DNA from: Pelomonas cellulosilytica
Lineage (GTDB): Bacteria; Pseudomonadota; Gammaproteobacteria; Burkholderiales; Burkholderiaceae_C
Assembly (NCBI RefSeq): GCF_021353265.1
Contig: NZ_JAJTWU010000003.1
Location: 62,001-126,000 of the forward strand
Direction: 5' to 3'
Length of the DNA: 64,000 nt
Of this stretch, positions 1 to 64,000 are shown one piece after another. The notes under the pieces were generated by a model. That model did not search any database and was not told the DNA's origin. It saw only the letters and a program-made list of their open reading frames with translations. Both the position numbers and the translations under genes were made by a program. Within the stretch, counting starts at the first letter, position 1; each line of letters begins with the position of its first letter.

Positions 1-1218
1 GCCGCGGCCCTGCCGCAGCACGTCTTGGCCGACCACGCCCTCGCGGTCGACGGCGGTCCTGGACAGTAGCGGCACGTCGGCGAGCTGCACACGGCGCGTG
101 CCGACCTGCAGTGCGAGCGTGGGCAGCTTCAGCGCCTGGCTGTCTGTCCGGCTGCCGCCCGCGCCGCCCACGGTGAGGGCCTGGGACACCGCCTGCTGCA
201 GCAACGCAGGGGTCTGCTCCGCGACGTTGCGGAACAGCTGGCTGTGGCGCGCACCGGTGTCGACGAACAGGCGCAAGCCTTGCGCGTCGGGAGCCAGGCC
301 GGCGAGCAGCATCGGCTCCAGGCCCAGCATGATCAACGGCGCCCCGCCCGCGCCGGACGGCGCCGCCGTGCCGAGGCTGAGCTGCTCGGCTTCGTCCGGC
401 CCTTTCTCCACGGCCAAGCGGCCGAGTTGCAGGAACACCGGCAGCCCCAGGATGGCATCGATACGGTAGCTGCCTCCGTTGAAGCTCAGCGCCTCGTCGG
501 GCAGCACGATGAAGACGACGTCATGCAGCACCGCCTCGCCCAGCCGCAGCTCCCGCGCGACGGCGAAGCGCGTCGTGACGGCGTCCCGGCTGGCGCTGGA
601 CACGCTCGCCTCGCGCTTCAGCAGCGTCAGGCCGAGGCGCTGTGCGGTGGAGGTCGTGATGGTGGAGAACGCCGCGCCGGTGTCGACGACGGCGTCCTGC
701 GCCTGCCCGTCGATCTGCGCCGTGACGCGTGCGAGGCTGGCGGCATCGCGCCTGACGGGCAGCCGGCCCGTGGCGCCGGCGGCGGCGCGCATGGGCGGCA
801 CGTCAGCCAGCGCGTCGGCAAAGACCAAGGTCTGGCGGCCCTCGGCGTCCAGTGGCTCCAGCGCGTCGGACGCCGCCAGGGCCTCCCGCGCCGCGCTGAA
901 ACGGCTGTTGCGCAGCTGCAGTGCGGCCAGCGTCTGCAGTGCCAGCACGCGTTGCGGCGGCTGCTGCTTCGGGCCGGCGAGCCGCTCCAGGGCCGGCAGC
1001 GCTGCGGCATCCTGGCGGCGCAGCGCGAGGGCCAGCGCCCTTGCGAGACCGGCTTCAGCATCAGTGCCGCGGGCCAGCGCTTCGAGGCGATCGATGTCAC
1101 CGGCGCGCAGTGCCTCCCCCACCGTACCGGCCGGCGCCGCCAGCGGCACGGCCAGCATCAGCCATGCGGCCACACCCGTCACGACGCGCCGCCGCAGGAT
1201 CAGCGTCAGGCGGCTCAT
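1..1218 (-). CDS. Secreted retropepsin-like aspartyl protease, two DTG motifs (partial, C-terminus outside window)
   Basis: The frame is open from an ATG at 1218 to the window edge (406 codons, no stop). Residues 1-30 look like a Sec signal peptide (basic start, hydrophobic core, APA cleavage-like end). A helical stretch around 35-135 precedes two retropepsin-like halves: the first has DTGAAFST at about residue 179, the second VDTGARHS at about 320. Retroviral-type aspartyl proteases use DTG/DSG as the catalytic Asp loop. Two such halves in one chain suggest a pepsin-like internal pair, although each half could also act within a dimer. The start overlaps the stop of the upstream regulator gene by ATGA, so the two are probably co-translated. 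The substrate is unknown. Protease fold is inferred from motifs only. Confidence 0.75.
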   Translation of the reverse strand, partial: MSRLTLILRRRVVTGVAAWLMLAVPLAAPAGTVGEALRAGDIDRLEALARGTDAEAGLARALALALRRQDAAALPALERLAGPKQQPPQRVLALQTLAALQLRNSRFSAAREALAASDALEPLDAEGRQTLVFADALADVPPMRAAAGATGRLPVRRDAASLARVTAQIDGQAQDAVVDTGAAFSTITTSTAQRLGLTLLKREASVSSASRDAVTTRFAVARELRLGEAVLHDVVFIVLPDEALSFNGGSYRIDAILGLPVFLQLGRLAVEKGPDEAEQLSLGTAAPSGAGGAPLIMLGLEPMLLAGLAPDAQGLRLFVDTGARHSQLFRNVAEQTPALLQQAVSQALTVGGAGGSRTDSQALKLPTLALQVGTRRVQLADVPLLSRTAVDREGVVGQDVLRQGRG

Positions 1219-2090
1219 GCGCGGGCTCCCGGGGCGGCGTTGCGATCAATGTCGGCATCCTCGTCGGCACCGGCGCCCGGCACATGGGTGAGCGTTCGCA
1301 GTCCGGGCGGCGCGCTGACCAGCAGGCCGAAGCGCTGCAGCGGATCACCACCGCCCTGCAGCGCGGCTGCCAGGCGCATTTCAGCGGACAGCCCGGCGTG
1401 ATGCAGGCAGGCGAGGTAGCTCGAATCGCTCCAGAAGCCGTGACGCAGCGTCTGGCCGTCGGGAGCCACCAGCGCGACGAGCACCTCGCGCGCATCGGCG
1501 ATCAGCGTGATCTGGTGGCCGGGCCAGCGCTGCGAGACGAAGTCCGTGCCGGGCGACATCACATTCGAGAAAGCGGCGTCTTCCAGCGGCGCGTAAGTGG
1601 TGCCGCCGACCAGCACACCGCGAGCGTGCGCCGCGTCCAGCTCGGCGCGCAGCTGGAGCAACGGCGTGGGGAAGAGATCGAACAGCAGCGTCTCGCGCGC
1701 GCCGGCGATGAGGCTGCGGGCGCGCTCCAGCGCCTGAGGCAGGTTCTTCAGCTGGTAAAGCCGATCTTCCTGCGGCGGGGCGTAGAGCGCGGCGAGCTGG
1801 GTCTCCGCGGCATCGGCCTGTGTGCTGAAACCCTGTCGCAGCACGGCGAACAGTTCCGCCGGCGGCACGGGGCGGAAACTGCGCGGTTCGGACTCGTCGC
1901 CGATGACGGCGCCCTTCTGCACCAGGCTGGCCAAAGCCTGGTAAGTGTTGGCTGCGGCCTTGCCGACCGTGCGCGCGAGCTTGTAGCCCGTGGCCGGCGC
2001 CTGGCGCAGCAGCGCGCAGTACAGGCGCGACTCCAGCTCCGTGAAGCCGAAGGGAAGCAGCAGCGCGTCTGAGTCAGGACTTTGGTTCAT
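1215..2090 (-). CDS. TrmB-like winged-helix transcriptional regulator
   Basis: A 291-residue protein if the ATG at 2090 is used (an in-frame ATG at 2108 would place the first codons inside a palindrome). The N-terminus (about 10-75: FGFTELESRLYCALLR, then GYKLARTVGK and TYQALASLVQKGAV) has the pattern of a TrmB/MarR-type winged helix in which the first helix precedes a DNA-recognition helix. The middle and C-terminal part (about 100-270) resembles the phospholipase-D-like effector domain of TrmB regulators. The family commonly senses sugars or other small ligands; the ligand here is unknown. The stop overlaps the start of a secreted protease gene by ATGA. A near-perfect palindrome directly upstream of the ATG suggests autoregulation. 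Confidence 0.75.
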   Translation of the reverse strand: MNQSPDSDALLLPFGFTELESRLYCALLRQAPATGYKLARTVGKAAANTYQALASLVQKGAVIGDESEPRSFRPVPPAELFAVLRQGFSTQADAAETQLAALYAPPQEDRLYQLKNLPQALERARSLIAGARETLLFDLFPTPLLQLRAELDAAHARGVLVGGTTYAPLEDAAFSNVMSPGTDFVSQRWPGHQITLIADAREVLVALVAPDGQTLRHGFWSDSSYLACLHHAGLSAEMRLAAALQGGGDPLQRFGLLVSAPPGLRTLTHVPGAGADEDADIDRNAAPGARA

Positions 2091-2114
2091 TATTAGTAGC
2101 TTAAACAACTAATA
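2091..2114. promoter_or_regulatory. 24-bp palindrome abutting the start codon of the TrmB-like regulator
   Basis: TATTAGT at 2091-2097 and its exact complement ACTAATA at 2108-2114 flank a 10-bp centre with core TTAA. Ten of twelve base pairs are symmetric. It is an AT-rich island in GC-rich DNA, immediately upstream of the ATG at 2090. Placement and symmetry suggest an operator for a dimeric regulator, most simply the adjacent TrmB-like protein. Confidence 0.6.
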
Positions 2115-2446
2115 TTCTTCGCGCAAGCTTGGAACCGGCCCAAAACTCTCCACGCCCCTTTCGTGGCCGACCGCCTCCCTGCAGCCCCTGTGTCGGCGCT
2201 GCCTGCCGTCACGTCGGGGCCTGTCGCAGCAGCGTCTACGCCACACCAGGGCGTGGGCAGCGAACAGGGCGCGCCGCTGACCGGCGGCGGTATCGGCCCC
2301 GGCGGCGGCGCCGCTACGCAGCAGGCAAGTACGCATGCGTCGGCCGCCGCCCGCTGAAGCAATGTCCAATAGGGTCGGCCAGCAGATCAACAACGCCATG
2401 CCCGACAAGGCCGCGACGAAGGCACACGCTAAAGTCCGGCCCCACC
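2115..2446. other. Divergent intergenic region between TrmB-like gene and gmk
   Basis: A 332-bp GC-rich stretch. Several short open frames cross it on both strands, but they are low-complexity (Ala/Gly/Pro-rich or Arg-rich) and show no recognisable domain or good ribosome binding site. It probably holds the gmk promoter; no convincing hexamers were identified. Confidence 0.5.
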
Positions 2447-3067
2447 ATGGAATATCCCGGCAATCTTTTCGTCGTCGCAGCGCCCAGTGGCGCGGGCAAG
2501 TCCAGCCTCGTGAAGGCGCTGTTGGAGCTGGACGCACGGCTGGCCGTGTCCGTGTCGCACACGTCACGCGCGCCGCGCGGACAGGAGCAGCATGGCCGGG
2601 AGTACTGGTTCGTCGGCGAGACCGAGTTCCGTGCGATGGCCGGCCGCGGCGAGTTCTTCGAGTGGGCCGAGGTGCACGGCAACCTTTACGGCACGTCGCG
2701 TGCCGGTATCGAGGCGCGGCTGCAGCATGGCGAGGACGTCGTGCTGGAGATCGACTACCAGGGCGCGCTGCAGATCAAGCAGTTGTTCCCGTATGCAGTG
2801 CTGATCTTCATCCTGCCGCCGAGTTGGGACGAACTGCGCCTGCGCCTGAGCCGGCGCGGCGACACCGAGCCCGAGGTCATCGCCAAGCGCATGGTCAACG
2901 CCCGCCACGAGGTGGCGCAGGCCCAGCACTTCGACTACATCGTCGTGAACGCGGTGTTCGACACCGCCGTTTTCGACCTCAAGACCATCGTCCACGCCCA
3001 GCGGCTAAAATACGCGGCTCAGCGCCGAAACCGCTCGGCCGTCTTTCTTGCGCTGGATCTCCCCTGA
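2447..3067 (+). CDS. gmk: Guanylate kinase
   Basis: A 206-residue protein that phosphorylates GMP to GDP with ATP in purine nucleotide metabolism. The P-loop is [10 protein letters not shown] at residues 12-21, followed by the guanylate kinase signature ([20 protein letters not shown]), the GMP-binding region, and the lid with RLSRRG. Length matches bacterial Gmk (about 205). The start is the ATG at 2447 giving [10 protein letters not shown]; the open frame extends upstream but without family similarity. rpoZ follows 23 bp downstream and spoT after that, the classical gmk-rpoZ-spoT order, so the genes are probably co-transcribed and link GTP supply with the stringent response. Confidence 0.97.
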
Positions 3068-3090
3068 TCGCGCAACCCACGAGGAACACC

Positions 3091-3294
3091 ATGGCCCGCA
3101 TCACCGTCGAAGACTGCCTGACCAAGATCCCCAACCGCTTCCAGCTGGTGCTCGCCGCCACCTATCGCGCCCGCATGCTGAGCCAGGGCCACAGCCCCCG
3201 CATCGAGAGCAAGAACAAGCCCAGCGTCACGGCGCTGCGCGAGATCGCTGCCGGCGAGGTGGGCCTGGAGATGCTGCGCAAGGTGCCGGTCTAA
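3091..3294 (+). CDS. rpoZ: RNA polymerase omega subunit
   Basis: A 67-residue protein beginning [20 protein letters not shown], typical for omega, which binds the beta-prime subunit, helps assemble RNA polymerase and forms part of the ppGpp-binding site 1 in proteobacteria. The core region [10 protein letters not shown] and [16 protein letters not shown] is conserved. It starts after a GAGGAA ribosome binding site, 23 bp behind gmk. A strong hairpin terminator-like structure lies 23 bp after its stop. Confidence 0.97.
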
Positions 3295-3317
3295 GCCGCT
3301 ATCCGCCGCAGACAAGT

Positions 3318-3340
3318 CGGGCGCCTTCGGGCGCCCGTTT
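3318..3340 (+). terminator. Hairpin with TTCG loop after rpoZ
   Basis: An 8-bp perfect stem (CGGGCGCC / GGCGCCCG, 3318-3325 and 3330-3337) closed by TTCG and followed by TTT. It could terminate or attenuate transcription between rpoZ and spoT. The T-run is short, so readthrough is likely. Confidence 0.6.
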
Positions 3341-3385
3341 GCATTGCGGGCCGACCGCCGGGCTGCTCCAAGCCGCCCCGCATTG

Positions 3386-3420
3386 GGCAATGCTTGCGCC
3401 TCGATGCCGCGAGCATTGCC
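3386..3420. repeat. Palindromic intergenic repeat, copy A
   Basis: GGCAATGC (3386-3393) and GCATTGCC (3413-3420) form an 8-bp stem around a 19-nt inner part containing CTCGATGCCGC. A related element at 19936-19972 shares the inner sequence, and its stem differs by a compensatory A-T to G-C change. This looks like a REP/MITE-like repeat in the rpoZ-spoT gap. Confidence 0.55.
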
Positions 3421-3432
3421 GCCCGCGGAGAC

Positions 3433-3454
3433 CGTCCAAGGTCCACCTTGGACG
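3433..3454 (+). promoter_or_regulatory. Long hairpin just before the spoT start
   Basis: CGTCCAAGGT (3433-3442) and ACCTTGGACG (3445-3454) are perfect complements with a 2-nt centre. The hairpin ends directly at the presumed ribosome binding site (GAAGGG, 3454-3459) of the ATG at 3464, so RNA folding could limit SpoT translation. The effect is inferred. Confidence 0.5.
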
Positions 3455-3463
3455 AAGGGCTCC

Positions 3464-5758
<2,295 letters not shown>

Positions 5759-6058
5759 CCGCTTTCCGCCCGGCCGGGAGGCCTGGCGTCAGGGGCGCAG
5801 AGGCCGTCTGCCAGCGCTGTCATCACTCACGGCCGTGACTGTTTAGACGGCGGCGTCCGGGTTAACGATTGTTTCTGCCCCCGATATTCCAGGGCGATAT
5901 AGCAATTTTGAGAAATCGTATTTCTCGCTCCGTAACTCGATGTTTATGGTGCGCCCCGCCTGCAAGTTGGGGATCGCCAAAACGCTCCGTTCGCAGGCTC
6001 GCTGACAACACAACAGCGCGGGCCGGGCCAACGCCGGCCACCGCGACATGGAGACTGC
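5759..6058. other. Intergenic region upstream of the TonB receptor, with a 17-bp inverted repeat
   Basis: 300 bp without a credible gene. An AT-rich patch contains GAGAAAT (5910-5916) and ATTTCTC (5920-5926), perfect 7-bp arms with a 3-bp centre. It is a possible operator for the downstream receptor gene, whose ATG at 6059 is preceded by GGAGA. Confidence 0.45.
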
Positions 6059-9000
6059 ATGACACCGATTTCCTTCCGCGCCCCTCGCCGGCATTGCCTC
6101 GGCACCGCCATGTCGATGGCCCTGGCCCTGTGGGCCAGCGAGGCCGCCCTGGCCCAGCAGCCCGCAGCCGCCGTACCTCAGGCCACCGACGCCGGCCCCG
6201 CCGACGCCAAGCCGGCGGAGCCCAAGCCCGCCGACGCCAAGCAGACGGCGGCCAAGCCCAAGCCGCCCACGCAGGAACTCGAAACGGTGCTCGTCATCGG
6301 CACCCGCCAGTCGCAGCAATCCGCGATCAGCCGCAAGAAGAACGCCGCGACTGCGCAGGACTCCATCGTGGCCGAGGATGTCGGCGCCTTCCCGGACCGC
6401 AACATCGGCGAAGCGATCTCCCGCATCGCGGGAGTCGCGCTGGACCGCGGCGACTTCGGCGAGGGTGTGAACGTGTCGATCCGCGGTAACGGGCCGGAAC
6501 TGACGCGCGTCGAGATGGATGGCATGGCCGTGCGCTCCGGCGCCGGCACCGACCTGCTGGGCGGCGGCGACGGCCGCGGCACGGAGTTCCGCGAGCTATC
6601 GTCCGACCTCATCAAGAGCGTCGACATCGTCAAGGGCACCACGGCGGCGATGACGGAAGGCTCGCTGGGCGGCGGCATCATCATCACGACGCGCACCGGT
6701 CTGGACTTCGACAAGCTCTACTACTCCGCCAAGGTCGAGGCCTCACGCAGCGACCTGAACAAGAAGACCACGCCCAACTTCAATCTGGTGCTGGCCGACA
6801 GGTTCCTGGACAAGCGGCTGGGCGTCATCGCCAACCTGAGCCGCTCCTACTACAAGAACGAGCAGCACGGCATCGCGCAAGGCGGCAGCAACAGCTGGGA
6901 AGGGCTGTCGCGGCAGGCGGACTTCGACAACTCGCCCGAGAAGACCTTCACGTTCAACCCGTCGACGGCCTACGGCGACACGATCAACACGCCGCTTCAT
7001 TCGGCACCACTGACGGCGGGCGGCACCTTCAACGCGGCGACACCCGTCGAACTGCTGACCAAGTCGGCGTCCGCCCAGACCAAAGCCGACTGCTTCACGC
7101 TGTTCCCCAACCTAACGACAGCCCAGACGAACGCAATCAGCGGCACGACCAACCGCACCAACGCCTACACCGCGCGCCAGAACGAGCAGCTGACTTGCCT
7201 GGCGCAGTGGAACGACTACACGCCCTCCAAGACCGTGGGTTTCCGCTACACCGTCAAGAGCCAGGACGACAAGCGCAACGGCGGCGACATCCGGCTGGAC
7301 TTCAAGGTCAACGACAAGCTGACCGTCTTCGGCAAGTTCGCCCGCAGCGAACGCCATGTGGACGACACCGTCGGCTTCCTCGGCGTGGGCAGCACGCCGA
7401 CCTTCAATGCCGCCAACAGCTTCACCGACAACACCACCGCGAACACGCGTGCGCTCGCCACGGGCGTCAGCGGCTCGCTGCTGCCCAGCTACTCCTGGCG
7501 CGCCAGCAATGCCCCGCTGGTGCTGGGCACCACCACGAGCATCCTGCCGGGCTACACCGTCGACGCCAGTCACCACGTGACGAGCTACTCGACGGACGGC
7601 GGCGTGCTGACGACCGACACGATCTTCAGCTCCATCGACACGAGCAACAAGACGCTCACCACCGGCGGTGAGTACCGCGACGGCCGCTTCAGCGCCAACT
7701 TCATGGCCGGCTCGACCAAGTCCACGGCCCTGCGCTACGACCGCCGTGCGTCGTACAGCTACACGTACGGCCGCGCCACGTACGCACTGCAGGACAACGG
7801 CCTGTGGGCGTTCACGCTGCCGGACGGCAGCAACAACATCAATCAGCTCAACTACGCCGCGTATTCGGCGCTGAATCCGGCCACGCCGCAGACGGCCGTG
7901 GCCGCGTCGGCGACGCAACTGGTCGGCACGCCGGCCTACACGGCCGCCCAGCGCGGGCAGTACACCAACAACCTGCTGCTGCAGGTCATCAGGTCGTTCG
8001 ACAGCGAAAGCACCGAGCGCACCGGCAAGGTCGACCTCGCCTACAACCTCGTGGACAAGGTGCCCTTCCTGACCTCGCTGAAGGGTGGCCTCAACTTCCG
8101 CAATACCGGCGGCACGACCTGGAATGGCGGCGGCGGCACGCTGCAAGACCCGGTGGGCACCTTCGGCACCGCGGGCTTCAAGTACGGCGTGTACATGCCG
8201 CAGGTCAACACGCGCTGGAACGTCATCGGCTGCGAGAACACTGCGGGCTCGGTCGCCGCCGGCGGCCAGCCGTGTGCCTCCGGCTACGTGCCCAACAGCA
8301 ATGTGCTCAACGCCGGCATCGGCGCCACGCCTGCGGGCACCACGACGATGACGCAGGCGCAATACCAGCAGCTGATCCAGTCGACGCTGACGTTGAACCC
8401 GGCCGCCCAGTTCTACGGCGGCTCCAAGGACCGCCCGGCCACGCTGCTCGACGGCTGGAACCAGATCGACATCGACAAGCTGTTCGCGATGGCCAACATC
8501 CCCGTGCGGCTGGATTGCTTCCGTCGCTGCACCGCCAGCGACGGCAAGGCTTACGACATGCCCTTCTCCAGCTTCAGCGAGAAGTCCACGGCGGCCTACC
8601 TGATGCAGGACTTCGAGGTGCCGGTGTGGGGTCAGATGGAGCTCACCGGCAACGTCGGCGTGCGCGTCGTCAAGACCGATGTGTCTGCGACGGGCTTCAT
8701 GGCGTTCAGGTCGGTCCGCAAGAACCCCGACTGGAACCCGACGACCAATACCAGCGCCGTGACCAGCTACGTGGTCAGCCAGAACACGTCAATCAAGGAC
8801 AGCTCGACCGATGTGATGCCGTCGCTGAACCTCGCGCTCTGGCCCATCGACGACAAGCTGGCGCTGCGCTACGGCATCAGCCGCACCGTCGCCCGGCCGC
8901 CGGTCTCCAAGCTGCTGCCGAGCGGCACGTGCACGATCAGTCAGGTCATCGAGGAGACCGAGCCCGATGACCAGGGCAACTCGCCGAACCAGACCTGCTC

Positions 9001-9826
9001 GGGCACCATGGGTAACCCGGCCCTGAAGCCGCAGACGAACACCAACCAGAACCTGTCGCTGGAGTGGTACGCCAACCGGGACACCAGCATGTCGGTCAAC
9101 GTCTTCCGGCAGCGTGGGCTGATCGGCGCACCAACAATCGGCACGCTGCGCAACAACGACAACGTGTTCAGCAACAGCAGCGCCATCGACCCCCAGACCG
9201 GCACGCCGCTGAAGGACTACCAGTTCTCGTACGCGCAATGGGACAACGCGCCGCCGATCACGCGCCGCGGCATCGAGTTCGGCGTGAAGACGGCCTTCAC
9301 CTTCCTGCCCTCCGTGCTGCGCTACACCGGCGTCGACGCCAACTACAGCCGTCTGCGTTCCAGCCAGGGCATGCCGGCGCGTGACCTGATCAGCGGCGAC
9401 GTGCTGCCGGTCGTCAACGAGCCGAAGTACTCGTGGAATGCGTCGCTCTGGTATGACGACGGCGCCTTCCAGGCCCGCGTCGCGATGCAGGTGGTCGCGC
9501 CGCGCTACTTCGTGTTCTCGCCCAACACGGGCACGAACCTGGGCGTCAACAACTACCCGTCCGTAGGCACCTCCAGCTGGCGCGCCCCCTACAACCCCGG
9601 CGCACCGCAATTCGGCAACATGACCCGCTATGTCGACGCCAAGGTGTCTTACCGCTTCAAGAACGGCCTGGAGATCTTTGCCGACGTGCGCAACCTCACC
9701 GGGGAGCGCACGCAGAACACGACAGGCGGCTACCAAGACTATGCCGACGGCATCCCGAGCATCTACTCCGACGGCTACGCCGGCCGGCGCTACACCGTGG
9801 GGATGACCTTGCGCAGCCCGCGCTAA
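6059..9826 (+). CDS. TonB-dependent outer-membrane receptor (large, 1255 aa)
   Basis: A signal peptide (about 1-33, ending ALAQQ) is followed by an Ala/Pro/Lys-rich linker. Next come a TonB-box/plug entry (LETVLVIGTRQSQQSAISRK, about 75-95), the plug domain (about 95-215: GAFPDRNIGEAISRIAGVAL, SIRGNG, IDIVKG-like SVDIVKGTTAAMTEGSLGG) and a long beta-barrel ending RRYTVGMTLRSPR. The plug sequence fits the large TonB receptor subfamily often used for carbohydrates, peptides or other nutrients, not classical siderophores; the substrate is unknown. At 1255 residues it is longer than most siderophore receptors (about 700-800). A secreted Sel1-repeat protein with a TonB-box-like N-terminus follows 24 bp downstream and is likely co-transcribed. 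Confidence 0.9.
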   Translation: MTPISFRAPRRHCLGTAMSMALALWASEAALAQQPAAAVPQATDAGPADAKPAEPKPADAKQTAAKPKPPTQELETVLVIGTRQSQQSAISRKKNAATAQDSIVAEDVGAFPDRNIGEAISRIAGVALDRGDFGEGVNVSIRGNGPELTRVEMDGMAVRSGAGTDLLGGGDGRGTEFRELSSDLIKSVDIVKGTTAAMTEGSLGGGIIITTRTGLDFDKLYYSAKVEASRSDLNKKTTPNFNLVLADRFLDKRLGVIANLSRSYYKNEQHGIAQGGSNSWEGLSRQADFDNSPEKTFTFNPSTAYGDTINTPLHSAPLTAGGTFNAATPVELLTKSASAQTKADCFTLFPNLTTAQTNAISGTTNRTNAYTARQNEQLTCLAQWNDYTPSKTVGFRYTVKSQDDKRNGGDIRLDFKVNDKLTVFGKFARSERHVDDTVGFLGVGSTPTFNAANSFTDNTTANTRALATGVSGSLLPSYSWRASNAPLVLGTTTSILPGYTVDASHHVTSYSTDGGVLTTDTIFSSIDTSNKTLTTGGEYRDGRFSANFMAGSTKSTALRYDRRASYSYTYGRATYALQDNGLWAFTLPDGSNNINQLNYAAYSALNPATPQTAVAASATQLVGTPAYTAAQRGQYTNNLLLQVIRSFDSESTERTGKVDLAYNLVDKVPFLTSLKGGLNFRNTGGTTWNGGGGTLQDPVGTFGTAGFKYGVYMPQVNTRWNVIGCENTAGSVAAGGQPCASGYVPNSNVLNAGIGATPAGTTTMTQAQYQQLIQSTLTLNPAAQFYGGSKDRPATLLDGWNQIDIDKLFAMANIPVRLDCFRRCTASDGKAYDMPFSSFSEKSTAAYLMQDFEVPVWGQMELTGNVGVRVVKTDVSATGFMAFRSVRKNPDWNPTTNTSAVTSYVVSQNTSIKDSSTDVMPSLNLALWPIDDKLALRYGISRTVARPPVSKLLPSGTCTISQVIEETEPDDQGNSPNQTCSGTMGNPALKPQTNTNQNLSLEWYANRDTSMSVNVFRQRGLIGAPTIGTLRNNDNVFSNSSAIDPQTGTPLKDYQFSYAQWDNAPPITRRGIEFGVKTAFTFLPSVLRYTGVDANYSRLRSSQGMPARDLISGDVLPVVNEPKYSWNASLWYDDGAFQARVAMQVVAPRYFVFSPNTGTNLGVNNYPSVGTSSWRAPYNPGAPQFGNMTRYVDAKVSYRFKNGLEIFADVRNLTGERTQNTTGGYQDYADGIPSIYSDGYAGRRYTVGMTLRSPR

Positions 9827-9850
9827 TCCAGCGCTGCCAGGAGAGAAACC

Positions 9851-11383
9851 ATGACCCGCTGCGTCCGTCCCTTCTTCAAAAAACTCCGGGCGGCGCAAGC
9901 CGGTCTGGCCTGTCTCTTGGCCGTCTCGGCGGCCCATGCGCAGCAGGCTGCAAGCGCACCGGCCGGCACGCCCAACACGCTGGACGCCGTCAAGGTGACG
10001 GGCCAGCGCAGCAACGGCAGCGTCGACCCGTCGATCGTCACCGCGGCTAAGAACAAGGTGCTGTCGCGCAGGTTCGCTTCGTCGTGCGCCTTCATGAGCG
10101 GCTATTCGGCCGCCGAGGATGAGGTGACGCTGGCCTACCTGCGCGACTTCAACATGTTGGACAACCCGTCCAGCGAGGCCGAGCGCTTCAGCGACCTCAG
10201 CCCCGACGGCAACGCGAAGGCGCAGGGCGCCACGAGCCCGTCCGATGCCGGCATCGACACTGCGTCGGGCCTGTCGACGCAGACACCCGGCGTCGCCTGC
10301 GCAGGCAGCGACAGGCGCTTCGCCGCCGGTCGCAACTGGATCGCCCGCAAAGACAAGTCGCTGCAGCAGGCTTTCGACGCCTATGAGGCCGGCCAGTACG
10401 CCGAGGCCCGCGCGAAGTTCGAGGAGGGTTGGAAGAAGCTGGGCTACGAGGAGGCGGCGCTGATGCTGGCGCGCCTGCACCTGCTGGGGCTTGGCACGGC
10501 GGCCAGCGCGCCCAAGGCCGTCGAGTGGCTCCGCGAGGTCGTCGACGCGCGCTACGACCCGGTGGCGGACCGCCTGACGTTCGATCCGCAGAAGCCCGAC
10601 AACATCAACACCCGTGTCGAGGCCGCGCTGCTGCTGGCCCGCATCTACCTGACGGGCCAGGGTACGCCGCGCGATCCGGCACAGGCCTACAAGTGGTGGC
10701 GCAAGGCGCTGGACTACGGCTTCGAGCCCGCAGGCACGCTGCTGGCCCAGGCCCACCTGAGCGGCATCGGCACGCCGGTCGACGTGAAGCCCGCCCTCGC
10801 CTACCTGCAGGCCGCGGGCGAGGCCGGCGATGCGACGGCACTCTTCATGCTGGGCCAGCTCTACCACCACCAGCTGCCGCGGCAACCCGCCGGTGTGCCG
10901 CTGGACCTGAACCGTGCCGGGGCTTACTACCTGGCCGCGGCCAAGGCGGGCCACCTGGACGCCACCTACCAGGCAGCGCGCATGATGGACCTGGGTGAAG
11001 GCGCCACAGCGCCAGCGCCCGAGCGCGCCGTGGTGCTCTACAAGGACGCGGCGCTGAAGGGCAACGCGGACGCTCAGAACGCGCTGGCGACCTACTTCTA
11101 CCGCGGGGAAGTGGTGCCCCAGAACCTCGCCACCGCACGGCAGCTGTTCCAAGCCGCGGCGGGGCGCCGGCAGCCGGACGCGATGTTCAACCTGGCCGTC
11201 ATGCTGGCCCAGGGCCAGGGCGGCGAGAGGGACCTGGCGGCGGCGTATGCCTGGTGCACGCTGAGCCAGCGCCTGGGCCACGCGCAGGCGGCCGCCGCGC
11301 TGCCGGCCCTCGCCGCCCGGCTCGGCCCGGAGGACAAGGCGCGCGCGGACGCGATGCTGAAGCCTGCGACCCCGAAGCCCTGA
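9851..11383 (+). CDS. Secreted Sel1-repeat (TPR-like) protein with TonB-box-like N-terminus
   Basis: A 510-residue protein with a signal peptide (about 1-30, AHAQQ). The mature N-terminus reads NTLDAVKVTGQRSNGS, strikingly like the beginning of a TonB-receptor plug (LETVTVTGSR-type). After a variable region with paired Cys, repeats of the Sel1/TPR type start near residue 165 and run to the end (for example AALMLARLHLLGLG, AALLLARIYLTGQGTPRD, TLLAQAHLSGIGTPVD, AMFNLAVMLAQGQGG). Sel1 repeats form solenoids for protein-protein contact. Position directly behind the large TonB receptor gene suggests a periplasmic or outer-membrane partner of it; a direct role is inference. It has its own ribosome binding site (GGAGAG) before the ATG. 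Confidence 0.8.
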   Translation: MTRCVRPFFKKLRAAQAGLACLLAVSAAHAQQAASAPAGTPNTLDAVKVTGQRSNGSVDPSIVTAAKNKVLSRRFASSCAFMSGYSAAEDEVTLAYLRDFNMLDNPSSEAERFSDLSPDGNAKAQGATSPSDAGIDTASGLSTQTPGVACAGSDRRFAAGRNWIARKDKSLQQAFDAYEAGQYAEARAKFEEGWKKLGYEEAALMLARLHLLGLGTAASAPKAVEWLREVVDARYDPVADRLTFDPQKPDNINTRVEAALLLARIYLTGQGTPRDPAQAYKWWRKALDYGFEPAGTLLAQAHLSGIGTPVDVKPALAYLQAAGEAGDATALFMLGQLYHHQLPRQPAGVPLDLNRAGAYYLAAAKAGHLDATYQAARMMDLGEGATAPAPERAVVLYKDAALKGNADAQNALATYFYRGEVVPQNLATARQLFQAAAGRRQPDAMFNLAVMLAQGQGGERDLAAAYAWCTLSQRLGHAQAAAALPALAARLGPEDKARADAMLKPATPKP

Positions 11384-11416
11384 TCAGGCCTCGGCCGACG
11401 GCGCCGGAACTCCTGC

Positions 11417-11989
11417 TCAATTCCCGGCAACAGGCGCCGGGTAGTGCACCTCGACGACCTCGATCTTCTCCACGCCCACCGGCGTCACGAGGTTGAGCTC
11501 GTCGCCTACGCGCGCCTTCAGCAGCGTGCGGGCGATGGGCGAGATCCAGCTGACCTCGCCGGCCAGGCTGTCGGCCTCGTCGATGCCCTTGATCATGATC
11601 GTCTTCTCGTCGCCCTTCGCGTTGGCGTAGGTGACGGTCGCGCCGAAGAACACCTGGTCAGAGCCGAAGTGGGCGCTAGGGTCCACGACCTCGGCGATGT
11701 CCAGCCGCTTGGTCAGGAAACGCAGCCGCCGGTCGATCTCGCGCAGGCGCTTCTTGCCGTAGAGGTAGTCACCGTTCTCGGAGCGGTCGCCGTTCTTGGC
11801 CGCCCACGACACCGTCTCGACCATCTTGGGACGCTCGACATCGATGAGCTGCATGAACTCCGCCCGTAGCCGCGCATAGCCGGCCGGTGTCATGTAGTTG
11901 CGCGTGCCGGCCGGCAAGGCGGGCAGCGACGGGCCGTCGCCGTCATCGTCGTCGGCCTGATCTGTTTCCTTCGTGAAAGCCTTGTTCAT
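11417..11989 (-). CDS. greB: Transcription elongation factor GreB
   Basis: A 190-residue protein. The N-terminal coiled coil (about 33-105, MTPAGYARLRAEFMQLIDVERP, AAKNGDRSENGDYLYGKKRL) carries the acidic D/E residues at its tip, as in Gre factors that enter the RNA polymerase secondary channel and stimulate transcript cleavage. The C-terminal FKBP-like domain (about 110-185, GDEKTIMIKGIDEAD, ISWISPIARTLL-like VSWISPIART) completes the family fold. The ENGDYLYGKK sequence favours GreB over GreA. The 30-residue acidic N-terminal extension (DDDDGDG) is unusual in length. It lies convergently to the Sel1 protein gene. Confidence 0.93.
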   Translation of the reverse strand: MNKAFTKETDQADDDDGDGPSLPALPAGTRNYMTPAGYARLRAEFMQLIDVERPKMVETVSWAAKNGDRSENGDYLYGKKRLREIDRRLRFLTKRLDIAEVVDPSAHFGSDQVFFGATVTYANAKGDEKTIMIKGIDEADSLAGEVSWISPIARTLLKARVGDELNLVTPVGVEKIEVVEVHYPAPVAGN

Positions 11990-12003
11990 GCGAGCATTGT
12001 GCG

Positions 12004-12171
12004 ATGCGTGACGCCTCCACCTTCAAGGGCAACAAGGCCCACCTGCCGAGTAAACCGTGCGCGGCGTGCGGGCGCCCGATGAGCTGGCGGCGTGCCTGGG
12101 CGAAGAACTGGGACGACGTGAAGTACTGCAGCGAGCGCTGCCGGCAGAACAAGGGCAAGCCCGGTGCCTGA
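12004..12171 (+). CDS. DUF2256 small zinc-ribbon-like protein
   Basis: A 55-residue protein with CAACGRP and YCSERCR, a CxxC...CxxxC arrangement typical of DUF2256 proteins, which are found next to photolyase/cryptochrome-related genes. A Trp-rich middle (SWRRAWAKNWDDVKYC) is also typical. Its end overlaps the GTG start of the photolyase-related gene by 8 bp, so translation is probably coupled. The function is unknown; a zinc-binding accessory role is inferred. Confidence 0.82.
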   Translation: MRDASTFKGNKAHLPSKPCAACGRPMSWRRAWAKNWDDVKYCSERCRQNKGKPGA

Positions 12172-13705
12172 CACGCTGCGCCGTCTCGTGCTCGTGCTGG
12201 GCGACCAGCTCGATCTGGGCGCCGCCGCGTTCGACGGCTTCGACCCCGCGTGCGATGCCGTTTGGATGGCCGAGGTGGCCGAGGAGTCCACGCATGTCTG
12301 GAGCAGCCAGCCGCGCATCGCCATGTTCATCGCGGCCATGCGGCACTTCGCCGCCGCGCTGCGCGACGCCGGCCTGCCGTTGCACTACCGGCGGCTCGAC
12401 GACACCGACGCCCAAGAGGACCTGGCCGCCCAGCTGCGGGCCGACATCGCCACGCTGCGGCCGCAGACACTGGTGCTGACGCGCCCCGGCGACTGGCGCG
12501 TGCTGCAGGCGCTGCAGGCCGTGGCCTCGGAGGCCGGCCTGCCGCTGGCGCTGCGCGAGGACCGCCACTTCTACACGACGCCGGCCGACTTCGCCGCCCA
12601 TGCCGCGCGCCGCAAAGGCCTGCGCATGGAGTTCTTCTATCGTGAGCTTCGCCGGCGCTTCGACGTGCTGATGGACGGCGACGAGCCGCTGGGCGGGCAA
12701 TGGAACTTCGACGCCGACAACCGCCAGGCCTTCGGACCCGCAGGGCCCGGTTTCGACCTGCCGCAGCCGCCGCGTTTCGAACCGGATGCGATCACGCGCG
12801 AGGTCATCGCACTGGTGCGCGAGCGCTTCGCCGGCCACCCGGGCCGACTCGACCATTTCGCGTGGCCGCTGACGCGCACGCAGGCGCTGCAGTCGCTTGA
12901 CGCCTTCATCCGAGAACGGCTGCCGCTGTTCGGCCCCTATCAGGACGCCATCTGGCCCGGCGAGCCGTGGCTGTACCACGCGCAACTGTCGGCCGCGCTG
13001 AACCTGAAGCTGCTGACGCCGCGCGAGGTGGTGTCTGCCGCGCAAGCGGAGGTGCGCGCCGGGCGCGTGTCGCTGGCCAGCGGCGAGGGTTTCATCCGCC
13101 AGATCCTTGGCTGGCGAGAGTACGTGCGCGGCATCTACTGGACGCGCATGCCGGCCTATGCCGAGGCGAATGCGCTTGACGCTCGCCACGACCTGCCCGC
13201 CTGGTACTGGACCGGCGACACCGACATGGCCTGCCTGCGCGACGCGATCACCCAGACGCTGGACCACGGCTACGCCCACCACATCCAGCGACTGATGGTG
13301 ACCGGCCTGTTCGCGCTGCTGTACGGCGTGGAGCCGGCCCAGGTCCATGCCTGGTACCTGAGCGTCTACGTGGACGCGGTGGAATGGGTGGAGCTGCCCA
13401 ACACGCTGGGCATGAGCCAGTACGCCGACGGCGGCGTCATGGCCAGCAAACCCTACATCGCCAGCGGCAAGTACATCGACCGCCAGAGCCCGCTGTGCGG
13501 CGGCTGCCGCTACCGACCCGACGAGCGCACCGGGGAGCGTGCCTGCCCGTTCACGACGCTGTACTGGGACTTCCTGCTGCGCCACGAAGCGCGCTTTGCA
13601 GAGCACCCGCGACTGGCGCTGCAGGTGCGCGCGCTGGGCCGCGTCGGCGACGCAGAGCGGCACTGCATCCGCGAGCAGGCCCGCGCGCTGCGCAGCCAGG
13701 GCTGA
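12164..13705 (+). CDS. Cryptochrome/photolyase-related protein (FeS-BCP/PhrB type)
   Basis: A 513-residue protein starting at GTG 12164. The N-terminal alpha/beta domain begins LRRLVLVLGDQLDLG. The C-terminal FAD domain (about 280-500) contains FIRQILGWREYVRGIYW, GYAHHIQRLMV and YADGGVMASKPYIASGKYI. Cysteines at MACLRD and in CGGCRYRPDERTGERACPF match the set that binds a [4Fe-4S] cluster in the PhrB-type (6-4) photolyases and CryB-like proteins. The probable job is light-dependent repair of (6-4) photoproducts, or blue-light sensing, which suits a phototroph. It overlaps the DUF2256 gene upstream. Confidence 0.88.
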   Translation: MPDTLRRLVLVLGDQLDLGAAAFDGFDPACDAVWMAEVAEESTHVWSSQPRIAMFIAAMRHFAAALRDAGLPLHYRRLDDTDAQEDLAAQLRADIATLRPQTLVLTRPGDWRVLQALQAVASEAGLPLALREDRHFYTTPADFAAHAARRKGLRMEFFYRELRRRFDVLMDGDEPLGGQWNFDADNRQAFGPAGPGFDLPQPPRFEPDAITREVIALVRERFAGHPGRLDHFAWPLTRTQALQSLDAFIRERLPLFGPYQDAIWPGEPWLYHAQLSAALNLKLLTPREVVSAAQAEVRAGRVSLASGEGFIRQILGWREYVRGIYWTRMPAYAEANALDARHDLPAWYWTGDTDMACLRDAITQTLDHGYAHHIQRLMVTGLFALLYGVEPAQVHAWYLSVYVDAVEWVELPNTLGMSQYADGGVMASKPYIASGKYIDRQSPLCGGCRYRPDERTGERACPFTTLYWDFLLRHEARFAEHPRLALQVRALGRVGDAERHCIREQARALRSQG

Positions 13706-13746
13706 GCGGGCTCAACCGGTCTCGCGGCCGGACTCGCGGGCCCCGG

Positions 13747-14832
13747 TCAGAAACTATGGCGGATGCCGGCAGCCAGCACCTGCGGCGATTCACCGGCGCT
13801 GACGCCCAGACCATTGATGGCGAAGTCGTACGCGGCGGACGACTGATTGGCGATACGGCTGGCATACACGTAAAGCCCCGTGCGGCGCGAGAAGCTGTAG
13901 TCGTAGCCAAGAGTCCACTGCCGTGCGCCGGTCCGGGGACCGGCCGCGACCGCGCCGACCCGAACGCCGGCGGGCCCGACGCCGTTGCCGGCGCGCGTGA
14001 CCCCCAGCCTCAGGCTGCCTGCGCCGAACTGCCGGGTCACGCTTGCGTAGGCCGCATTGCGGCGCAGCTGGCCCGACGGCAACGCGTAGCGCAACTGCTC
14101 GATGGCGGTGGCCACACGCCAGTCGCCCCAGCGGCCGGCCCAGCCGACCTTGGTGCCGCTGTCGTTCAGACCCGGGCCCTGATAGGCACGATGGATTTCG
14201 TGCGCCAGCACGAAGCTCAGCGGTCCGTGGTCCCAGCTCAGCGCAGCGGACCACAGGTCTGGGCGACTGCCGCCCGGACCGCGGTCGCCGTCGTTGGCGG
14301 CATAGGCCAGGCGGGCGCTGAAGGACGAGCCCGCCGGGCTGGCGTACTGCACGACGTTCTGCTGGCGCCGGTCGAACGAGGCGCGGTCGATGACGTGGTT
14401 GGTGGTCGACGCCGAGCCGTTGCCCATCAAGGCCATGTAGCCAGCGGTGGTCGGGTAGAACGGATCGAAGCCGCTGGTGGCTTGCAGGTAGGGTGTCGTC
14501 CAGTGGCCGAGAAACAGCTGCCCCCACGGTGCCGACAGCCCGACGCGCGTGTCCCGGTTCGAGAACGATCCGCCGCCACCGGTGTCGATGGCCAGGGCCC
14601 CCTCGATCTGGAACAACGCGCGGTAGCCGTCGCCCAGGTCCTCGGCGCCCTGGAAGCCGAGCACCGAGCGGTTATTGCTTTCACGGTGCAGCGCGGCGCG
14701 GCTGAGCGAATGCGCCAGCTCCACGGCTTCCAGCGCCACGTTCAGACGCCCGTAGACGAGCGTGTCGGCCGCGCAGCCCATGGGCAGAAGGGCCGCCGTC
14801 GCAAAGGCGGCCCAGCGCTGTCGGACCTTCAT
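13747..14832 (-). CDS. Outer-membrane porin (Gram-negative general porin type)
   Basis: A 361-residue protein with a signal peptide (about 1-22, MGCAADTLVYGRLNVALE). After it, YGRLNV and ESNNRSVLGFQGAEDLGDGYRA are typical of betaproteobacterial trimeric porins. GQLFLGHWTTPY and the closing AAGIRHSF (C-terminal Phe recognised by the BAM complex) fit a 16-strand barrel. It passes small hydrophilic solutes through the outer membrane. It is the last gene of a minus-strand run; its ATG overlaps the stop of the DUF2789 gene by ATGA, suggesting that this porin is expressed with the upstream stress genes. Confidence 0.9.
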   Translation of the reverse strand: MKVRQRWAAFATAALLPMGCAADTLVYGRLNVALEAVELAHSLSRAALHRESNNRSVLGFQGAEDLGDGYRALFQIEGALAIDTGGGGSFSNRDTRVGLSAPWGQLFLGHWTTPYLQATSGFDPFYPTTAGYMALMGNGSASTTNHVIDRASFDRRQQNVVQYASPAGSSFSARLAYAANDGDRGPGGSRPDLWSAALSWDHGPLSFVLAHEIHRAYQGPGLNDSGTKVGWAGRWGDWRVATAIEQLRYALPSGQLRRNAAYASVTRQFGAGSLRLGVTRAGNGVGPAGVRVGAVAAGPRTGARQWTLGYDYSFSRRTGLYVYASRIANQSSAAYDFAINGLGVSAGESPQVLAAGIRHSF

Positions 14833-15098
14833 GCGCCGTCACGGCCGCCAGGTGCCTCGGTGCTCGATCCACACAGCGCTTGCTCCAGCCACTCGGCGGG
14901 CAGCGCCCAGTCGTCGTCCGCGGCAATGGACTCGCGCAGAAAGGCCGCCTGGGCCGGCGTCCAGACCGGCGCGTCCGGTAGCGCGCAGCCCTGGGCCGCC
15001 GGGCGGTGGCGGGTGATGAAGGCGTCGATGGCCTCGGGCTCGGACGGCAGACCGAGTTGATCGAAGAGTTCGCGCAGGCGGTGCTGGCCAGGGTGCAT
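14829..15098 (-). CDS. DUF2789 family protein
   Basis: An 89-residue protein beginning MHPGQHRLRELFDQLGLPSE, with HRPAAQGCALPDAPVWTPAQAAFL-type features and a C-terminal ADDDWALPAEWLEQAL. These match the small DUF2789 family, whose function is unknown. The predicted structure is mostly helical and cytosolic, without signal or membrane segments. It follows dps after 12 bp and overlaps the porin gene by ATGA, so it sits within the stress operon. Confidence 0.8.
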   Translation of the reverse strand: MHPGQHRLRELFDQLGLPSEPEAIDAFITRHRPAAQGCALPDAPVWTPAQAAFLRESIAADDDWALPAEWLEQALCGSSTEAPGGRDGA

Positions 15099-15110
15099 GA
15101 CGGGCTCCGA

Positions 15111-15626
15111 TCAGCTGCGGCCGGACTCGAACAGGAACCACACGCGCTGCTCGGCCTCCTCCAGCCAGTTCTCGACGAGGCTGGCGGTGGCGACGTCGCC
15201 ATGCTCATCGCACAGCCCGTGCACGGCGCGCAGCCAGTCGGCCAGGCGCCGGTTGTCGTCGCACAGTTCGGCCAGCATGCCGGCGGGCTGCACGAGCTCG
15301 GCATCGTTGTCGGCCAGGCGCTGCAGCCGCGCGATGTGGCCGATGGAGCGCAGCGTGCTGCCGCCCAGCTTGCGCACGCGCTCGGCCAGCGCATCGGTCA
15401 TCGCGAACAGCTGCGTGGACTGCTCGTCCAGCAGCGCGTGATAGCTGGGGAACGACGGACCCCACATGTGCCAGTGGAAGTTCTTCGTCTTCATGTACAG
15501 CGCCCAGACGTCGGCCAGCAGCTGGTTCAGGGCGGCGGACAGGTCCTGGCGGGCCTGCTCGCCGAGGCCGGCGGGCGTGGCGAGCGGGGCACGGCGGTGG
15601 CGGCGGGCGGTGGCGATGTCTTTCAT
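15111..15626 (-). CDS. dps: Dps-family DNA-binding/ferritin-like protein
   Basis: A 171-residue protein from ATG 15626 (MKDIATARRHRR); the frame extends upstream without family similarity. The four-helix ferritin-like core shows NFHWHMWGPSFPSYHALLDEQSTQ (ferroxidase-site His, Asp and Glu at the dimer interface) and LGGSTLRSIGHI. The basic N-terminal tail (RRHRR) could bind DNA. Dps dodecamers oxidise and store iron and protect DNA from peroxide. The start overlaps the MFS gene stop by ATGA. Together with the catalase 5 kb upstream it marks the run as a peroxide-defence unit. Confidence 0.92.
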   Translation of the reverse strand: MKDIATARRHRRAPLATPAGLGEQARQDLSAALNQLLADVWALYMKTKNFHWHMWGPSFPSYHALLDEQSTQLFAMTDALAERVRKLGGSTLRSIGHIARLQRLADNDAELVQPAGMLAELCDDNRRLADWLRAVHGLCDEHGDVATASLVENWLEEAEQRVWFLFESGRS

Positions 15627-17227
15627 GTCGCGGCTCCTTCGAGGTCGTTGCGGGTCAGGGCGAGCAAATGGCGCACGGCTGGCGGCTCGGGCGAACGGTG
15701 CAGCCGGCGCAACCGGACCTGCAGCCCGGCGGCGGCCTGGCTGGCACGGTGATGCTGGCGCAGGTGCTCCTGCCACGACGGCAGCAGGAACCACTCCACC
15801 AGCTGTTGCGGGTCGGCGGTGTCTTCGGTCAGGCCCCAGTCGCTCGCGCCATCGCCACGGCGATGGCGGGCGAGCTGCTGCAGCAGGTCTAGCGCGGCAG
15901 CGCGGTCCGCGAGGTCGATGCGATAGCTCACGAGCACCAGCACCGGCCCACGGTCGGCCGTGACGGGCGCGGCCAGCGGCGGCTCGGGCCAGTGGTGGGC
16001 CGGGTCCAGCGGCGCCTCACCCGCAGGCAGCGGCCAGCGGCGGCCCAGCAGCGCGGCCACGGCCAGCAGGCCAGAAGCAATCATTAGCGCCGCTACCAGG
16101 CCCAGGCCCTGGGCCACCGTGCCCCACGCCAGGCTGCCGATGGCGAGTGCACCGTTGAGCAGCGTCAGGTAGACCGACAGCCCGCGGCCGCGCACCCAGT
16201 TGGGCAGCACCGCCTGCGTCGTGGCGCCCAGCGTCGTCAACGCGATGATCCAGGCCACGCCCAGCCCCAGCAGCGCCGCGAGCGCGACGGTCGGCGGCGG
16301 CCGGCTGGCAAGCAACGCGAGCACGACGGCGCACAACAGCGCCGAGGCGGTCATCAAGCCATCCGCTCCCAGGTAGGGCCGAAACCGTGGCAACAACAGC
16401 GCGCCGGCGATGGCACCCGCCCCCACCGCGCCGAGCATGACGCCATAGAACGCCGCGCCACCGTGAAGCAGGTGACGCCCCACCAGCGGCAGCAGCGCCC
16501 AGGCCGCACTCGACAGCGTGAAGAACACCCCCGCCCTCAGCAGCACGCGCTGCAGGTCGGCATTGGCCAGCGCATGCCGCAGGCCGGCACGCAGCGCGCC
16601 GCCGAACTGCTCGGCCAGCGGATCGGCCGCGGCGGGCGCCGGCCGCCACCACCACAGTGCGGCGATGACGACCGCATAGGCCAGCACGTTCACTCCATAG
16701 GTAATGGCCGCGCCGCAGGCCGCCAGCAGCAGCCCGCTGGCGGCCGGTCCCACAGCCCGTGACAGGTTGATGCCCAGCGAATTCAGCGCGACGGCTGAGC
16801 GCAACTGGTTGCGCGGCACCAGCGCCGGCACGATAGCCTGCCAGGTGGGTGCCATCAGTGCGGCGCCGATCCCACCGACAAAGGTCAGCGCCAGCAGCCC
16901 CGCGAGGTCCAGCGTTCCGCTGTGCGCCAGCAGCATCAGCAGCGCGCTGACGATGGCCAGCGTGACTTGCACGGCGATCAGCAGCCGGCGGCGGTCGAGG
17001 ATGTCGGCCAGCACGCCGGCCGGCAGGCCGAACAGGAAGACCGGCAGCGCCGCGGCGGCCTGCACGGCGGCAACGGCTGTGGGGCTGGGGCTGAGCTCGG
17101 TGGCGAGCCAGGCGCTCGCCACGTCGCGCATGAAGCTGCCGACGTTGCCCAGCACCGTGGCGATCCACAGTACGGCGAACACGCGCTCGCGCAGCGGCGC
17201 AAAGGCGCCTTCGTCCGACGAGGTCAT
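15623..17227 (-). CDS. MFS exporter (EntS-like) with C-terminal soluble ABM-like domain
   Basis: A 534-residue protein. About 12 transmembrane helices lie in residues 12-400 (VFAVLWIATVLGNVGSFM, FGLPAGVLADILDRRRLL with the MFS loop motif DxxxRR). The N-terminal part resembles the enterobactin exporter EntS/MFS_3 family. Residues about 435-534 form a soluble tail (VLVLVSYRIDLADRAAALDLL, WFLLPSWQEHLRQHHR) that resembles an antibiotic-biosynthesis monooxygenase-like alpha/beta barrel; this architecture recurs in the family. It probably exports a small molecule. It is joined by 4-bp overlaps to both doxX upstream and dps downstream. Confidence 0.85.
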   Translation of the reverse strand: MTSSDEGAFAPLRERVFAVLWIATVLGNVGSFMRDVASAWLATELSPSPTAVAAVQAAAALPVFLFGLPAGVLADILDRRRLLIAVQVTLAIVSALLMLLAHSGTLDLAGLLALTFVGGIGAALMAPTWQAIVPALVPRNQLRSAVALNSLGINLSRAVGPAASGLLLAACGAAITYGVNVLAYAVVIAALWWWRPAPAAADPLAEQFGGALRAGLRHALANADLQRVLLRAGVFFTLSSAAWALLPLVGRHLLHGGAAFYGVMLGAVGAGAIAGALLLPRFRPYLGADGLMTASALLCAVVLALLASRPPPTVALAALLGLGVAWIIALTTLGATTQAVLPNWVRGRGLSVYLTLLNGALAIGSLAWGTVAQGLGLVAALMIASGLLAVAALLGRRWPLPAGEAPLDPAHHWPEPPLAAPVTADRGPVLVLVSYRIDLADRAAALDLLQQLARHRRGDGASDWGLTEDTADPQQLVEWFLLPSWQEHLRQHHRASQAAAGLQVRLRRLHRSPEPPAVRHLLALTRNDLEGAAT

Positions 17228-17622
17228 GCACTGCCCTTCCTGTCCAGCAGGTCATGCCAGGCCACGAGCACGAAGCCGCCGGCCAGGCCCAGGTGCTCGA
17301 CGAAGGCATGCAGCGCATCGATGCGCGGTGCACCAGCCATCGCCCAGAACGGGTTGGCGACGATGCTTGCGGCGAGCGTGAACACTCCAAGCGCCAGCGC
17401 GCCGGCCCAGCGCCAGCGGCCACTGAGCACCAGCGCCGCGCCACCCAGTTCCAGCGCGATAACCGCCGCCGCCAGCGGCGCGGCGGGCTGCAGGCCGAAG
17501 TGCTGCATCTCGGCGACGGCGCCACCGAAGTCCAGCAGCTTGGCCAGGCCGCCCTGCAGGTAGGCGGCGCACAGCGCAAGCAGCGCCAGCGCGTGCAGCG
17601 CTCGGGCGGCGGGCGCGTTCAT
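17224..17622 (-). CDS. DoxX-family membrane protein
   Basis: A 132-residue protein with about four transmembrane helices: ALALLALCAAYLQGGLAKLL, AAAVIALELGGAALVL, AGALALGVFTLAASIV and GLAGGFVLVAWHDLL. GLAKLLDF and the Glu in ALELGGA are DoxX-like features. DoxX proteins are linked to redox homeostasis and, in some bacteria, to membrane complexes with superoxide dismutase. It overlaps the amidohydrolase stop and the MFS start by 4 bp each, so it is part of one translated block. Confidence 0.85.
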   Translation of the reverse strand: MNAPAARALHALALLALCAAYLQGGLAKLLDFGGAVAEMQHFGLQPAAPLAAAVIALELGGAALVLSGRWRWAGALALGVFTLAASIVANPFWAMAGAPRIDALHAFVEHLGLAGGFVLVAWHDLLDRKGSA

Positions 17623-19508
17623 ACGGCCCAGCAGGCGCAGCCGAGCGCCCCCCAGAAGCCGGCGTTGTCGTCCACCGGCACGCTGCCGGCCCAGGCCCGG
17701 GAGTGCGCATGGCCGTGCACGTTGCAGGCACTCGCACAGGCACAGGCGGCGGCGAGTGCCGCGGCACTCAGCGGCGCGGCGCCTTCACCGCCTTCGCGGT
17801 ACGCACCCCAGGCGCCATACCCGCCCCAGCGGCGCACCGGCGACCAGTCCGGCATGGCCGGCGGCGGCGGCGCCTCGTCGAGCGGCGCGAACGGCCCGGC
17901 GCCCCAGACGATGCGACCGCCCACCAGCGTCAGCAACGCAGACGTGTCGGCGATCTCGGACTCCGGGCAGGCGAAGAAGTCGCGGTCCGGCACGACGAGG
18001 TCGGCGTACTGGCCCACCTCAATGCGGCCCTTCTTGCCCTCTTCATTGCTGAACCAGGTGACGTTCTCGGTCCACATGCGCAGCGCCGTCTCGCGGGAGA
18101 GGCAGTTGCGCTGCGGCGTGATCTGCAGGCCGCCTACCGTTTTGCCGGTGATCAGCCAGGCCAGCGACACCCAGGGGTTGTAGGAGGCCACACGGGTTGC
18201 GTCGGTGCCGGCCGAGGTGCGAATGCCCTTCTCCAGCATCTTCGCGACCGGTGGCGTCGCCTCGGCGGCGCGGGCGCCGTAGCGCTCGACGAAGTACTCG
18301 CCCTGGTAGGCCATGCGGTGCTGCACAGCCACGCCACCACCCAACGCGGCGATGCGGTCCATCGAGCGCTCGGAGATGGTCTCCGCATGGTCGAAGAACC
18401 AGTTCAGCCCGTCGATGGGCGTGTCGCGGTGCACCTTCTCAAACACGTCCAGCGCGCGGCTGATGGTCTCGTCGTAGGTGGCGTGCATGCGCCAGGGCCA
18501 CTTGTTCTGCGCAAGGATGCGCACGACCTCTTCCAGCTCCGGCTCCATCGCGGCCGACATTTCGGGCCGCGGCTCGCGGAAGTCCTCGAAGTCAGCGGCC
18601 GAGAACACCAGCATCTCGCCGGCGCCGTTGTGGCGGAAGTACTCGTCGCCCTGCTTGTAGGTGACGCTGCTCGTCCACTTCAGGAAGTCGTCCTTCTCCT
18701 GCTTGGCCTTCTGAGTGAACAAGTTGTAGGCCAGGCGGACGGTCAGCTGCCCTTCGTCCGCCAGCTGCTGGACGATGGCGTAGTCATCGGGGTAGTTCTG
18801 GAAACCGCCGCCGGCGTCAATGGCGCCGGTGACGCCCAGCCGGTTCAGCTCGCGCATGAAGTGGCGCGTGCTGTTGAGCTGGTACTCGGGCGGCAGCTTG
18901 GGGCCGCGGGCCAGCGTCGCATACAGGATGGCCGCGTTGGGTTTGGCCAACAGTAGACCCGTCGGGTTGCCAGCCGTGTCGCGCACGATCTCGCTGCCGG
19001 GCGGCGCGGGCGTGTCTTTGGTGTAGCCCACGGCGCGCAGCGCGGCACCGTTGAGAAGCGCGCGGTCGTACAGGTGCAGGATGAAGACCGGCGTGTCGGG
19101 AGCGACGGCATTCAGTTCCGCCAGCGTGGGCAGGCGCTTCTCGGCGAACTGGTGCTCCGTGAAGCCACCCACGACGCGCACCCACTGCGGCGCGGGTGTC
19201 ACGTCCACCTGGGCCTTCAGCATGGCCATCGCGTCGGCCAGGCTCCTCACGCCGTCCCAGCGCAGCTCCAGGTTGTAGTTCAGTCCACCGCGGATCAGGT
19301 GCAAGTGGTTGTCGATCAGGCCGGGCAGCGCACGGCGGCCCTTCAGGTCCACGCGGCGCGTGGCGGGGCCGGCCAGCGCCAGCACGTCTTCGTTCGTGCC
19401 GACGGCGGCGAAGCGGCCGGCAGAGATGGCCACGGCCGTGGCTTCGGGCTGGGCACGGTTCAGCGTCGTGAAGCGGCCGTTGAAGAGGATGAGATCGGGT
19501 TCAACCAT
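17619..19508 (-). CDS. YtcJ-like amidohydrolase with Cys-rich C-terminal tail
   Basis: A 629-residue metallo-dependent hydrolase of the amidohydrolase_3 type. DLILFNGRFTTLNRAQPEAT is the typical N-terminal beta-domain; ALPGLIDNHLHLIRGG carries the first metal-binding His pair (HxH); HATYDE, FDHAETI and AGTDATR provide further metal ligands, including the final Asp. It probably hydrolyses an amide or related bond; the substrate is unknown. The last 50 residues form an unusual tail rich in Cys and His (ACACASACNVHGHAH and GALGCACWAV) that might bind metal. It overlaps the XapX gene by 8 bp and doxX by 4 bp. Confidence 0.85.
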   Translation of the reverse strand: MVEPDLILFNGRFTTLNRAQPEATAVAISAGRFAAVGTNEDVLALAGPATRRVDLKGRRALPGLIDNHLHLIRGGLNYNLELRWDGVRSLADAMAMLKAQVDVTPAPQWVRVVGGFTEHQFAEKRLPTLAELNAVAPDTPVFILHLYDRALLNGAALRAVGYTKDTPAPPGSEIVRDTAGNPTGLLLAKPNAAILYATLARGPKLPPEYQLNSTRHFMRELNRLGVTGAIDAGGGFQNYPDDYAIVQQLADEGQLTVRLAYNLFTQKAKQEKDDFLKWTSSVTYKQGDEYFRHNGAGEMLVFSAADFEDFREPRPEMSAAMEPELEEVVRILAQNKWPWRMHATYDETISRALDVFEKVHRDTPIDGLNWFFDHAETISERSMDRIAALGGGVAVQHRMAYQGEYFVERYGARAAEATPPVAKMLEKGIRTSAGTDATRVASYNPWVSLAWLITGKTVGGLQITPQRNCLSRETALRMWTENVTWFSNEEGKKGRIEVGQYADLVVPDRDFFACPESEIADTSALLTLVGGRIVWGAGPFAPLDEAPPPPAMPDWSPVRRWGGYGAWGAYREGGEGAAPLSAAALAAACACASACNVHGHAHSRAWAGSVPVDDNAGFWGALGCACWAV

Positions 19509-19779
19509 GGCGGTGCTCCGGGTCGGGTCGAGTATTGGCTTCGGCGCAGCGCGGCAGCTCGCCGAACATGTGCGGCTTGACTTGGTGGTGCAGCCACGAG
19601 GTCTCGGTGGTGCTCGGCGCCAGCCAGCGCTTGACCAGCGGCGGGATCTGCTCGCCGGCCAGGATGCCCAGCAGCCCGACGAGCGCGATCACCGGCGGCG
19701 CCGGCGAGCGCACGTTGAACAGCGCATAGATGACGCCGACGAGCAGGCCGATCGCGGCGGAGAGGAGATAGGGCTTCAT
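19501..19779 (-). CDS. XapX-domain small membrane protein
   Basis: A 92-residue protein from ATG 19779 (MKPYLLSAAIGLLVGVIYAL). Two transmembrane helices (5-22 and 29-48, PPVIALVGLLGILAGEQIPPL) match the XapX domain, named for its link to xanthosine phosphorylase genes and common beside amidohydrolases. The C-terminal 40 residues are soluble (HHQVKPHMFGELP). The stop overlaps the amidohydrolase start by 8 bp. Function unknown. Confidence 0.82.
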   Translation of the reverse strand: MKPYLLSAAIGLLVGVIYALFNVRSPAPPVIALVGLLGILAGEQIPPLVKRWLAPSTTETSWLHHQVKPHMFGELPRCAEANTRPDPEHRHG

Positions 19780-20051
19780 CGTCAGTGTCCTTGCGTTACT
19801 TCCTACGGTTGTGGCGCGACCATGTTCGGACCGAGCGCCGGGCCTGCCATGGGCCAGAGGCCCATGGCGTTCAGTGGGCACAAGCAGTCCGCAGGGATTG
19901 CTTGTGTCCGACTGCACCCCCAAGCCGGCGTGGCAGGCGATGTGCTTGCGGCTCGATGCCGCACGCATCGCCGTCCCTTCGGGGGCTGAAGCCGGACCGC
20001 CCAGGCGCGCCCGCGTTCAGCGGAGCGAGACTGGGCGAGGGGCACATATGT
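19780..20051. other. Structured intergenic region between isochorismatase and XapX genes
   Basis: 272 bp holding several inverted repeats and no credible gene. GCCATGGGCC (19846-19855) pairs perfectly with 19859-19868 around AGA. CACAAGCA (19879-19886) pairs with TGCTTGTG (19899-19906). A third repeat (19936-19972) resembles the one before spoT. The region looks like a multi-hairpin mobile or regulatory repeat and could uncouple the upstream three genes from the downstream operon. Confidence 0.55.
19936..19972. repeat. Palindromic intergenic repeat, copy B
   Basis: GGCGATG (19936-19942) pairs with CATCGCC (19966-19972). The inner part has GCGGC-TCGAT-GCCGC. It shares CTCGATGCCGC and flanking order with copy A at 3386-3420; the stems differ by a paired A-T to G-C change, which supports selection for folding. 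Confidence 0.55.
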
Positions 20052-20708
20052 TTAGCCTTCGTGCGCGCCAAACATCGTCTTGGCGTAAGTCACGCCGATG
20101 CCATAGGCCCCGCCGACCTTCTTGGCGATGCCGGTGGTCAGCTCGTAGGTCTCGCCGCGGGCCCAGTCGCGTTGCAGCTCCAGCAGGTACTGCAGCGACG
20201 TCATCGGCTGCGCACCGGCCTGCACCATGCGTTCGATCGCACGCTCATGCGCCTCGGCAGACACGTCGCCGCAGGCGTCGGTGATGACGTAGACCTCAAA
20301 ACCCTGGTCCAGCGCGGACAGCGCCGGGCCGACGATGCAGACGCTGGTCCACAGGCCGGCCAGCACGATGCGCTTCTTGGCGATTCGGTTGACTTCCTGG
20401 ATGACGGCCACGTCTTCCCAGGTGTTCATCGACGTGCGGTCCAGCATCTTCTGGCCGCCGAAGGGCGCGGTGACCTCGTCGAACATCGGGCCGGAGAAGC
20501 TCTTCTCGGCGACAGTCGTCAGGATGGTCGGCACCTTGAAGCCGGCCGCGGCCTGCGCGACGAGCGAGGCGTTGTTGCGCAGCTCGATGGCGGGGATGGA
20601 ATGCGTTGCAAAGGCCATCTGCGACTGAAAGTCGATCATGACCAGCAGGTGGTCGGTCGGGTTCAGCAGCTTGGTGCCGGGGGTGGCCTTGGCGGTGGGG
20701 ATGCTCAT
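20052..20708 (-). CDS. Isochorismatase-family cysteine hydrolase (YcaC-like)
   Basis: A 218-residue alpha/beta hydrolase. The catalytic Asp lies in LLVMIDFQSQ (Asp26) and the nucleophile in LAGLWTSVCIVGPAL (Cys124); a Lys between them (about 69, TTVAEKSFSG) completes the family triad. YcaC-like members hydrolyse amides or related compounds of unknown identity; true isochorismate cleavage is not implied. The gene follows the catalase gene by 40 bp, a gap that contains a run of eight G (plus strand). A GAGGAA ribosome binding site precedes the ATG. Confidence 0.9.
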   Translation of the reverse strand: MSIPTAKATPGTKLLNPTDHLLVMIDFQSQMAFATHSIPAIELRNNASLVAQAAAGFKVPTILTTVAEKSFSGPMFDEVTAPFGGQKMLDRTSMNTWEDVAVIQEVNRIAKKRIVLAGLWTSVCIVGPALSALDQGFEVYVITDACGDVSAEAHERAIERMVQAGAQPMTSLQYLLELQRDWARGETYELTTGIAKKVGGAYGIGVTYAKTMFGAHEG

Positions 20709-20731
20709 GGTGGGTTCCTCGTGAGGTAGGT

Positions 20732-20745
20732 GGGGGGGGTGGGGG
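20732..20745. repeat. Homopolymeric G tract between catalase and isochorismatase-like genes
   Basis: Eight consecutive G at 20732-20739, then T and five G. It lies in the 40-bp gap before the hydrolase ribosome binding site. Such tracts can slip in length; here that would change spacing or RNA structure, not a reading frame. Confidence 0.4.
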
Positions 20746-20748
20746 AAG

Positions 20749-22185
20749 TCAGATCAATCCGAGGGCGACGGCCACGCCGGCGCCATAGGCGGGGTCGGCC
20801 TTGCAGCAGTTGTCCACGTGGCGCTCGCGCACCTCGCGGCTGACGCCGTGCATGGCCCGGGCGGTGTTGTCGAAGAGGCGCTGGCGCTCGTCGGCGCGCA
20901 GCAGGCGGAACAGCGCGCCCGCCTGGCCGAAGCAGTCGTCATCAAGACGGTGGTCCCAGTGCGTAGCGGTGCCTTCCAGCGGCAGTGGCGGCTCGGCCGG
21001 GTGCTGGCGGTCGGGCCACAGGCCTGCGCTGTTGGGCACGTAGCCCGGCGTGGAGCCGTGGTTGCCGTCCACTCGCATCGCGCCGTCGCGATGGAAGGCG
21101 TGCACCGGGCAGCGCGGCGCATTCACCGGGATCTGGTTGAAATTGACACCCAACCGGTAGCGCAGTGCGTCGCCATAGCTGAACAGCCGCGCCTGCAGCA
21201 TCTTGTCGGGCGAAAAACCGATGCCGGGCACGACGTGCGCCGGCGAGAAACCCGCCTGTTCGACCTCGGCGAAGTAGTTCTGTGGGTTGCGGTTGAGCTC
21301 CAGCACGCCGACCTCGTGCAGCGGGTACTCCGCGTGCGGCCAGACCTTGGTAAGGTCGAAGGGGTTGAACGGGCAAGCCTTGGCCTCGCCCTCCGTCATC
21401 AACTGCACGCACAGCGTCCAGCGCGGGAAATCGCCACGGGCGATGGCGTCGAACAGGTCGCGCTGCGCGCTCTCGCGGTCGCGGCCGATGAGGGCCTCGG
21501 CCTGTGCGTCGCTCAACCAGCGCACGCCCTGCTGGCTGCGGAAGTGGAACTTGACCCAATGCCGCTCACCTTCGACATTGATGAAGCTGAAGGTGTGGCT
21601 GCCGAAGCCGTGCATGAAGCGGTAGCCGTCAGGCAGGCCCCGGTCGCTCATCAGGATGGTGACCTGGTGCAGCGCCTCGGGCATCAGCGTCCAGAAGTCC
21701 CAGTTGCTCTGCGCGTTGCGCAGGTTGGTGCAGGGGTCGCGCTTGACGGCGTGGTTCAGGTCGGGGAAGCGCAGCGGGTCGCGCATGAAGAACACCGGCG
21801 TGTTGTTGCCCACCAGGTCCCAGTTGCCTTCGTTCGTGTAGAACTTGACCGCGAAGCCACGGATGTCGCGCTCCGCGTCCGCCGCGCCGCGCTCGCCGGC
21901 CACTGTCGAGAAGCGCACGAACACCTCGGTCTGCCTGCCGATCTCGGAGAACAGGTCCGCCTGCGTGTAGCGGCGGATGTCCTGCGTGACGGTGAAGGTG
22001 CCGTAGGCGCCCGAGCCCTTGGCGTGCATGCGCCGCTCAGGGATGACCTCGCGATCGAAATGAGCCAGCTTCTCGAGCAGCCAGATGTCTTGCAGCAGCG
22101 CCGGCCCGCGCGGTCCGGCGGTCTGGATGTTCAGGTTGTCCGCCACCGGCGCGCCGTTGGCGTGGGTCAGGCGCTGCGTGGTCAT
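20749..22185 (-). CDS. Monofunctional haem catalase (small-subunit type)
   Basis: A 478-residue protein that converts hydrogen peroxide to water and oxygen. Active-site His54 lies in [18 protein letters not shown], the distal Asn in [15 protein letters not shown], and the proximal haem-ligand Tyr in [15 protein letters not shown]. Length fits clade 3 small-subunit catalases. It is encoded 4 bp behind the chloroperoxidase-like hydrolase gene and ahead of an isochorismatase-like gene, so the three are likely one transcription unit; dps lies further down on the same strand. Confidence 0.95.
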
Positions 22186-22189
22186 GGCC

Positions 22190-23188
22190 TCAACCCTTGA
22201 TGAAGGCCAGCAGGTCGGCGTTGAGCTGCTCGGCGTTCACCGTCAGCATGCCGTGCGACAGACCGGGGTAGACCTTGAGCGTGCCGTTCTTCAGCAGCTT
22301 GACGGCCTTGAGCGCCGCGTTGGCGATCGGCACGATCTGGTCGTCGTCGCCGTGCATGACGAGCGTCGGCACGGAGATGGCCTTCAGGTCTTCCGTCTGG
22401 TCGGTCTCGGAGAAGGCCTTGACGCCCTCATAGTGGGCCTTGGCGCTGCCCATCATGCCTTGGCGCCACCAGTTGTTGATAACGCCCGGCAGCGGCTTCA
22501 CGCCCGGCCGGTTGAAACCATAGAACGGGCCGGAGGGGAGGTCCAGGAAGAACTGCGCGCGGTTGTCAGCCACGCCCTTGCGGATGCCGTCGAAGACGTC
22601 CATGGGCAGGTGGTCGGGGTAGGCGGCGGACTTGGCCATGATGGGCGGCACCGCAGCCACCAGCACGGCCTTAGCCACGCGGCCGGACGGCTGGCCGTGC
22701 TTGGCGACATAACGCGCCACCTCACCGCCGCCGGTGGAGTGGCCGATGTGCACGGCGTTGCGCAGGTTCAGGTGCTCGACGACGGCGAAGGCGTCGGCAG
22801 CGTAGTGGTCCATGTCATGCCCCTCGCTGACCTGCGCCGAGCGGCCATGGCCGCGGCGGTCATGCGCGACGACGCGAAAGCCGCGCTGCACGAAGAACAG
22901 CATCTGCGTGTCCCAGTCGTCGCTGGACAGCGGCCAGCCGTGGTGGAAGACGATGGGCTGGGCGTTCTTCGGGCCCCAGTCCTTGTAGAAGATCGTGGTG
23001 CCGTCCTTGGTCGTGATGGTGCTCATGGTCATGCCTTGCGGTGGGGGGGAGGAAGTGGCGGCGTGGGCGTCGCCAGGCGTGGCCAGCGTGGCCGCCAGCG
23101 GAAGGGCCAGGGCAGTGCCGAGGCCGGCGCCGATCGCCAGCAGCTGCCGGCGGTCGGGGTCGAGGGGTCCGTGGAGTTCAGGGGTCAT
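22190..23188 (-). CDS. Exported alpha/beta hydrolase, non-haem chloroperoxidase type
   Basis: A 332-residue protein starting at ATG 23188. A twin-arginine-like signal ([20 protein letters not shown], cleavage near AHA) precedes the usual cytosolic family start ([20 protein letters not shown]), so a normal hydrolase has gained an export signal. The catalytic triad is visible: nucleophile Ser in [10 protein letters not shown], Asp in [10 protein letters not shown], and His in [19 protein letters not shown] forms the oxyanion hole. Family members are cofactor-free esterases/perhydrolases able to halogenate in vitro; the real substrate is unknown. A paralogue with a Sec-type signal is encoded at 57544-58482. 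It heads the minus-strand stress block and is divergent from a sensor kinase gene. Confidence 0.88.
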
Positions 23189-23325
23189 GTCGTGGTCCTG
23201 ACGTGGTGAAGCGCTGGACCGGATGCTAGGAACGCCACCGCTCGGTGCAGAGCCTCGTTGGGGGGCGTCCGGCCTCATCCTTTGGAAGGGTTTCGTGCTC
23301 GGCCATCGGTCACAACAATGACTCG

Positions 23326-26300
23326 ATGCGCCTGCCCTGCCCCATCACCGCCTGCTGGCGCCTGCTCAAGAGAGCCGCCGTGGCCGGGGCGCTGGCGGTA
23401 GCGGCGGGCCAGGCACCCGCCGAGCCGGAATTCCCGCCCCTGCAGGGGCATTTCCACCGCGCCTGGCTGTCACGTCTGGGGGCACCGGCGGAGGTGGTGG
23501 AGGTCGTGCAGACGCCGGACGGCTTCCTGTGGCTCAGCACCGACCAGGGCCTGATGCGTTTCGACGGTCAGCGCTTCGCGCGGCTCGACCTGTTCCCCGA
23601 CGATCCGCGCCGGTCCCAGGCGATGGCACTGATGCGGGTGATGCCTGATGGCACCTTGTGGGCCGCGCTGCGTCTGGGCGGCATGGTGCGGGTGCGCGGC
23701 ACGCAGGTCGAGTTCTTCGGCCCGGAACAGGGCTTCCCGCTAACTCGCCCTTACGCGGGCGCCGTGGACGACGACGGGGTGGTCTGGATGGCCACGCCGC
23801 TAGGGTTGATGCGCTTTCTGAATGAGCGTTGGCAGCGCGTCGATCGCGAAGTCGGCCTGCCGCCCAAAATCGTTGACAACCTGTACCGGACGGCGGGGGG
23901 GGATCTTTGGCTGCGCATGCAGGACGACTGGTACCTGCGCCGCAAGGGCGATCAGGCGTTCGCGCCTCAGCCGCGCTGGGAGGGCATGCAGGAGGTCATC
24001 GAGGAGCCTGGCCAGGGCTTCTGGGTGATGCGCCCGCGCGGCCCGCTCGAGCTGGTGGACGAGCGAGGCAAGGTCCTGCAGCGCCTGCCGCTGTCGCTGG
24101 GCGAGTCCGTCACGCTGATTCGCGATGGGCAAGGCGACCTCTGGGTGGTGGACTACGGCAAGGGGCTGTACCGCGTGCCGGCCGCCCCGGCGGGGCCGTC
24201 TGCGGTCGGCGCCCGGCCGCAGATCCAGCATCTGTCGGCCCGCGACGGGCTGAGTAGCGACCAAGTCATGTCCGTGCTGAAGGACCGCGACGGACAGATC
24301 TGGGCGGGCACCCAGTTGGGACTGGACCGGGTCAGCCGGGATCGCGTGACCCTGGTGCCGCATCCCGAGGGCAATTCGGCCGGAACCGTACGCTTCGACG
24401 CCCAGGGGCGTGCTTGCATGGTGAACTACGCCGACCCTGTGGCTTGCCAGGACCGCGAGGGTACGTTCCAGGTGCTTCGCGGCGGGCAGCCGGCAGCACC
24501 CGTTCGGGCCGTGGTGCTGGCACCGGATGCGCAAGGAGGCATGTGGATCGCGGGGCTGGGCGGGGTCTGGTTCCGTGATGCTGCGGGCGGCCTGACGGCC
24601 ATGCCCAGGCCCGACGGCGTGAGCGTGGACATCGTTCAGTCCCTCGCTGTGGCGCCGGACGGCAGTGCCTGGCTGGCGACTCTCGGCGAACCGGTGCGGC
24701 GCTGGGTGGACGGCCGGTGGTTGCCCGAGGACGCGAGCCTGCCGACGGAAGGCGCGCTGACCTTGGCGGCCGACCCGGCGCGCGGGATGTGGCTGGGCAC
24801 GGCAGACGGCCAGGTGCTGCACTGGCGAGACGGCAAGGTCCAGCGATTCGGTACCGCCGAGGGACTTCCACCCGGCCGTGTACTCGCCCTGCTTCCCGCC
24901 GGTGATGCGCTGTGGATTGGCGGCGAGCAGGGCCTGCTGCGCCTGAAGGACGGGCACGTTGAGCGCGTGAGTCGCAGTGACGGCGTCGAGTTCGGCCGCA
25001 TCACGGGGCTGGCGGAAACGGCGCAGGGCGACCTCTGGATGAACGAGACCCGCGGCGCGCTGAGGCTCGCAGCGCTCGACCGTGCCGCGCTGGCCCGCTC
25101 AGCCGGTGCACCCGTCAGCGTGCTGCAGGTCGGGCCGGAGGACGGGCTCGTCGGCTCGCTGCCGCCGATCAGGCCGGCGAACTCGATGGTGCGAGCGCCG
25201 GATGGCCAAATCTGGCTGTCGCGGGCGTCCGGCATCTACCGCTTCGACCCGGGGCGGTTCGGCGGCACCGAGCGCGCGCCGCCGATCGCGGTGCTGGACA
25301 CGCTGGGCGACCCCGCATCCGGCCACGTGCAGGACGGCCGCGTGACGTTGCGCTTCACCGCGGCGGACCTGTTCGCGCCCAACCGTCTGCGCTTTCGCTA
25401 CCGGCTACTGGGCCAGGACCACGACTGGGTTGAGGCTGGCGAGCGCCGCGAGGCGCGCTACACCAACCTCGCGCCGGGCCACTACCGCTTCGAGGTGCAG
25501 GCTGACAACTGCGGCGGCGGGGCCTGGCCCGAGGACGCGAAGACGGCGAGCGCGGAGATCGACGTCCCCGCGGCATGGCACCAGCTCGGATCGGTCCGGC
25601 TTGCCGCCGCGGCGGCCGTGCTGGTGCTGGTGTGGCTGACGTGGCGGGCATGGTCGGCCCGCGCAACCCGGCGTCTGCAGGAACGGCTGCAGGCCCGGCT
25701 CGCCGAACGCGAGCGCATCGCGCGACACCTGCACGACCACCTGCTGCAGGGCGCTGCAGGGTTGACGCTGCAGGTGCAGGCCGGCCTGCAGGACCTGCCC
25801 GACGAACACCCCGCCCGCCGCCAGCTGGAGCGGGCGCTGGACCGCGCCGACCGGCTGCTCAACGAGACGCGCGAGCAGGTCGAAGGCCTGCGCATCCACC
25901 AGCACGACTGCGACCTCGGCGAGGTGTTGATGAACCAGGCACGGGCGCTGCGCGGCGAGGCCGCTGAACCGGCGCTGCGGCTGGACGTGCTGGGAACGCC
26001 GCGCCGGCTGCGCGCCGCGCTGCTGGGCGAGGTGCAGGGCATCGTCATCGAGGCCGTCAACAACGCGCTGCACCATGCAGCAGCGCGCGACATCCTGCTG
26101 CAGCTGGACTACCGGCCGCGCGGCCTCGTGCTGTCCGTGAAGGACGATGGTCGCGGCCTGCCGGACGGGTTCCGGCCGGAAATCGGCCGGCCCGGCCACT
26201 GGGGTCTGCGTGGCATGCAGGAGCGCGCCGGCCTGCTGGGTGCCCAGTTGCACTGGACCAGCGCGCCCGGCCAAGGCACCACCGTCACGCTGTCGCTGCC

Positions 26301-26334
26301 AGCGGGCACGTTCGACGGCGGCACGGATAGCTGA
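23326..26334 (+). CDS. Hybrid-free sensor histidine kinase with periplasmic beta-propeller (Reg_prop/Y_Y_Y) domain
   Basis: A 1002-residue protein from ATG 23326 (the start is uncertain; there is no clear ribosome binding site). Signal/anchor about 10-33. Residues about 40-640 are propeller repeats of the Reg_prop kind (VVQTPDGFLWLSTDQGLMRF, VMPDGTLWAALRLGG, LKDRDGQIWAGTQLGLDRV). A Y_Y_Y domain follows (FRYRLLGQDHDWVEAGERRE, YTNLAPGHYRFEVQA), then one transmembrane helix (LAAAAAVLVLVWLTW). The kinase core is of the HisKA_3 type: ERIARHLHDHLLQGAAGLTL (phospho-His), NNALHHA N-box and DDGRGLPDGF and GHWGLRGM boxes. It probably phosphorylates the NarL-type regulator encoded convergently 12 bp away. 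Confidence 0.9.
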   Translation: MRLPCPITACWRLLKRAAVAGALAVAAGQAPAEPEFPPLQGHFHRAWLSRLGAPAEVVEVVQTPDGFLWLSTDQGLMRFDGQRFARLDLFPDDPRRSQAMALMRVMPDGTLWAALRLGGMVRVRGTQVEFFGPEQGFPLTRPYAGAVDDDGVVWMATPLGLMRFLNERWQRVDREVGLPPKIVDNLYRTAGGDLWLRMQDDWYLRRKGDQAFAPQPRWEGMQEVIEEPGQGFWVMRPRGPLELVDERGKVLQRLPLSLGESVTLIRDGQGDLWVVDYGKGLYRVPAAPAGPSAVGARPQIQHLSARDGLSSDQVMSVLKDRDGQIWAGTQLGLDRVSRDRVTLVPHPEGNSAGTVRFDAQGRACMVNYADPVACQDREGTFQVLRGGQPAAPVRAVVLAPDAQGGMWIAGLGGVWFRDAAGGLTAMPRPDGVSVDIVQSLAVAPDGSAWLATLGEPVRRWVDGRWLPEDASLPTEGALTLAADPARGMWLGTADGQVLHWRDGKVQRFGTAEGLPPGRVLALLPAGDALWIGGEQGLLRLKDGHVERVSRSDGVEFGRITGLAETAQGDLWMNETRGALRLAALDRAALARSAGAPVSVLQVGPEDGLVGSLPPIRPANSMVRAPDGQIWLSRASGIYRFDPGRFGGTERAPPIAVLDTLGDPASGHVQDGRVTLRFTAADLFAPNRLRFRYRLLGQDHDWVEAGERREARYTNLAPGHYRFEVQADNCGGGAWPEDAKTASAEIDVPAAWHQLGSVRLAAAAAVLVLVWLTWRAWSARATRRLQERLQARLAERERIARHLHDHLLQGAAGLTLQVQAGLQDLPDEHPARRQLERALDRADRLLNETREQVEGLRIHQHDCDLGEVLMNQARALRGEAAEPALRLDVLGTPRRLRAALLGEVQGIVIEAVNNALHHAAARDILLQLDYRPRGLVLSVKDDGRGLPDGFRPEIGRPGHWGLRGMQERAGLLGAQLHWTSAPGQGTTVTLSLPAGTFDGGTDS

Positions 26335-26346
26335 AGCCCGGCGCGG

Positions 26347-26979
26347 CTACAGCTGGATCAGCCCGCGCTGCAGCGCGATCGTCACCGCGTGCGTGCGGTC
26401 GCGCGCATTGAGCTTCAGCAAGATGGACTTCATGCGCGCCTTGATCGTCTCTTCGGCGACCGACAGCAGCGCGCCCACTTCCCGATTGGAATGACCCTGG
26501 GCGATATGGCGCAGCACCTCGATCTCACGCTCGGTCAGCATCTCGTCGCCGGCATGCCGCGCCAGATCCACCGCCACCTCGGCCGGCACCCAGCGGCCAC
26601 CGGCATGCGCGGTGCGGATGGCGTCCACCAGCGTCGCGCGGATGGCCGTCTTCACGAGATAGCCACAGGCACCCGACTTCAGTGCGCGCCAGGCCTGGAA
26701 GTCGCCCTGGTAGGTCGTCAGCACCAGCACGCGGGCCTGCGGCACCATCGTGCGGATCCTCTCGATGGCCGCGAGCCCGCCCAGGCGCGGCATCTGCAGG
26801 TCCATCAACGTCACGTCGGGGCGCAGCGTGTTGAACTGCTCGATGGCCTCGACCCCGTTGCTCGCCTCCCCTGCGACGACCATGTCGGCCTGGCGTTCGA
26901 TGACGGCGGCGATGCCCTCCCGCATCAGCGGGTGGTCATCGGCAACCAGCAGTCGGATCGAAGGGGACGAAGCGCTCAT
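26347..26979 (-). CDS. NarL/FixJ-family response regulator
   Basis: A 210-residue protein from ATG 26979 (MSASSPSIRLLVADDHPLMR). The receiver domain (about 8-125) has the acidic pair ADDHP, the phospho-acceptor Asp in DVTLMDLQMP and the conserved Lys in GYLVKTA. The C-terminal LuxR-type helix-turn-helix (about 145-205) reads LTEREIEVLRHIAQGHSNREV and AEETIKARMKSILLKL. It is encoded convergently with the HisKA_3 kinase, its likely partner. Target genes are unknown; the stress block on the other side of the kinase is a candidate. Confidence 0.92.
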   Translation of the reverse strand: MSASSPSIRLLVADDHPLMREGIAAVIERQADMVVAGEASNGVEAIEQFNTLRPDVTLMDLQMPRLGGLAAIERIRTMVPQARVLVLTTYQGDFQAWRALKSGACGYLVKTAIRATLVDAIRTAHAGGRWVPAEVAVDLARHAGDEMLTEREIEVLRHIAQGHSNREVGALLSVAEETIKARMKSILLKLNARDRTHAVTIALQRGLIQL

Positions 26980-27124
26980 GAAGGAAAAATGTGCCCGATG
27001 GCGCTGACCGCTGCCGAGAAATGCCGGCGCCGTCCAGCCCTCGGGAAAACCCGCGATTTTACAAATCATCCGCAGCCCTACGCGGAACCCACCGCCAACT
27101 GACCACGGGTTGAAGAAAAGGTCC

Positions 27125-27180
27125 GTCCGCTGCGGACATCGGACCCCCTTTCTGGGGTGGTGGGCGACGCTGCATCGCCC
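27125..27180 (+). promoter_or_regulatory. Three consecutive hairpins in the leader of the LuxR-type gene
   Basis: GTCCGC/GCGGAC (27125-27137), ACCCC/GGGGT (27143-27158, followed by no T-run) and GGGCGA/TCGCCC (27162-27180) stand side by side, ending 12 bp before the ATG at 27193. They could form a structured 5-prime leader. Confidence 0.4.
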
Positions 27181-27192
27181 GAGGATTCGTCG

Positions 27193-27810
27193 ATGCAACT
27201 CCTATCTTCGGCCGCGCCGCCAACCGACGCTGTCCCCAGGTTCTGGGTCGCACATCCGCACGCGCTGCTGGCCGAGGGGCTGGCCGCCGTGCTGGCCGGC
27301 TGCGGCCTCACGGCTCGGCGCAACGTGGCGGTCGACGGCCTGCCATGCGCCGGGTGCACGGCCGCCATCCTCGTGACGGACCGCGGCGTCGATATGGCCA
27401 GCCTGCAGGCGCAGTGCTGCCGGCCGCCGCAGGTGCTGGTCGTGGACTTCCATCTGCCCGGCACCGACGTGAAGCGGCTGCTGGACCAGGGCGTGCGCGG
27501 CTGCGTCAATGCCGACAGCGGCCCCGAGGAACTGGGCCGGGCCGTCAAGCAGATGGCGGCCGGCCACACCTATCTGTGCCCGCTGGCGTCCAAGGCGCTG
27601 GCAGACAACCTCGTCAACCGCCCGCTGACGCCGCGTGAACGCGACGTGCTGGTGCTGATCTGCGATGGCCTCGACAACAAGACCATCGGCCGACGGCTGA
27701 ACATGGCGCTGCCCACCGTCAAGTCCCACGTCAAGGCGCTGATGGCCAAGACCCAGACGAACAAGCGCACGCAGATCGCCGCGACCGCCTTGCGGCAGGG
27801 CTGGGTGTGA
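27193..27810 (+). CDS. LuxR-type regulator with degenerate receiver domain
   Basis: A 205-residue protein from ATG 27193. The N-terminal half has a receiver-like layout, but key residues differ: the first acidic pair is replaced by VAHPHALLAEGL, the expected conserved Lys by GCVNADSGPEEL, and the candidate phospho-acceptor lies in ILVTDRGVD or VLVVDFHLPG. The C-terminal LuxR helix-turn-helix is intact (LTPRERDVLVLICDGLDNKTI, ALPTVKSHVKALM). It therefore probably acts without classical phosphorylation. It stands convergently to bphP at the edge of the photosynthesis cluster, which suggests but does not prove a link to light regulation. Confidence 0.82.
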   Translation: MQLLSSAAPPTDAVPRFWVAHPHALLAEGLAAVLAGCGLTARRNVAVDGLPCAGCTAAILVTDRGVDMASLQAQCCRPPQVLVVDFHLPGTDVKRLLDQGVRGCVNADSGPEELGRAVKQMAAGHTYLCPLASKALADNLVNRPLTPRERDVLVLICDGLDNKTIGRRLNMALPTVKSHVKALMAKTQTNKRTQIAATALRQGWV

Positions 27811-27835
27811 GCCCAGGCCAGCGCCTGTCGGAGCC

Positions 27836-30001
27836 CTAGCGCCTCAGGAAATTGCAAATCTGCGCGTAGAGCCCCGCCGCACGGCGGGTGGAGACTTCCA
27901 GCTCCTGCAGCAGTGGCGCCACCGGCGGGCCGCCACGGGCATCGGCGATGTCCATGGCCGCGAGGCTGGCGTTGGTCAGGATGGCCGAAATGACCTCATC
28001 GGCCTCGCTGGCCGTGCTCTGCGCGGCCAGGCGCAGCGAGCTTTCCAGGTTGATCCGCGCCGTGTCGGCCCGGCGTGCTTCGCGCAGGTCCACCAGAGTC
28101 ACGACGAACCCGAGCGGCCGGCCATCGTTGCCCGTGATGGGCTCTGCATGCAGGGCGACGGGCACAGTGCCGGCACCCGCCAGCAGCAGATCCAGCTCAC
28201 GGCGCCAGCCATGCTGCGACGTGCGCATCTGCTCCAGCGCCTGGCGGACGACGTCCTCATGCGCAAAGAGCCCGGCCATGGGGCTGCCCTTGTCGACCGG
28301 CGCGCCGCGCAACGCCTGCAAGGCGTCGTTGACGAAGATGACCTCGCCCAGCGCGTTGCCCACCAGTACCGGCTCGCGCGCGCCGGCCACCGTGCCGCGG
28401 ATCTGCAGCAGTTGGTGCTCGGCGATCAGCAGCCGCACCGCCTGCACCTGCACGATGATGTCCACAAGTGCCACGCCGATGCCGCGCGCCAGGGCCACCT
28501 CGGTGGTGGACCAAGGCACCGCCGTGCCACGCACGAGCTCCGACCACGCTGCGAACGACCGCCGCGGCGACAGCTCCAGCGGGTTGCTGGCCACCATGGG
28601 CTTGGCCGGGTCGCCCGCCCAGGTGACGCTCTGCAGCTGCTCCTTGCGGAACCACATCAGCCAATCCGGACTGCGGCTGGACAGTCTCACGGCCAGTACG
28701 CCGCTGGCCGTGGGCGTGAGGCTGGCCAGCGCGGGGTTGGCCTGGCCCACCGACGAACAGGCGAACGGTGCATCGCCCGCCACCGGCTGCTCCTGAACCC
28801 AGGCCATCAGCGCGCGCAGCTCGGGCGTGGAAGGCGCCTCGCCCGTGGTCAGCACCTCGCCTTCGCAGAACAGCGCCGCGCCCGTAGCCTCCAGCGGCTG
28901 CAGTAGCGTGCGCGGGTTGCGGAACAGTGCGTAGCGCCATTCGCCCTCGGTGGATGTGGCCTCCACGAGGCGCTGCTCCAGGCGGCGCACCATCAGCGCG
29001 ACCTGCGCATGCGCGTAGTTCTCGATCGCCGAGATGCGCGTGGAGGCCACTTCCGCCAGCAGGTCGGCCGCGGCGCGCACCGTGCAGCGCAGATAGCGCG
29101 GCGAGTAGTGATGGCAGGCGATCAGGCCCCACAGCTGGCCCTCGCGCACGAGCGAGGCCGTCAACGTCGCCGTGACACCCATGTTGCGCAGGTACTGCAG
29201 GTGAATGGGCGACATGCTGCGCAGCTGGCACATGGACATGTCCAGCGGCGCCCCGGGGCCGGGCAGCAATGCCGGCATCAGCGGCGCCTGCACGGCATCC
29301 ACGTCCACCAGCATGCGCACGCGGTTGAGCAGGTACAGCGCGCGGGCGCGCTGCGGGATGTCACTGGCCGGATAGTGGTGGCCCAGCAGCGATTCCAGCC
29401 GCGGATGACGCGCCTCGGCGATGACCTTGCCATGGCCGTCGGGGTCGAACTTGTAGACGACGACGCGGTCATAGCCGGTCAGGTTGCGCACCACCTCGAC
29501 GACGGCGTCGGCCAGCACGCCGACCGACGGTGCCGCGCCGAAGCGCTGCAGCGCAGCCGACAGCGTGGCGGCCATCACGTCGGGGGCCAGGTCCTGCAGC
29601 TCGACCGCGGCATGTGCGCCGGCCGAGGGCTCCAGCTCCAGCACGAGCGGGCCGCCAGGCACCTGGTGCAGCGCGGCATCGAATGGCTGGAGGTCAGGGC
29701 CGATTCGGCACTGCAACGCCACCGGCTCGCGCAGGTCGGCGTCGCGCAGCCGGGTGATGCAGGCCTCGACGTCGCCACCCAGCACGCCCAGCGGCTGCTG
29801 CAGCAGCGCCCCGGGCGCCATGCCCAGCAGCGTCGCGACGTTGCCGCTGACCTGCAGCACATGCAGGTCAGCGGCGTCCAGCGATAGCAGCGCGCCATGT
29901 GGCTGCACGGCACCGGCCAGGTGGATGAGCTCGCGCTCGCAGTTGGTCAGGTCAGCCTGGCCGAATGCGGGTGCCGGCTGAGGCGATGCAGGATCTCGCA
30001 C
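27836..30001 (-). CDS. bphP: Bacteriophytochrome without histidine kinase domain (BphP)
   Basis: A 721-residue protein beginning at GTG 30001. PAS domain with the biliverdin-attaching Cys21 in LTNCERELIHLAGAVQPHGA; GAF domain with the DIP motif (HYPASDIPQRAR) and LIACHHYSPRYL; PHY domain with the tongue motif PRRSF. After about 515 there is another PAS-like domain (GNALGEVIFVNDALQAL) and a closing helical bundle (about 650-721); no H-box or ATPase domain is present. This matches the kinase-less phytochromes such as RpBphP1 of Rhodopseudomonas, which absorb far-red/near-infrared light and antagonise PpsR by direct binding. The adjacent ppsR gene, 17 bp upstream on the same strand, strongly supports this pairing here. 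Confidence 0.93.
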   Translation of the reverse strand: MRDPASPQPAPAFGQADLTNCERELIHLAGAVQPHGALLSLDAADLHVLQVSGNVATLLGMAPGALLQQPLGVLGGDVEACITRLRDADLREPVALQCRIGPDLQPFDAALHQVPGGPLVLELEPSAGAHAAVELQDLAPDVMAATLSAALQRFGAAPSVGVLADAVVEVVRNLTGYDRVVVYKFDPDGHGKVIAEARHPRLESLLGHHYPASDIPQRARALYLLNRVRMLVDVDAVQAPLMPALLPGPGAPLDMSMCQLRSMSPIHLQYLRNMGVTATLTASLVREGQLWGLIACHHYSPRYLRCTVRAAADLLAEVASTRISAIENYAHAQVALMVRRLEQRLVEATSTEGEWRYALFRNPRTLLQPLEATGAALFCEGEVLTTGEAPSTPELRALMAWVQEQPVAGDAPFACSSVGQANPALASLTPTASGVLAVRLSSRSPDWLMWFRKEQLQSVTWAGDPAKPMVASNPLELSPRRSFAAWSELVRGTAVPWSTTEVALARGIGVALVDIIVQVQAVRLLIAEHQLLQIRGTVAGAREPVLVGNALGEVIFVNDALQALRGAPVDKGSPMAGLFAHEDVVRQALEQMRTSQHGWRRELDLLLAGAGTVPVALHAEPITGNDGRPLGFVVTLVDLREARRADTARINLESSLRLAAQSTASEADEVISAILTNASLAAMDIADARGGPPVAPLLQELEVSTRRAAGLYAQICNFLRR

Positions 30002-30018
30002 GGTGATCGGCGCGGCGC

Positions 30019-31491
30019 TCAGTTGACCGAGGGCGGCTGGCCGACCGGACCCGCCGCGGGCGCGAGCGCCGCCAGGCCATGGCGCTGCAGGCGCTGGGCC
30101 AGCGCCTCGGGCGTCATGCCCAGCGCCTCGGCGGCCACGTCGCGCTGGCCGCCCACGCGCAGAAGCGCGCTGGCGATCAGCTGGCGCTCGGCGCGACTGG
30201 CCACCTCGACCAGCAGGTCCGCCAGCGGCACGCGGCCCACCTGGTCCAGCAGGCCGGACAGCACGTCGTCGCCGGCCAGGTGCGCCGGCAGGCGGTGGTC
30301 GGGCCGCAGCACGAAGCCCAGGCAGGTCTGCTCGCCCTCGGCCATCAGCGCCGCCGACGCCCGCACACGCTGCCGTCCGCCGTTGAGCGCCGGAAGGTCC
30401 AGTGCCATACCACCGACCAGCCCGCGGTCGCGTGCCTCGGCCACCAGTTGCGCCCAGCCGCCCGTGCCGTCCTGGAACAGCTCCGGCAGCGGCCGGCCGC
30501 GCAGCGCAGCCTCGTCTGCTTGGCGCACTAGCCTCAGGAAGGCCGGATTGGCCATCAGCACGCCGCCCGCGGAGTCGGTGATGACGAGGGCGTCCGGCGT
30601 CGTCTCGACGAATTCGGCCATGCGCGACACGGCCTGGCCGTCGTCGATGCGGCCGTCGTCGCGCCGCGCACGCAGCATCAGCTGCCGGCGGCCGTCGGCG
30701 CTGAATGGCGTCGCGGCGATGTCCAGTGCGACCGGCAGCCCCGGCCCGCGAACCCGCATCTCACCCGCCCGCCCGGTGCTGCGCGCGGCGACCAGCAACT
30801 CCAGCACCGCCTTGCTGGCACCCGGCGGCAGCAGGTCGGGCAGCGAGTGGTTCAGGAGGTCGGCCACCTCACGGCCGAGCAGCTCCCCCGTGACCGCATT
30901 GGCCTGCATGACGACGAGGCTGCTCGCGTCCAGCACCAGCGTGGCGTCGTTGGCGACCTGGAAGAGCAATTGATAGCGGTTCTCGGCCTGGCGGCGGCTC
31001 CAGTAGTGCCGCTCCATGTCCTTCTGAGCCTCGACGAAGCGCTGCTGGATGGCAGCCACGGCGCGCAGGTCGCGGCCCACGGCCAGCACGGGGCCGTCGG
31101 CGCCGAGCCGGATCGCCGACCAGGTGACGGGCAGTTCATCCCCGCCCTGCCCCGGGTGCATGACCTCGCGCCGGCGCGAGACCACGCCGCTGCTCGACAC
31201 CTCGTCCAGCAGCGACTGGATCTTGGGACGCGTGACGGCGCTGACAGTGTCGATCCAGCGACGCCCCACCCACTCACGGCAGCCCTGGGCCTGCACCGCG
31301 GCGCCCTCGGCCACGACGGAGATGATGCCGTCGCGGTCTATGACGAGCGCAATGTCGCTGGCGACGCGGGCGATGGTCGTCGCCAGCTCACTGGCCAGCG
31401 GCGACAGCGCACTGAGGTCGGGGTCTTGAGGTGTGGGCACCGGAGCGATCTCGATCAGTTGTGAGGCACGGACGCGATGTGAACGGCACAT
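30019..31491 (-). CDS. ppsR: PpsR/CrtJ photosynthesis-gene repressor
   Basis: A 490-residue protein if ATG 31491 is used; GTG 31440 (VPTPQDPDL) is an alternative. Tandem PAS domains (about 40-130, 170-280 and 290-400) are followed by a Fis-type helix-turn-helix at the C-terminus (AERQLIASALLRVGGQRDVAAEALGMTPEAL). PpsR/CrtJ represses bch, crt and puf genes under oxygen or light by binding TGT-N12-ACA palindromes; such sites occur upstream of bchC, crtE/crtD and crtI in this window. A conserved redox-type Cys is seen before the helix-turn-helix (EQTCLGFVL). It lies between pufC and bphP on the same strand. Confidence 0.93.
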   Translation of the reverse strand: MCRSHRVRASQLIEIAPVPTPQDPDLSALSPLASELATTIARVASDIALVIDRDGIISVVAEGAAVQAQGCREWVGRRWIDTVSAVTRPKIQSLLDEVSSSGVVSRRREVMHPGQGGDELPVTWSAIRLGADGPVLAVGRDLRAVAAIQQRFVEAQKDMERHYWSRRQAENRYQLLFQVANDATLVLDASSLVVMQANAVTGELLGREVADLLNHSLPDLLPPGASKAVLELLVAARSTGRAGEMRVRGPGLPVALDIAATPFSADGRRQLMLRARRDDGRIDDGQAVSRMAEFVETTPDALVITDSAGGVLMANPAFLRLVRQADEAALRGRPLPELFQDGTGGWAQLVAEARDRGLVGGMALDLPALNGGRQRVRASAALMAEGEQTCLGFVLRPDHRLPAHLAGDDVLSGLLDQVGRVPLADLLVEVASRAERQLIASALLRVGGQRDVAAEALGMTPEALAQRLQRHGLAALAPAAGPVGQPPSVN

Positions 31492-31548
31492 CCCGCGTGG
31501 TGAACTGATTATGACGAACGAGCCGGTGCCGAGCCGCGCCCGGCGCGC

Positions 31549-32658
31549 TCAGCCGGGTGCCGCCGCCGGCTTGGGGTCTGCGGCCGGCAGCGCCTGCAGC
31601 GCCTTCAGGTCGCCCTCGGTCACGGCGGCCACGCCGGACGCCGCCGGCGCAGGCGACTTCACGAGCAGCTCGGGGTGGAACTTGGCCATCTCGGCGCCGT
31701 ACAGCGGCTTGTTCGCGCCCTGGTGGCAGGTCGCGCAGTTGACCTTGGCCACGTCGCCGGCCGGTCCGCGCCGGTTGGCGGGGAAAGTGTCGGTCAGCGG
31801 CACGAGGAATTCCTGATTCAGCGCCCGCGCCATGCGGATGCCGTGCCAGGCCGTGAGCCGCGGCGGCGAGCTGTTCTCCCACGAGCCGAGTGAGCGCGTG
31901 TTGTGGCACAGCGTGCAGTTCACGCCCAGCGACTTGGACATGTGCATCATCAGCCCGTACGTCCACTCGGTCTGCTTGATGGACTGGCGGTTGCCGGCCG
32001 GCAGCGCCTCGGTGCCGGCCACGCGGATGTTCTCCGCGCCGAGCAAGAAGGGCGTGAACGGGTCGTTGGGCAGCGAGGCGAGGCCAACGCTCGCCGCTGG
32101 CGCGTTCTGCCCGGCCTTCTCGCCGGCAAAGCCGTTGGCACCCTTCGGAGCCAGAGGCTGGAACCAGACCTCCTTGGGCACCGGCTCGCCACGGTGGCAG
32201 GTGAAGCAGGTGACGCCGGTTTTGCCGACATGGCGCTGCCAGTCGGCGTTGATGGTCTGCGTCATCTGCAGCATGCGCCGCGCGACGACCTTGGCGTAGA
32301 GCGTGTCCTCGGCAAAGTTCTGAACGTTGTGGCAGTGCACGCAGCCCTGCTTGGGAGCCACCCACGCCGTCATCGCGGCCATCGTACGGTTGAACTCGCC
32401 GACGCTGAGGTTGCCCAGCACCTGCACGTTCTTGTAGATCTGCGCGGCCTTCGGGCCATCGGGCGACGCGGCCTCGATGGCTGCGGGCGCCTCGTTGGCC
32501 GGCGCCTGCGCGGCCAGCGTGCGCGGGTTGTAGACCTGCTCCATGCCCGTGCCGCGGTAGCCGCGCTGCACGGTCAGCACCGGGGGCCGCTCGCAACCGG
32601 CCAGCAGGCTCAGCACCAACGCCAGGGCCAGGCCCTGCATGACTTGGGTTCGCTTCAT
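31549..32658 (-). CDS. pufC: Photosynthetic reaction-centre tetrahaem cytochrome c subunit
   Basis: A 369-residue lipoprotein starting at ATG 32658 (MKRTQVM); ATG 32664, two codons upstream, is also possible. A lipobox LLAGC places Cys22 as the acylated N-terminus. Four CxxCH haem motifs occur: CVHCH, CFTCH, CTLCH and CATCH. Bound to the periplasmic face of the reaction centre, PufC re-reduces the photo-oxidised special pair. The Ala/Pro-rich C-terminal tail (about 320-369) is variable. It follows pufM and a 52-residue ORF with which it shares an ATGA overlap; ppsR begins 57 bp downstream. Confidence 0.96.
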   Translation of the reverse strand: MKRTQVMQGLALALVLSLLAGCERPPVLTVQRGYRGTGMEQVYNPRTLAAQAPANEAPAAIEAASPDGPKAAQIYKNVQVLGNLSVGEFNRTMAAMTAWVAPKQGCVHCHNVQNFAEDTLYAKVVARRMLQMTQTINADWQRHVGKTGVTCFTCHRGEPVPKEVWFQPLAPKGANGFAGEKAGQNAPAASVGLASLPNDPFTPFLLGAENIRVAGTEALPAGNRQSIKQTEWTYGLMMHMSKSLGVNCTLCHNTRSLGSWENSSPPRLTAWHGIRMARALNQEFLVPLTDTFPANRRGPAGDVAKVNCATCHQGANKPLYGAEMAKFHPELLVKSPAPAASGVAAVTEGDLKALQALPAADPKPAAAPG

Positions 32659-32660
32659 CG

Positions 32661-32819
32661 TCATACCCCCGAGGTCGCTTCGGACCGCCGCGCCGCATCG
32701 CCCGGCACCGTGACGGCACAGCCGTTCTGCATGGCCAGCATGGCGCCGGTTTCGCAAAGCCCGTGGCACAGGCCCGCCCACAGCGTGTGGGCCCAATGCG
32801 TGATCTGCGCGCGGCTCAT
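32661..32819 (-). CDS. Small 52-aa ORF between pufM and pufC, ATGA-coupled on both sides
   Basis: Starts at ATG 32819, overlapping the pufM stop (ATGA), and ends with TGA overlapping ATG 32664 at the head of pufC. The peptide begins [18 protein letters not shown] and has three Cys, two Trp and a mildly hydrophobic centre ([16 protein letters not shown]) but no clear transmembrane helix. The initiation regions before this ORF and before pufC share the 10-mer CCTCGGGGGT, and both upstream proteins end with SGV-like residues, hinting at a local duplication. It resembles no protein I recognise. Its position recalls pufX of Rhodobacter (directly after pufM), but the sequence does not match PufX. 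It may be real, or a coupling ORF. Confidence 0.55.
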
Positions 32820-33796
32820 GGCATCACCCCCGAGGCGGCCAGCGCCGGGTCGGCCACCGGCGGGAAGACAGACGGATAGGCCGGCGCAATGTGATGCTTG
32901 ACGCCCCACAGGTACCAGTTGTCCACGACCGTGCCGGTCAGCAGGATTCCGATGCCGCCACACAGCGGGCACAGCACCGCGAACCACCAGGCCCAGCGGT
33001 GGATGGACTCCATCGTCGCGTTGAAGCCCATGGTCCAGCGCCAGAATAGCGCGGCGCGCTCGCTGGCCGTGCCGCGGTCGGTGATCTGCTCGATCTCGCG
33101 CTCGCCGCCGAAACGGCTGACCGCCAGGATCGTCGCGCCGTGCATCGCGAACAGCAGCGTGCTGCCGTACAGGAAGGCGATGCTGAGCATGTGGAAGGGG
33201 TTGTAGAACAGGTTGCCGTAGCGCAGCGAGAAGGCCGCCGTCCAGTCCAGGTGCGGGAAGATGCCGAAGGGCACCGCCTCGCCCCAGCTGCCCATCAGCA
33301 GCGGCCGGATGAAGCCCAGCACCAGGTAGAGCCAGATCGCCGCCGCGAAGGCCCAGGCCACATGCGTGCCCATGCCGAGCTTGCGCGCGCGCCGGTACAT
33401 GCGCACCCACCACAGCAGGATGGACGACGTGAGGAACAGGCCGGCCAGCAACCACCAGCCGCCCTGGTTCAGCGGCGGCAGGTGCAGCCCGTAGCTGGGC
33501 GGCGGCGGCTCCAGCGCCAGCCAGGGGAGCTGGCGCACGAACTGGACGGGGTCCCAGCCCACCGAGGCCCACATGTTCAGGCCGATGATTTCGATGGCGA
33601 TGAAGCCGCAGATCAGCGAGCACAGGCCCAGCCAGCCGAGGTAGATCGGCCCCAGCTGCGCGTCGCCGAGGCGGCCCAGCAAGTGCACGTGCACCGAGCC
33701 GCCGCTGCGCTGGTATTCGTCACGCCCCAGCGGCACGCCGGGGTAGGACGGTGCGGCGACTTGCACGCTGGTGAAGAGGTTCTGGTATTCGGCCAT
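32816..33796 (-). CDS. pufM: Reaction-centre M subunit
   Basis: A 326-residue membrane protein beginning [20 protein letters not shown]. Five transmembrane helices are visible, for example [58 protein letters not shown] and [19 protein letters not shown]. The conserved His residues of the helices bind bacteriochlorophyll and the non-haem iron. M pairs with L in the type-2 reaction centre, carries quinone A and is the main contact for PufC. It is 12 bp downstream of pufL. The tail ([20 protein letters not shown]) is typical for reaction centres with bound cytochrome. Confidence 0.97.
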
Positions 33797-33808
33797 GGTG
33801 GTGTCTCC

Positions 33809-34633
33809 TCACTTCCAGACCGGCAGGTTGAGCCACCAGCTCCACCATTCCGGCCAGCCGCGCGTCCAGAAAGGCCCGCTGATGACGATGCAGACGGCGC
33901 TCCAGAAACCGGCGGACAGCGCCAGGAAGAGCCCCAGACGGTGGATGCCCAGCGTGCCGATCGAGTAGCCGATGGCATCGCGGAAGAAGGTGTTCTCGTG
34001 CTCGGCCGTCTTGACGACCTCTCCCGGCGCCGGGTTGGTGGCCGACAGGATCAGCGCGCCGTGCAGGCTCAGCGCAAACGTGGTGGCGAAGAAGAAGCTC
34101 ACCGCCAGCATGTGCGCCGGGTTGTAATGGAAGTGCAGGTACTGGTAGCCGGTGTTGGACACCCAGTCCAGGTGGCTGATGATGCCGTACGGGAAGCCGT
34201 GCCCCCAAGCGCCCATCAGCACCGGGCGGATCACCACCAGCGTCACGTACGCGAAGATGGCCACCGCGAAGGCGAAGGGCACGTGATAGCCCATGCCCAG
34301 CTTGCGGCAGATCTCCACCTCACGCAGCGCCCAGGACACGAAGGCGCCGATCGCGCAGACCGTGATCAGCTGCCACAGGCCGCCTTGGTTCAGCGGTGCG
34401 AGCCCCAAGCCGTATTTGAGGTCGGGCGGCGCGATGCTGATCTGCCAGAGGTTCCACGTGCCGCCTTGCGACGCGCCCCAGACGATCAGCAGCGTGCCGA
34501 CCAGCGAGAAGAACGTGGTCGTCACGCCGAAGAAGCCGACGTAGAAGGGCCCGACCCAGAAGTCGAACAGGTCGCCTCCCAGCAGGGTTCCGCCGCGGAC
34601 GCGGTACTTCCGTTCGAAGTTCAGCATGGCCAT
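33809..34633 (-). CDS. pufL: Reaction-centre L subunit
   Basis: A 274-residue protein with the canonical start [20 protein letters not shown] (ATG 34633; upstream open frame is not family-like). Five transmembrane helices include [40 protein letters not shown] and [27 protein letters not shown] and HGALIL hold His ligands for bacteriochlorophyll and iron. With M it binds the special pair and quinone B. The pufA-pufL gap contains a strong GC hairpin, which in purple bacteria typically stabilises the pufBA part of the transcript so that LH1 subunits outnumber the reaction centre. Confidence 0.97.
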
Positions 34634-34653
34634 GCTTGCCACCTCAGGTAGTG

Positions 34654-34679
34654 GGGCGCCCGCGGGATGCGGGGCCCCG
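34654..34679 (-). promoter_or_regulatory. Intercistronic stem-loop between pufA and pufL
   Basis: GGGGC (34654-34658) pairs with GCCCC (34675-34679), and CCGC (34661-34664) with GCGG (34670-34673) inside it. A GC-rich hairpin in this gap is expected from other puf operons, where it blocks 3-prime exonucleases and raises the LH1 to reaction-centre mRNA ratio. Confidence 0.6.
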
Positions 34680-34738
34680 TGCAGTGCGAACGCGACGCGG
34701 GGTGCGATTCCCACGCCGCGCGTGCTGCGGTGCGTCGG

Positions 34739-34924
34739 CTACTTCGGCGCAGGCGCCGGCATCGCCGAGTTCTGCACCACCGGTTTGGTGTTGGGCCCGT
34801 CGAGCCAGTTGTACTTGTTGGTACTGAGTAGCACGAAGTGAATCACCAGTGCCAGTACGAACAGGAACGCAAACAACGCGACCAGCGCTCGGCGCGGGTC
34901 GAACAGCAACCAAATCTTCCACAT
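34739..34924 (-). CDS. pufA: LH1 antenna alpha subunit
   Basis: A 61-residue protein starting [20 protein letters not shown], the classical LH1 alpha beginning. A single transmembrane helix (about 12-36) carries His in [17 protein letters not shown], which binds bacteriochlorophyll. The Pro/Ala-rich C-terminus (PAPAPK) may be processed. An AGGAG ribosome binding site precedes the ATG. Unusually it is separated from pufB by a 74-residue gene. Confidence 0.96.
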
Positions 34925-34935
34925 GCTTGGATCTC

Positions 34936-35160
34936 CTATTGCAGGTGAGACATGAAGGTGTAGACACCCGAACGCACACCCCGGATCAACGATTTCTCGC
35001 CTTCCGCGCCGGGCAGCCACGTTCGCCAGTCCAGGAACAGCACCTGGGCGGCAAGCGCGATCAACAGCACGAGGACGAAGCTGACGAGGAACAGGCCCCC
35101 GAAGGCTTGGCTGTCCTGCGACGCCGCGGGCGCGGCTGGGAGGGTCGTGATCTGGGCCAT
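34936..35160 (-). CDS. Uncharacterised 74-aa single-helix membrane protein between pufB and pufA
   Basis: A clear gene: ATG 35160 with ribosome binding site AGAGG, stop 11 bp before the pufA start. A 21-residue soluble N-terminus ([17 protein letters not shown]) is followed by a transmembrane helix ([20 protein letters not shown], about 20-39) and a C-terminal segment ([20 protein letters not shown], then VYTFMSHLQ) likely amphipathic. It lacks the bacteriochlorophyll-binding His in the membrane helix seen in LH1 alpha and beta, so it is probably not an antenna subunit. The location inside the LH1 operon suggests an accessory or closing subunit of the RC-LH1 complex (functionally like PufX or protein W) or an assembly factor. 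I do not recognise a characterised family. Confidence 0.8.
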
Positions 35161-35187
35161 GGCGGACCTCTTTCCTTCAGTGGGGGG

Positions 35188-35337
35188 TCAGAGCCAGGGA
35201 CGCCACATCCACACCAGCACATGGGCCACGGCGGCAACCACCGTGAACCCGATGAAGCTGGACATGAAGATGCCGTGGAATTCCCTGGCTTCGTTCTCGG
35301 TGAGCCCGGACAACGAGCCCGATCTGTTGTCAGCCAT
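35188..35337 (-). CDS. pufB: LH1 antenna beta subunit
   Basis: A 49-residue protein starting [20 protein letters not shown] with ATG 35337 behind AGGAG. The beta-type N-terminus ([13 protein letters not shown]) leads into one transmembrane helix, and the bacteriochlorophyll-binding His lies in [17 protein letters not shown], ending with the typical W-R-P-W. It is 118 bp behind bchZ. No PpsR palindrome was found in that gap, so expression may depend on the bchC and crtE promoters upstream or on a promoter inside bchZ. Confidence 0.96.
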
Positions 35338-35455
35338 ATCAATCGCTCCTAAAACGGCCTCGCGGCCAGTACCGCGCAGCTCCCGCGCGGCAGGGACTTC
35401 CATGGCAGCAGGCCCACGGCAAGACTTGGGACGCCATGGCCTCGCGGGCACGTCG

Positions 35456-36952
35456 TCATGACAGGGCTCCCAGGGCCGCCTGGGCAAGCTGGCGGGTACG
35501 TCCCTCCAGGTCCTGCTCACCGACCACGGCCGCGCCGCGGGCCCGGGCTGCAGCCTCGGCCTGGTCGCGCAACCGCTTGGCGGCCGAGATGCGCACCAGC
35601 ACCGGCTGGACCTCCAGCAGCTCGTCCATCAGCGCGCGAGCCTCGTCGCTCCACGGCAGCGCGGCCAGCGCGCGGGCGGGCGTGGGGTCCACGCGGTCCA
35701 GCTCGGTGCCCAACGGCAGGATGTGGAAGAGCGCGTCGAACAGCGCGTTGCAGAACTCCTGCAGCACGTAGGTCGCGCCGGCATAACCCATGAACGGGGT
35801 GCCGGTGGCGCGGCGCACCAGCGCGCCCGGGAAGGAGGCCGGGATGAAGACCGGCTTCATCGGCCCCGCACCCGGTGCCTCGGCCAGGTACATGCGTTCG
35901 TTGAAGCTGCCGTACAGCACCAGCGGCGGCTTCTCGTGCACAAGGTCGCGGATTGCGGCGTTGTCGGTCTTCTCGCCCGGCTTGCGGGCAATGGCGAAGT
36001 GGCAGGGCAGGCCCAGCTCGTCTTCCAGGTAATGGCGCACGCCGCGCGCATAGGTCTCGCTCGCCACGATGCCGAAGCTGGCGGTGGCGAAGAAGTCTTG
36101 CGTGACCGAACGCCACAGATCCCACACCGGCTTGATCGTGGTGTGCTTCTCGCGCTCGATGAAGGGCTCCGGGTCCAGTAGCAGCAGCCGGCCCAGCTCG
36201 CGCAGAAAGGCCGTGGTGCTGTGCAGGCCGATGGGCGCCTGCAGCCACGGCCGCTCCAGCGTTTCGCACAGCAACTGGCCGAATTCGCGGTACAGGCACA
36301 CATTGACGTCCGCGTCCGCCAGCTTTTGCACGTCGGCCAGGTGGCTGCCCAGAGGGAACGTCATGTTGACCTCGGCACCGATGCCTTCCACCAGGCGGCG
36401 GATCTCGTGCAGGTCGCTGGCGCTGTTGAACTGGCCGAAGCAGGGGCCGATGAGGTTCACGCGCGGCTTCTCGCCCGACGGGCGCTCCGCAAAAGGCTTG
36501 CGCGCCGGGATGTGACGCAGGCCGTGTTCGGCCCACAGCCAGAACATCGCGCGGTTGGCGCACTGCCACTGGTCTTCGTCGATGGTGCGCGGCAGAAAGC
36601 GCGCGATGGTCGTGCCTTCTGGCGTCACGCCGCCGCCGATCATCTCGGCGATGGAGCCGGTCACGACGACACTCGGCAGGTCCGGGTCCAGCGTGGCGTG
36701 CGCGCGCTTCATGCTGCCCTCGGTGCCTTCACGGCCCAGCTGTTCCTCGGCCAGCCCGGTCACGACGATGGGCAGCTCGTGCGGTGGCAGCGCGTCGGTG
36801 TAGTGCAGCACCGAGGTCACCGGCAGGTTCTCGCAGCCCACCGGGCCGTCGATGACGACCTGCAGGCCCTTGATGGCCGTGAAGACATACACGGCGCCCC
36901 AGTAGCCGCCGGCGCGGTCGTGATCCAGCACAAAGTTGACAGGGTGGTTCAC
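35456..36952 (-). CDS. bchZ: Chlorophyllide a reductase subunit Z
   Basis: A 498-residue protein from GTG 36952, overlapping the bchY stop as GTGA. The start region [20 protein letters not shown] and [20 protein letters not shown], including the cluster-ligand Cys, is typical of BchZ. With BchY it forms the catalytic heterotetramer of chlorophyllide a oxidoreductase, which reduces ring B on the way to bacteriochlorophyll a using electrons from Bch[21 protein letters not shown] and the C-terminal region are also family-like. pufB follows downstream. Confidence 0.97.
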
Positions 36953-38439
36953 AGCATCTGCTCCGATTGCCGGCGCTTCATGATCTTGATGACCTGGCGC
37001 CGCGTGTCCGCGCGGAACTCCGGGCGCAGCACCGGCGTGTCCGTCCAGATGCCGGCCTTGTCGCCCGCGCCGGTGTCGCCGAAGAAGTCGAGCATCGTGT
37101 CGAAGCGCGCCTGGTTGGCGATGGCGCCGTTGATGACCTGGGCCAGTGAGCCCGCGCCGGCCGGCCCCATCAGCGGCCGGGCCGAAATGAGGTTGGTGAA
37201 GTACAGCGCAGGCAGGCCGCGCTGCTTGCAGGCCTGCACCAGCGGCGTGGTGCCGATGGCAAGCTGCGGGCGGTGGTGGTCTACGGCAGCTAGGTCTTGT
37301 TCGAGCGAAGCGCGGTACTGCACCTCGCAGCCCCGCGCTTCGAGCCACACACGGTCGGGTTCGGACCACGGCGTGCGCGGGCAGGCCGTTCCGACGTACG
37401 GCACGGTCGCGCCGCTCTCGATCAACAGGCGCGCCACCAGCAGCTCGGAGCCTTCATAGCCGCTAACCGTGACCGTGCCGCGGATGGGTAAACGCGCCAG
37501 CGCGCCGCGGATGGCCGGCATGAAGGCGGCGATCGCGGCCTCGACCTGGGCGGCGGGCACCTCGGCGGCCTCACCGATGGCGCGCATCCACGCGGCCGTG
37601 CCTTCGGCACCGACCGGGGCCGAGCCCACGATCGGGCGGCCGGCCGCCTGCAGCTCGCGCACGCTGGCCGTGTAGAACGGGTGGAGGGCGGCGGCCACCG
37701 TGCAGTCCAGCGCCGCGTACAGCTCGCGCCATTCGCGTGTCGGCACGGTCGGACCGGCCTTGAGGCCCAGCGGCGCCAGCAGCCCGCCGATGACCATAGG
37801 GTCGGCCGGGAACATCTCACCCAGCAGGCTCACCGTCTTGGCCTCCGCCAGCCCCTGCTCGCGCCAGCCCTTGGGCGCGGCCACCGGGCCAGCCTCGGCC
37901 TCGCTACGGGCGCGCTGCAGCATGGCGCCGGCCAGCACGTCCTTGGCCTCGGCATGTGTCGGCACGCCAAAGCCGGGCACGTCGATGCCGATGATGCGCA
38001 CGCCGTTGATGACCTTGGGCAGCAGCTGCAGCGGCACGCCGCTGGCGGTGGGTACGCACAGATTGATGACGACCAGCGTGTCCAGCTTCTCGGGGTCGGC
38101 CTGGGCATGGACCGCGTCGCGGATGTCCTCGAACAGCTTGCCGGTCACCAGGCTCTCGCTGTTGAACGGCACATAGCCCACGCTGCGCTTGGCGCCGTAG
38201 AAGTGCGACGTGAAGGTGAGCCCGTAGACGCAGCAGGCCGAGCCGCTGAGGAAGGTGGCCGTGCGGCGCATGCGCAGGCCCACGCGCAGCGCGCCGAAGG
38301 CGGGACACATGCTCTGCGGCTGGTCGTGCGGGCCCTTGGGATAGTCGGCCGCGTAACGGTCCAGCGTCTCGCGCGTGGCGGCGCTTTGGCTCTGGCTTTG
38401 GGCCAGGGCCATTTCCGGGGTCGCGTGGCAGTGGGACAT
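36949..38439 (-). CDS. bchY: Chlorophyllide a reductase subunit Y
   Basis: A 496-residue protein of the nitrogenase MoFe-like family. Cluster-ligand Cys residues are seen in [15 protein letters not shown] and [37 protein letters not shown] and [15 protein letters not shown] are typical. It pairs with BchZ and binds the 4Fe-4S cluster that passes electrons to the substrate. The gene is 10 bp behind bchX and overlaps bchZ by four bases. Confidence 0.96.
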
Positions 38440-38449
38440 GGCGGCGTGC

Positions 38450-39457
38450 TCAAGCGGCGTCGTAGACGACTTGCAGCGTCGGCTTGACGAATTCCGTCTT
38501 GCCGACCATGTCGAACAGCGTCGCCGGCTCCATCTGGAAGTCGCGCCCCGTCACCTCGGCGGAGAACAGGCCCAACAACTGGTCCTGCGTCTGTGGCTTG
38601 GGCCGCACCGGCGGCGCCTCGCCGACGTTGGTGGCCAGCGTCTCGAAAAGCGACGCCCACTGCGTGCCGGGCCGGCCGATGATTTCGTAGCTGGCGCTCT
38701 TGCGGCGGATGTCCTCGTGGGCGGGAATGGCCGCCAGCACCGGGATGCCAGCGTTCTTGGCGAACGCCGCGGCCTCGCCGGTGCCATCGTCCTTGTTGAT
38801 CACCATGCCGGCCACGCCGACGTTGCCGCCCAGCTTGCGGAAGTACTCCACCGCGCTGCAGACGTTGTTGGCGACGTAGAGGCTTTGCAGGTCGTTGCTG
38901 CCGACGACGATGACCTTCTGGCACATGTCGCGCGCAATCGGCAGGCCGAAGCCGCCGCAGACCACGTCGCCGAGGAAGTCCAGCAGCACGTAGTCGAAGC
39001 CCCAGTCGTGGAAGCCGAGCTTCTCCAGCGTCTCGAAGCCGTGGATGATGCCGCGCCCACCGCAGCCGCGGCCCACCTCGGGACCACCCAGTTCCATCGC
39101 GTAGACGCCGTCACGCTTGAAGCAGACATCGCCGATAGCGACGACCTCGCCGGCCAGCTTCTTCCGGCTGCTGGTCTCGATGATGGTGGGGCAGGCCTTG
39201 CCGCCGAACAGCAGGCTGGTGGTGTCGCTCTTGGGGTCGCAGCCGATCAGCAGCACCTTCTTGCCCTGCTGGGCCATCATGTAGCTGAGGTTGGCCAGCG
39301 TGAAGCTCTTGCCGATGCCGCCCTTGCCGTAGATCGCGATGATCTGCGCCGTCTTCGTGACCGGGCCGGTGGCCGGCGCGTCGGGCTCGATGGCGGCTTC
39401 AGCACGCAGCTTCTGGAAGCGCACCGGCGCCTCGCTCGGAATCGTCGAGGTGCTCAT
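38450..39457 (-). CDS. bchX: Chlorophyllide a reductase iron protein X
   Basis: A 335-residue NifH-like ATPase from ATG 39457 (MSTSTIPSEAP). The P-loop is IYGKGGIGKSFTLANLSYMM, and the two Cys that bridge the shared 4Fe-4S cluster are in GRGCGGRGII and GDVVCGGFGLP. LLIGCDPKSDTTSLLFGG is the switch region. As a dimer it donates electrons to BchYZ with ATP hydrolysis. ATGA overlap with bchC upstream indicates translational coupling. Confidence 0.97.
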   Translation of the reverse strand: MSTSTIPSEAPVRFQKLRAEAAIEPDAPATGPVTKTAQIIAIYGKGGIGKSFTLANLSYMMAQQGKKVLLIGCDPKSDTTSLLFGGKACPTIIETSSRKKLAGEVVAIGDVCFKRDGVYAMELGGPEVGRGCGGRGIIHGFETLEKLGFHDWGFDYVLLDFLGDVVCGGFGLPIARDMCQKVIVVGSNDLQSLYVANNVCSAVEYFRKLGGNVGVAGMVINKDDGTGEAAAFAKNAGIPVLAAIPAHEDIRRKSASYEIIGRPGTQWASLFETLATNVGEAPPVRPKPQTQDQLLGLFSAEVTGRDFQMEPATLFDMVGKTEFVKPTLQVVYDAA

Positions 39458-40407
39458 GCGTGGTGTCTCCAGTCCAAGACCATCTTCAAGCAGCCCGCAT
39501 CGCTGAAGGCCTGGTGGTAGGCGAGGCTCGCCTGATCGGCCGGCTCGCAGTGCGTCAGCAGCCCGTCCAGCGACAGGCGCCCGGCGTGCAGCAGCGCGTT
39601 GACGGCCAGCATGTCGGGCCGCTTCCACTCGGCGGCCACGCGGATGCGGGCCTCACGCATGAAGGCGGGCGCGAAGCTGAGCGACAGCGGCTGGGCGTAG
39701 AAGCCCGCCAGCACCACCTCGCCGCCAAAGGCCAAGCGGCCGATCAGCGTGTCCAGCAGGCCGGCGTCGCCGCTGACGTCGTAGATCGCGCCGTAGTCAC
39801 GCCGCGGGTCGTCATGCGGATGCAGCACGCGATAGCCCTCGGCGCCGGTCTGGCGGACCGGGTTGGTCTCCCAGACGGTGAAGTCGGTGATGCCGGCGGC
39901 CACGTTCATGCGCGCCAGCAGGCGGCCCAGCACGCCGTGGCCGACGATCAGGTCAGGCGGCGTGTGCGGCGCGGTCTGTCCGCCGCCGGCCACGCTGTGA
40001 TAGGCCGTGGCCGCCAGCGCCAGCAGCACGGCCTGCGGCCCCAACTTGTCGTCCACCGGCACGACCTTGCCGCCCGGCACCACCAGGCGCGAGGCGGACG
40101 CGCCGAACAGCCCCCGCACCTCGCCGAAGCAGCGGGCGCCCGGCACGAACACGCGCTGGCCGATCCAGTTGTCACTGCGGGGGCCCACGGCCATCACGCG
40201 CCCCACGGCCTCGTAGCCCGGCACCAGCGGGTAGCCCATGCCCGGGAACATCGGCATCGTGCCGTTCCAGATCAGCCGCTCGGTGCCGGTGCTGATGCCG
40301 CTGTACTCCACCTCCACCACCACGTCGTCGTCCTGCAACGTCGGCAGGCGAAGCGCCGACAGGCTCAAGCGCTCGGGCTGCTCGATGACAACGGCCAGCG
40401 TGTTCAT
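39454..40407 (-). CDS. bchC: Bacteriochlorophyllide a dehydrogenase
   Basis: A 317-residue medium-chain dehydrogenase-like protein from ATG 40407 (MNTLAVVIEQPERL). BchC oxidises 3-hydroxyethyl bacteriochlorophyllide a to the 3-acetyl product. Features: EYSGISTGTERLIWNGTMP, YPLVPGYEAVGRV, and the NAD-binding core LIVGHGVLGRLLAR. It is the first gene of the bchCXYZ-puf part of the superoperon, with a promoter and two PpsR sites directly upstream. Confidence 0.96.
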   Translation of the reverse strand: MNTLAVVIEQPERLSLSALRLPTLQDDDVVVEVEYSGISTGTERLIWNGTMPMFPGMGYPLVPGYEAVGRVMAVGPRSDNWIGQRVFVPGARCFGEVRGLFGASASRLVVPGGKVVPVDDKLGPQAVLLALAATAYHSVAGGGQTAPHTPPDLIVGHGVLGRLLARMNVAAGITDFTVWETNPVRQTGAEGYRVLHPHDDPRRDYGAIYDVSGDAGLLDTLIGRLAFGGEVVLAGFYAQPLSLSFAPAFMREARIRVAAEWKRPDMLAVNALLHAGRLSLDGLLTHCEPADQASLAYHQAFSDAGCLKMVLDWRHHA

Positions 40408-40448
40408 CGGGCCCGCCCTGGAAGGGTGCATGGTTGGCGACTCATGAA

Positions 40449-40492
40449 AGTCATCCTACGCTGACAAACATAAACGTCAATCTAGATTTACA
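40449..40492 (-). promoter_or_regulatory. bchC promoter with two PpsR palindromes spaced 8 bp
   Basis: Read on the minus strand, TGT-N12-ACG (40475-40492, with symmetric AATCTAGATT centre) is followed after exactly 8 bp by TGT-N12-ACT (40449-40466). Each differs from TGT-N12-ACA by one base. A sigma-70-like promoter TTGACG-N16-TAGGAT (40475-40480 and 40453-40458) is overlaid by both sites, so PpsR binding would block polymerase. The 8-bp pairing is the arrangement known for CrtJ at bchC in Rhodobacter capsulatus. Confidence 0.82.
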
Positions 40493-40497
40493 TTGAA

Positions 40498-41646
40498 TCA
40501 GTTCAGGGTTTTCGCGAGGATCACGCTGGCTTGCAGCGGCACCCGCGTGGGCAGTCGCCGCACGTCGGTGAAACCGGCCTGCGCCAGCAGCTCGCGCAGC
40601 CGGGCCTCGGTGCGCGGCTCGCCGCGTCCCATGGCCCACAGGTAGAAGCCGAAGTACGCATGGCCCATGCGCTCGGCGCCCGGCGTGTCTGCCAGCGGCT
40701 CGGCCAGCAGCAGCCGCCCACCCGGCAGCAAGGCCCGCCGCACCGCACGCAGCAGGCGCAGCACACGGGCGTCGTCGTGGTCGTGCACGACGCGCAGCAG
40801 CGTGACGAGGTCGGCCCTGGGCGGCAGTGCGTCCTCGAAGAAGTCGCCGCCCACCGCCTCGCAGCGCGCGGCCAACCCCGCGCGCTCGAAACGGGCCGGC
40901 GCGCCCGCTACGACGCCGGGCAGGTCGAACACCGTCACGCGCAACTGCGGCGCGTGCGCCGCGGCCAGGCAGGCGAAGGCGCCGTCACCGCCGCCCACAT
41001 CCAGCAAGCGGCGATGGCGGTGCAGTGGGTAGGCCTGCAGCAGCTGCTCGGCCACCAGTGGCTGCGAGGCGGCCATCAGCGCCGAGTACCGCGCCACGCC
41101 GTCGCGGCCCAGCGCCTGCGGCGTGTCGGTCCCCGCATAGGGCCAGTAGCCGGCCAGTTGGCCCCGCCCCGCGTCGCCGCGCAGCAACGCGACCGGGTCG
41201 GCAAGGTCGCGGTACAGCGCCGCATGGTGCTCGACCATCGCCGCCAGCCCCGCGTTGCCTGCCAGCGGCGCGCCCAGCGGGCCCAGCCCGAAGCGCGTGC
41301 CGGGCCGGACCTGGAGCAAGCCGAGCGCCTCGCCCGCGCGCAGCAGGCGCTCCGCCGCCTCCGGAGGCAGCTGCAGCCTGCGAGCCAGCGCCTCCGTCGT
41401 CTGGGGCCCCTCGGCCAGCAGCAGGTCGAACACGCGCAGCTGCACGCAGGCCTGCAGCACCTGCGAGTAGACGAAGCCTGCCATCAGGTCGAACACCTGC
41501 GCCGCGCGTCGCCGTGCCACCCAGCGTGTCGGCGGAAAACCCTGCGCCCACAACCGGAACCGCGGGCTCGCCTGCAGCCGGTCCCGCCATGCCAGCCACG
41601 CGTCGGTCCAGTGAGACCGGGCAGGAGTCGCGGTGGCTTCGGGCAT
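40498..41646 (-). CDS. crtF: Carotenoid O-methyltransferase (demethylspheroidene/hydroxyneurosporene type)
   Basis: A 382-residue SAM-dependent methyltransferase from ATG 41646. An N-terminal dimerisation/winged region (about 45-130, VFDLMAGFVYSQVLQACVQL) is followed by the SAM-binding motif LLDVGGGDGAFACLAAAHAP and VTVFDLPGVV. VVHDHDDARVL includes the catalytic-type His. CrtF methylates the C-1 hydroxyl of demethylspheroidene to give spheroidene-series carotenoids. It lies 2 bp behind crtE. Confidence 0.94.
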   Translation of the reverse strand: MPEATATPARSHWTDAWLAWRDRLQASPRFRLWAQGFPPTRWVARRRAAQVFDLMAGFVYSQVLQACVQLRVFDLLLAEGPQTTEALARRLQLPPEAAERLLRAGEALGLLQVRPGTRFGLGPLGAPLAGNAGLAAMVEHHAALYRDLADPVALLRGDAGRGQLAGYWPYAGTDTPQALGRDGVARYSALMAASQPLVAEQLLQAYPLHRHRRLLDVGGGDGAFACLAAAHAPQLRVTVFDLPGVVAGAPARFERAGLAARCEAVGGDFFEDALPPRADLVTLLRVVHDHDDARVLRLLRAVRRALLPGGRLLLAEPLADTPGAERMGHAYFGFYLWAMGRGEPRTEARLRELLAQAGFTDVRRLPTRVPLQASVILAKTLN

Positions 41647-41648
41647 GG

Positions 41649-42527
41649 CTATGCCAACGCCGCCACCTGTGCGCACAGTTGCTGCGGCACCAGCCGGTCG
41701 GCCTCCTGGCGGATGAGCTGGCGGAACTGCGCAGCCCCCGGACACACCGGCACGGTCAGCAGCGTGGCCTGCACGAGGCGCTGGAACTCGGCCAGCGCGC
41801 CCTCCAACCCCAGCGCACGGGCCGAGCTCGGCCGGTCCCGCGCCACATCCTGGCCGCGCGGCTTGCCCAGCGCCTGCGCATCGAGCATCACGTCGCGGAT
41901 GTCGTCCGCCACCTGGTAGGTGTGCCCCAGCCGCTCGCCCAGCGCCCGCCAGGGTTCGCCGTCGGCCCCGGTCGCCTGTGCGCCGGCCATCGTCGCGGCG
42001 GCGAACAGCGCACCGGTCTTGGCCTGTTGGTAATCGGCCAGCGACAGCTGCGGCTCGCATTCCCAGGCCTGGCCCGCGACGATGCCCAGTGGCATCCCCA
42101 CGCCCTGCGAGACGGTGCGCAGCAGCACCGGCAGCCGCGACAGGTGCCGCCGGGCCGCCGACCCCAGCACCTCGAAGGCGGCCACGATGAGCGCATCCCC
42201 CGCCAGCACCGCCAGCCGCTCGCCAAAGGCACGGTGAACGGATGGGCGGCCGCGCCGCGTCTCGGCCGCATCGAAGCACGGCAGGTCGTCATGCACGAGC
42301 GACGCGCAGTGCAACAGCTCAATGGCGGCGGCTGCGCCGTCGGTGAGCTGGGGATCGTCCTCGCCGCAGGCGCGGGCGACGGCCAGCGTCAGCTTCGGCC
42401 GGATGCGTGCGCCGCCAGGAAAGACGGCATGCCGCATCGCGGCAGCCAACCGGGGCGGGTGGCCCGCAGCCAGCGCGGGCGCGAGGCTGGCCTGCAGGAA
42501 ACGTTCGATCCGGTCGTCATGCGGCAT
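41649..42527 (-). CDS. crtE: Geranylgeranyl diphosphate synthase
   Basis: A 292-residue trans-prenyltransferase from ATG 42527 with AAGG ribosome binding site; ATG 42560 upstream overlaps a PpsR site and is unlikely. First Asp-rich motif SLVHDDLPCFDAAETRRGRP, second motif YQVADDIRDV. PGGARIRPKLTLAVARACG is also typical. It makes the C20 precursor for carotenoids and for the phytyl tail of bacteriochlorophyll. It heads the crtE-crtF-bchCXYZ-puf superoperon. Confidence 0.95.
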   Translation of the reverse strand: MPHDDRIERFLQASLAPALAAGHPPRLAAAMRHAVFPGGARIRPKLTLAVARACGEDDPQLTDGAAAAIELLHCASLVHDDLPCFDAAETRRGRPSVHRAFGERLAVLAGDALIVAAFEVLGSAARRHLSRLPVLLRTVSQGVGMPLGIVAGQAWECEPQLSLADYQQAKTGALFAAATMAGAQATGADGEPWRALGERLGHTYQVADDIRDVMLDAQALGKPRGQDVARDRPSSARALGLEGALAEFQRLVQATLLTVPVCPGAAQFRQLIRQEADRLVPQQLCAQVAALA

Positions 42528-42559
42528 AGCGGCCTTTGCTGGAGGTGGACCCGGCCGCA

Positions 42560-42603
42560 TGTCGCAGCCGAATTACATTACCATGTGTCAATCAGAATAG
42601 ACA
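42560..42603. promoter_or_regulatory. crtE/crtD divergent control region with two perfect PpsR sites
   Basis: Two exact TGT-N12-ACA palindromes, 42560-42577 and 42586-42603, are separated by exactly 8 bp (42578-42585). For crtE (minus strand) TTGACG (42617-42622) and TATTCT (42594-42599) with 17-bp spacing form a plausible promoter whose -10 lies in the second site. Binding of PpsR would repress both crtE and crtD. Confidence 0.85.
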
Positions 42604-42621
42604 CGTCTCCGAGTCGCGTCA

Positions 42622-44205
42622 ATGAGCCCCATCCCGTCGTCAAGTTTTCGGCGACCGCCGCGCGTGGTGGTGGTCGGCGCGGGCGTTGGCGGGCTGGCGT
42701 CGGCGGCCCTGCTGGCGCACGCCGGCCTGGACGTGCAGTTGCTGGAACGCGCCGCCGCCCCGGGCGGCAAGATGCAGCCGGTGGAACTCGGCGCGCTGCG
42801 TCTGGACGGCGGCCCCACCGTGCTGACGATGCGCTGGGTGTTCGACGCCCTCTTCGAGCGCCTGGGCGAGTCGCTGGACCGGCACGTCCACCTGCGGCGC
42901 TGCGAGGTGCTGGCCCGCCATGCCTGGGGCCCGGGCGCGTCGCTGGACCTGCATGCCGACCTTGAACAGAGCGTTGCCGCCATCGCCGCATTCAGCAGCC
43001 CGGCCGAGGCGGCCCGCTACCGCGCGTTCAGCCAGCGTGCCGCCCAGGTCTACGCGACGCTGGACCGGCCCTTCATGCGCAGCCCCCGGCCCTCGCCCGC
43101 ATCGCTGACCTGGCGGGTGCTGCGCCAGCAGGGACCGGCGGGCCTCGGGCAGTTGCTGCGCATCTCGCCGTTCACGACGCTGTGGCGCGAACTCGGCCGC
43201 TACTTCCACGACCCGCGGCTGCGTCAGCTTTTTGGTCGCTACGCCACCTACTGCGGCTCCTCGCCGTTCGACGCGCCGGCCACGCTGATGCTGGTGGCCC
43301 ACGTCGAGCGCGAGGCCGTCTGGCAGGTCGAGGGCGGCATGGCGCGACTGGCGCAGGAGCTGGTGCGCTGCGCACAGCGGCAGGGGGTACGGCTGCGCTG
43401 CGGCAGCGAGGTGACCCGGCTTCTCGTGACGGACGGTCGCGTCAGTGGCGTGCAGCTGGCCGACGGCGAGACGCTGCCGGCCGACGCCGTCGTCTTCAAC
43501 GGCGATGCGCGAGCGCTGACCGCCGGCCTGCTGGGCCCCGACGCGCCGCGCACCCTGCCGCCGGCCAGCCCGTCGCTATCGGCGCTGACCTGGCACGCAG
43601 AAGCCGAGACCGGCGGGTTCGAGCTGTCGCACCACAACGTGTTCTTCGGCCCGGCGGCCGGCTACCGCGCCGAGTTCGACGCCATCGCCGCCGGCCGGCT
43701 GCCGCCGACGCCCACCGTCTACGTCTGCGCGCAGGACCGCAGCGGCCAGCTGCGCGCAGCCCGCCCTGGCCCCCGACGGCCCGAGCGACTCATGTGCCTG
43801 GTCAACGCCCCCGCCGACGCCCACGGGCGCGGCCTCACCGCCGAGGAGATCGCACGATGCGAAGCACAGATGTGGGACCGGCTGCGCGCCGCCGGCCTGC
43901 GGGTGACGCTTGCGGCGCCGCCGCTGCTGACCCGGCCGCAGGACTTCGCGCAGCGCTTTCCGGCCAGCCAGGGCGCGCTGTACGGCCCGGCGAGTCAAGG
44001 CTGGCGTGCGAGCTTCCGGGCGCGGCCCGCGGGCCGCACGACGTTACCGGGTCTGGTGCTGGCGGGAGGCTCGGTCCACCCGGGGCCGGGCGTGCCGATG
44101 GCGGCGTTGTCGGGCCAACTGGCGGCCGAGCAGATCCTCGCGGGCCTGGCTTCGACGTGGCGCTCCCGGCCGGTGGCTATGCCTGGTGGTATGTCGATGC
44201 GCTGA
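42622..44205 (+). CDS. crtD: Carotenoid 3,4-desaturase (methoxyneurosporene dehydrogenase)
   Basis: A 527-residue FAD-dependent desaturase. The dinucleotide-binding motif is VVVGAGVGGLASAALLAHAG with LLERAAAPGGKMQPV, and the C-terminal FAD motif is LVLAGGSVHPGPGVPMAALS. CrtD introduces the 3,4 double bond into hydroxylated or methoxylated carotenoids. VEGGMARLAQELVRCA is conserved with CrtI-type enzymes. It is divergent from crtE and shares a 49-bp overlap with crtC. Confidence 0.93.
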   Translation: MSPIPSSSFRRPPRVVVVGAGVGGLASAALLAHAGLDVQLLERAAAPGGKMQPVELGALRLDGGPTVLTMRWVFDALFERLGESLDRHVHLRRCEVLARHAWGPGASLDLHADLEQSVAAIAAFSSPAEAARYRAFSQRAAQVYATLDRPFMRSPRPSPASLTWRVLRQQGPAGLGQLLRISPFTTLWRELGRYFHDPRLRQLFGRYATYCGSSPFDAPATLMLVAHVEREAVWQVEGGMARLAQELVRCAQRQGVRLRCGSEVTRLLVTDGRVSGVQLADGETLPADAVVFNGDARALTAGLLGPDAPRTLPPASPSLSALTWHAEAETGGFELSHHNVFFGPAAGYRAEFDAIAAGRLPPTPTVYVCAQDRSGQLRAARPGPRRPERLMCLVNAPADAHGRGLTAEEIARCEAQMWDRLRAAGLRVTLAAPPLLTRPQDFAQRFPASQGALYGPASQGWRASFRARPAGRTTLPGLVLAGGSVHPGPGVPMAALSGQLAAEQILAGLASTWRSRPVAMPGGMSMR

Positions 44206-45122
44206 GCGATGCCCAGGCGGACGGCAGCGTGCATGCGCTGACGCTGATCGCCTTCATCGGCAGCGTTTTCTCGCCCTACTACGCCTGGGCCCGCCGGCGC
44301 CACGGCGACGACGGCGCGGCGGCCGAGGCGCACTGCGCGCTGAACCTGTCGCTCTACCGCCGCCCGCCCGGCACACGCCAGTTCTCCCGGCTCTGGGCGA
44401 TGACGGAACGCGGGGCCGGCGCGCTGCAGCGCGGGGCCGCGCAGCTGCAGCTGGGGCCCAGCCGGCTGGCCTGGCAGGCGGACGGCAGCCTGCAGGTGGA
44501 CGTCGACGAATGGACCGCGCCCTGGCCGCGGCGGCTGCAGGGCCGGCTGCGGCTGCACCCCGGCGCCATGCCCGGCTGCGACTTCGCGCTCGATGCTGCC
44601 GGCCGGCACCGCTGGCACCCCGTCAGCCCGGCCGCGCGCATCGACGTGGAATTCACCCAGCCCGCGCTGCGCTGGCAGGGCGAGGCCTACCTCGACGCCA
44701 ACCACGGCCAGCGACCGCTCGCCCGGGACTTCCGCAGCTGGCAGTGGGCCCGCAGCGCACTGCCCGGCAGCCGCAGCCGCGTGCTGTACGACGTAACCAC
44801 GGCCGACGGCGACGAGCGCGCGCTGGCCCTGCACATCGATGCAGACGGCCGCCTCACGCCGCTGCCCCCACCCCCCTGGCAGGCGCTGCGCCCCACCGCC
44901 TGGGGCGTCCCCCGCAGCAGCCGGGGCCTGCAGCCGCCCGAGCTGCTGGGCACGCTGGAGAGCGGCCCCTTCTACGCCCGCTCGCTGCTGCGCGACGCCA
45001 GCGACGGCACGCTGGCCGTGCACGAGAGCCTGTCGCTGCAGCGCTTCCAGCGGCCGTGGGTGCAGGCGCTGCTGCCGTTCCGCATGCCGCGCCGCGCGGG
45101 CGGCTCCGGAGGGAGGGGCTGA
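44157..45122 (+). CDS. crtC: Carotenoid 1,2-hydratase (hydroxyneurosporene synthase)
   Basis: About 321 residues from GTG 44157; the family-like sequence begins immediately (VALPAGGYAWWYVDALSDAQ) and no ATG lies upstream in frame, so this start inside the end of crtD is the best choice but uncertain. IAFIGSVFSPYYAWARRR, WAMTERG, ALDAAGRHRWHPVSP and DANHGQRPLARDFRSWQWAR are hallmarks of CrtC. It adds water to the 1,2 double bond of neurosporene or lycopene, the step before crtD and crtF. The stop overlaps the bciA start (TGATG). Confidence 0.9.
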   Translation: MALPAGGYAWWYVDALSDAQADGSVHALTLIAFIGSVFSPYYAWARRRHGDDGAAAEAHCALNLSLYRRPPGTRQFSRLWAMTERGAGALQRGAAQLQLGPSRLAWQADGSLQVDVDEWTAPWPRRLQGRLRLHPGAMPGCDFALDAAGRHRWHPVSPAARIDVEFTQPALRWQGEAYLDANHGQRPLARDFRSWQWARSALPGSRSRVLYDVTTADGDERALALHIDADGRLTPLPPPPWQALRPTAWGVPRSSRGLQPPELLGTLESGPFYARSLLRDASDGTLAVHESLSLQRFQRPWVQALLPFRMPRRAGGSGGRG

Positions 45123-46111
45123 TGGCCCGCGTCATGCTGCTGGGCGCCACCGGCACCCTCGGCCAGGCCACGGCCCGCGCGCTGCGCCGCCGCGGACAAG
45201 CCGTGGTGGCGCTCGTGCGCCCGCGGGCCGGCGTGGGAGGCAGGCTCGACGCCCAGGCCCTGGCGGCACGGCTGCCCGGCGTGGAGCTGCGCTTCGGCGA
45301 GGTCTGCGATCCGCTCTCGCAGGCCCGCGACGGTTGGCGCGGCGAGCGCTTCGATGCGCTGGTGTCCTGCCTGGCCTCGCGCACCGGCGCACCCTACGAT
45401 GCCTGGGCGGTGGACCATGCCGCCCACCACCACGCGCTGGCAGCCGCCCGGGCAGCCGGCGTCACGCAGATGGTGCTGCTGTCGGCCCTATGCGTGCAGA
45501 AGCCCCGCCTGGCCTTCCAACACGCCAAGCTGGCGTTCGAGCGCGAGCTGATGGCGTCCAACCTGGCCTGGTCCATCGTGCGGCCCACGGCCTTCTTCAA
45601 GTCACTGAGCGGCCAGGTCGAACGCGTGCGGCGCGGCCAGGCCTTCCTGCTGTTCGGCAGCGGTGAGCTCACCGCCTGCAAGCCCATCGGCGACGACGAC
45701 CTGGCCGACTACCTCGCCGACTGCCTGCACGACCCGGCACGCGCGAACCGGGTGCTGCCCATCGGCGGCCCCGGCCCGGCGCTAACGCCACGCGCCCAGG
45801 GCGAGCTGCTGTTCCAGGCGCTGAGCCTGCCACCGCGCTTTCGGCATGTGCCGGTGGCGCTGATGGACGCCATCGTCGGCACGCTCGGCGTGCTGGGCCA
45901 CGCTTGGCCTGCCGCGGCCGCCAAGGCCGAGTTGGCGCGCATCGGCCGCTACTACGCGACGGAATCCATGCTGGTGCTGAACCCGCGGACCGGCGCCTAC
46001 GACGAGCGGCTCACGCCGTCCACCGGCCGGCAGACGCTGGGCGACTTCTACGCCGCGCTGGCCTGCGGCCACGTGGAGCAGCCGGAGCGGGGCGATCACG
46101 CGGTGTTCTGA
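45122..46111 (+). CDS. bciA: Divinyl (proto)chlorophyllide 8-vinyl reductase, BciA type
   Basis: A 329-residue NAD(P)H-dependent short-chain-type reductase. The Rossmann motif is VMLLGATGTLGQATARALRR; VSCLASRTGAPYDAWAVDH, MVLLSALCVQKPRLAFQHAK and SIVRPTAFFKSLSGQVERV match BciA, which reduces the C8-vinyl group in bacteriochlorophyll synthesis. Reading starts at ATG 45122, sharing one base with the crtC stop. It ends the plus-strand crtD-crtC-bciA operon; the pigments of this organism are therefore likely 8-ethyl forms made without needing the BciB enzyme. Confidence 0.92.
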   Translation: MARVMLLGATGTLGQATARALRRRGQAVVALVRPRAGVGGRLDAQALAARLPGVELRFGEVCDPLSQARDGWRGERFDALVSCLASRTGAPYDAWAVDHAAHHHALAAARAAGVTQMVLLSALCVQKPRLAFQHAKLAFERELMASNLAWSIVRPTAFFKSLSGQVERVRRGQAFLLFGSGELTACKPIGDDDLADYLADCLHDPARANRVLPIGGPGPALTPRAQGELLFQALSLPPRFRHVPVALMDAIVGTLGVLGHAWPAAAAKAELARIGRYYATESMLVLNPRTGAYDERLTPSTGRQTLGDFYAALACGHVEQPERGDHAVF

Positions 46112-46138
46112 CGAGGGGCCGGGCCAGCCCCCGTGACC

Positions 46139-46154
46139 CCATCCGTTCGGATGG
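46139..46154 (+). terminator. Perfect 7-bp hairpin after bciA
   Basis: CCATCCG (46139-46145) and CGGATGG (46148-46154) with a TT centre, 27 bp behind the bciA stop. There is no T-run, so termination is uncertain. Confidence 0.35.
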
Positions 46155-46260
46155 CTTCGCTGACTCGAGCCATGGTGCATCATCGATTGATGGACCAGCC
46201 CACCGTGTTGCCAGCGCCGCGCACCCAGCCGCGCGAGCGGGCGCCTGCCCTCCTCGTCCG

Positions 46261-46605
46261 ATGCGCTGGCTGACCCGTCGGCACGATGCCGCAGACGAAC
46301 GCACGCAGCGTGCCATGCTGCGGCTCTTATACGGGCAGAGCGGTGTCAGCCTCGTGGCGGCGGCGCTGCTGATCGTCGTCCATATGGGCTACACGTCCGC
46401 CAGCACGCCGGCGCCGCTGCTGGCGGCGCAGGCCGGGTGCTTCGCAGCGCTGCTGGCGATTCGGGCCCGCTGGCGCGCCCGCGTGCTGCGGCTCGACGAC
46501 GCAACCTCCCGAGCGAGAAGCGCAGGGCTGGAGGCGGCGCGCCGTGGCCAGCGCGGCGGTGACCGGGCTGCTGTGGGCGGCCGCACTGGCGATGGCCTTC
46601 CGCAA
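46261..46605 (+). pseudogene. Remnant of a membrane sensor protein N-terminus (frameshifted)
   Basis: ATG 46261 opens MRWLTRRHDAADERTQRAML with a transmembrane helix (GVSLVAAALLIVVHMGY) and a second (APLLAAQAGCFAALLAI), like N-terminal membrane parts of GGDEF or kinase sensors. Near 46495-46500 the reading passes to another frame, which continues naturally as PEREAQGWRRRAVASAAVTG and a third hydrophobic helix (LLWAAALAMAF). The sequence then breaks at about 46605 into an unrelated peptidase remnant. The output domain is missing. Confidence 0.65.
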
Positions 46606-46972
46606 GGATAAGCCGGCGACCGAGGAGTGCGCGTACGACTTCCAGACCCGGAAACGCGCGACGCTGGTCGGCCAGACCTCGGGCGGCGGCGCCAACGCGG
46701 GCAACCGTTTCACGCTGGGGCATGGGCTGGTCATCAACATCCCGACGGCACGTGCCATCAACCCCATCACGAAGACCAACTGGGAAGGGGTGGGCGTGAA
46801 GCCCGACGTCGAGGCGCCGGCTGCCCAGGCCCAGCAGACTGCCTACGTGGCCATCCTGAAGACGCTGGTCGCTAGCGCCAAGACCTGCGCGATTCCGGCC
46901 AGCTGAAGGCGCTGCTGGCCTTGGCCGAGAAGGGCGAGAGCGAAGCGCCGGTGTATGAGATGAGACCCTGAG
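46606..46972 (+). pseudogene. Remnant of an S41-family peptidase C-terminus
   Basis: The frame from about 46606 reads CAYDFQTRKRATLVGQTSGG, ANAGNRFTLGHGLVINIPTA and RAINPITKTNWEGVGVKPDV. These match the end of tail-specific/IRBP-like S41 peptidases (RATLVGETTGGGA, INPITKTNWEG). Around 46870-46880 a frameshift puts a stop into this frame, while the next frame carries a fitting family C-terminus (QLKALLALAEKGESEAPVYE) ending at TGA 46972. The N-terminal two thirds and the catalytic region are absent. Confidence 0.75.
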
Positions 46973-47103
46973 GCCCGGCCCCGCACCTCCTTGACCCCTG
47001 CAGGGCGGGCGATGCACGCCAGCAGCGCGAGAATCGCGGCCTTTCCGCCCCCTGCTGGCTGCGCCGCCCGCGCCTGTCTGCAGCGGGCGCCGACAGCCTC
47101 CCC

Positions 47104-48129
47104 ATGACCGACGCTCCCTACACGACCTTGCCGCTCTGGCCCCATGCCTATCCGGCCAGCGGCGCCAGCGCCACGCTGAAACGCCTCAACGAGGACTTCA
47201 TCGTCACTGAGCTGCCGCTGCAGCTGCCCTCCGGTGAAGGCGAACACCTGTGGCTGGACGTCGAGAAGAACGGCGCCAACACCGCCTTCGTCGCCCAGCA
47301 GCTGGCCGACGCGACCGGCGTGCAGGAACGGGACGTGGGCTACGCCGGCCTCAAGGACCGCTACGCCGTCACCCGCCAGTGGTTCAGCATTTATCTGCCT
47401 TACGGGAAAGGGAAAGGCGAGACGCCCGATCTGACGCAATTGCAGCACCCGGAGTTCAAGGTGCTGAGCCAGAGCCGCCACGTGAAGAAGCTGCGCCCCG
47501 GCGACCTGCAGGGCAACCACTTCCGCATCGTGCTGCGCGACGTGGCGGGCGACCGCAGCGCCATCGAGGCCAACCTGAAGGCCGTCGCGTCGCAAGGCGT
47601 GCCCAACTACTTCGGCGCACAGCGCTTCGGCTTCGACGGCGGCAACGTCGAGCAGGGACGCGCGATGCTGGCGCGCGAGATCCGCGTGCGCAATCCGAAG
47701 AAGAAGGGCATCTACCTGTCAGCGCTGCGCTCGTTCGTCTTCAACGAGGTGCTGGCGCTGCGCATCCAGCAGGGGCTGTGGGGCCGGACCGTGCCCGGCG
47801 ACGTGATGGACGAGGCGGGCCGGCCCACCGGGCCGATGTGGGGTCGCGGCCGCGTCAGCACCACCGACCAGGCGCAGGTGCTGGAGATGGGCGTGGCCGA
47901 GCGTCACGCCACCTTGTGCGACGGCATGGAACACGCGGGCCTGGACCAGGAGCGCCGCGCGCTGGTGGCCAGCCCCTTGGACATGGCCTGGGACTGGCCG
48001 CAGGCCGACCAGCTGGTGCTGACCTTCTCGTTGCCAGCAGGCAACTACGCCACGTCCGTGCTGAACGAAATCCTCCGCACGACCGAGCCCGAGCGGCACA
48101 CGGACAGCGAGCCTGCAGCCGCCGACTAA
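47104..48129 (+). CDS. truD: tRNA pseudouridine(13) synthase TruD
   Basis: A 341-residue protein. RLNEDFIVTELPLQLPSGEG is the typical start and the catalytic Asp85 is in GYAGLKDRYAVTRQWFS. VPNYFGAQRFGFDGGNVEQG and SALRSFVFNEVLALRIQ are further TruD motifs. It isomerises U13 in certain tRNAs. Its location between photosynthesis operons is not functionally expected and, with the pseudogene scar just upstream, suggests a rearrangement point. Confidence 0.96.
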   Translation: MTDAPYTTLPLWPHAYPASGASATLKRLNEDFIVTELPLQLPSGEGEHLWLDVEKNGANTAFVAQQLADATGVQERDVGYAGLKDRYAVTRQWFSIYLPYGKGKGETPDLTQLQHPEFKVLSQSRHVKKLRPGDLQGNHFRIVLRDVAGDRSAIEANLKAVASQGVPNYFGAQRFGFDGGNVEQGRAMLAREIRVRNPKKKGIYLSALRSFVFNEVLALRIQQGLWGRTVPGDVMDEAGRPTGPMWGRGRVSTTDQAQVLEMGVAERHATLCDGMEHAGLDQERRALVASPLDMAWDWPQADQLVLTFSLPAGNYATSVLNEILRTTEPERHTDSEPAAAD

Positions 48130-48146
48130 CGGCGTCCGCCGGCCCG

Positions 48147-48302
48147 CTACGGTGGTGCGTCGCCGTCGCCCTTGCCACTCGCGCGCCGCTGCTGGTCGCG
48201 CCGCCACCGCCGCCAGCCCCACCACTGCCAGCCGGCCCAGCCGAGGATGGCGCCAAAGACCAGGCCCAGCTCGATGACGCCGTACCAGCGCGGGTCGATC
48301 AC
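48147..48302 (-). CDS. Small 51-aa single-pass membrane protein downstream of hemA
   Basis: GTG 48302 opens MIDPRWYGVIELGLVFGAIL, a transmembrane helix rich in Trp (GWAGWQWWGWRRWRR), ending in a basic and Gly-rich tail. It starts 18 bp behind the hemA stop on the same strand. No clear ribosome binding site is seen, so coupling with hemA is likely if it is translated. The compact hydrophobic-then-basic design looks like a genuine small membrane protein. Function unknown. Confidence 0.55.
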   Translation of the reverse strand: MIDPRWYGVIELGLVFGAILGWAGWQWWGWRRWRRDQQRRASGKGDGDAPP

Positions 48303-48320
48303 GGCGGGCGGCTCGACCCG

Positions 48321-49616
48321 TCAGGCGGTGTCGCGCAGGAACAGGCGCTGCAGCGAGTCGGCCCACTGCTGGTGGGCCTCGCCGGCGCTGCCGTGCAGCT
48401 CGCTCAGCGCACCGTGCATCAATTTGCGCGTCAGCGCCGTGGCCAGCGTGTCCATCACGGCATCCACGTCTCGGCCGCGGGCCAGCGCGCGGCGGGCCTT
48501 GGCGAGTTCCGCCTGGCGCCAGGTCTCGGTCTGGCGCTGCAAGGCCAGGATCAGCGGCACGCTGGCGCGCTGGTCCAGCCACTGCGAGAAGCTCTTCACG
48601 CCCGCGCTGACGATGGCCTCGGCATGCGCTACCGCGGCCTGGCGGCGTTCGCCGTTGGCCTGCACCTGCTGGGCAAGGTCATCCACGGTGTAGAGGTACA
48701 CGTCCGGCAGCCGCGCCACCTCGGGCTCGATGTCGCGCGGCACGGCCAGATCCAGCATCAGCATCGGGTGGCGCTTGCGCGCCTTGAGCGCGCGCTCCAC
48801 GGCCCCCAGGCCGATCAGCGGCAGGCTGCTGGCCGTGCAGCTGATGACGATGTCGAACTGCCCCAGGACCTGGCCCAGCTCGGCCAGCGGCAGCTGCGCG
48901 GCGCCCAGCCGCTCGGCCAACAGCCGGCCCCGCTCGGTACTGCGGTTGGCCACGGTCATCTGCAGCGGCTTCTGCGCGGCAAAGTGGGTGGCGACGAGGT
49001 CGATCATGTCGCCCGCGCCGACGAACAGCACGCGCCGGCGCGGCAGGTCGTCGAACAGCTGCTGGGCCAGCCGCACGGCCGCCGCCGCGAGGCTGACGGC
49101 ATGGCTGCCGATCTCCGTGCGGCTGCGCACTTCCTTGGCCACCGCAAAGCTGCGCTGGAACATCTGGTGCAGCGTGGTACCCAGGGCACCGGCACTGTCG
49201 GCCTCGCGCACGGCGGCCTTCATCTGGCCGAGGATCTGCGGCTCGCCCAGCACCATCGAGTCCAGCCCCGCCGCGACGCGGAAGGCATGACGCGCTGCGT
49301 CCGCCCCGGCACGCAGGTAGCTGTGGTGGCGCAGCTCGGCCGGCGCGGTGCCGCCTTGCGCCGCCAGCCATTCAATGGCGGGCTCGGCCAGCTCCATCGC
49401 ATGACGCGGGCAGGCGGAGGCGCCCAGCGCCGGCAGGCCCACGTAGACCTCGGTGCGGTTGCAGGTGGACAGGATGGCCACCTCCGGCTGCGCGCGCGCC
49501 AGGTGCTGGCGCAGGCCCTGCACACGCTCACCCAGTGCATCCAGCGGGACCGCAAAGCGGCCGCGCAGGTCCAGCGGCGCGCTGCCGTGGTTCAGTCCCA
49601 GCGCCAGCACGGTCAT
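48321..49616 (-). CDS. hemA: Glutamyl-tRNA reductase
   Basis: A 431-residue protein catalysing the first step of C5-pathway tetrapyrrole synthesis (glutamyl-tRNA to glutamate-1-semialdehyde). LALGLNHGSAPLDLRGRFAV is the typical start; the nucleophile Cys52 is in AILSTCNRTEVYVG; SLVLGEPQILGQMK-like SMVLGEPQILGQMK and the NADPH-binding VLFVGAGDMIDLVATHF follow. The ATG overlaps the crtB stop (ATGA), so precursor supply for haem and bacteriochlorophyll is co-expressed with carotenoid genes under the PpsR-controlled crtI promoter. This is uncommon for hemA and worth note. Confidence 0.95.
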   Translation of the reverse strand: MTVLALGLNHGSAPLDLRGRFAVPLDALGERVQGLRQHLARAQPEVAILSTCNRTEVYVGLPALGASACPRHAMELAEPAIEWLAAQGGTAPAELRHHSYLRAGADAARHAFRVAAGLDSMVLGEPQILGQMKAAVREADSAGALGTTLHQMFQRSFAVAKEVRSRTEIGSHAVSLAAAAVRLAQQLFDDLPRRRVLFVGAGDMIDLVATHFAAQKPLQMTVANRSTERGRLLAERLGAAQLPLAELGQVLGQFDIVISCTASSLPLIGLGAVERALKARKRHPMLMLDLAVPRDIEPEVARLPDVYLYTVDDLAQQVQANGERRQAAVAHAEAIVSAGVKSFSQWLDQRASVPLILALQRQTETWRQAELAKARRALARGRDVDAVMDTLATALTRKLMHGALSELHGSAGEAHQQWADSLQRLFLRDTA

Positions 49617-50650
49617 GCCACGCTCCGGCCCCAGCGGCGCTGCGTGGCGCAGCGGTCCTGCTGCTCCAGCCGGGCGAACAGCTCAAGCACCGCCTCGGCC
49701 GCTGGCCGCGCGCACGGTGCAGGCGCGCTGGCCACGGCGGCCAGCAGCGGCGCGCAGGCCGGCAGCACCGGCTGCCTCAGCAGCCGCGTGAACGGCCGCA
49801 GCCGCAGCGCCGCCTGCACCAGCAGCCAGCCCTTGCGCCGGCCCGGCACCACAGCCCGGCGGCTGACCGAGTCGCCCCCCGCACGTGCCACCTCGTGGCC
49901 CACGGCGGCGTAAAGCAAGCGCGCCGCGTTGATGCCCGGGCGGCAGCCCCAGGGCAGCCGCGCCACTCCAGCACCGGCGCGGGCGTAGAGCACGTCCGCC
50001 GCATCCAGCAGCCGCTGCACCACGCCGGCCAGCGCGGGGCTGAAGGTGGGCGCGGCCAGCCAGGCGTCGGCGTCCAGCCCGGCCTCGCGCATCCAGTCAC
50101 GCGGCAGGTACAGGCGCCCCATGCGGGCGTCCTCGCCCACGTCGCGCGCGATGTTGGAGAGCTGCATGGCCACGCCCAGGTCACAGGCGCGGGCCAGCGC
50201 GTCGGGCTCGCGGGTGCGCATCAGCAGGCTCATCATCGCGCCCACGCTGCCGGCCACGCGGGCGGCGTAGTCCTGCAGCTCGGCCAGCGTCTCGTAGCGG
50301 CGGCCGTCCACGTCCCAGGCCAGGCCCTCCAGCAGCAGGTCCAACAGGCCGCGCGGGATGCCGAACTGCGCGACGACGGCGGCCAGCGCCCGGTCGGCCG
50401 CCACCGGCTGGGGCCGGCCCTCGAACACGCGGTCCAGCCGGCGGCGCAGCTGCGTAAGCGCCAGGCGCCGGCCGCCCTCGACGTCCACAGCGTCGTCGGC
50501 CAGCCGGCAAAAGCCGTAGAGCACGGTCGCCGGTGCGCGCACGGCGGGCGGCAGCAGCAGCGACGCGGCATGGAAGGTCCTGGAGTGATGGGCCAGGCTG
50601 GCGCGGCAGACGGCGAGGTCGGCCTCCAGCAGTTCAGGCGTGTCTGACAT
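49613..50650 (-). CDS. crtB: Phytoene synthase
   Basis: A 345-residue squalene/phytoene synthase from ATG 50650 (MSDTPELLEADL). The two Asp-rich motifs are YGFCRLADDAVDVEGG and SNIARDVGEDARMGRLYLP. It condenses two GGPP molecules to phytoene. The C-terminal part (about 270-345) is Arg/Ala-rich and more variable. It overlaps crtI by 17 bp and hemA by 4 bp. Confidence 0.95.
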   Translation of the reverse strand: MSDTPELLEADLAVCRASLAHHSRTFHAASLLLPPAVRAPATVLYGFCRLADDAVDVEGGRRLALTQLRRRLDRVFEGRPQPVAADRALAAVVAQFGIPRGLLDLLLEGLAWDVDGRRYETLAELQDYAARVAGSVGAMMSLLMRTREPDALARACDLGVAMQLSNIARDVGEDARMGRLYLPRDWMREAGLDADAWLAAPTFSPALAGVVQRLLDAADVLYARAGAGVARLPWGCRPGINAARLLYAAVGHEVARAGGDSVSRRAVVPGRRKGWLLVQAALRLRPFTRLLRQPVLPACAPLLAAVASAPAPCARPAAEAVLELFARLEQQDRCATQRRWGRSVA

Positions 50651-52223
50651 GGGGCAGGCCCTCCGCGATGAGCGTCGATTGGGGACAAGCGAGTTCATGC
50701 CCGTGCGGCACGACCGCATCCAGCACGCGCGCCGACGACAGCACGCCCGGCAGGCCCGCACCTGGGTGGGTGCCGGCGCCGACGAGGTAGAGCCGGTCCA
50801 CCTCCTCGCTGTGGTTGTGCGGGCGGAACCAGGCGCTCTGCGTCAGCACCGGCTCCATCGCGAACGCGGCGCCCTTGTAGGAATTCAGCCGGTCCTGGAA
50901 GTCCTGGGGCGTCAACATCAGCGACGTGACCACCTCGCCCTCCAGCCCCGGCAGCAGCGTCTCGCCCAGCCGCTTCGCGATGGCCGCGCGGTAGGGCTCG
51001 GCGCGCTCGCGCCAGTCCACGCCGGCGTCCAGATGGGGCACGGGGGCCAGCACGTAGAAGGCGTCGCAGCCGGGCGGCGCCAAGCTGGGGTCGGTCGCCG
51101 TCGGGCGGTGCAGGTAGAGGCTGAAGTCGTCGGCCAGGTGCTTCTTCGTGAAGATGTCGTCCAACAGGCCCTCGTAGCGCGGGCCCAGCGAGATGGTGTG
51201 GTGGGCCACGTCCGGGTACTGGCGCCGCGTGCCGAAGTACCAGACGAACAGGCTCATCGAGTAGCGCGCGCGGGCGATGCGCCGGTCCGTCCAATGGCGC
51301 CGATGGCGGGCGGGCAGCAGGTGTTTGTACGTCCACGCGGCATCGGCATTGCTGACCACCACGTCGGCCGGCATCACGGCACCCGACTCCAGCCGCACGC
51401 CGCACGCTGCACCGCGCGCCACGACGATCTCGTCCACCGCCTGCCCGCACAGCACGCGGCCGCCCTGCCCTTCGATCAGCTTCACCAGCCCCGCGACGAG
51501 CGCGCCCGTGCCGCCCATCGCGAAGTGCACGCCGAAACGCCGCTCCAGGAAGGCGATCAGGCAGTACACCGACGTGGTGGCGAACGGGTTGCCGCCCACC
51601 AGCAGCGACTGGAAGGTCAGCACCACGCGCAGCTTCTCGTTGTTCACGTGCTTGCACGCCAGCCCCCACACCGTGCGCCAGCCTTCCAGCTTCAGCAGGT
51701 CGGGCAGCGCCTTGGCCATCGTCGTCCAGCGGTCGAAGGACACGTGGCCCAACTGCTCGAAGCCGACCTTGTAGATGGCCTCGCTGGCCGCCAGGAAGCG
51801 CTCGTAGCCGGCGATGTCTTCGGGCGCCAGCCGGGCGATCTCGGCGCGCATCGCGTCAGCATCACCGCTGTAGTCGAATGTGCTGCCGTCGTCGAAGCGC
51901 ACGCGGTAGAACGGCGACACAGGCCGCAGGTCCACGTCGTCGGCCAGGCGCTTGCCGCACAACGCCCACAGCTCCTCGAACAGGAAGGGTGCCGTGATGA
52001 CCGTGGGGCCGGCATCGAAGGTGAAGCCGTCCTGCCGGTGCACATAGCCGCGGCCGCCGGGGGCGTCGAGCCTCTCGAGCACGGTCACGCGGTAGCCCCG
52101 CGCGCCCAACCGCACGGCCGCCGCCAGCCCGCCAAAGCCGCTGCCGATGACGACGGCCTGCGCCGCGGGCGCAGACGTGGGGAGCGCCGCCGTCGGGAGA
52201 GAGCCCTGGCTTGGTGTCAACAT
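50634..52223 (-). CDS. crtI: Phytoene desaturase
   Basis: A 529-residue FAD-dependent desaturase. Start MLTPSQGSLPTAALPTSAPA then AVVIGSGFGGLAAAVRLGAR and LERLDAPGGRGYVHRQDGFT. The C-terminal signature is LYLVGAGTHPGAGLPGVLSS. It converts phytoene to neurosporene or lycopene. The predicted transcription start, about 7 nt after the TAGGAT -10 element at 52230-52235, falls at or next to the ATG at 52223, so the message may be leaderless or nearly so. It is the first gene of crtI-crtB-hemA. Confidence 0.95.
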   Translation of the reverse strand: MLTPSQGSLPTAALPTSAPAAQAVVIGSGFGGLAAAVRLGARGYRVTVLERLDAPGGRGYVHRQDGFTFDAGPTVITAPFLFEELWALCGKRLADDVDLRPVSPFYRVRFDDGSTFDYSGDADAMRAEIARLAPEDIAGYERFLAASEAIYKVGFEQLGHVSFDRWTTMAKALPDLLKLEGWRTVWGLACKHVNNEKLRVVLTFQSLLVGGNPFATTSVYCLIAFLERRFGVHFAMGGTGALVAGLVKLIEGQGGRVLCGQAVDEIVVARGAACGVRLESGAVMPADVVVSNADAAWTYKHLLPARHRRHWTDRRIARARYSMSLFVWYFGTRRQYPDVAHHTISLGPRYEGLLDDIFTKKHLADDFSLYLHRPTATDPSLAPPGCDAFYVLAPVPHLDAGVDWRERAEPYRAAIAKRLGETLLPGLEGEVVTSLMLTPQDFQDRLNSYKGAAFAMEPVLTQSAWFRPHNHSEEVDRLYLVGAGTHPGAGLPGVLSSARVLDAVVPHGHELACPQSTLIAEGLPHVRHA

Positions 52224-52229
52224 CGTTTG

Positions 52230-52258
52230 ATCCTATGCTTGTCCACTTTAGTTGACAA
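52230..52258. promoter_or_regulatory. crtI/bchO control region with a perfect PpsR site
   Basis: TGT-N12-ACA is exact at 52240-52257. On the minus strand, TTGTCA (52253-52258) and TAGGAT (52230-52235) with 17-bp spacing form a promoter for crtI; the -10 hexamer is identical to that proposed for bchC. A degenerate second site (TGT-N12-ATC) lies at 52215-52232, 7 bp away, over the crtI start. The bchO ATG is at 52265, so the site may control both directions. Confidence 0.78.
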
Positions 52259-52264
52259 CTCAGG

Positions 52265-53167
52265 ATGCACCCGCTCCCGCCTACGCCTCCGGCCTCGTCT
52301 TTCGCGCCTTCCGCGGCGTTGGCCTGCGGTCTGCGCTGGCGGCTGGTGCGCAGCGGGCCGCCGGGGGCACCCGGCCTGCTGCTGCTGCATGGCACCGGCT
52401 CGTCGGGCCAGTCCTGGGCCAGTTGCCTGCCCGGGTTGGTCGAGCATTTCCATGTGCTGGTGCCCGACCTGCCGGGTCACGGCAGCACCGCCGCATTTGC
52501 CGACCGCGAGGCCAGCCTGCCCCGCATGGCCCAGGCCGTGGCGGCGCTGCTGGAGGCGCTCAACTGGCAGCCGCACCTGGTGGCCGGCCACTCGGCCGGC
52601 GCAGCCGTGATGGTGCAACTGGCACTGGACGGCCACCTGCCAGCAGCGCGCGGCCTGCTGGCCGTCAACGGTGCTCTTGAGCCCCTGCCCGGGCTGATGG
52701 GCCTGGTGGCCCCGGCCGTCGCGCGGCTGGCCTCACGCAGCGCATTGCTGCCCGCCTGGGTGACCCGCCACGCCGCCCAGCCCCGCGCCTTAAGCCACCT
52801 GATCGCCTCCACCGGCTCGCGGCTCAGCGAGGACGGCGTGGCCCACTACCGCCAACTGCTCGAGCGGCCCGAGCATGTTCGCGGTGTGCTGGACATGCTG
52901 GCGAACTGGCGGCTGGACGAACTGCAGGCCCGGCTGCCGCAACTGCGCCTGTCACTGTGGCTGGCCGCGGGCCTCGCCGACCGCACGCTAGCGCCGGTGC
53001 GCTCGCTAGAGCTGGCCCGGCGGTTGAAGGGCGCGCGGTTTGTGCCGCTACCGGGGTTGGGGCATCTGGCGCATGAGGAAGCGCCGGCGGTGGTCAATGG
53101 GTTGCTTACGGAGCTTCTGGATCATGTCTACACACGTGATGATGGGACGCTGGTCAACAAGCGTTGA
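52265..53167 (+). CDS. bchO: Alpha/beta hydrolase BchO (magnesium-chelatase-associated)
   Basis: A 300-residue alpha/beta hydrolase. The oxyanion and nucleophile regions are LLLHGTGSSGQSWASCLPGL and LVAGHSAGAAVMVQLAL (Ser), the His in LPGLGHLAHEEA. The sequence and its position beside crtI match BchO, a protein of unknown exact reaction commonly encoded with the magnesium chelatase genes bchD and bchI. Those genes are not present here: 86 bp downstream an insertion sequence begins and photosynthesis genes stop. Confidence 0.85.
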   Translation: MHPLPPTPPASSFAPSAALACGLRWRLVRSGPPGAPGLLLLHGTGSSGQSWASCLPGLVEHFHVLVPDLPGHGSTAAFADREASLPRMAQAVAALLEALNWQPHLVAGHSAGAAVMVQLALDGHLPAARGLLAVNGALEPLPGLMGLVAPAVARLASRSALLPAWVTRHAAQPRALSHLIASTGSRLSEDGVAHYRQLLERPEHVRGVLDMLANWRLDELQARLPQLRLSLWLAAGLADRTLAPVRSLELARRLKGARFVPLPGLGHLAHEEAPAVVNGLLTELLDHVYTRDDGTLVNKR

Positions 53168-53252
53168 TCGGCTTGGCGCGAACCAGCGGCGAAGGCGGCA
53201 AAAGGCTGGTTGCTGACGCTTGCAGTCGGCGCTCGAGGGTCAGCAAAGTGCC

Positions 53253-54861
53253 GATTCTGTTGAAAAACTCCCCGCCCAATTTGGCCCTCAATTCGTACAC
53301 TTAGAGCGTTAGCAGTTCTGATCTTGGAGGGCGCCGAGATGATGGGACGACAAGCGAGCGGGCAGGATCGGCTCTTCTACTCGTTCAATCTCGAAGACCA
53401 CGTCCCTCAGAACCACCTGCTGCGCGGCATCGACCGCTGCCTCGACTTCGGCGGTCTGCGCGAGCACCTCGCTGAGCACTACAGCCCGATCGGGCGCCCG
53501 TCCATCGACCCCGAGCTGATGCTGCGCATGCTGATCGTGGGTTACTGCTACGGCATCCGCTCCGAGCGCCGCCTGTGCGAGGAACTCCACCTCAACCTGG
53601 CCTACCGCTGGTTCTGCCGCCTGAGTCTTGAAGACTCGGTGCCCGATCACTCCACCTTCTCCAAGAACCGCCATGGCCGCTTCCGCGACAGCGGCGTCTT
53701 CCGCTGGCTGTTCGACGAGGTCGTGCGTCGCTGCATGGCGGCCGGCCTGGTCAAGGCCGAAGGCTTTGCCGTGGACGCCAGCATCGTGGCGGCTGACGCC
53801 AGCAGTCAGCGCGGCGTCCCTGGCACGGATGCCGTCGACTGGAAGGACCCGGCGCTGAGCACCCGCGCCGTGCGCGAGTACCTCCAGGGCTTGGACGCCG
53901 AAGCCTTGGGCAAGGTGCTCCCCAAGAAGATCTCGTTGACCGACCCGCAAGCCAGTTGGACGGCGGCCGTGGGCGGGCCCGCCTTCTACGCCTACTCGAC
54001 CAACTACCTCATCGATGTCGCGCATGGCGTGATCCTGGACGTTCAGGCCACGCCGGCGCACCGCACTGCCGAAACTGAGTCCACCAAAGTGATGGTCGAT
54101 CGGGTGCAGGCGCAGTTTGAACTCAAGCCCCAACGACTGATCGGTGACACGGCCTATGGCACGGCGGCCATGCTGAGCTGGATGGTCGACGACAAGGGCA
54201 TCGAGCCGCACGTACCCGTGTGGGATCGCACGCAGCGCGACGACGACACGTTCTCCAGCAGCGAGTTCACCTGGGACGAGCAAGCCAACGAGTACACCTG
54301 CCCGCAAGGCCGTCCGCTTCGCAGCCAGTGGCGGGCCTTCAAGATCGAGCGCAGTCACGTCACCAAGGCCGACACCATCATCTACACCGCCAGGAAGCAA
54401 GATTGCTCGAGCTGTCCCATGAAGCAGCGCTGCTGCCCCAACACTCCGGTGCGCAAGATCGTCCGCAGCGTTCACGAAGCTGCGCGTGACGTGGCGCGCA
54501 AGATCGCCACGACCGAGCAGTACGAGCGCTCACGATGCGAACGCAAGAAGGTGGAAATGCTCTTCGCCCACCTGAAGCGAATCCTGCGGCTGGATCGGCT
54601 GCGCCTGCGAGGGCTCAGCGGAGCGAGCGACGAGTTCACGATGGCAGCGGTAGTGCAGAACCTGCGTCGTCTGGCGATCCTGGTGCCGCAAGGTCCGCCG
54701 ACTCAAGGCATTGGTGCGCCCGCTTGAGGCGAAACCCCACCGACTAACCTCAAAACCGGGTCGAAAGACCTGGCTCTGACGAACAAAGGTGAACTGCGAT
54801 CGACCGCAACCGGCCTGGCATGACTGAACCTGTGCCGATCACCGACTTCTTCAACAGAATC
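53253..54861 (+). mobile_element. IS1182-family-like insertion sequence, intact, with 4-bp target duplication
   Basis: 1609 bp. The ends are imperfect inverted repeats: 53253-53270 and the complement of 54844-54861 share GATTCTGTTGAA and 16 of 18 bases. TGCC flanks both sides (53249-53252 and 54862-54865) as a direct repeat. One transposase gene fills the element. The insertion lies just after bchO. Confidence 0.85.
53339..54727 (+). CDS. IS1182-family DDE transposase
   Basis: A 462-residue protein from ATG 53339 behind GGAGG; an upstream TTG at 53324 is less likely. The N-terminal domain (SFNLEDHVPQNHLLRGIDRC, then RMLIVGYCYGIRSERRLCEE) and DSVPDHSTFSKNRH are typical. The DDE region includes FAVDASIVAADASS and LIGDTAYGTAAML, ending with Glu in RKKVEMLFAHLKRIL. 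A Cys cluster (CSSCPMKQRCC) lies about residue 360. The frame is complete, so the element may still be active. Confidence 0.93.
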   Translation: MMGRQASGQDRLFYSFNLEDHVPQNHLLRGIDRCLDFGGLREHLAEHYSPIGRPSIDPELMLRMLIVGYCYGIRSERRLCEELHLNLAYRWFCRLSLEDSVPDHSTFSKNRHGRFRDSGVFRWLFDEVVRRCMAAGLVKAEGFAVDASIVAADASSQRGVPGTDAVDWKDPALSTRAVREYLQGLDAEALGKVLPKKISLTDPQASWTAAVGGPAFYAYSTNYLIDVAHGVILDVQATPAHRTAETESTKVMVDRVQAQFELKPQRLIGDTAYGTAAMLSWMVDDKGIEPHVPVWDRTQRDDDTFSSSEFTWDEQANEYTCPQGRPLRSQWRAFKIERSHVTKADTIIYTARKQDCSSCPMKQRCCPNTPVRKIVRSVHEAARDVARKIATTEQYERSRCERKKVEMLFAHLKRILRLDRLRLRGLSGASDEFTMAAVVQNLRRLAILVPQGPPTQGIGAPA

Positions 54862-54914
54862 TGCCCAAAGCGGAAACTCGCCGAACCGCAGCAACATGCT
54901 CGCAGCTAGACAGG

Positions 54915-55340
54915 ATCAGAAGCGATCCCCTCGCTGCCTGGCTTCGCCTCGCCCCACGAGGCGTGGCGAGATATTTTGCGGGAGGCAGTCCAAACGCGCG
55001 CGAGTATTCGCGGCTCAACTGAATCGGGCTCTCGTAGCCGACGTCGTGTGCAATGGGCGCCACGCTGGCACCCGATGTGAGAAGCACCCGCCTCGCATGA
55101 AGGCGCCGCATTTCCTTTTGATACTGAAGCGGACTGAGCGCTGTTGCTGCGTTGAAATGACGAGGGAAGGACGAAACACTCATCGCCGAATGCTTCGGCC
55201 AGCTCTTCAACACTAGGAGGGTCGAAGAAGTTCGCACGAATTCTCTGGATGGCCTGGTTGATTCTTGCCAGTGCGGAGTCCGGTGCCACGATGTCGTACA
55301 GCATCCAGCCCAGCTCCGGCAACCCTTGACGCAGCTCACT
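54915..55340 (-). pseudogene. AraC-family regulator, 5-prime truncated and frameshifted
   Basis: The frame for 55340-55185 reads [20 protein letters not shown] and [20 protein letters not shown], the linker and start of an AraC DNA-binding domain. At about 55184 the frame shifts and continues [40 protein letters not shown] and [20 protein letters not shown], the two helix-turn-helix units. The N-terminal ligand domain is missing: the remnant starts exactly where the upstream LysR gene ends (stop at 55336). This marks a deletion or recombination joint. Confidence 0.8.
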
Positions 55341-56208
55341 CGACCTGAAGCCCTGGCTCGTGCTCGAGAACGAATTCCAGGAACGCCCTGATCCGCGGGG
55401 TTTGCCGAAGGTCCTGGTGGTACCCGACCCAAACGTCACGGCTCGGCGGCGGCTCGGAAACCGGGACTTCGCGTAACCCGGGTATCCCTTTTGCCAGGAC
55501 TCTGGGCAAGACCGCCAGGCCGCCGCCGTCCGCGCAATGGCGGGCCTGCGCCTCCCGGCTGTTGCTTCCAAAGACGGTTCGCCCCAGTGGATATTGCTTC
55601 TTCAGCCAAACGACATCCGGCAGGTCTTCGAACGCCTCGTTCATCGTGACGAGATCGACCTCGGACCCGGCCTTCGGGAAACTTCGCGGCATCGTGTTCG
55701 AGCAATAGAGACCGTACGACAGGCGACTGAAGCGTCTTTGGATCACGCCCGCTTCATTGAACGGCGCAATCCGAAACGCGATATCCGCCTCTCGGTGCGT
55801 CAGGCTCATCTGCCTTGCATCCGTCAGGAGTTCGATGACGATGCCGGGGTGCGTTCGTCTGAACTCCGCTGCCCATCTGGAAAGAATGGTGGCTCCGAAC
55901 CAATCAGACGAGGCGACGCGGAGTTGCCCCTGGAGCTCTGCGACCGCGCCCTGTAGCTGTCGCTCCATGGCAAGGAACTCCTCCTCGATGCGCATGGCGT
56001 GCGGCAGCAGACGCAGCCCTTCGTCGGTGAGGGAGAAGCCATTGCCGGTGCGCTGAAAGGCTTTCTGTCCCAGTGAGCCCTCCATCGACCGCAGCCGTCG
56101 ACTCAACGTTGGCTGGCTCAGGCCCGTCAGTCGGGCAGCGCCCGTCAAGGTGCCCGCGCGATGAATCGCCAGCATCAGCCGGATGTCGTCCCATTCGATG
56201 CTATTCAT
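55336..56208 (-). CDS. LysR-family transcriptional regulator
   Basis: A 290-residue protein from ATG 56208 ([20 protein letters not shown]). The winged helix ([20 protein letters not shown]) is followed by the linker helix and a periplasmic-binding-like effector domain. The last residues ([11 protein letters not shown]) run into the joint with the AraC remnant, so its C-terminus could be altered, but length is near normal (about 290-300). It is divergent from the oxidoreductase gene at 56295, a typical LysR arrangement, with an AT-rich gap (ATTCATATTTGAATTTCC) between them. Confidence 0.9.
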
Positions 56209-56294
56209 ATTTGAATTTCCATCATGCATCCCTATGCGTCGACAAATGTATGGCGGAACCCCAGACTTCTTCCACCCCACTACAGGAGCCCGTC

Positions 56295-57317
56295 ATGAGC
56301 ACCACTGTTCAAGTCGCCACGCAGGAAACGATGCGCGTGGCTGTCGCTGCAAGCGCTGGCGCAGACCTTGTCTTCGAGCAACGTGCCAAGCCGGCGCTCG
56401 TTGCTGGCCGCGTCATGGTGAAAGTCGTCGCTGCCGGCCTGAATCCGCTCGACGGCAAGATCCGCATGGCCCAGGCCGCGCATGCCCGGCAGCCACTGCC
56501 ATCGACCATCGGGATGGATATGTCGGGCGTGGTCGTCGACGTTGCACCGGATGTCAAGGGCTTCAAGATCGGCGATGAAGTGTTTGGCATGGTGGGTGGC
56601 GTGGGTGGCAACCCTGGCACGCTCGCGGAATACATCGCCGCCGATGCCCGGTTGCTGGCCACAAAGCCGAGCGCCTTGAATTGGCATGAGGCAGCCGCAC
56701 TGCCACTGATCTTCATCACCGCATGGGAAGGGCTGGTCGACCGCGCCAAGGTCAAGGCTGGCGACAAGGTGCTGGTGCACGGCGGTGCGGGCGGCGTCGG
56801 ACATGTCGCCATCCAGATCGCGAAGTCCTTCGGCGCTGAAGTATGGGCGACCGGAACTTCCGCGCAGCGGGGCGTCATCGAGCGGCTCGGTGCCGTGGCC
56901 ATTGACTACGAGGCCGAGTCAGTGGAGGAGTACGTGAACCGCGCCACAGCAGGCGAGGGCTTTGACGTGGTGTATGACACCGTGGGCGGCAAGACCATCG
57001 ATGCGGCATTCGCCGCAATCCGCACCTACACAGGACACGTGGTGACCTCGCTCGGGTGGGGCACGCACTCCCTGGCGCCGCTGTCCTTCCGGGGCGCCAC
57101 CTACTCGGGCGTCTTCACCCTGCTGCCGCTGCTGACCGGGAAGGGCCGCGAACACCACGGCGAGATCTTGCGTGCTGCTGCGGCACTGGCTGATGAAGGC
57201 AAGCTGCGCCCCCTGCTTTCGCCTCACCCGTTCGACTTGTCGCAAGCGAACAGCGCCTTTGCGCAGATGGCCGCCCCAAGCAATATCGGCAAGGTCGTCG
57301 TCGGCCTGCATGGCTGA
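56295..57317 (+). CDS. NADPH:quinone oxidoreductase-like zinc-less MDR protein
   Basis: A 340-residue protein from ATG 56295 with a strong ribosome binding site (AGGAG). GroES-like N-terminal domain (VMVKVVAAGLNPLDGKIRMA, MDMSGVVVDVAPDVKGFKIG), then the NADPH-binding motif VLVHGGAGGVGHVAIQIAKS. Zinc-ligand Cys residues are absent, as in quinone oxidoreductases of the medium-chain family. It probably reduces quinones or enones. The divergent LysR gene is the likely regulator. Confidence 0.92.
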   Translation: MSTTVQVATQETMRVAVAASAGADLVFEQRAKPALVAGRVMVKVVAAGLNPLDGKIRMAQAAHARQPLPSTIGMDMSGVVVDVAPDVKGFKIGDEVFGMVGGVGGNPGTLAEYIAADARLLATKPSALNWHEAAALPLIFITAWEGLVDRAKVKAGDKVLVHGGAGGVGHVAIQIAKSFGAEVWATGTSAQRGVIERLGAVAIDYEAESVEEYVNRATAGEGFDVVYDTVGGKTIDAAFAAIRTYTGHVVTSLGWGTHSLAPLSFRGATYSGVFTLLPLLTGKGREHHGEILRAAAALADEGKLRPLLSPHPFDLSQANSAFAQMAAPSNIGKVVVGLHG

Positions 57318-57414
57318 ACTCGGCGCCTGGCCGGATGCCCGCCCTCATGCAGACGACCTGATGAGCCCCGCTCGCTGACACCTCCTCTGCGGGCGATGCC
57401 CAGATTGCCGACCA

Positions 57415-57432
57415 GCCCGCGCAATCGCGGGC
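57415..57432 (+). terminator. Hairpin after the oxidoreductase gene
   Basis: GCCCGCG (57415-57421) and CGCGGGC (57426-57432) around CAAT. No T-run follows, so termination is uncertain. Confidence 0.3.
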
Positions 57433-57543
57433 ACCCCCTCCCATCAATCTCGAAACGCTTGTCGTGACGAGGCGAGGTGGTGTCTCGCCTTGCAGACCTT
57501 TTCACTCACTCACTCACCAAACCGTTCAATTGAAGGACACACC

Positions 57544-58482
57544 ATGAACCGCCTTCCCCGTCTTCTTGCCGCCATGCTCATCGGCGTCACAGCCCTGGCC
57601 ACCGGCCCGGCTACCGCTTCAGCCCAGCCTCCGGCTGCTGCACAGCAGGTTGTCTCCCAATACATCGCAGCCAACGACGGCACGCCACTGTTCTACAAGG
57701 ACTGGGGACCAAAAGACGGCCCCGTCGTCTCATTCAGCCATGGATGGCCCCTGAACTCCGATAGCTGGGAGTCCCAGATGCTGTTCCTCGCTGAGCGCGG
57801 CTTCCGGGTTATCGCCCATGACCGTCGAGGCCATGGCCGCTCCGGCCAAGCCTGGGCCAACAACAACATGGACCAGTACGCCGACGACCTCGCAGCGGTC
57901 CTCGACGCGCTCAATGTTCGCGACGTCACCCTCGTCGGCTTCTCCACCGGGGGCGGGGAAGTGACGCGCTACCTCGGTCGCCATGGCTCAGCACGCGTCA
58001 AGCGCCTGGTTCTCGTCAGCGCCGTGACGCCGATCATGGTCAGGAACGCCGACAACCCGAACGGTGTGCCGCTGGACGTCTTTGACGGTCTGCGCAAGGC
58101 CTCGCTGGACAACCGCGCGCAGCTCTACAGGGACATCGCCAGCGGCCCATTCTTCGGTTTCAATCGTGCCGGCGCCAAGGTCTCTCCCGGCCTGATCGAG
58201 AGCTTCTGGGTCCAGGGCATGCAGGCCAGCCACAAGTCCACGTTCGACGCCATCCAGGCCTTCTCCGAATCCAATTTTGTCGAAGACCTGAAGCGCGTGA
58301 CCGTCCCCACGCTCGTCATCCATGGGGACGACGACCAGATCGTGCCGATCCAGACCAGTGCCCGGGCCACCGTGAAGCTGGTCAAGGGCGCTCGGTTGAT
58401 CGAGTACGCCGGCGGTCCGCACGGCATCACGGACACCCACAAGGATCGCCTGAACCAGGACCTGCTGAACTTCCTGAAGTAG
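57544..58482 (+). CDS. Secreted alpha/beta hydrolase, non-haem chloroperoxidase type (paralogue)
   Basis: A 312-residue protein from ATG 57544 with a Sec-type signal peptide (about 1-28, ATASAQ). The mature part matches the hydrolase at 22190-23188: [30 protein letters not shown], nucleophile Ser in [10 protein letters not shown], Asp in [10 protein letters not shown], and His in GGPHGIT. Two exported members of this usually cytosolic family in one window is unusual; the other carries a twin-arginine-like signal. Both lie beside redox-related genes, so a role in oxidative chemistry in the periplasm is inferred. Confidence 0.9.
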
Positions 58483-58554
58483 GCAGGCCAGCCGCCGCAC
58501 TTCATGAATTGCGCTACCTCTTGGAATCCACGATCACTGCTGAAGGAGCATGAG

Positions 58555-58656
58555 ATGAAAGCCGTCCAAGTCACCCGTCGTGGCGATCCCGCCGTTCTTG
58601 AACTGATGGAGTTGCCCGATCCGTCGCTCAGCCAACTTTCAGGGGTGACGTCATGA
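58555..58656 (+). pseudogene. Truncated N-terminus of a quinone oxidoreductase-like protein
   Basis: ATG 58555 opens MKAVQVTRRGDPAVLELMEL, the typical start of a medium-chain dehydrogenase, but the frame ends after 33 residues. The stop overlaps the ATG of the next gene (ATGA), so it may now act only as a coupling ORF. A GGAGC ribosome binding site precedes it. Confidence 0.65.
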
Positions 58657-59135
58657 GCGATGGACGACAAGTCGAGCAGGTTCTTGCCCGGTATGTGCGG
58701 GCGGCTGACCGCCGCAGCAGTGTCGACGTGGCAGCCTTGTTCGCTGCCGACGCCGAGGTCGAGATCCTCCTCAACCAGGACGGCATCAGCCACCCGATCG
58801 GGGCGCTCGTGGGTGCCGACACGATCGGACACGCGGTGGCGGGCCTGATGCGCCCCCATCCTGAGCGGGGCTGGAGCCCTCACATGACCAGCAACGCGAT
58901 CGTCGAAGTGCGCGGGGACAGCGCCACCCTCGAGGCCCAGTTCGTCGTCTTCAATACCGTCGGCTCGCCCCGGCCGGCTGGCGACTGGCCTGATGGTGCT
59001 GCCGGCGCCCAGGGTGTGGTGCAGCCGATCGAAGCAGGGTACTACGCGTCGGCGCTGCAGCGCGTTGACGGCGTCTGGAAGATCACCAGGCACCGCATCA
59101 CGCACGACTTGCCCTATGCATTTCCCGGCGCCTGA
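58653..59135 (+). CDS. SnoaL/NTF2-like fold protein
   Basis: A 160-residue protein. VEQVLARYVRAADRRSSVDV and LFAADAEVEILLNQDG are typical of the alpha+beta cone fold of SnoaL-like proteins (ketosteroid isomerase or polyketide cyclase relatives). YYASALQRVDGVWKITRHRI is the conserved end. Small-ligand binding or isomerase activity is likely; the substrate is unknown. It is coupled by ATGA to the truncated oxidoreductase start. Confidence 0.82.
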   Translation: MSDGRQVEQVLARYVRAADRRSSVDVAALFAADAEVEILLNQDGISHPIGALVGADTIGHAVAGLMRPHPERGWSPHMTSNAIVEVRGDSATLEAQFVVFNTVGSPRPAGDWPDGAAGAQGVVQPIEAGYYASALQRVDGVWKITRHRITHDLPYAFPGA

Positions 59136-59193
59136 GCGGCGCCGGACCACCGCCCATCCCGCGCGGCGCGCGCTGCCTGAAGCCTGGAGTGCC

Positions 59194-59499
59194 ATGACCT
59201 CAGCCCTCGAGATCACCACCTTTCGTCTGGTCAAGGGCAAGACGCTGACTGACTTCATCGCCGCCAACCGGGATGTCGATGCGTGGCTGCTGCGCCAGCC
59301 GGGATTCAGGTCGCGCTGGATCGCCGAAAGCGATGACCATGAGGTCGTCGATGTATTGCTCTGGGCTTCCTCCGCCGCAGCGCGCGACGCCATGGGCCGG
59401 CTCATGGTGGAGCTGGGCGAATCTCCCGTGCATGCCTTGATCCGTCAGGCGACCGTGTCGTGGACGGTCTGCGAGGTCGGACAAACATCAAGTGCCTGA
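59194..59499 (+). CDS. Small ABM-like (dimeric alpha/beta barrel) protein, C-terminus altered
   Basis: A 101-residue protein from ATG 59194. ALEITTFRLVKGKTLTDFIA, LLRQPGFRSRWIAESDD and VVDVLLWASSAAARDAMGRL fit an antibiotic-biosynthesis-monooxygenase-like barrel. The last residues after QATVSWTV (about 59465 on) come from sequence shared with the adjacent IS3 fragment, so the native end is probably replaced by the insertion. Confidence 0.7.
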   Translation: MTSALEITTFRLVKGKTLTDFIAANRDVDAWLLRQPGFRSRWIAESDDHEVVDVLLWASSAAARDAMGRLMVELGESPVHALIRQATVSWTVCEVGQTSSA

Positions 59500-59807
59500 C
59501 CGTGACCGACGACTTCAGCCACGAGTGCGTGAACATTGCCGTCGCCCACGGCATCGGCAGTGAGTACGACGTGCGGGTGCTGGACCAGGTGGCGCGGTTC
59601 CGTGGCTACCCGCAGGCTGTAAGAACCGACCAGGGGCCGGAGTTCACCAGCCGGGCCTTCATGGCCTGGGCCCAGGCCAAGGGCGCGCGCCACATCCTCA
59701 CCCAGCCGGGCAAGCCCACGCAGAATGCCTACATCGAGCGCTTCAACGGCAAGTTCCGCGATGGGTGCCTCAGCGAGCACTGGTTCCACAGCCTGAAGCA
59801 GGCGCGT
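59475..59807 (+). pseudogene. IS3-family transposase (OrfB) fragment
   Basis: The frame at 59475-59807 reads IKCLTVTDDFSHECVNIAVA, RTDQGPEFTSRAFMAWAQAK and YIERFNGKFRDGCLSEHWF. All three catalytic acids of the DDE integrase core appear (TVTDD, RTDQGPEF, YIERFNGKF), but both ends of the protein are missing and inverted repeats were not found. It separates the ABM-like gene from a truncated VIT gene and marks a rearrangement. Confidence 0.88.
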
Positions 59808-59877
59808 GTTGCACATTCCTGCAGCTCGGTTCTGCGACCCTGAGGGTTGCTTCGTGCCCAAAGCCGAAGCCCAAGTT

Positions 59878-60201
59878 GCCGCGCTGCACGTAGATGCCGG
59901 CCAGTTCGGCCGTCTCGTGGGTGGCGTCGGTGGCCAGTTCCTCGCGTTCGCGCGCGATGTCGGCCCGCTCGGTGTCGGACTGCGAGCTCACAGAGACGTA
60001 CTCCCCCGCCGCCATCGACATCGCGCCGGCAACCAGCCCGGCCACGCCAGCCACCAGCACGGCGCCAGGCCCGGCATTGGCGGCGGCCACGCCGAGGATC
60101 AGGCTGGCTGTGGAGACGATGCCGTCGTTGGCCCCCAGCACGGCGGCGCGCAGCCAGCCGATGCTGTGCGTGCGATGGCCTTCAATGGGCAGTCCGGGCA
60201 T
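59878..60201 (-). pseudogene. VIT1/CCC1-family metal transporter, C-terminally truncated
   Basis: From ATG 60201: MPGLPIEGHRTHSIGWLRAA, VLGANDGIVSTASLILGVAA and AGLVAGAMSMAAGEYVSVSS, the N-terminal membrane helices and metal-site region of the vacuolar iron transporter family (Fe/Mn). Family similarity stops after IYVQRG at about 59878 and the frame runs on into unrelated sequence to a stop at 59770. About half of the protein, including the last helices, is lost beside the IS3 fragment. Confidence 0.82.
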
Positions 60202-60250
60202 GGCGCAACTTTCAATCAAGGGTGGACGGTCAAGGTGTCGTCGGCCCGCG

Positions 60251-60577
60251 TCATTCGAGGCCGGCGCGCCTCAGCCTGGCGCGCAAGGCACTGATCTCCT
60301 CTAGCAGGTCCAGAACCAGGGCTGCGCCAGCGGTGCCGAGGGCGAGATCGGCGTTCAGGCGCAAGGCCGTGCGCGTCGCGCGCAGCGATGGCCCCGTGAA
60401 GGCCCAGCGTTGCGGCGCGTCGCCCTCTGGTTGCAGCACGCCTTCGTCGACCAGCGACAGCACCTGGGCCGGGCTGGCACCGGCGGCCTGGCACAGGCCA
60501 CTCAGGCTGAAGACGATCTCTTCCTCGACGATGACAGCGTCGATCGCATCACTTGAGTTGTCGGCCATGGTTGTCAT
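60251..60577 (-). CDS. cbpM: Chaperone modulator CbpM
   Basis: A 108-residue protein. FSLSGLCQAAGASPAQVLSL and VDEGVLQPEGDAPQRWAFTG resemble the MerR-like domain of CbpM, which binds CbpA and inhibits its J-domain activity. The C-terminal helices (NADLALGTAGAALVLDLLEE) fit. ATG 60577 overlaps the cbpA stop (ATGA), the usual cbpA-cbpM order. Confidence 0.9.
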   Translation of the reverse strand: MTTMADNSSDAIDAVIVEEEIVFSLSGLCQAAGASPAQVLSLVDEGVLQPEGDAPQRWAFTGPSLRATRTALRLNADLALGTAGAALVLDLLEEISALRARLRRAGLE

Positions 60578-61542
60578 CCTTCCTGCGCGACGCGTGGATC
60601 AAAGTCTGGAAACGCCACCCGAAGCGCGGCATAGGCCGCCTGGGCCGCGTCAGAACCAGCGCGCGGCAGCGTGAGGGTCAGCACGGCATACAGGTCACCG
60701 GGCGGCTTGCCCGGCAGGCCACGGCCCTTCAGGCGCAGCTTGCGGCCCTGGGTGGAGCCGGCGGGAACGGTCAGATGCACCTCACCCGAGGGGGTGGGCG
60801 CTGCGACGGTGGCGCCCAGCGCGGCTTCCCAGGGCGACACCGGCAGGTCGACATACACGTTTCGGCCATCGACCCGGAACTGCGGGTGCGGCTTCAAGGC
60901 GATCTCCAGGTACAGGTCGCCCGCAGGTTCGCCACCGTGGCCAGGGCCGCCCTGGCCCGCGAGGCGCAGGTGCTGCCCCTCGCACACGCCGGGCGGAATG
61001 TTGACCTCCAGCTGGCGGTCATGCAGGGCGACATGCCCCCGGGCATCGACCACCGGTACGCGCAGCGAGATCGTGCGGCTTGCACCGCGGTAGCTGTCTT
61101 CCAGGTCGATCATCACCTTGGCGTGGTGGTCGCCGCCGGGCGCCTGCCGGCGGCCGCCGTCAGCGGGCCGTACGCCCGGCCCACCGCGCCCGAAGTTCGA
61201 CTCGAAAAAGGCGCTGAAGTCCTCGGCGCTGGGCGCTTGCCGCCCCCTGGGCCCGGCGCCGCCCCGGCCGCTGAATTCGAAGCCGCCGTCCCAACCCGGC
61301 GGCGGCTCAAAGGTTTCGCCGCGCGCGTGGCGCTGGCTGATGTCGTCGTAGGCCGCACGGCGCTCGGGGTCGATCAGGGCTTCATGCGCCTCGGCCACCT
61401 CCTTGAACCGCGCCTCGGCATCCGCCTCCTTGCTTACGTCGGGGTGGTACTTGCGTGCCAGCTTGCGGTAGGCGCGCTTGATCTCGTCCTGGTTGGCGTC
61501 TCGCTGCACCCCAAGCGTGGCGTAGTAGTCCTTGAATTCCAT
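60574..61542 (-). CDS. cbpA: DnaJ-like co-chaperone CbpA
   Basis: A 322-residue protein from ATG 61542 (MEFKDYYATLGVQRDANQDE). The J-domain (1-70) has the HPD motif in KYHPDVSKEADAE. A Gly/Phe-rich linker (about 85-130) is followed by the two beta-domain substrate-binding modules (MIDLEDSYRGASRTISLRVP, LPVSPWEAALGATVAAPT), without a zinc finger, as in CbpA. It works with DnaK under starvation or heat stress and binds curved DNA in E. coli. Coupled to cbpM. Confidence 0.94.
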   Translation of the reverse strand: MEFKDYYATLGVQRDANQDEIKRAYRKLARKYHPDVSKEADAEARFKEVAEAHEALIDPERRAAYDDISQRHARGETFEPPPGWDGGFEFSGRGGAGPRGRQAPSAEDFSAFFESNFGRGGPGVRPADGGRRQAPGGDHHAKVMIDLEDSYRGASRTISLRVPVVDARGHVALHDRQLEVNIPPGVCEGQHLRLAGQGGPGHGGEPAGDLYLEIALKPHPQFRVDGRNVYVDLPVSPWEAALGATVAAPTPSGEVHLTVPAGSTQGRKLRLKGRGLPGKPPGDLYAVLTLTLPRAGSDAAQAAYAALRVAFPDFDPRVAQEG

Positions 61543-61564
61543 AGCGTTCCCCTGTGCGGTGGCG

Positions 61565-63589
61565 TCAGTCAGAGCCGGCGGGTGCGTTGGATGCCTTGGC
61601 GACCAGCCTGGACAACTCGGCAAATCCGATCGGCGGCACCGTCAGCCAGGGCAGCGTGAAGAGGCGCCTGGCCAGGCCATGGGCCATGCGTTCCATCTGC
61701 TTGCGTTCGCCCGCCAGCCGCGCCGCCAGCAAGGGGTCGCGCGTGCCGGCGGCCAGCACGCTCTTGTTCAGCACCCAGGCATAGGGCTCGATGCCGGCGC
61801 GGCGCAGGTCGTCCTGCAGCGCAGCCGCCTGCGACACGGGCGTCGCCTCCGGCAGCGTGACCAGGATGATCTTGGTGTACGTGCCGTCCTGCAGCCGCAT
61901 CAAGGGCGTCACCACGCGGGCCGCTCCCGGCCCCTCGAATTCCCGCATCATCTGGCGGTGATAGGCGCCGGTGGCGTCCATCAGCAGCATGGAATGGCCC
62001 GTGGGCGCGGTGTCGAGCACGACGAAGGCACTGCGGCCCTCGCTGACGATGCGCGAGAAGGCGTGGAAGACGGCCACCTCTTCCGTGCAGGGCGATTTCA
62101 GGTCTTCCAGCAGCAGCGCCTGCTCGGCCGCGTCGAGCTTGGGTGACCTGGCCGCCATGATCTTGTCGATGTAGCGCTGCGTCTCGACCTTCGGGTTGAT
62201 GCGGCTCACGTTCAAGCCCGCCACATCGCCGGCCAAGGTCGAGGCCAGGTGGGCCGCCGGATCGGTCGTGCTGAGGTGCACGGTCTTGCCCCGCGCGACC
62301 AGCCCCAGGGCCAGCGCCGCCGCGACCGTCGTCTTGCCGACGCCGCCCTTGCCCATCACCATGATCAGCCCGTGCCCGGCGGCGGCCAGTTCGTCGGCCA
62401 GCGCGTCAAGGCCCAGGAGCTGGCTGCGGGCTTCCACGGCCGAAGTCGTGCGCGGCGCGATCGGGCCGGCATCGGGGGTCAGCAGTGCGCGCAACGCGGG
62501 GAGGCCGACCGTGTCGAAAGCCCGCAGCAGCACGCGGTCCTGCGGCAGCGCACGCAGCGTTGCTGGCATCGCGTCCAGCGCCTGCTGCCCCAGGTCTTCG
62601 ATGGCGCGGGCCACGGCGTCGCTGCGCTCACTGGCATGGAACACGCCGTTGATGGCCAGCCGCTGGTTGTGCAAGCCCAGCTCATGCAGCTCAGCCGAGG
62701 TGTGCGCCGCTTCATTGATCGCGCCCTTGTCGGGCCGCGTCACCAAAATGACGGTAGTCTGGGCCGGGTCGCTCAGCGCTTCCAGCGCCGCCTTGAAGCG
62801 CTCCTCCTGCATCTTCAGCCCCGAATGAGGGCCCAGGCAGGAGGCGCCTCGGTCGTTGCCGTCGAGAAATCCGCTCCAGGCCTTGGGCAGGCTCAGCAGC
62901 CGCAGCGTGTGGCCGGTCGGCGCGGTGTCGAAGACGATGTGATCGAAGCGCCCGTCCTTGTCGGACAGCAGCGCGGCGAACTCGTCGAACGAGGCGATCT
63001 CGGTGGTGCAGGCGCCGGACAGCTGCTCGCGCACCGTGGAGAGTTCGGTGTCGCTGGCGCCAGTGCCCATCTGCGCCAGCACCCGCTGCCGGTAGGACTC
63101 GGCCGCCGTGTCGGGGTCGATGTTCAATACGGACAACCCCGGCGCGCCGGGCACCGGCGTTGGACTGTTGCGCAGCTCGACGCCCAGCATCTCATCGAGG
63201 TTGGAGGCCGCATCGGTGCTCACCAGCAGCACCTTCTTGCCGCCATCGGCCAGCGTCAGTGCGGCGGCGGTGGACAGCGAGGTCTTGCCAACGCCGCCCT
63301 TGCCGGTGAAGAACAGGTGCCGCGTGGCCTGGGTCAGGAAGCCGGGCGCCTGCGCGGCCGGCGTCAACCAGGCTCGCACCTCGGCATGCGAGGGCAGCCC
63401 GCCGCTGTGCACGGCCCGGCCGTCGATGACGACCGCCGGCGTCGCGCTGACGCCGTAACCCAGGATGGTGTCGTGATCCTCGACCTTGATGACCTCGACC
63501 TCGGCGCCCTGATCCTTCGCCACCCGCTCGATCATCGCGATGGTGGCGTGGCATTTGCTGCAACCCGAACCTAGAACCTTGATCTGCAT
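61565..63589 (-). CDS. ArsA-type ATPase fused to an N-terminal thioredoxin-fold domain
   Basis: A 674-residue protein from ATG 63589 (MQIKVLGSGCSKCHATIAMI). Residues 1-76 are a small thioredoxin-fold domain of the redox-active disulfide protein 2 kind, with CSKC at 10-13 and the cis-Pro region GVSATPAVVIDGRAV. Two ArsA halves follow, each with a deviant Walker A (FFTGKGGVGKTS near 95, MVMGKGGVGKTT near 412) and DTAPTGH signature. The three metalloid-binding Cys of ArsA are conserved: ACTTE (194), SCLGP (251) and SPCTEE (501). ArsA normally powers arsenite export with ArsB. No ars gene accompanies it here. The Trx fusion could replace the metallochaperone ArsD. Confidence 0.88.
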   Translation of the reverse strand: MQIKVLGSGCSKCHATIAMIERVAKDQGAEVEVIKVEDHDTILGYGVSATPAVVIDGRAVHSGGLPSHAEVRAWLTPAAQAPGFLTQATRHLFFTGKGGVGKTSLSTAAALTLADGGKKVLLVSTDAASNLDEMLGVELRNSPTPVPGAPGLSVLNIDPDTAAESYRQRVLAQMGTGASDTELSTVREQLSGACTTEIASFDEFAALLSDKDGRFDHIVFDTAPTGHTLRLLSLPKAWSGFLDGNDRGASCLGPHSGLKMQEERFKAALEALSDPAQTTVILVTRPDKGAINEAAHTSAELHELGLHNQRLAINGVFHASERSDAVARAIEDLGQQALDAMPATLRALPQDRVLLRAFDTVGLPALRALLTPDAGPIAPRTTSAVEARSQLLGLDALADELAAAGHGLIMVMGKGGVGKTTVAAALALGLVARGKTVHLSTTDPAAHLASTLAGDVAGLNVSRINPKVETQRYIDKIMAARSPKLDAAEQALLLEDLKSPCTEEVAVFHAFSRIVSEGRSAFVVLDTAPTGHSMLLMDATGAYHRQMMREFEGPGAARVVTPLMRLQDGTYTKIILVTLPEATPVSQAAALQDDLRRAGIEPYAWVLNKSVLAAGTRDPLLAARLAGERKQMERMAHGLARRLFTLPWLTVPPIGFAELSRLVAKASNAPAGSD

Positions 63590-63599
63590 TGGGACCTCC

Positions 63600-64000
63600 T
63601 CATGCTGGGCGGAAAGACTGCTTGACTCGCACCACCGCCTTGCGCAGCTCGCCCACCCACAACACGCCACTCGCCATCCCCACGCACACAGCCCACTGCT
63701 GCAAGCTCAACGGCGCGGTGCCAAATGCCAGGTTCAGCGGCGGGAAGTGAACCACCGCCACCTGCAACAGCGCCGACAGCATGATCGCGCCCCACAGCCA
63801 GCGGTTGACGAACAAGTTGCGGAAGGCGCTGGCCGTCTCCGACCGGGCGTTGAAGCAGTTGAACAGCTGCGCCAGCACCAGCACCGTGAAGCCCGCCGTA
63901 CGCGCGGTGGCGAGGTCACCCTCCCCTGTAATCAAGCCGCCGGGCAGGTAGAGGTCAATCGTTGCCAGCGTGGCGAGCGCCATCGTCAGGCCCGTCCACA
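63600..64000 (-). CDS. Cation-transporting P-type ATPase, C-terminal end (partial)
   Basis: The frame runs from beyond the window edge to the stop at 63600, so only about the last 133 residues are visible. Transmembrane helices (TAGFTVLVLAQLFNCFNARS, LWGAIMLSALLQVAVVHFPP, LQQWAVCVGMASGVLWVGEL) are typical of the Cation_ATPase_C domain of Ca2+/Mg2+-type P2 ATPases; QLFNCFNARS is a recognisable stretch. The specific ion cannot be told from this part. It is 10 bp upstream of the ArsA-like fusion gene. Confidence 0.85.
   Translation of the reverse strand, partial: WTGLTMALATLATIDLYLPGGLITGEGDLATARTAGFTVLVLAQLFNCFNARSETASAFRNLFVNRWLWGAIMLSALLQVAVVHFPPLNLAFGTAPLSLQQWAVCVGMASGVLWVGELRKAVVRVKQSFRPA

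What the first reader, a model, noticed from the sequence alone, without database searches (positions are those of the whole stretch)
34936..35160. Unrecognised single-helix protein encoded between pufB and pufA
LH1 genes normally sit directly together as pufBA. Here a well-formed gene (ribosome binding site AGAGG, 74 codons, tight spacing to pufA) separates them. Its membrane helix lacks the antenna His, and its end ([10 protein letters not shown] and VYTFMSHLQ) looks like a defined soluble segment. Co-expression with LH1 at antenna-level stoichiometry suggests an RC-LH1 accessory or ring-gap subunit analogous to PufX or protein W.
Basis: partly seen in the sequence, partly recalled or inferred. 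Interest (0 to 1): 0.75.

Follow-up and report, generated by a model that had tools for sequence, protein, structure and literature searches.

The report
Antenna protein copy lacking its pigment ligand
Between the two antenna genes of this photosynthetic bacterium sits a third gene that looks like a copy of one antenna protein which lost the amino acid that holds bacteriochlorophyll but kept its surroundings and a tail; most photosynthetic relatives examined carry it, and nobody yet knows what it does.

Summary
In detail: a 74-codon gene (35160-34936, minus strand) lies between pufB and pufA, 27 and 11 nt away, with a good ribosome-binding site. It is not newly seen: it is ORF2 of Rubrivivax gelatinosus and ORF74 of Roseateles depolymerans, printed as ORFs without function. 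Its ancestry I found nowhere in the papers searched: it is a paralogue of the LH1 beta polypeptide. Profile comparison gives 99.5% with long beta, 97.4% with short PufB, 1.1% with PufA. None of 103 distinct homologues has the BChl-ligating His (90 have Gln), yet Ala-4, Trp+6 and Trp+9 of the beta pigment site are kept in 102 or 103. It carries a C-terminal tail that the neighbouring PufB lacks. Of 49 Burkholderiales genomes with pufM in a sample, 38 carry it, 3 carry a relative upstream of pufB, 5 have only a long PufB, 3 are unreadable. A related ORF (X), missed by Pfam, sits between bchZ and pufB in 13 of 32 other phototrophs, where others have PufQ; X resembles PufQ weakly. Most likely ORF2 is a BChl-ligand-free beta-type partner of LH1 (structural or assembly); a PufQ-like regulator is the main rival. 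Function is untested.

The parts
34936..35160 (-). ORF2/ORF74 homologue: 74-aa His-less LH1 beta paralogue (N-tail, one membrane helix, WRxWLPGAEG motif, C-terminal helix)
35167..35177 (-). Shine-Dalgarno-like AAGGAAAGAGG, 6 nt before the ATG
   Evidence: gap sequence printed
35188..35337 (-). pufB, LH1 beta, short form (49 aa, ends WRPWL)
   Evidence: NF040862 91.7 bits, PF00556 48.6 bits
34739..34924 (-). pufA, LH1 alpha (61 aa)
   Evidence: NF040861 78.9 bits, PF00556 63.2 bits
33809..34633 (-). pufL, reaction-centre L subunit (start codon inferred)
   Evidence: TIGR01157 444 bits
32816..33796 (-). pufM, reaction-centre M subunit
   Evidence: TIGR01115 552.5 bits, over cut-off, in own genome
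34637..34741 (-). pufA-pufL spacer that folds better than most shuffles (z -2.3; 5 of 200 as good); possible end of an abundant pufB-ORF2-pufA mRNA
   Evidence: role inferred

Best explanation
Shown: the gene is a paralogue of the LH1 beta polypeptide. It has lost the His that ligates bacteriochlorophyll (to Gln in most members) and the N-terminal beta motif, kept Ala-4 and the Trp-Arg-x-Trp interface motif of the beta pigment site, and carries a C-terminal tail that the neighbouring PufB lacks. Inferred: it inserts like beta (N-terminus in the cytoplasm), packs against LH1 alpha in a beta-type site without holding a BChl in the normal way, and its tail helix lies on the periplasmic face. As a ligand-free 'beta-prime' it would either occupy one or a few places of the LH1 ring (interrupting the pigment row, for example as a quinone portal or a contact to the RC cytochrome) or serve as a scaffold on which alpha is held while LH1 assembles.
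For: PDB sequence search: LH1 beta chains lead the list (profile, best 4.5e-17). hhalign: ORF2-long beta 99.5%, ORF2-short beta 97.4%, ORF2-PufA 1.1%; column-shuffle null 0 of 60 for both beta comparisons. Tree of 96 rows: ORF2 one clade (98/95), joined to beta with X and PufQ outside (98/95). In 103 distinct proteins chosen by position: His0 in 0, Gln in 90, Ala-4 in 103, Trp+6 in 102, Trp+9 in 102; Arg+7 in 107 of 108 of a motif-chosen set. The beta Trp whose H-bond to the BChl acetyl is described in PMC10214105 (passages) is Trp+9 by recalled numbering. Trp+6, Arg+7 and Trp+9 are kept in only 4, 5 and 1 of 16 X and 0, 1 and 0 of 5 PufQ rows, so ORF2 alone of the three groups is held to this part of the beta pigment site. 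Linkage to pufB and pufA, co-occurrence with pufM, purifying selection. ORF74 RNA follows pufB and pufA more than pufL and pufM in an R. depolymerans sigma-factor mutant (2.34, 1.09 and 0.71% remaining against 9.61 and 15.33%; PMC10037100).
Against: No biochemistry. No ORF2 member is seen among the PDB matches, so incorporation into RC-LH1 is unseen. ORF2 also matches the X family (97.8-98.7%), which sits at PufQ's place, so a regulatory role cannot be excluded. Ala-4 does not discriminate: it is kept in 10 of 16 X and 5 of 5 PufQ rows too. Eight of 46 readable Burkholderiales phototrophs lack ORF2 between pufB and pufA. AlphaFold model is of low confidence (pLDDT 67.7) and Foldseek found no PDB match. 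Kept Trp and Arg could reflect the membrane interface alone. The tree rests on 73 columns, its bootstrap had not settled and three X rows are long branches.
Confidence: 0.5

Rival explanations
1. ORF2 is the Burkholderiales counterpart of PufQ: a ligand-free, beta-derived one-helix protein that steers tetrapyrrole flux or BChl delivery (in Rhodobacter sphaeroides PufQ is reported to bind ferrochelatase) and is made together with LH1.
For: The X family (16 loci) sits between bchZ and pufB like PufQ and is homologous to ORF2 (97.8-98.7%). X-PufQ profile similarity is 55-90% by set and direction, 0 of 60 shuffles; PufQ groups with one X row in the tree (98/91). In the stretches read no locus holds two of PufQ, X and ORF2. 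[quoted passage not shown]
Against: Direct ORF2-PufQ similarity is weak (25.6%; 4 of 60 shuffles as good) and there is no PF05398 match. ORF2 lies on the beta side of the tree and keeps Trp+6, Arg+7 and Trp+9, which most X and all or nearly all PufQ rows lack. If topology is as in beta, the tail is periplasmic and could not meet ferrochelatase in the cytoplasm. 9 of 32 non-Burkholderiales and 5 of 46 readable Burkholderiales loci show neither PufQ, X nor ORF2.
Confidence: 0.3
2. ORF2 is a pigmented variant beta: Gln39 (or a water) ligates BChl and the protein is an ordinary, spectrally shifted ring member.
For: Gln in 90 of 103; Ala-4, Trp+6 and Trp+9 kept. Gln is known as a chlorophyll ligand in other proteins (recalled).
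Against: The site also holds Thr (6), Ser (2), Lys (2), Gly, Glu and Leu (1 each), not all of which can ligate Mg; His-18 is not conserved either (His in 5 of 103).
Confidence: 0.12
3. The gene is a decaying duplicate of pufB without function.
For: It has lost the ligand His, and 8 of 46 readable Burkholderiales phototrophs lack it at this place.
Against: dN/dS 0.18, intact frame, conserved tail and place over many genera.
Confidence: 0.03

Closest known systems
ORF2 of Rubrivivax gelatinosus / ORF74 of Roseateles depolymerans
   Same: Same gene, same place. R. gelatinosus loci L059 and L062 and R. depolymerans L019 are among the homologues.
   Different: Printed without a function. PMC12817894 (section 8) aligned ORF2 with PufA1 and PufA2, saw low identity and no His, and rejected a PufA2 origin from it; in that section there is no comparison of ORF2 with beta (its Fig. 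S6 was not seen).
LH1 beta polypeptide (PufB), long form
   Same: Helix, Ala-4, Trp+6, Arg+7, Trp+9, PG motif and tail; hhalign 99.5%.
   Different: No ligand His, His-18 not conserved, no N-terminal beta motif; below the Pfam and NCBIfam beta cut-offs.
X, ORF between bchZ and pufB not recognised by Pfam
   Same: Homologous over helix and tail (98.7%); no His at the ligand place in 15 of 16 rows.
   Different: Lies upstream of pufB; Arg at the His place in 14 of 16 and Pro at +3 in 14 of 16; Trp+9 in 1 of 16; with a long beta in 12 of 13 non-Burkholderiales loci.
PufQ (PF05398)
   Same: Small one-helix puf-operon protein, linked to ORF2 through X.
   Different: Different place in the operon, weak direct similarity (25.6%), Trp at the His place in 5 of 5.
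PufX, protein W, gamma and gamma-like subunits
   Same: Small one-helix proteins of RC-LH1 without antenna His (recalled; for the Rhodopila gamma-like polypeptides lying between betas: PMC9640540 passages). A functional analogy only.
   Different: No sequence match found.

Membership tests
LH1 beta (PF00556, NF040862) | score above curated family cut-off | tested here: not met
   0 families for the window protein; two homologues reach 11.3-13.2 bits against cut-offs of 23 and 61
LH1 beta (PF00556, NF040862) | His ligand to BChl in the helix | tested here: not met
   0 of 103 distinct position-chosen homologues
LH1 beta (PF00556, NF040862) | common descent with beta over helix and tail | tested here: met
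   hhalign 99.5%, shuffle null 0 of 60, tree
LH1 beta (PF00556, NF040862) | Ala-4, Trp+6, Trp+9 of the pigment site | tested here: met
   103, 102 and 102 of 103
LH1 beta (PF00556, NF040862) | pairs with alpha and is built into the ring | not testable with these tools
   needs a purified complex
PufQ (PF05398) | score above Pfam cut-off | tested here: not met
   no match; PufQ rows match, 9 of 9 scanned (of 10 loci)
PufQ (PF05398) | profile similarity | tested here: inconclusive
   direct 25.6%, 4 of 60 shuffles as good; through X 97.8% and 61.6%
PufQ (PF05398) | gene between bchZ and pufB | tested here: not met
   between pufB and pufA
PufQ (PF05398) | binds ferrochelatase, controls BChl flux | not testable with these tools
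   needs pull-down and deletion
PufX (PF11511) | Pfam match | tested here: not met
   no match for the window protein
Protein W / gamma subunits | sequence match to solved chains | tested here: not met
   of 6z5r, 6z5s, 6et5 and 7xxf only beta-type chains matched; that the W and gamma chains are in the file was not checked

The most novel reading that the evidence does not exclude
Many purple bacteria carry, beside their antenna genes, one descendant of the LH1 beta polypeptide that has given up the pigment ligand: PufQ in one group, X in many other Pseudomonadota (15 of 16 X rows without the His), ORF2 in most Burkholderiales. PufQ would then be an antenna protein turned regulator, and in Burkholderiales the same kind of protein would have returned to the antenna as a pigment-free ring member that opens, caps or nucleates LH1.
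Probability: 0.3. Interest if true: 0.85.

Novelty: new variant of a known kind. Interest (0 to 1): 0.62.

Why it matters
It gives an ancestry and testable roles to an ORF that, by the citation in PMC12817894, goes back to a 1994 paper and is present in most phototrophic Burkholderiales sampled. If it sits in LH1 it would be a beta-type ring subunit that gives up its own pigment ligand, relevant to how quinones leave the ring. If it acts like PufQ it would address the printed question of how purple bacteria without PufQ control the haem/BChl branchpoint (PMC5725709). The X family ties both questions to one origin in the antenna.

Tried and rejected
Chance ORF: rejected. Alpha-type origin: rejected (1.1%; see also PMC12817894). 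PufX: no Pfam match. Phage origin: no PHROG. Structure: AlphaFold from 45 rows gave helix 12-48 and helix 57-73 at pLDDT 67.7, and Foldseek against the PDB gave 0 matches, so the model adds nothing to the beta claim. Codon usage as a guide to stoichiometry: pufB, ORF2 and pufA all have low CAI (0.48, 0.51, 0.41) against pufL and pufM (0.71), with a reference of only 5 ribosomal genes; not usable. Tail test: a profile of X tails scores the tails of 4 of 4 distinct Burkholderiales long betas at 6.1-13.2 and 16 other long betas at -5 to 2.7 (-5 set where there was no hit), but ORF2 tails only at median 0.2 (108 rows), so it supports an X-like tail on those long betas and not an X origin of ORF2. 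My first residue count (108 rows) used a regular expression that excluded rows with both beta His, so I repeated it on proteins chosen by position. The X-PufQ probability moved between 55 and 90% with set and direction; I treat it as suggestive.

Literature: searched open-access PMC only. Nagashima 1994 and Suyama 2002 were not read (cited through other papers), so an earlier remark on beta likeness cannot be excluded.

Full report
The gene. On the minus strand the order is bchZ, pufB (35337-35188), the 74-codon ORF (35160-34936), pufA (34924-34739), pufL, pufM (bchZ named by recall from its position and sequence). The ORF starts 27 nt after pufB and ends 11 nt before pufA, and the gap before it holds AAGGAAAGAGG. 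The window lies in a 6.35-Mb genome. The contig of a same-genus genome, G018, has the same length and match position as that of Roseateles puraquae CCUG 52769, so the host is a Roseateles-type bacterium.

Known name. PMC12817894 (section 8 read) says that the puf operon of Rubrivivax gelatinosus has two ORFs of unknown function, ORF2 lying upstream of pufA, citing Nagashima 1994; it aligned ORF2 with Gemmatimonadota PufA1 and PufA2 (10.1-14.5% identity to PufA2, no His) and rejected that PufA2 came from it. PMC10037100 (passages) names ORF74 (RD2015_RS05155, between pufB RS05150 and pufA RS05160) in Roseateles depolymerans, co-transcribed with pufB and pufA as a major 1-kb transcript (citing Suyama 2002); these three loci showed the greatest changes under carbon starvation. 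The gene is in the R. gelatinosus, R. benzoatilyticus and R. depolymerans contigs that I fetched (L059, L062, L064, L019).

What it is. Pfam, NCBIfam and PHROGs give nothing for the window protein. Against PDB sequences the best hits are LH1 beta chains (9.7e-9 alone; 4.5e-17 with a 45-row profile). No chain scores like an ORF2 member, so no solved structure seems to hold one. Profile comparison: ORF2-long beta 99.5%, ORF2-short beta 97.4%, ORF2-PufA 1.1%. Shuffling alignment columns inside and outside the helix gave scores as high in 0 of 60 for both beta comparisons. A tree of 96 rows (73 columns, bootstrap not settled, three long X rows) puts all 33 ORF2 rows in one clade (98/95) next to beta, with X and PufQ beyond a 98/95 branch.

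What it lost and kept. In 103 distinct proteins chosen by their place between pufB and pufA, the BChl-ligand position is Gln 90, Thr 6, Ser 2, Lys 2, Gly 1, Glu 1, Leu 1, His 0. Ala-4 is kept in 103, Trp+6 and Trp+9 in 102 each; Arg+7 in 107 of 108 of an earlier, overlapping, motif-chosen set. The second beta His (-18) is not conserved (His in 5 of 103). PMC10214105 (passages) describes the beta Trp H-bond to the BChl acetyl; that this Trp is +9 is recalled numbering. In 16 X rows Trp+6 is kept in 4, Arg+7 in 5 and Trp+9 in 1; in 5 PufQ rows in 0, 1 and 0; Ala-4 is kept in 10 of 16 and 5 of 5, so it does not separate the groups. ORF2 is thus still held to the periplasmic part of the beta pigment site, except for the ligand.

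Selection. In the window and 11 Roseateles-type loci the median dN/dS is 0.18 for ORF2 (65 pairs), 0.15 for pufB (66) and 0.13 for pufA (44). Synonymous differences are larger in ORF2 (0.47 against 0.24 and 0.34), which could mean weaker codon constraint and would speak against equal expression.

Distribution. Genome contigs: 283 of 315 pattern matches encode a relative and the best 80 were kept; all 80 have pufA after ORF2, and pufB before it in the 78 with upstream sequence. Over 141 loci, some of them the same place fetched twice: 128 pufB-ORF2-pufA, 2 ORF2-pufA, 1 pufB-ORF2 at a contig end, 3 X-pufB-pufA, 5 pufB-pufA, 2 unreadable. In 399 Burkholderiales genomes (the order of the window) the ORF2 profile hits 47 and pufM 49, 48 of them over its cut-off. 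Reading the loci: of the 49 pufM genomes, 38 have ORF2, 3 (one genus, G104, G224, G255) have an X-type gene upstream of pufB, 5 (G064, G289, G319, G201, G215) have only a long PufB, and 3 end at a contig edge (G182, G336, G395); one further ORF2 genome (G310) has no pufM hit. In the stretches read, no locus shows two of the three. A whole-genome X-profile search of 17 genomes found separate X genes only in the 3 genomes already known; other hits fall on pufB or on weak short frames that I did not all read.

The tail. In the ORF2-bearing loci printed PufB is short, stopping at or just after the WRPW motif; long-beta Burkholderiales carry an ORF2-like tail on PufB itself. Tails of 4 of 4 distinct long betas from these genomes score 6.1-13.2 against an X-tail model, and 16 other long betas -5 to 2.7; ORF2 tails score low (median 0.2 of 108). 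One reading is that a long beta was duplicated in Burkholderiales, one copy keeping the pigment and the other the tail; the tree, with two long Burkholderiales betas at the base of the beta clade, fits this but does not prove it.

X and PufQ. None of 16 X rows reaches a Pfam cut-off (best PufQ match E 0.021, 15.4 bits against 22.1); of six X rows scanned against NCBIfam, L148 and L127 match the LH1 beta model weakly (E 0.0012 and 0.034, below cut-off). Nine of nine PufQ rows scanned are true PufQ. X-PufQ similarity is 55-90% by set and direction, 0 of 60 shuffles. One X row (L176) still has a His at the ligand place. PufQ in Rhodobacter sphaeroides is reported to bind ferrochelatase, and its C-terminus was predicted cytoplasmic (PMC5725709, passages and section 13). 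Homology to beta would predict the opposite side; this is open.

Mechanism. I commit to a ligand-free beta-type partner of LH1, structural or assembly (0.5), because ORF2 alone of the three groups keeps Trp+6, Arg+7 and Trp+9 of the beta pigment site and lies between pufB and pufA on their transcript. PufQ-like regulation is the main rival (0.3). Shown: ancestry, residue pattern, linkage, selection. Inferred: topology, pairing with alpha, copy number, effect on the ring. Not shown: any function.

Noticed in passing
window 32661-32819, minus strand: A 52-aa ORF overlaps the pufM stop and the pufC start (ATGA-type overlaps), with no Pfam match; R. depolymerans lists an ORF77 between pufM and pufC by locus number (PMC10037100).
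   Followed up: partly
L148, L150, L152, L156, L157, L164, L167, L173, L174, L176, L179, L180, L199 (upstream of pufB): One-helix family X between bchZ and pufB in other Pseudomonadota, not recognised by Pfam, homologous to LH1 beta and weakly to PufQ.
   Followed up: yes
L129 (G087), pufB-ORF2 end: This ORF2 ends in an X-like tail (KAANSVIPLMFM), an intermediate between ORF2 and X or long beta.
   Followed up: no
PDB chain 8k5o_4 (hit): A 105-aa 'alpha/beta subunit domain-containing' chain present once in its entry matches ORF2 weakly (E 3e-4 with the profile); a possible precedent for a single-copy beta-type chain.
   Followed up: no
window 27836-31491, minus strand: A bacteriophytochrome-like protein (PAS-GAF-PHY-PAS, no kinase domain matched) lies next to a PAS/Fis-type HTH regulator that looks like PpsR (the name PpsR is recalled).
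   Followed up: partly
window 34739-35337: pufB, ORF2 and pufA share a low codon adaptation index (0.41-0.51) against 0.71 for pufL and pufM.
   Followed up: no
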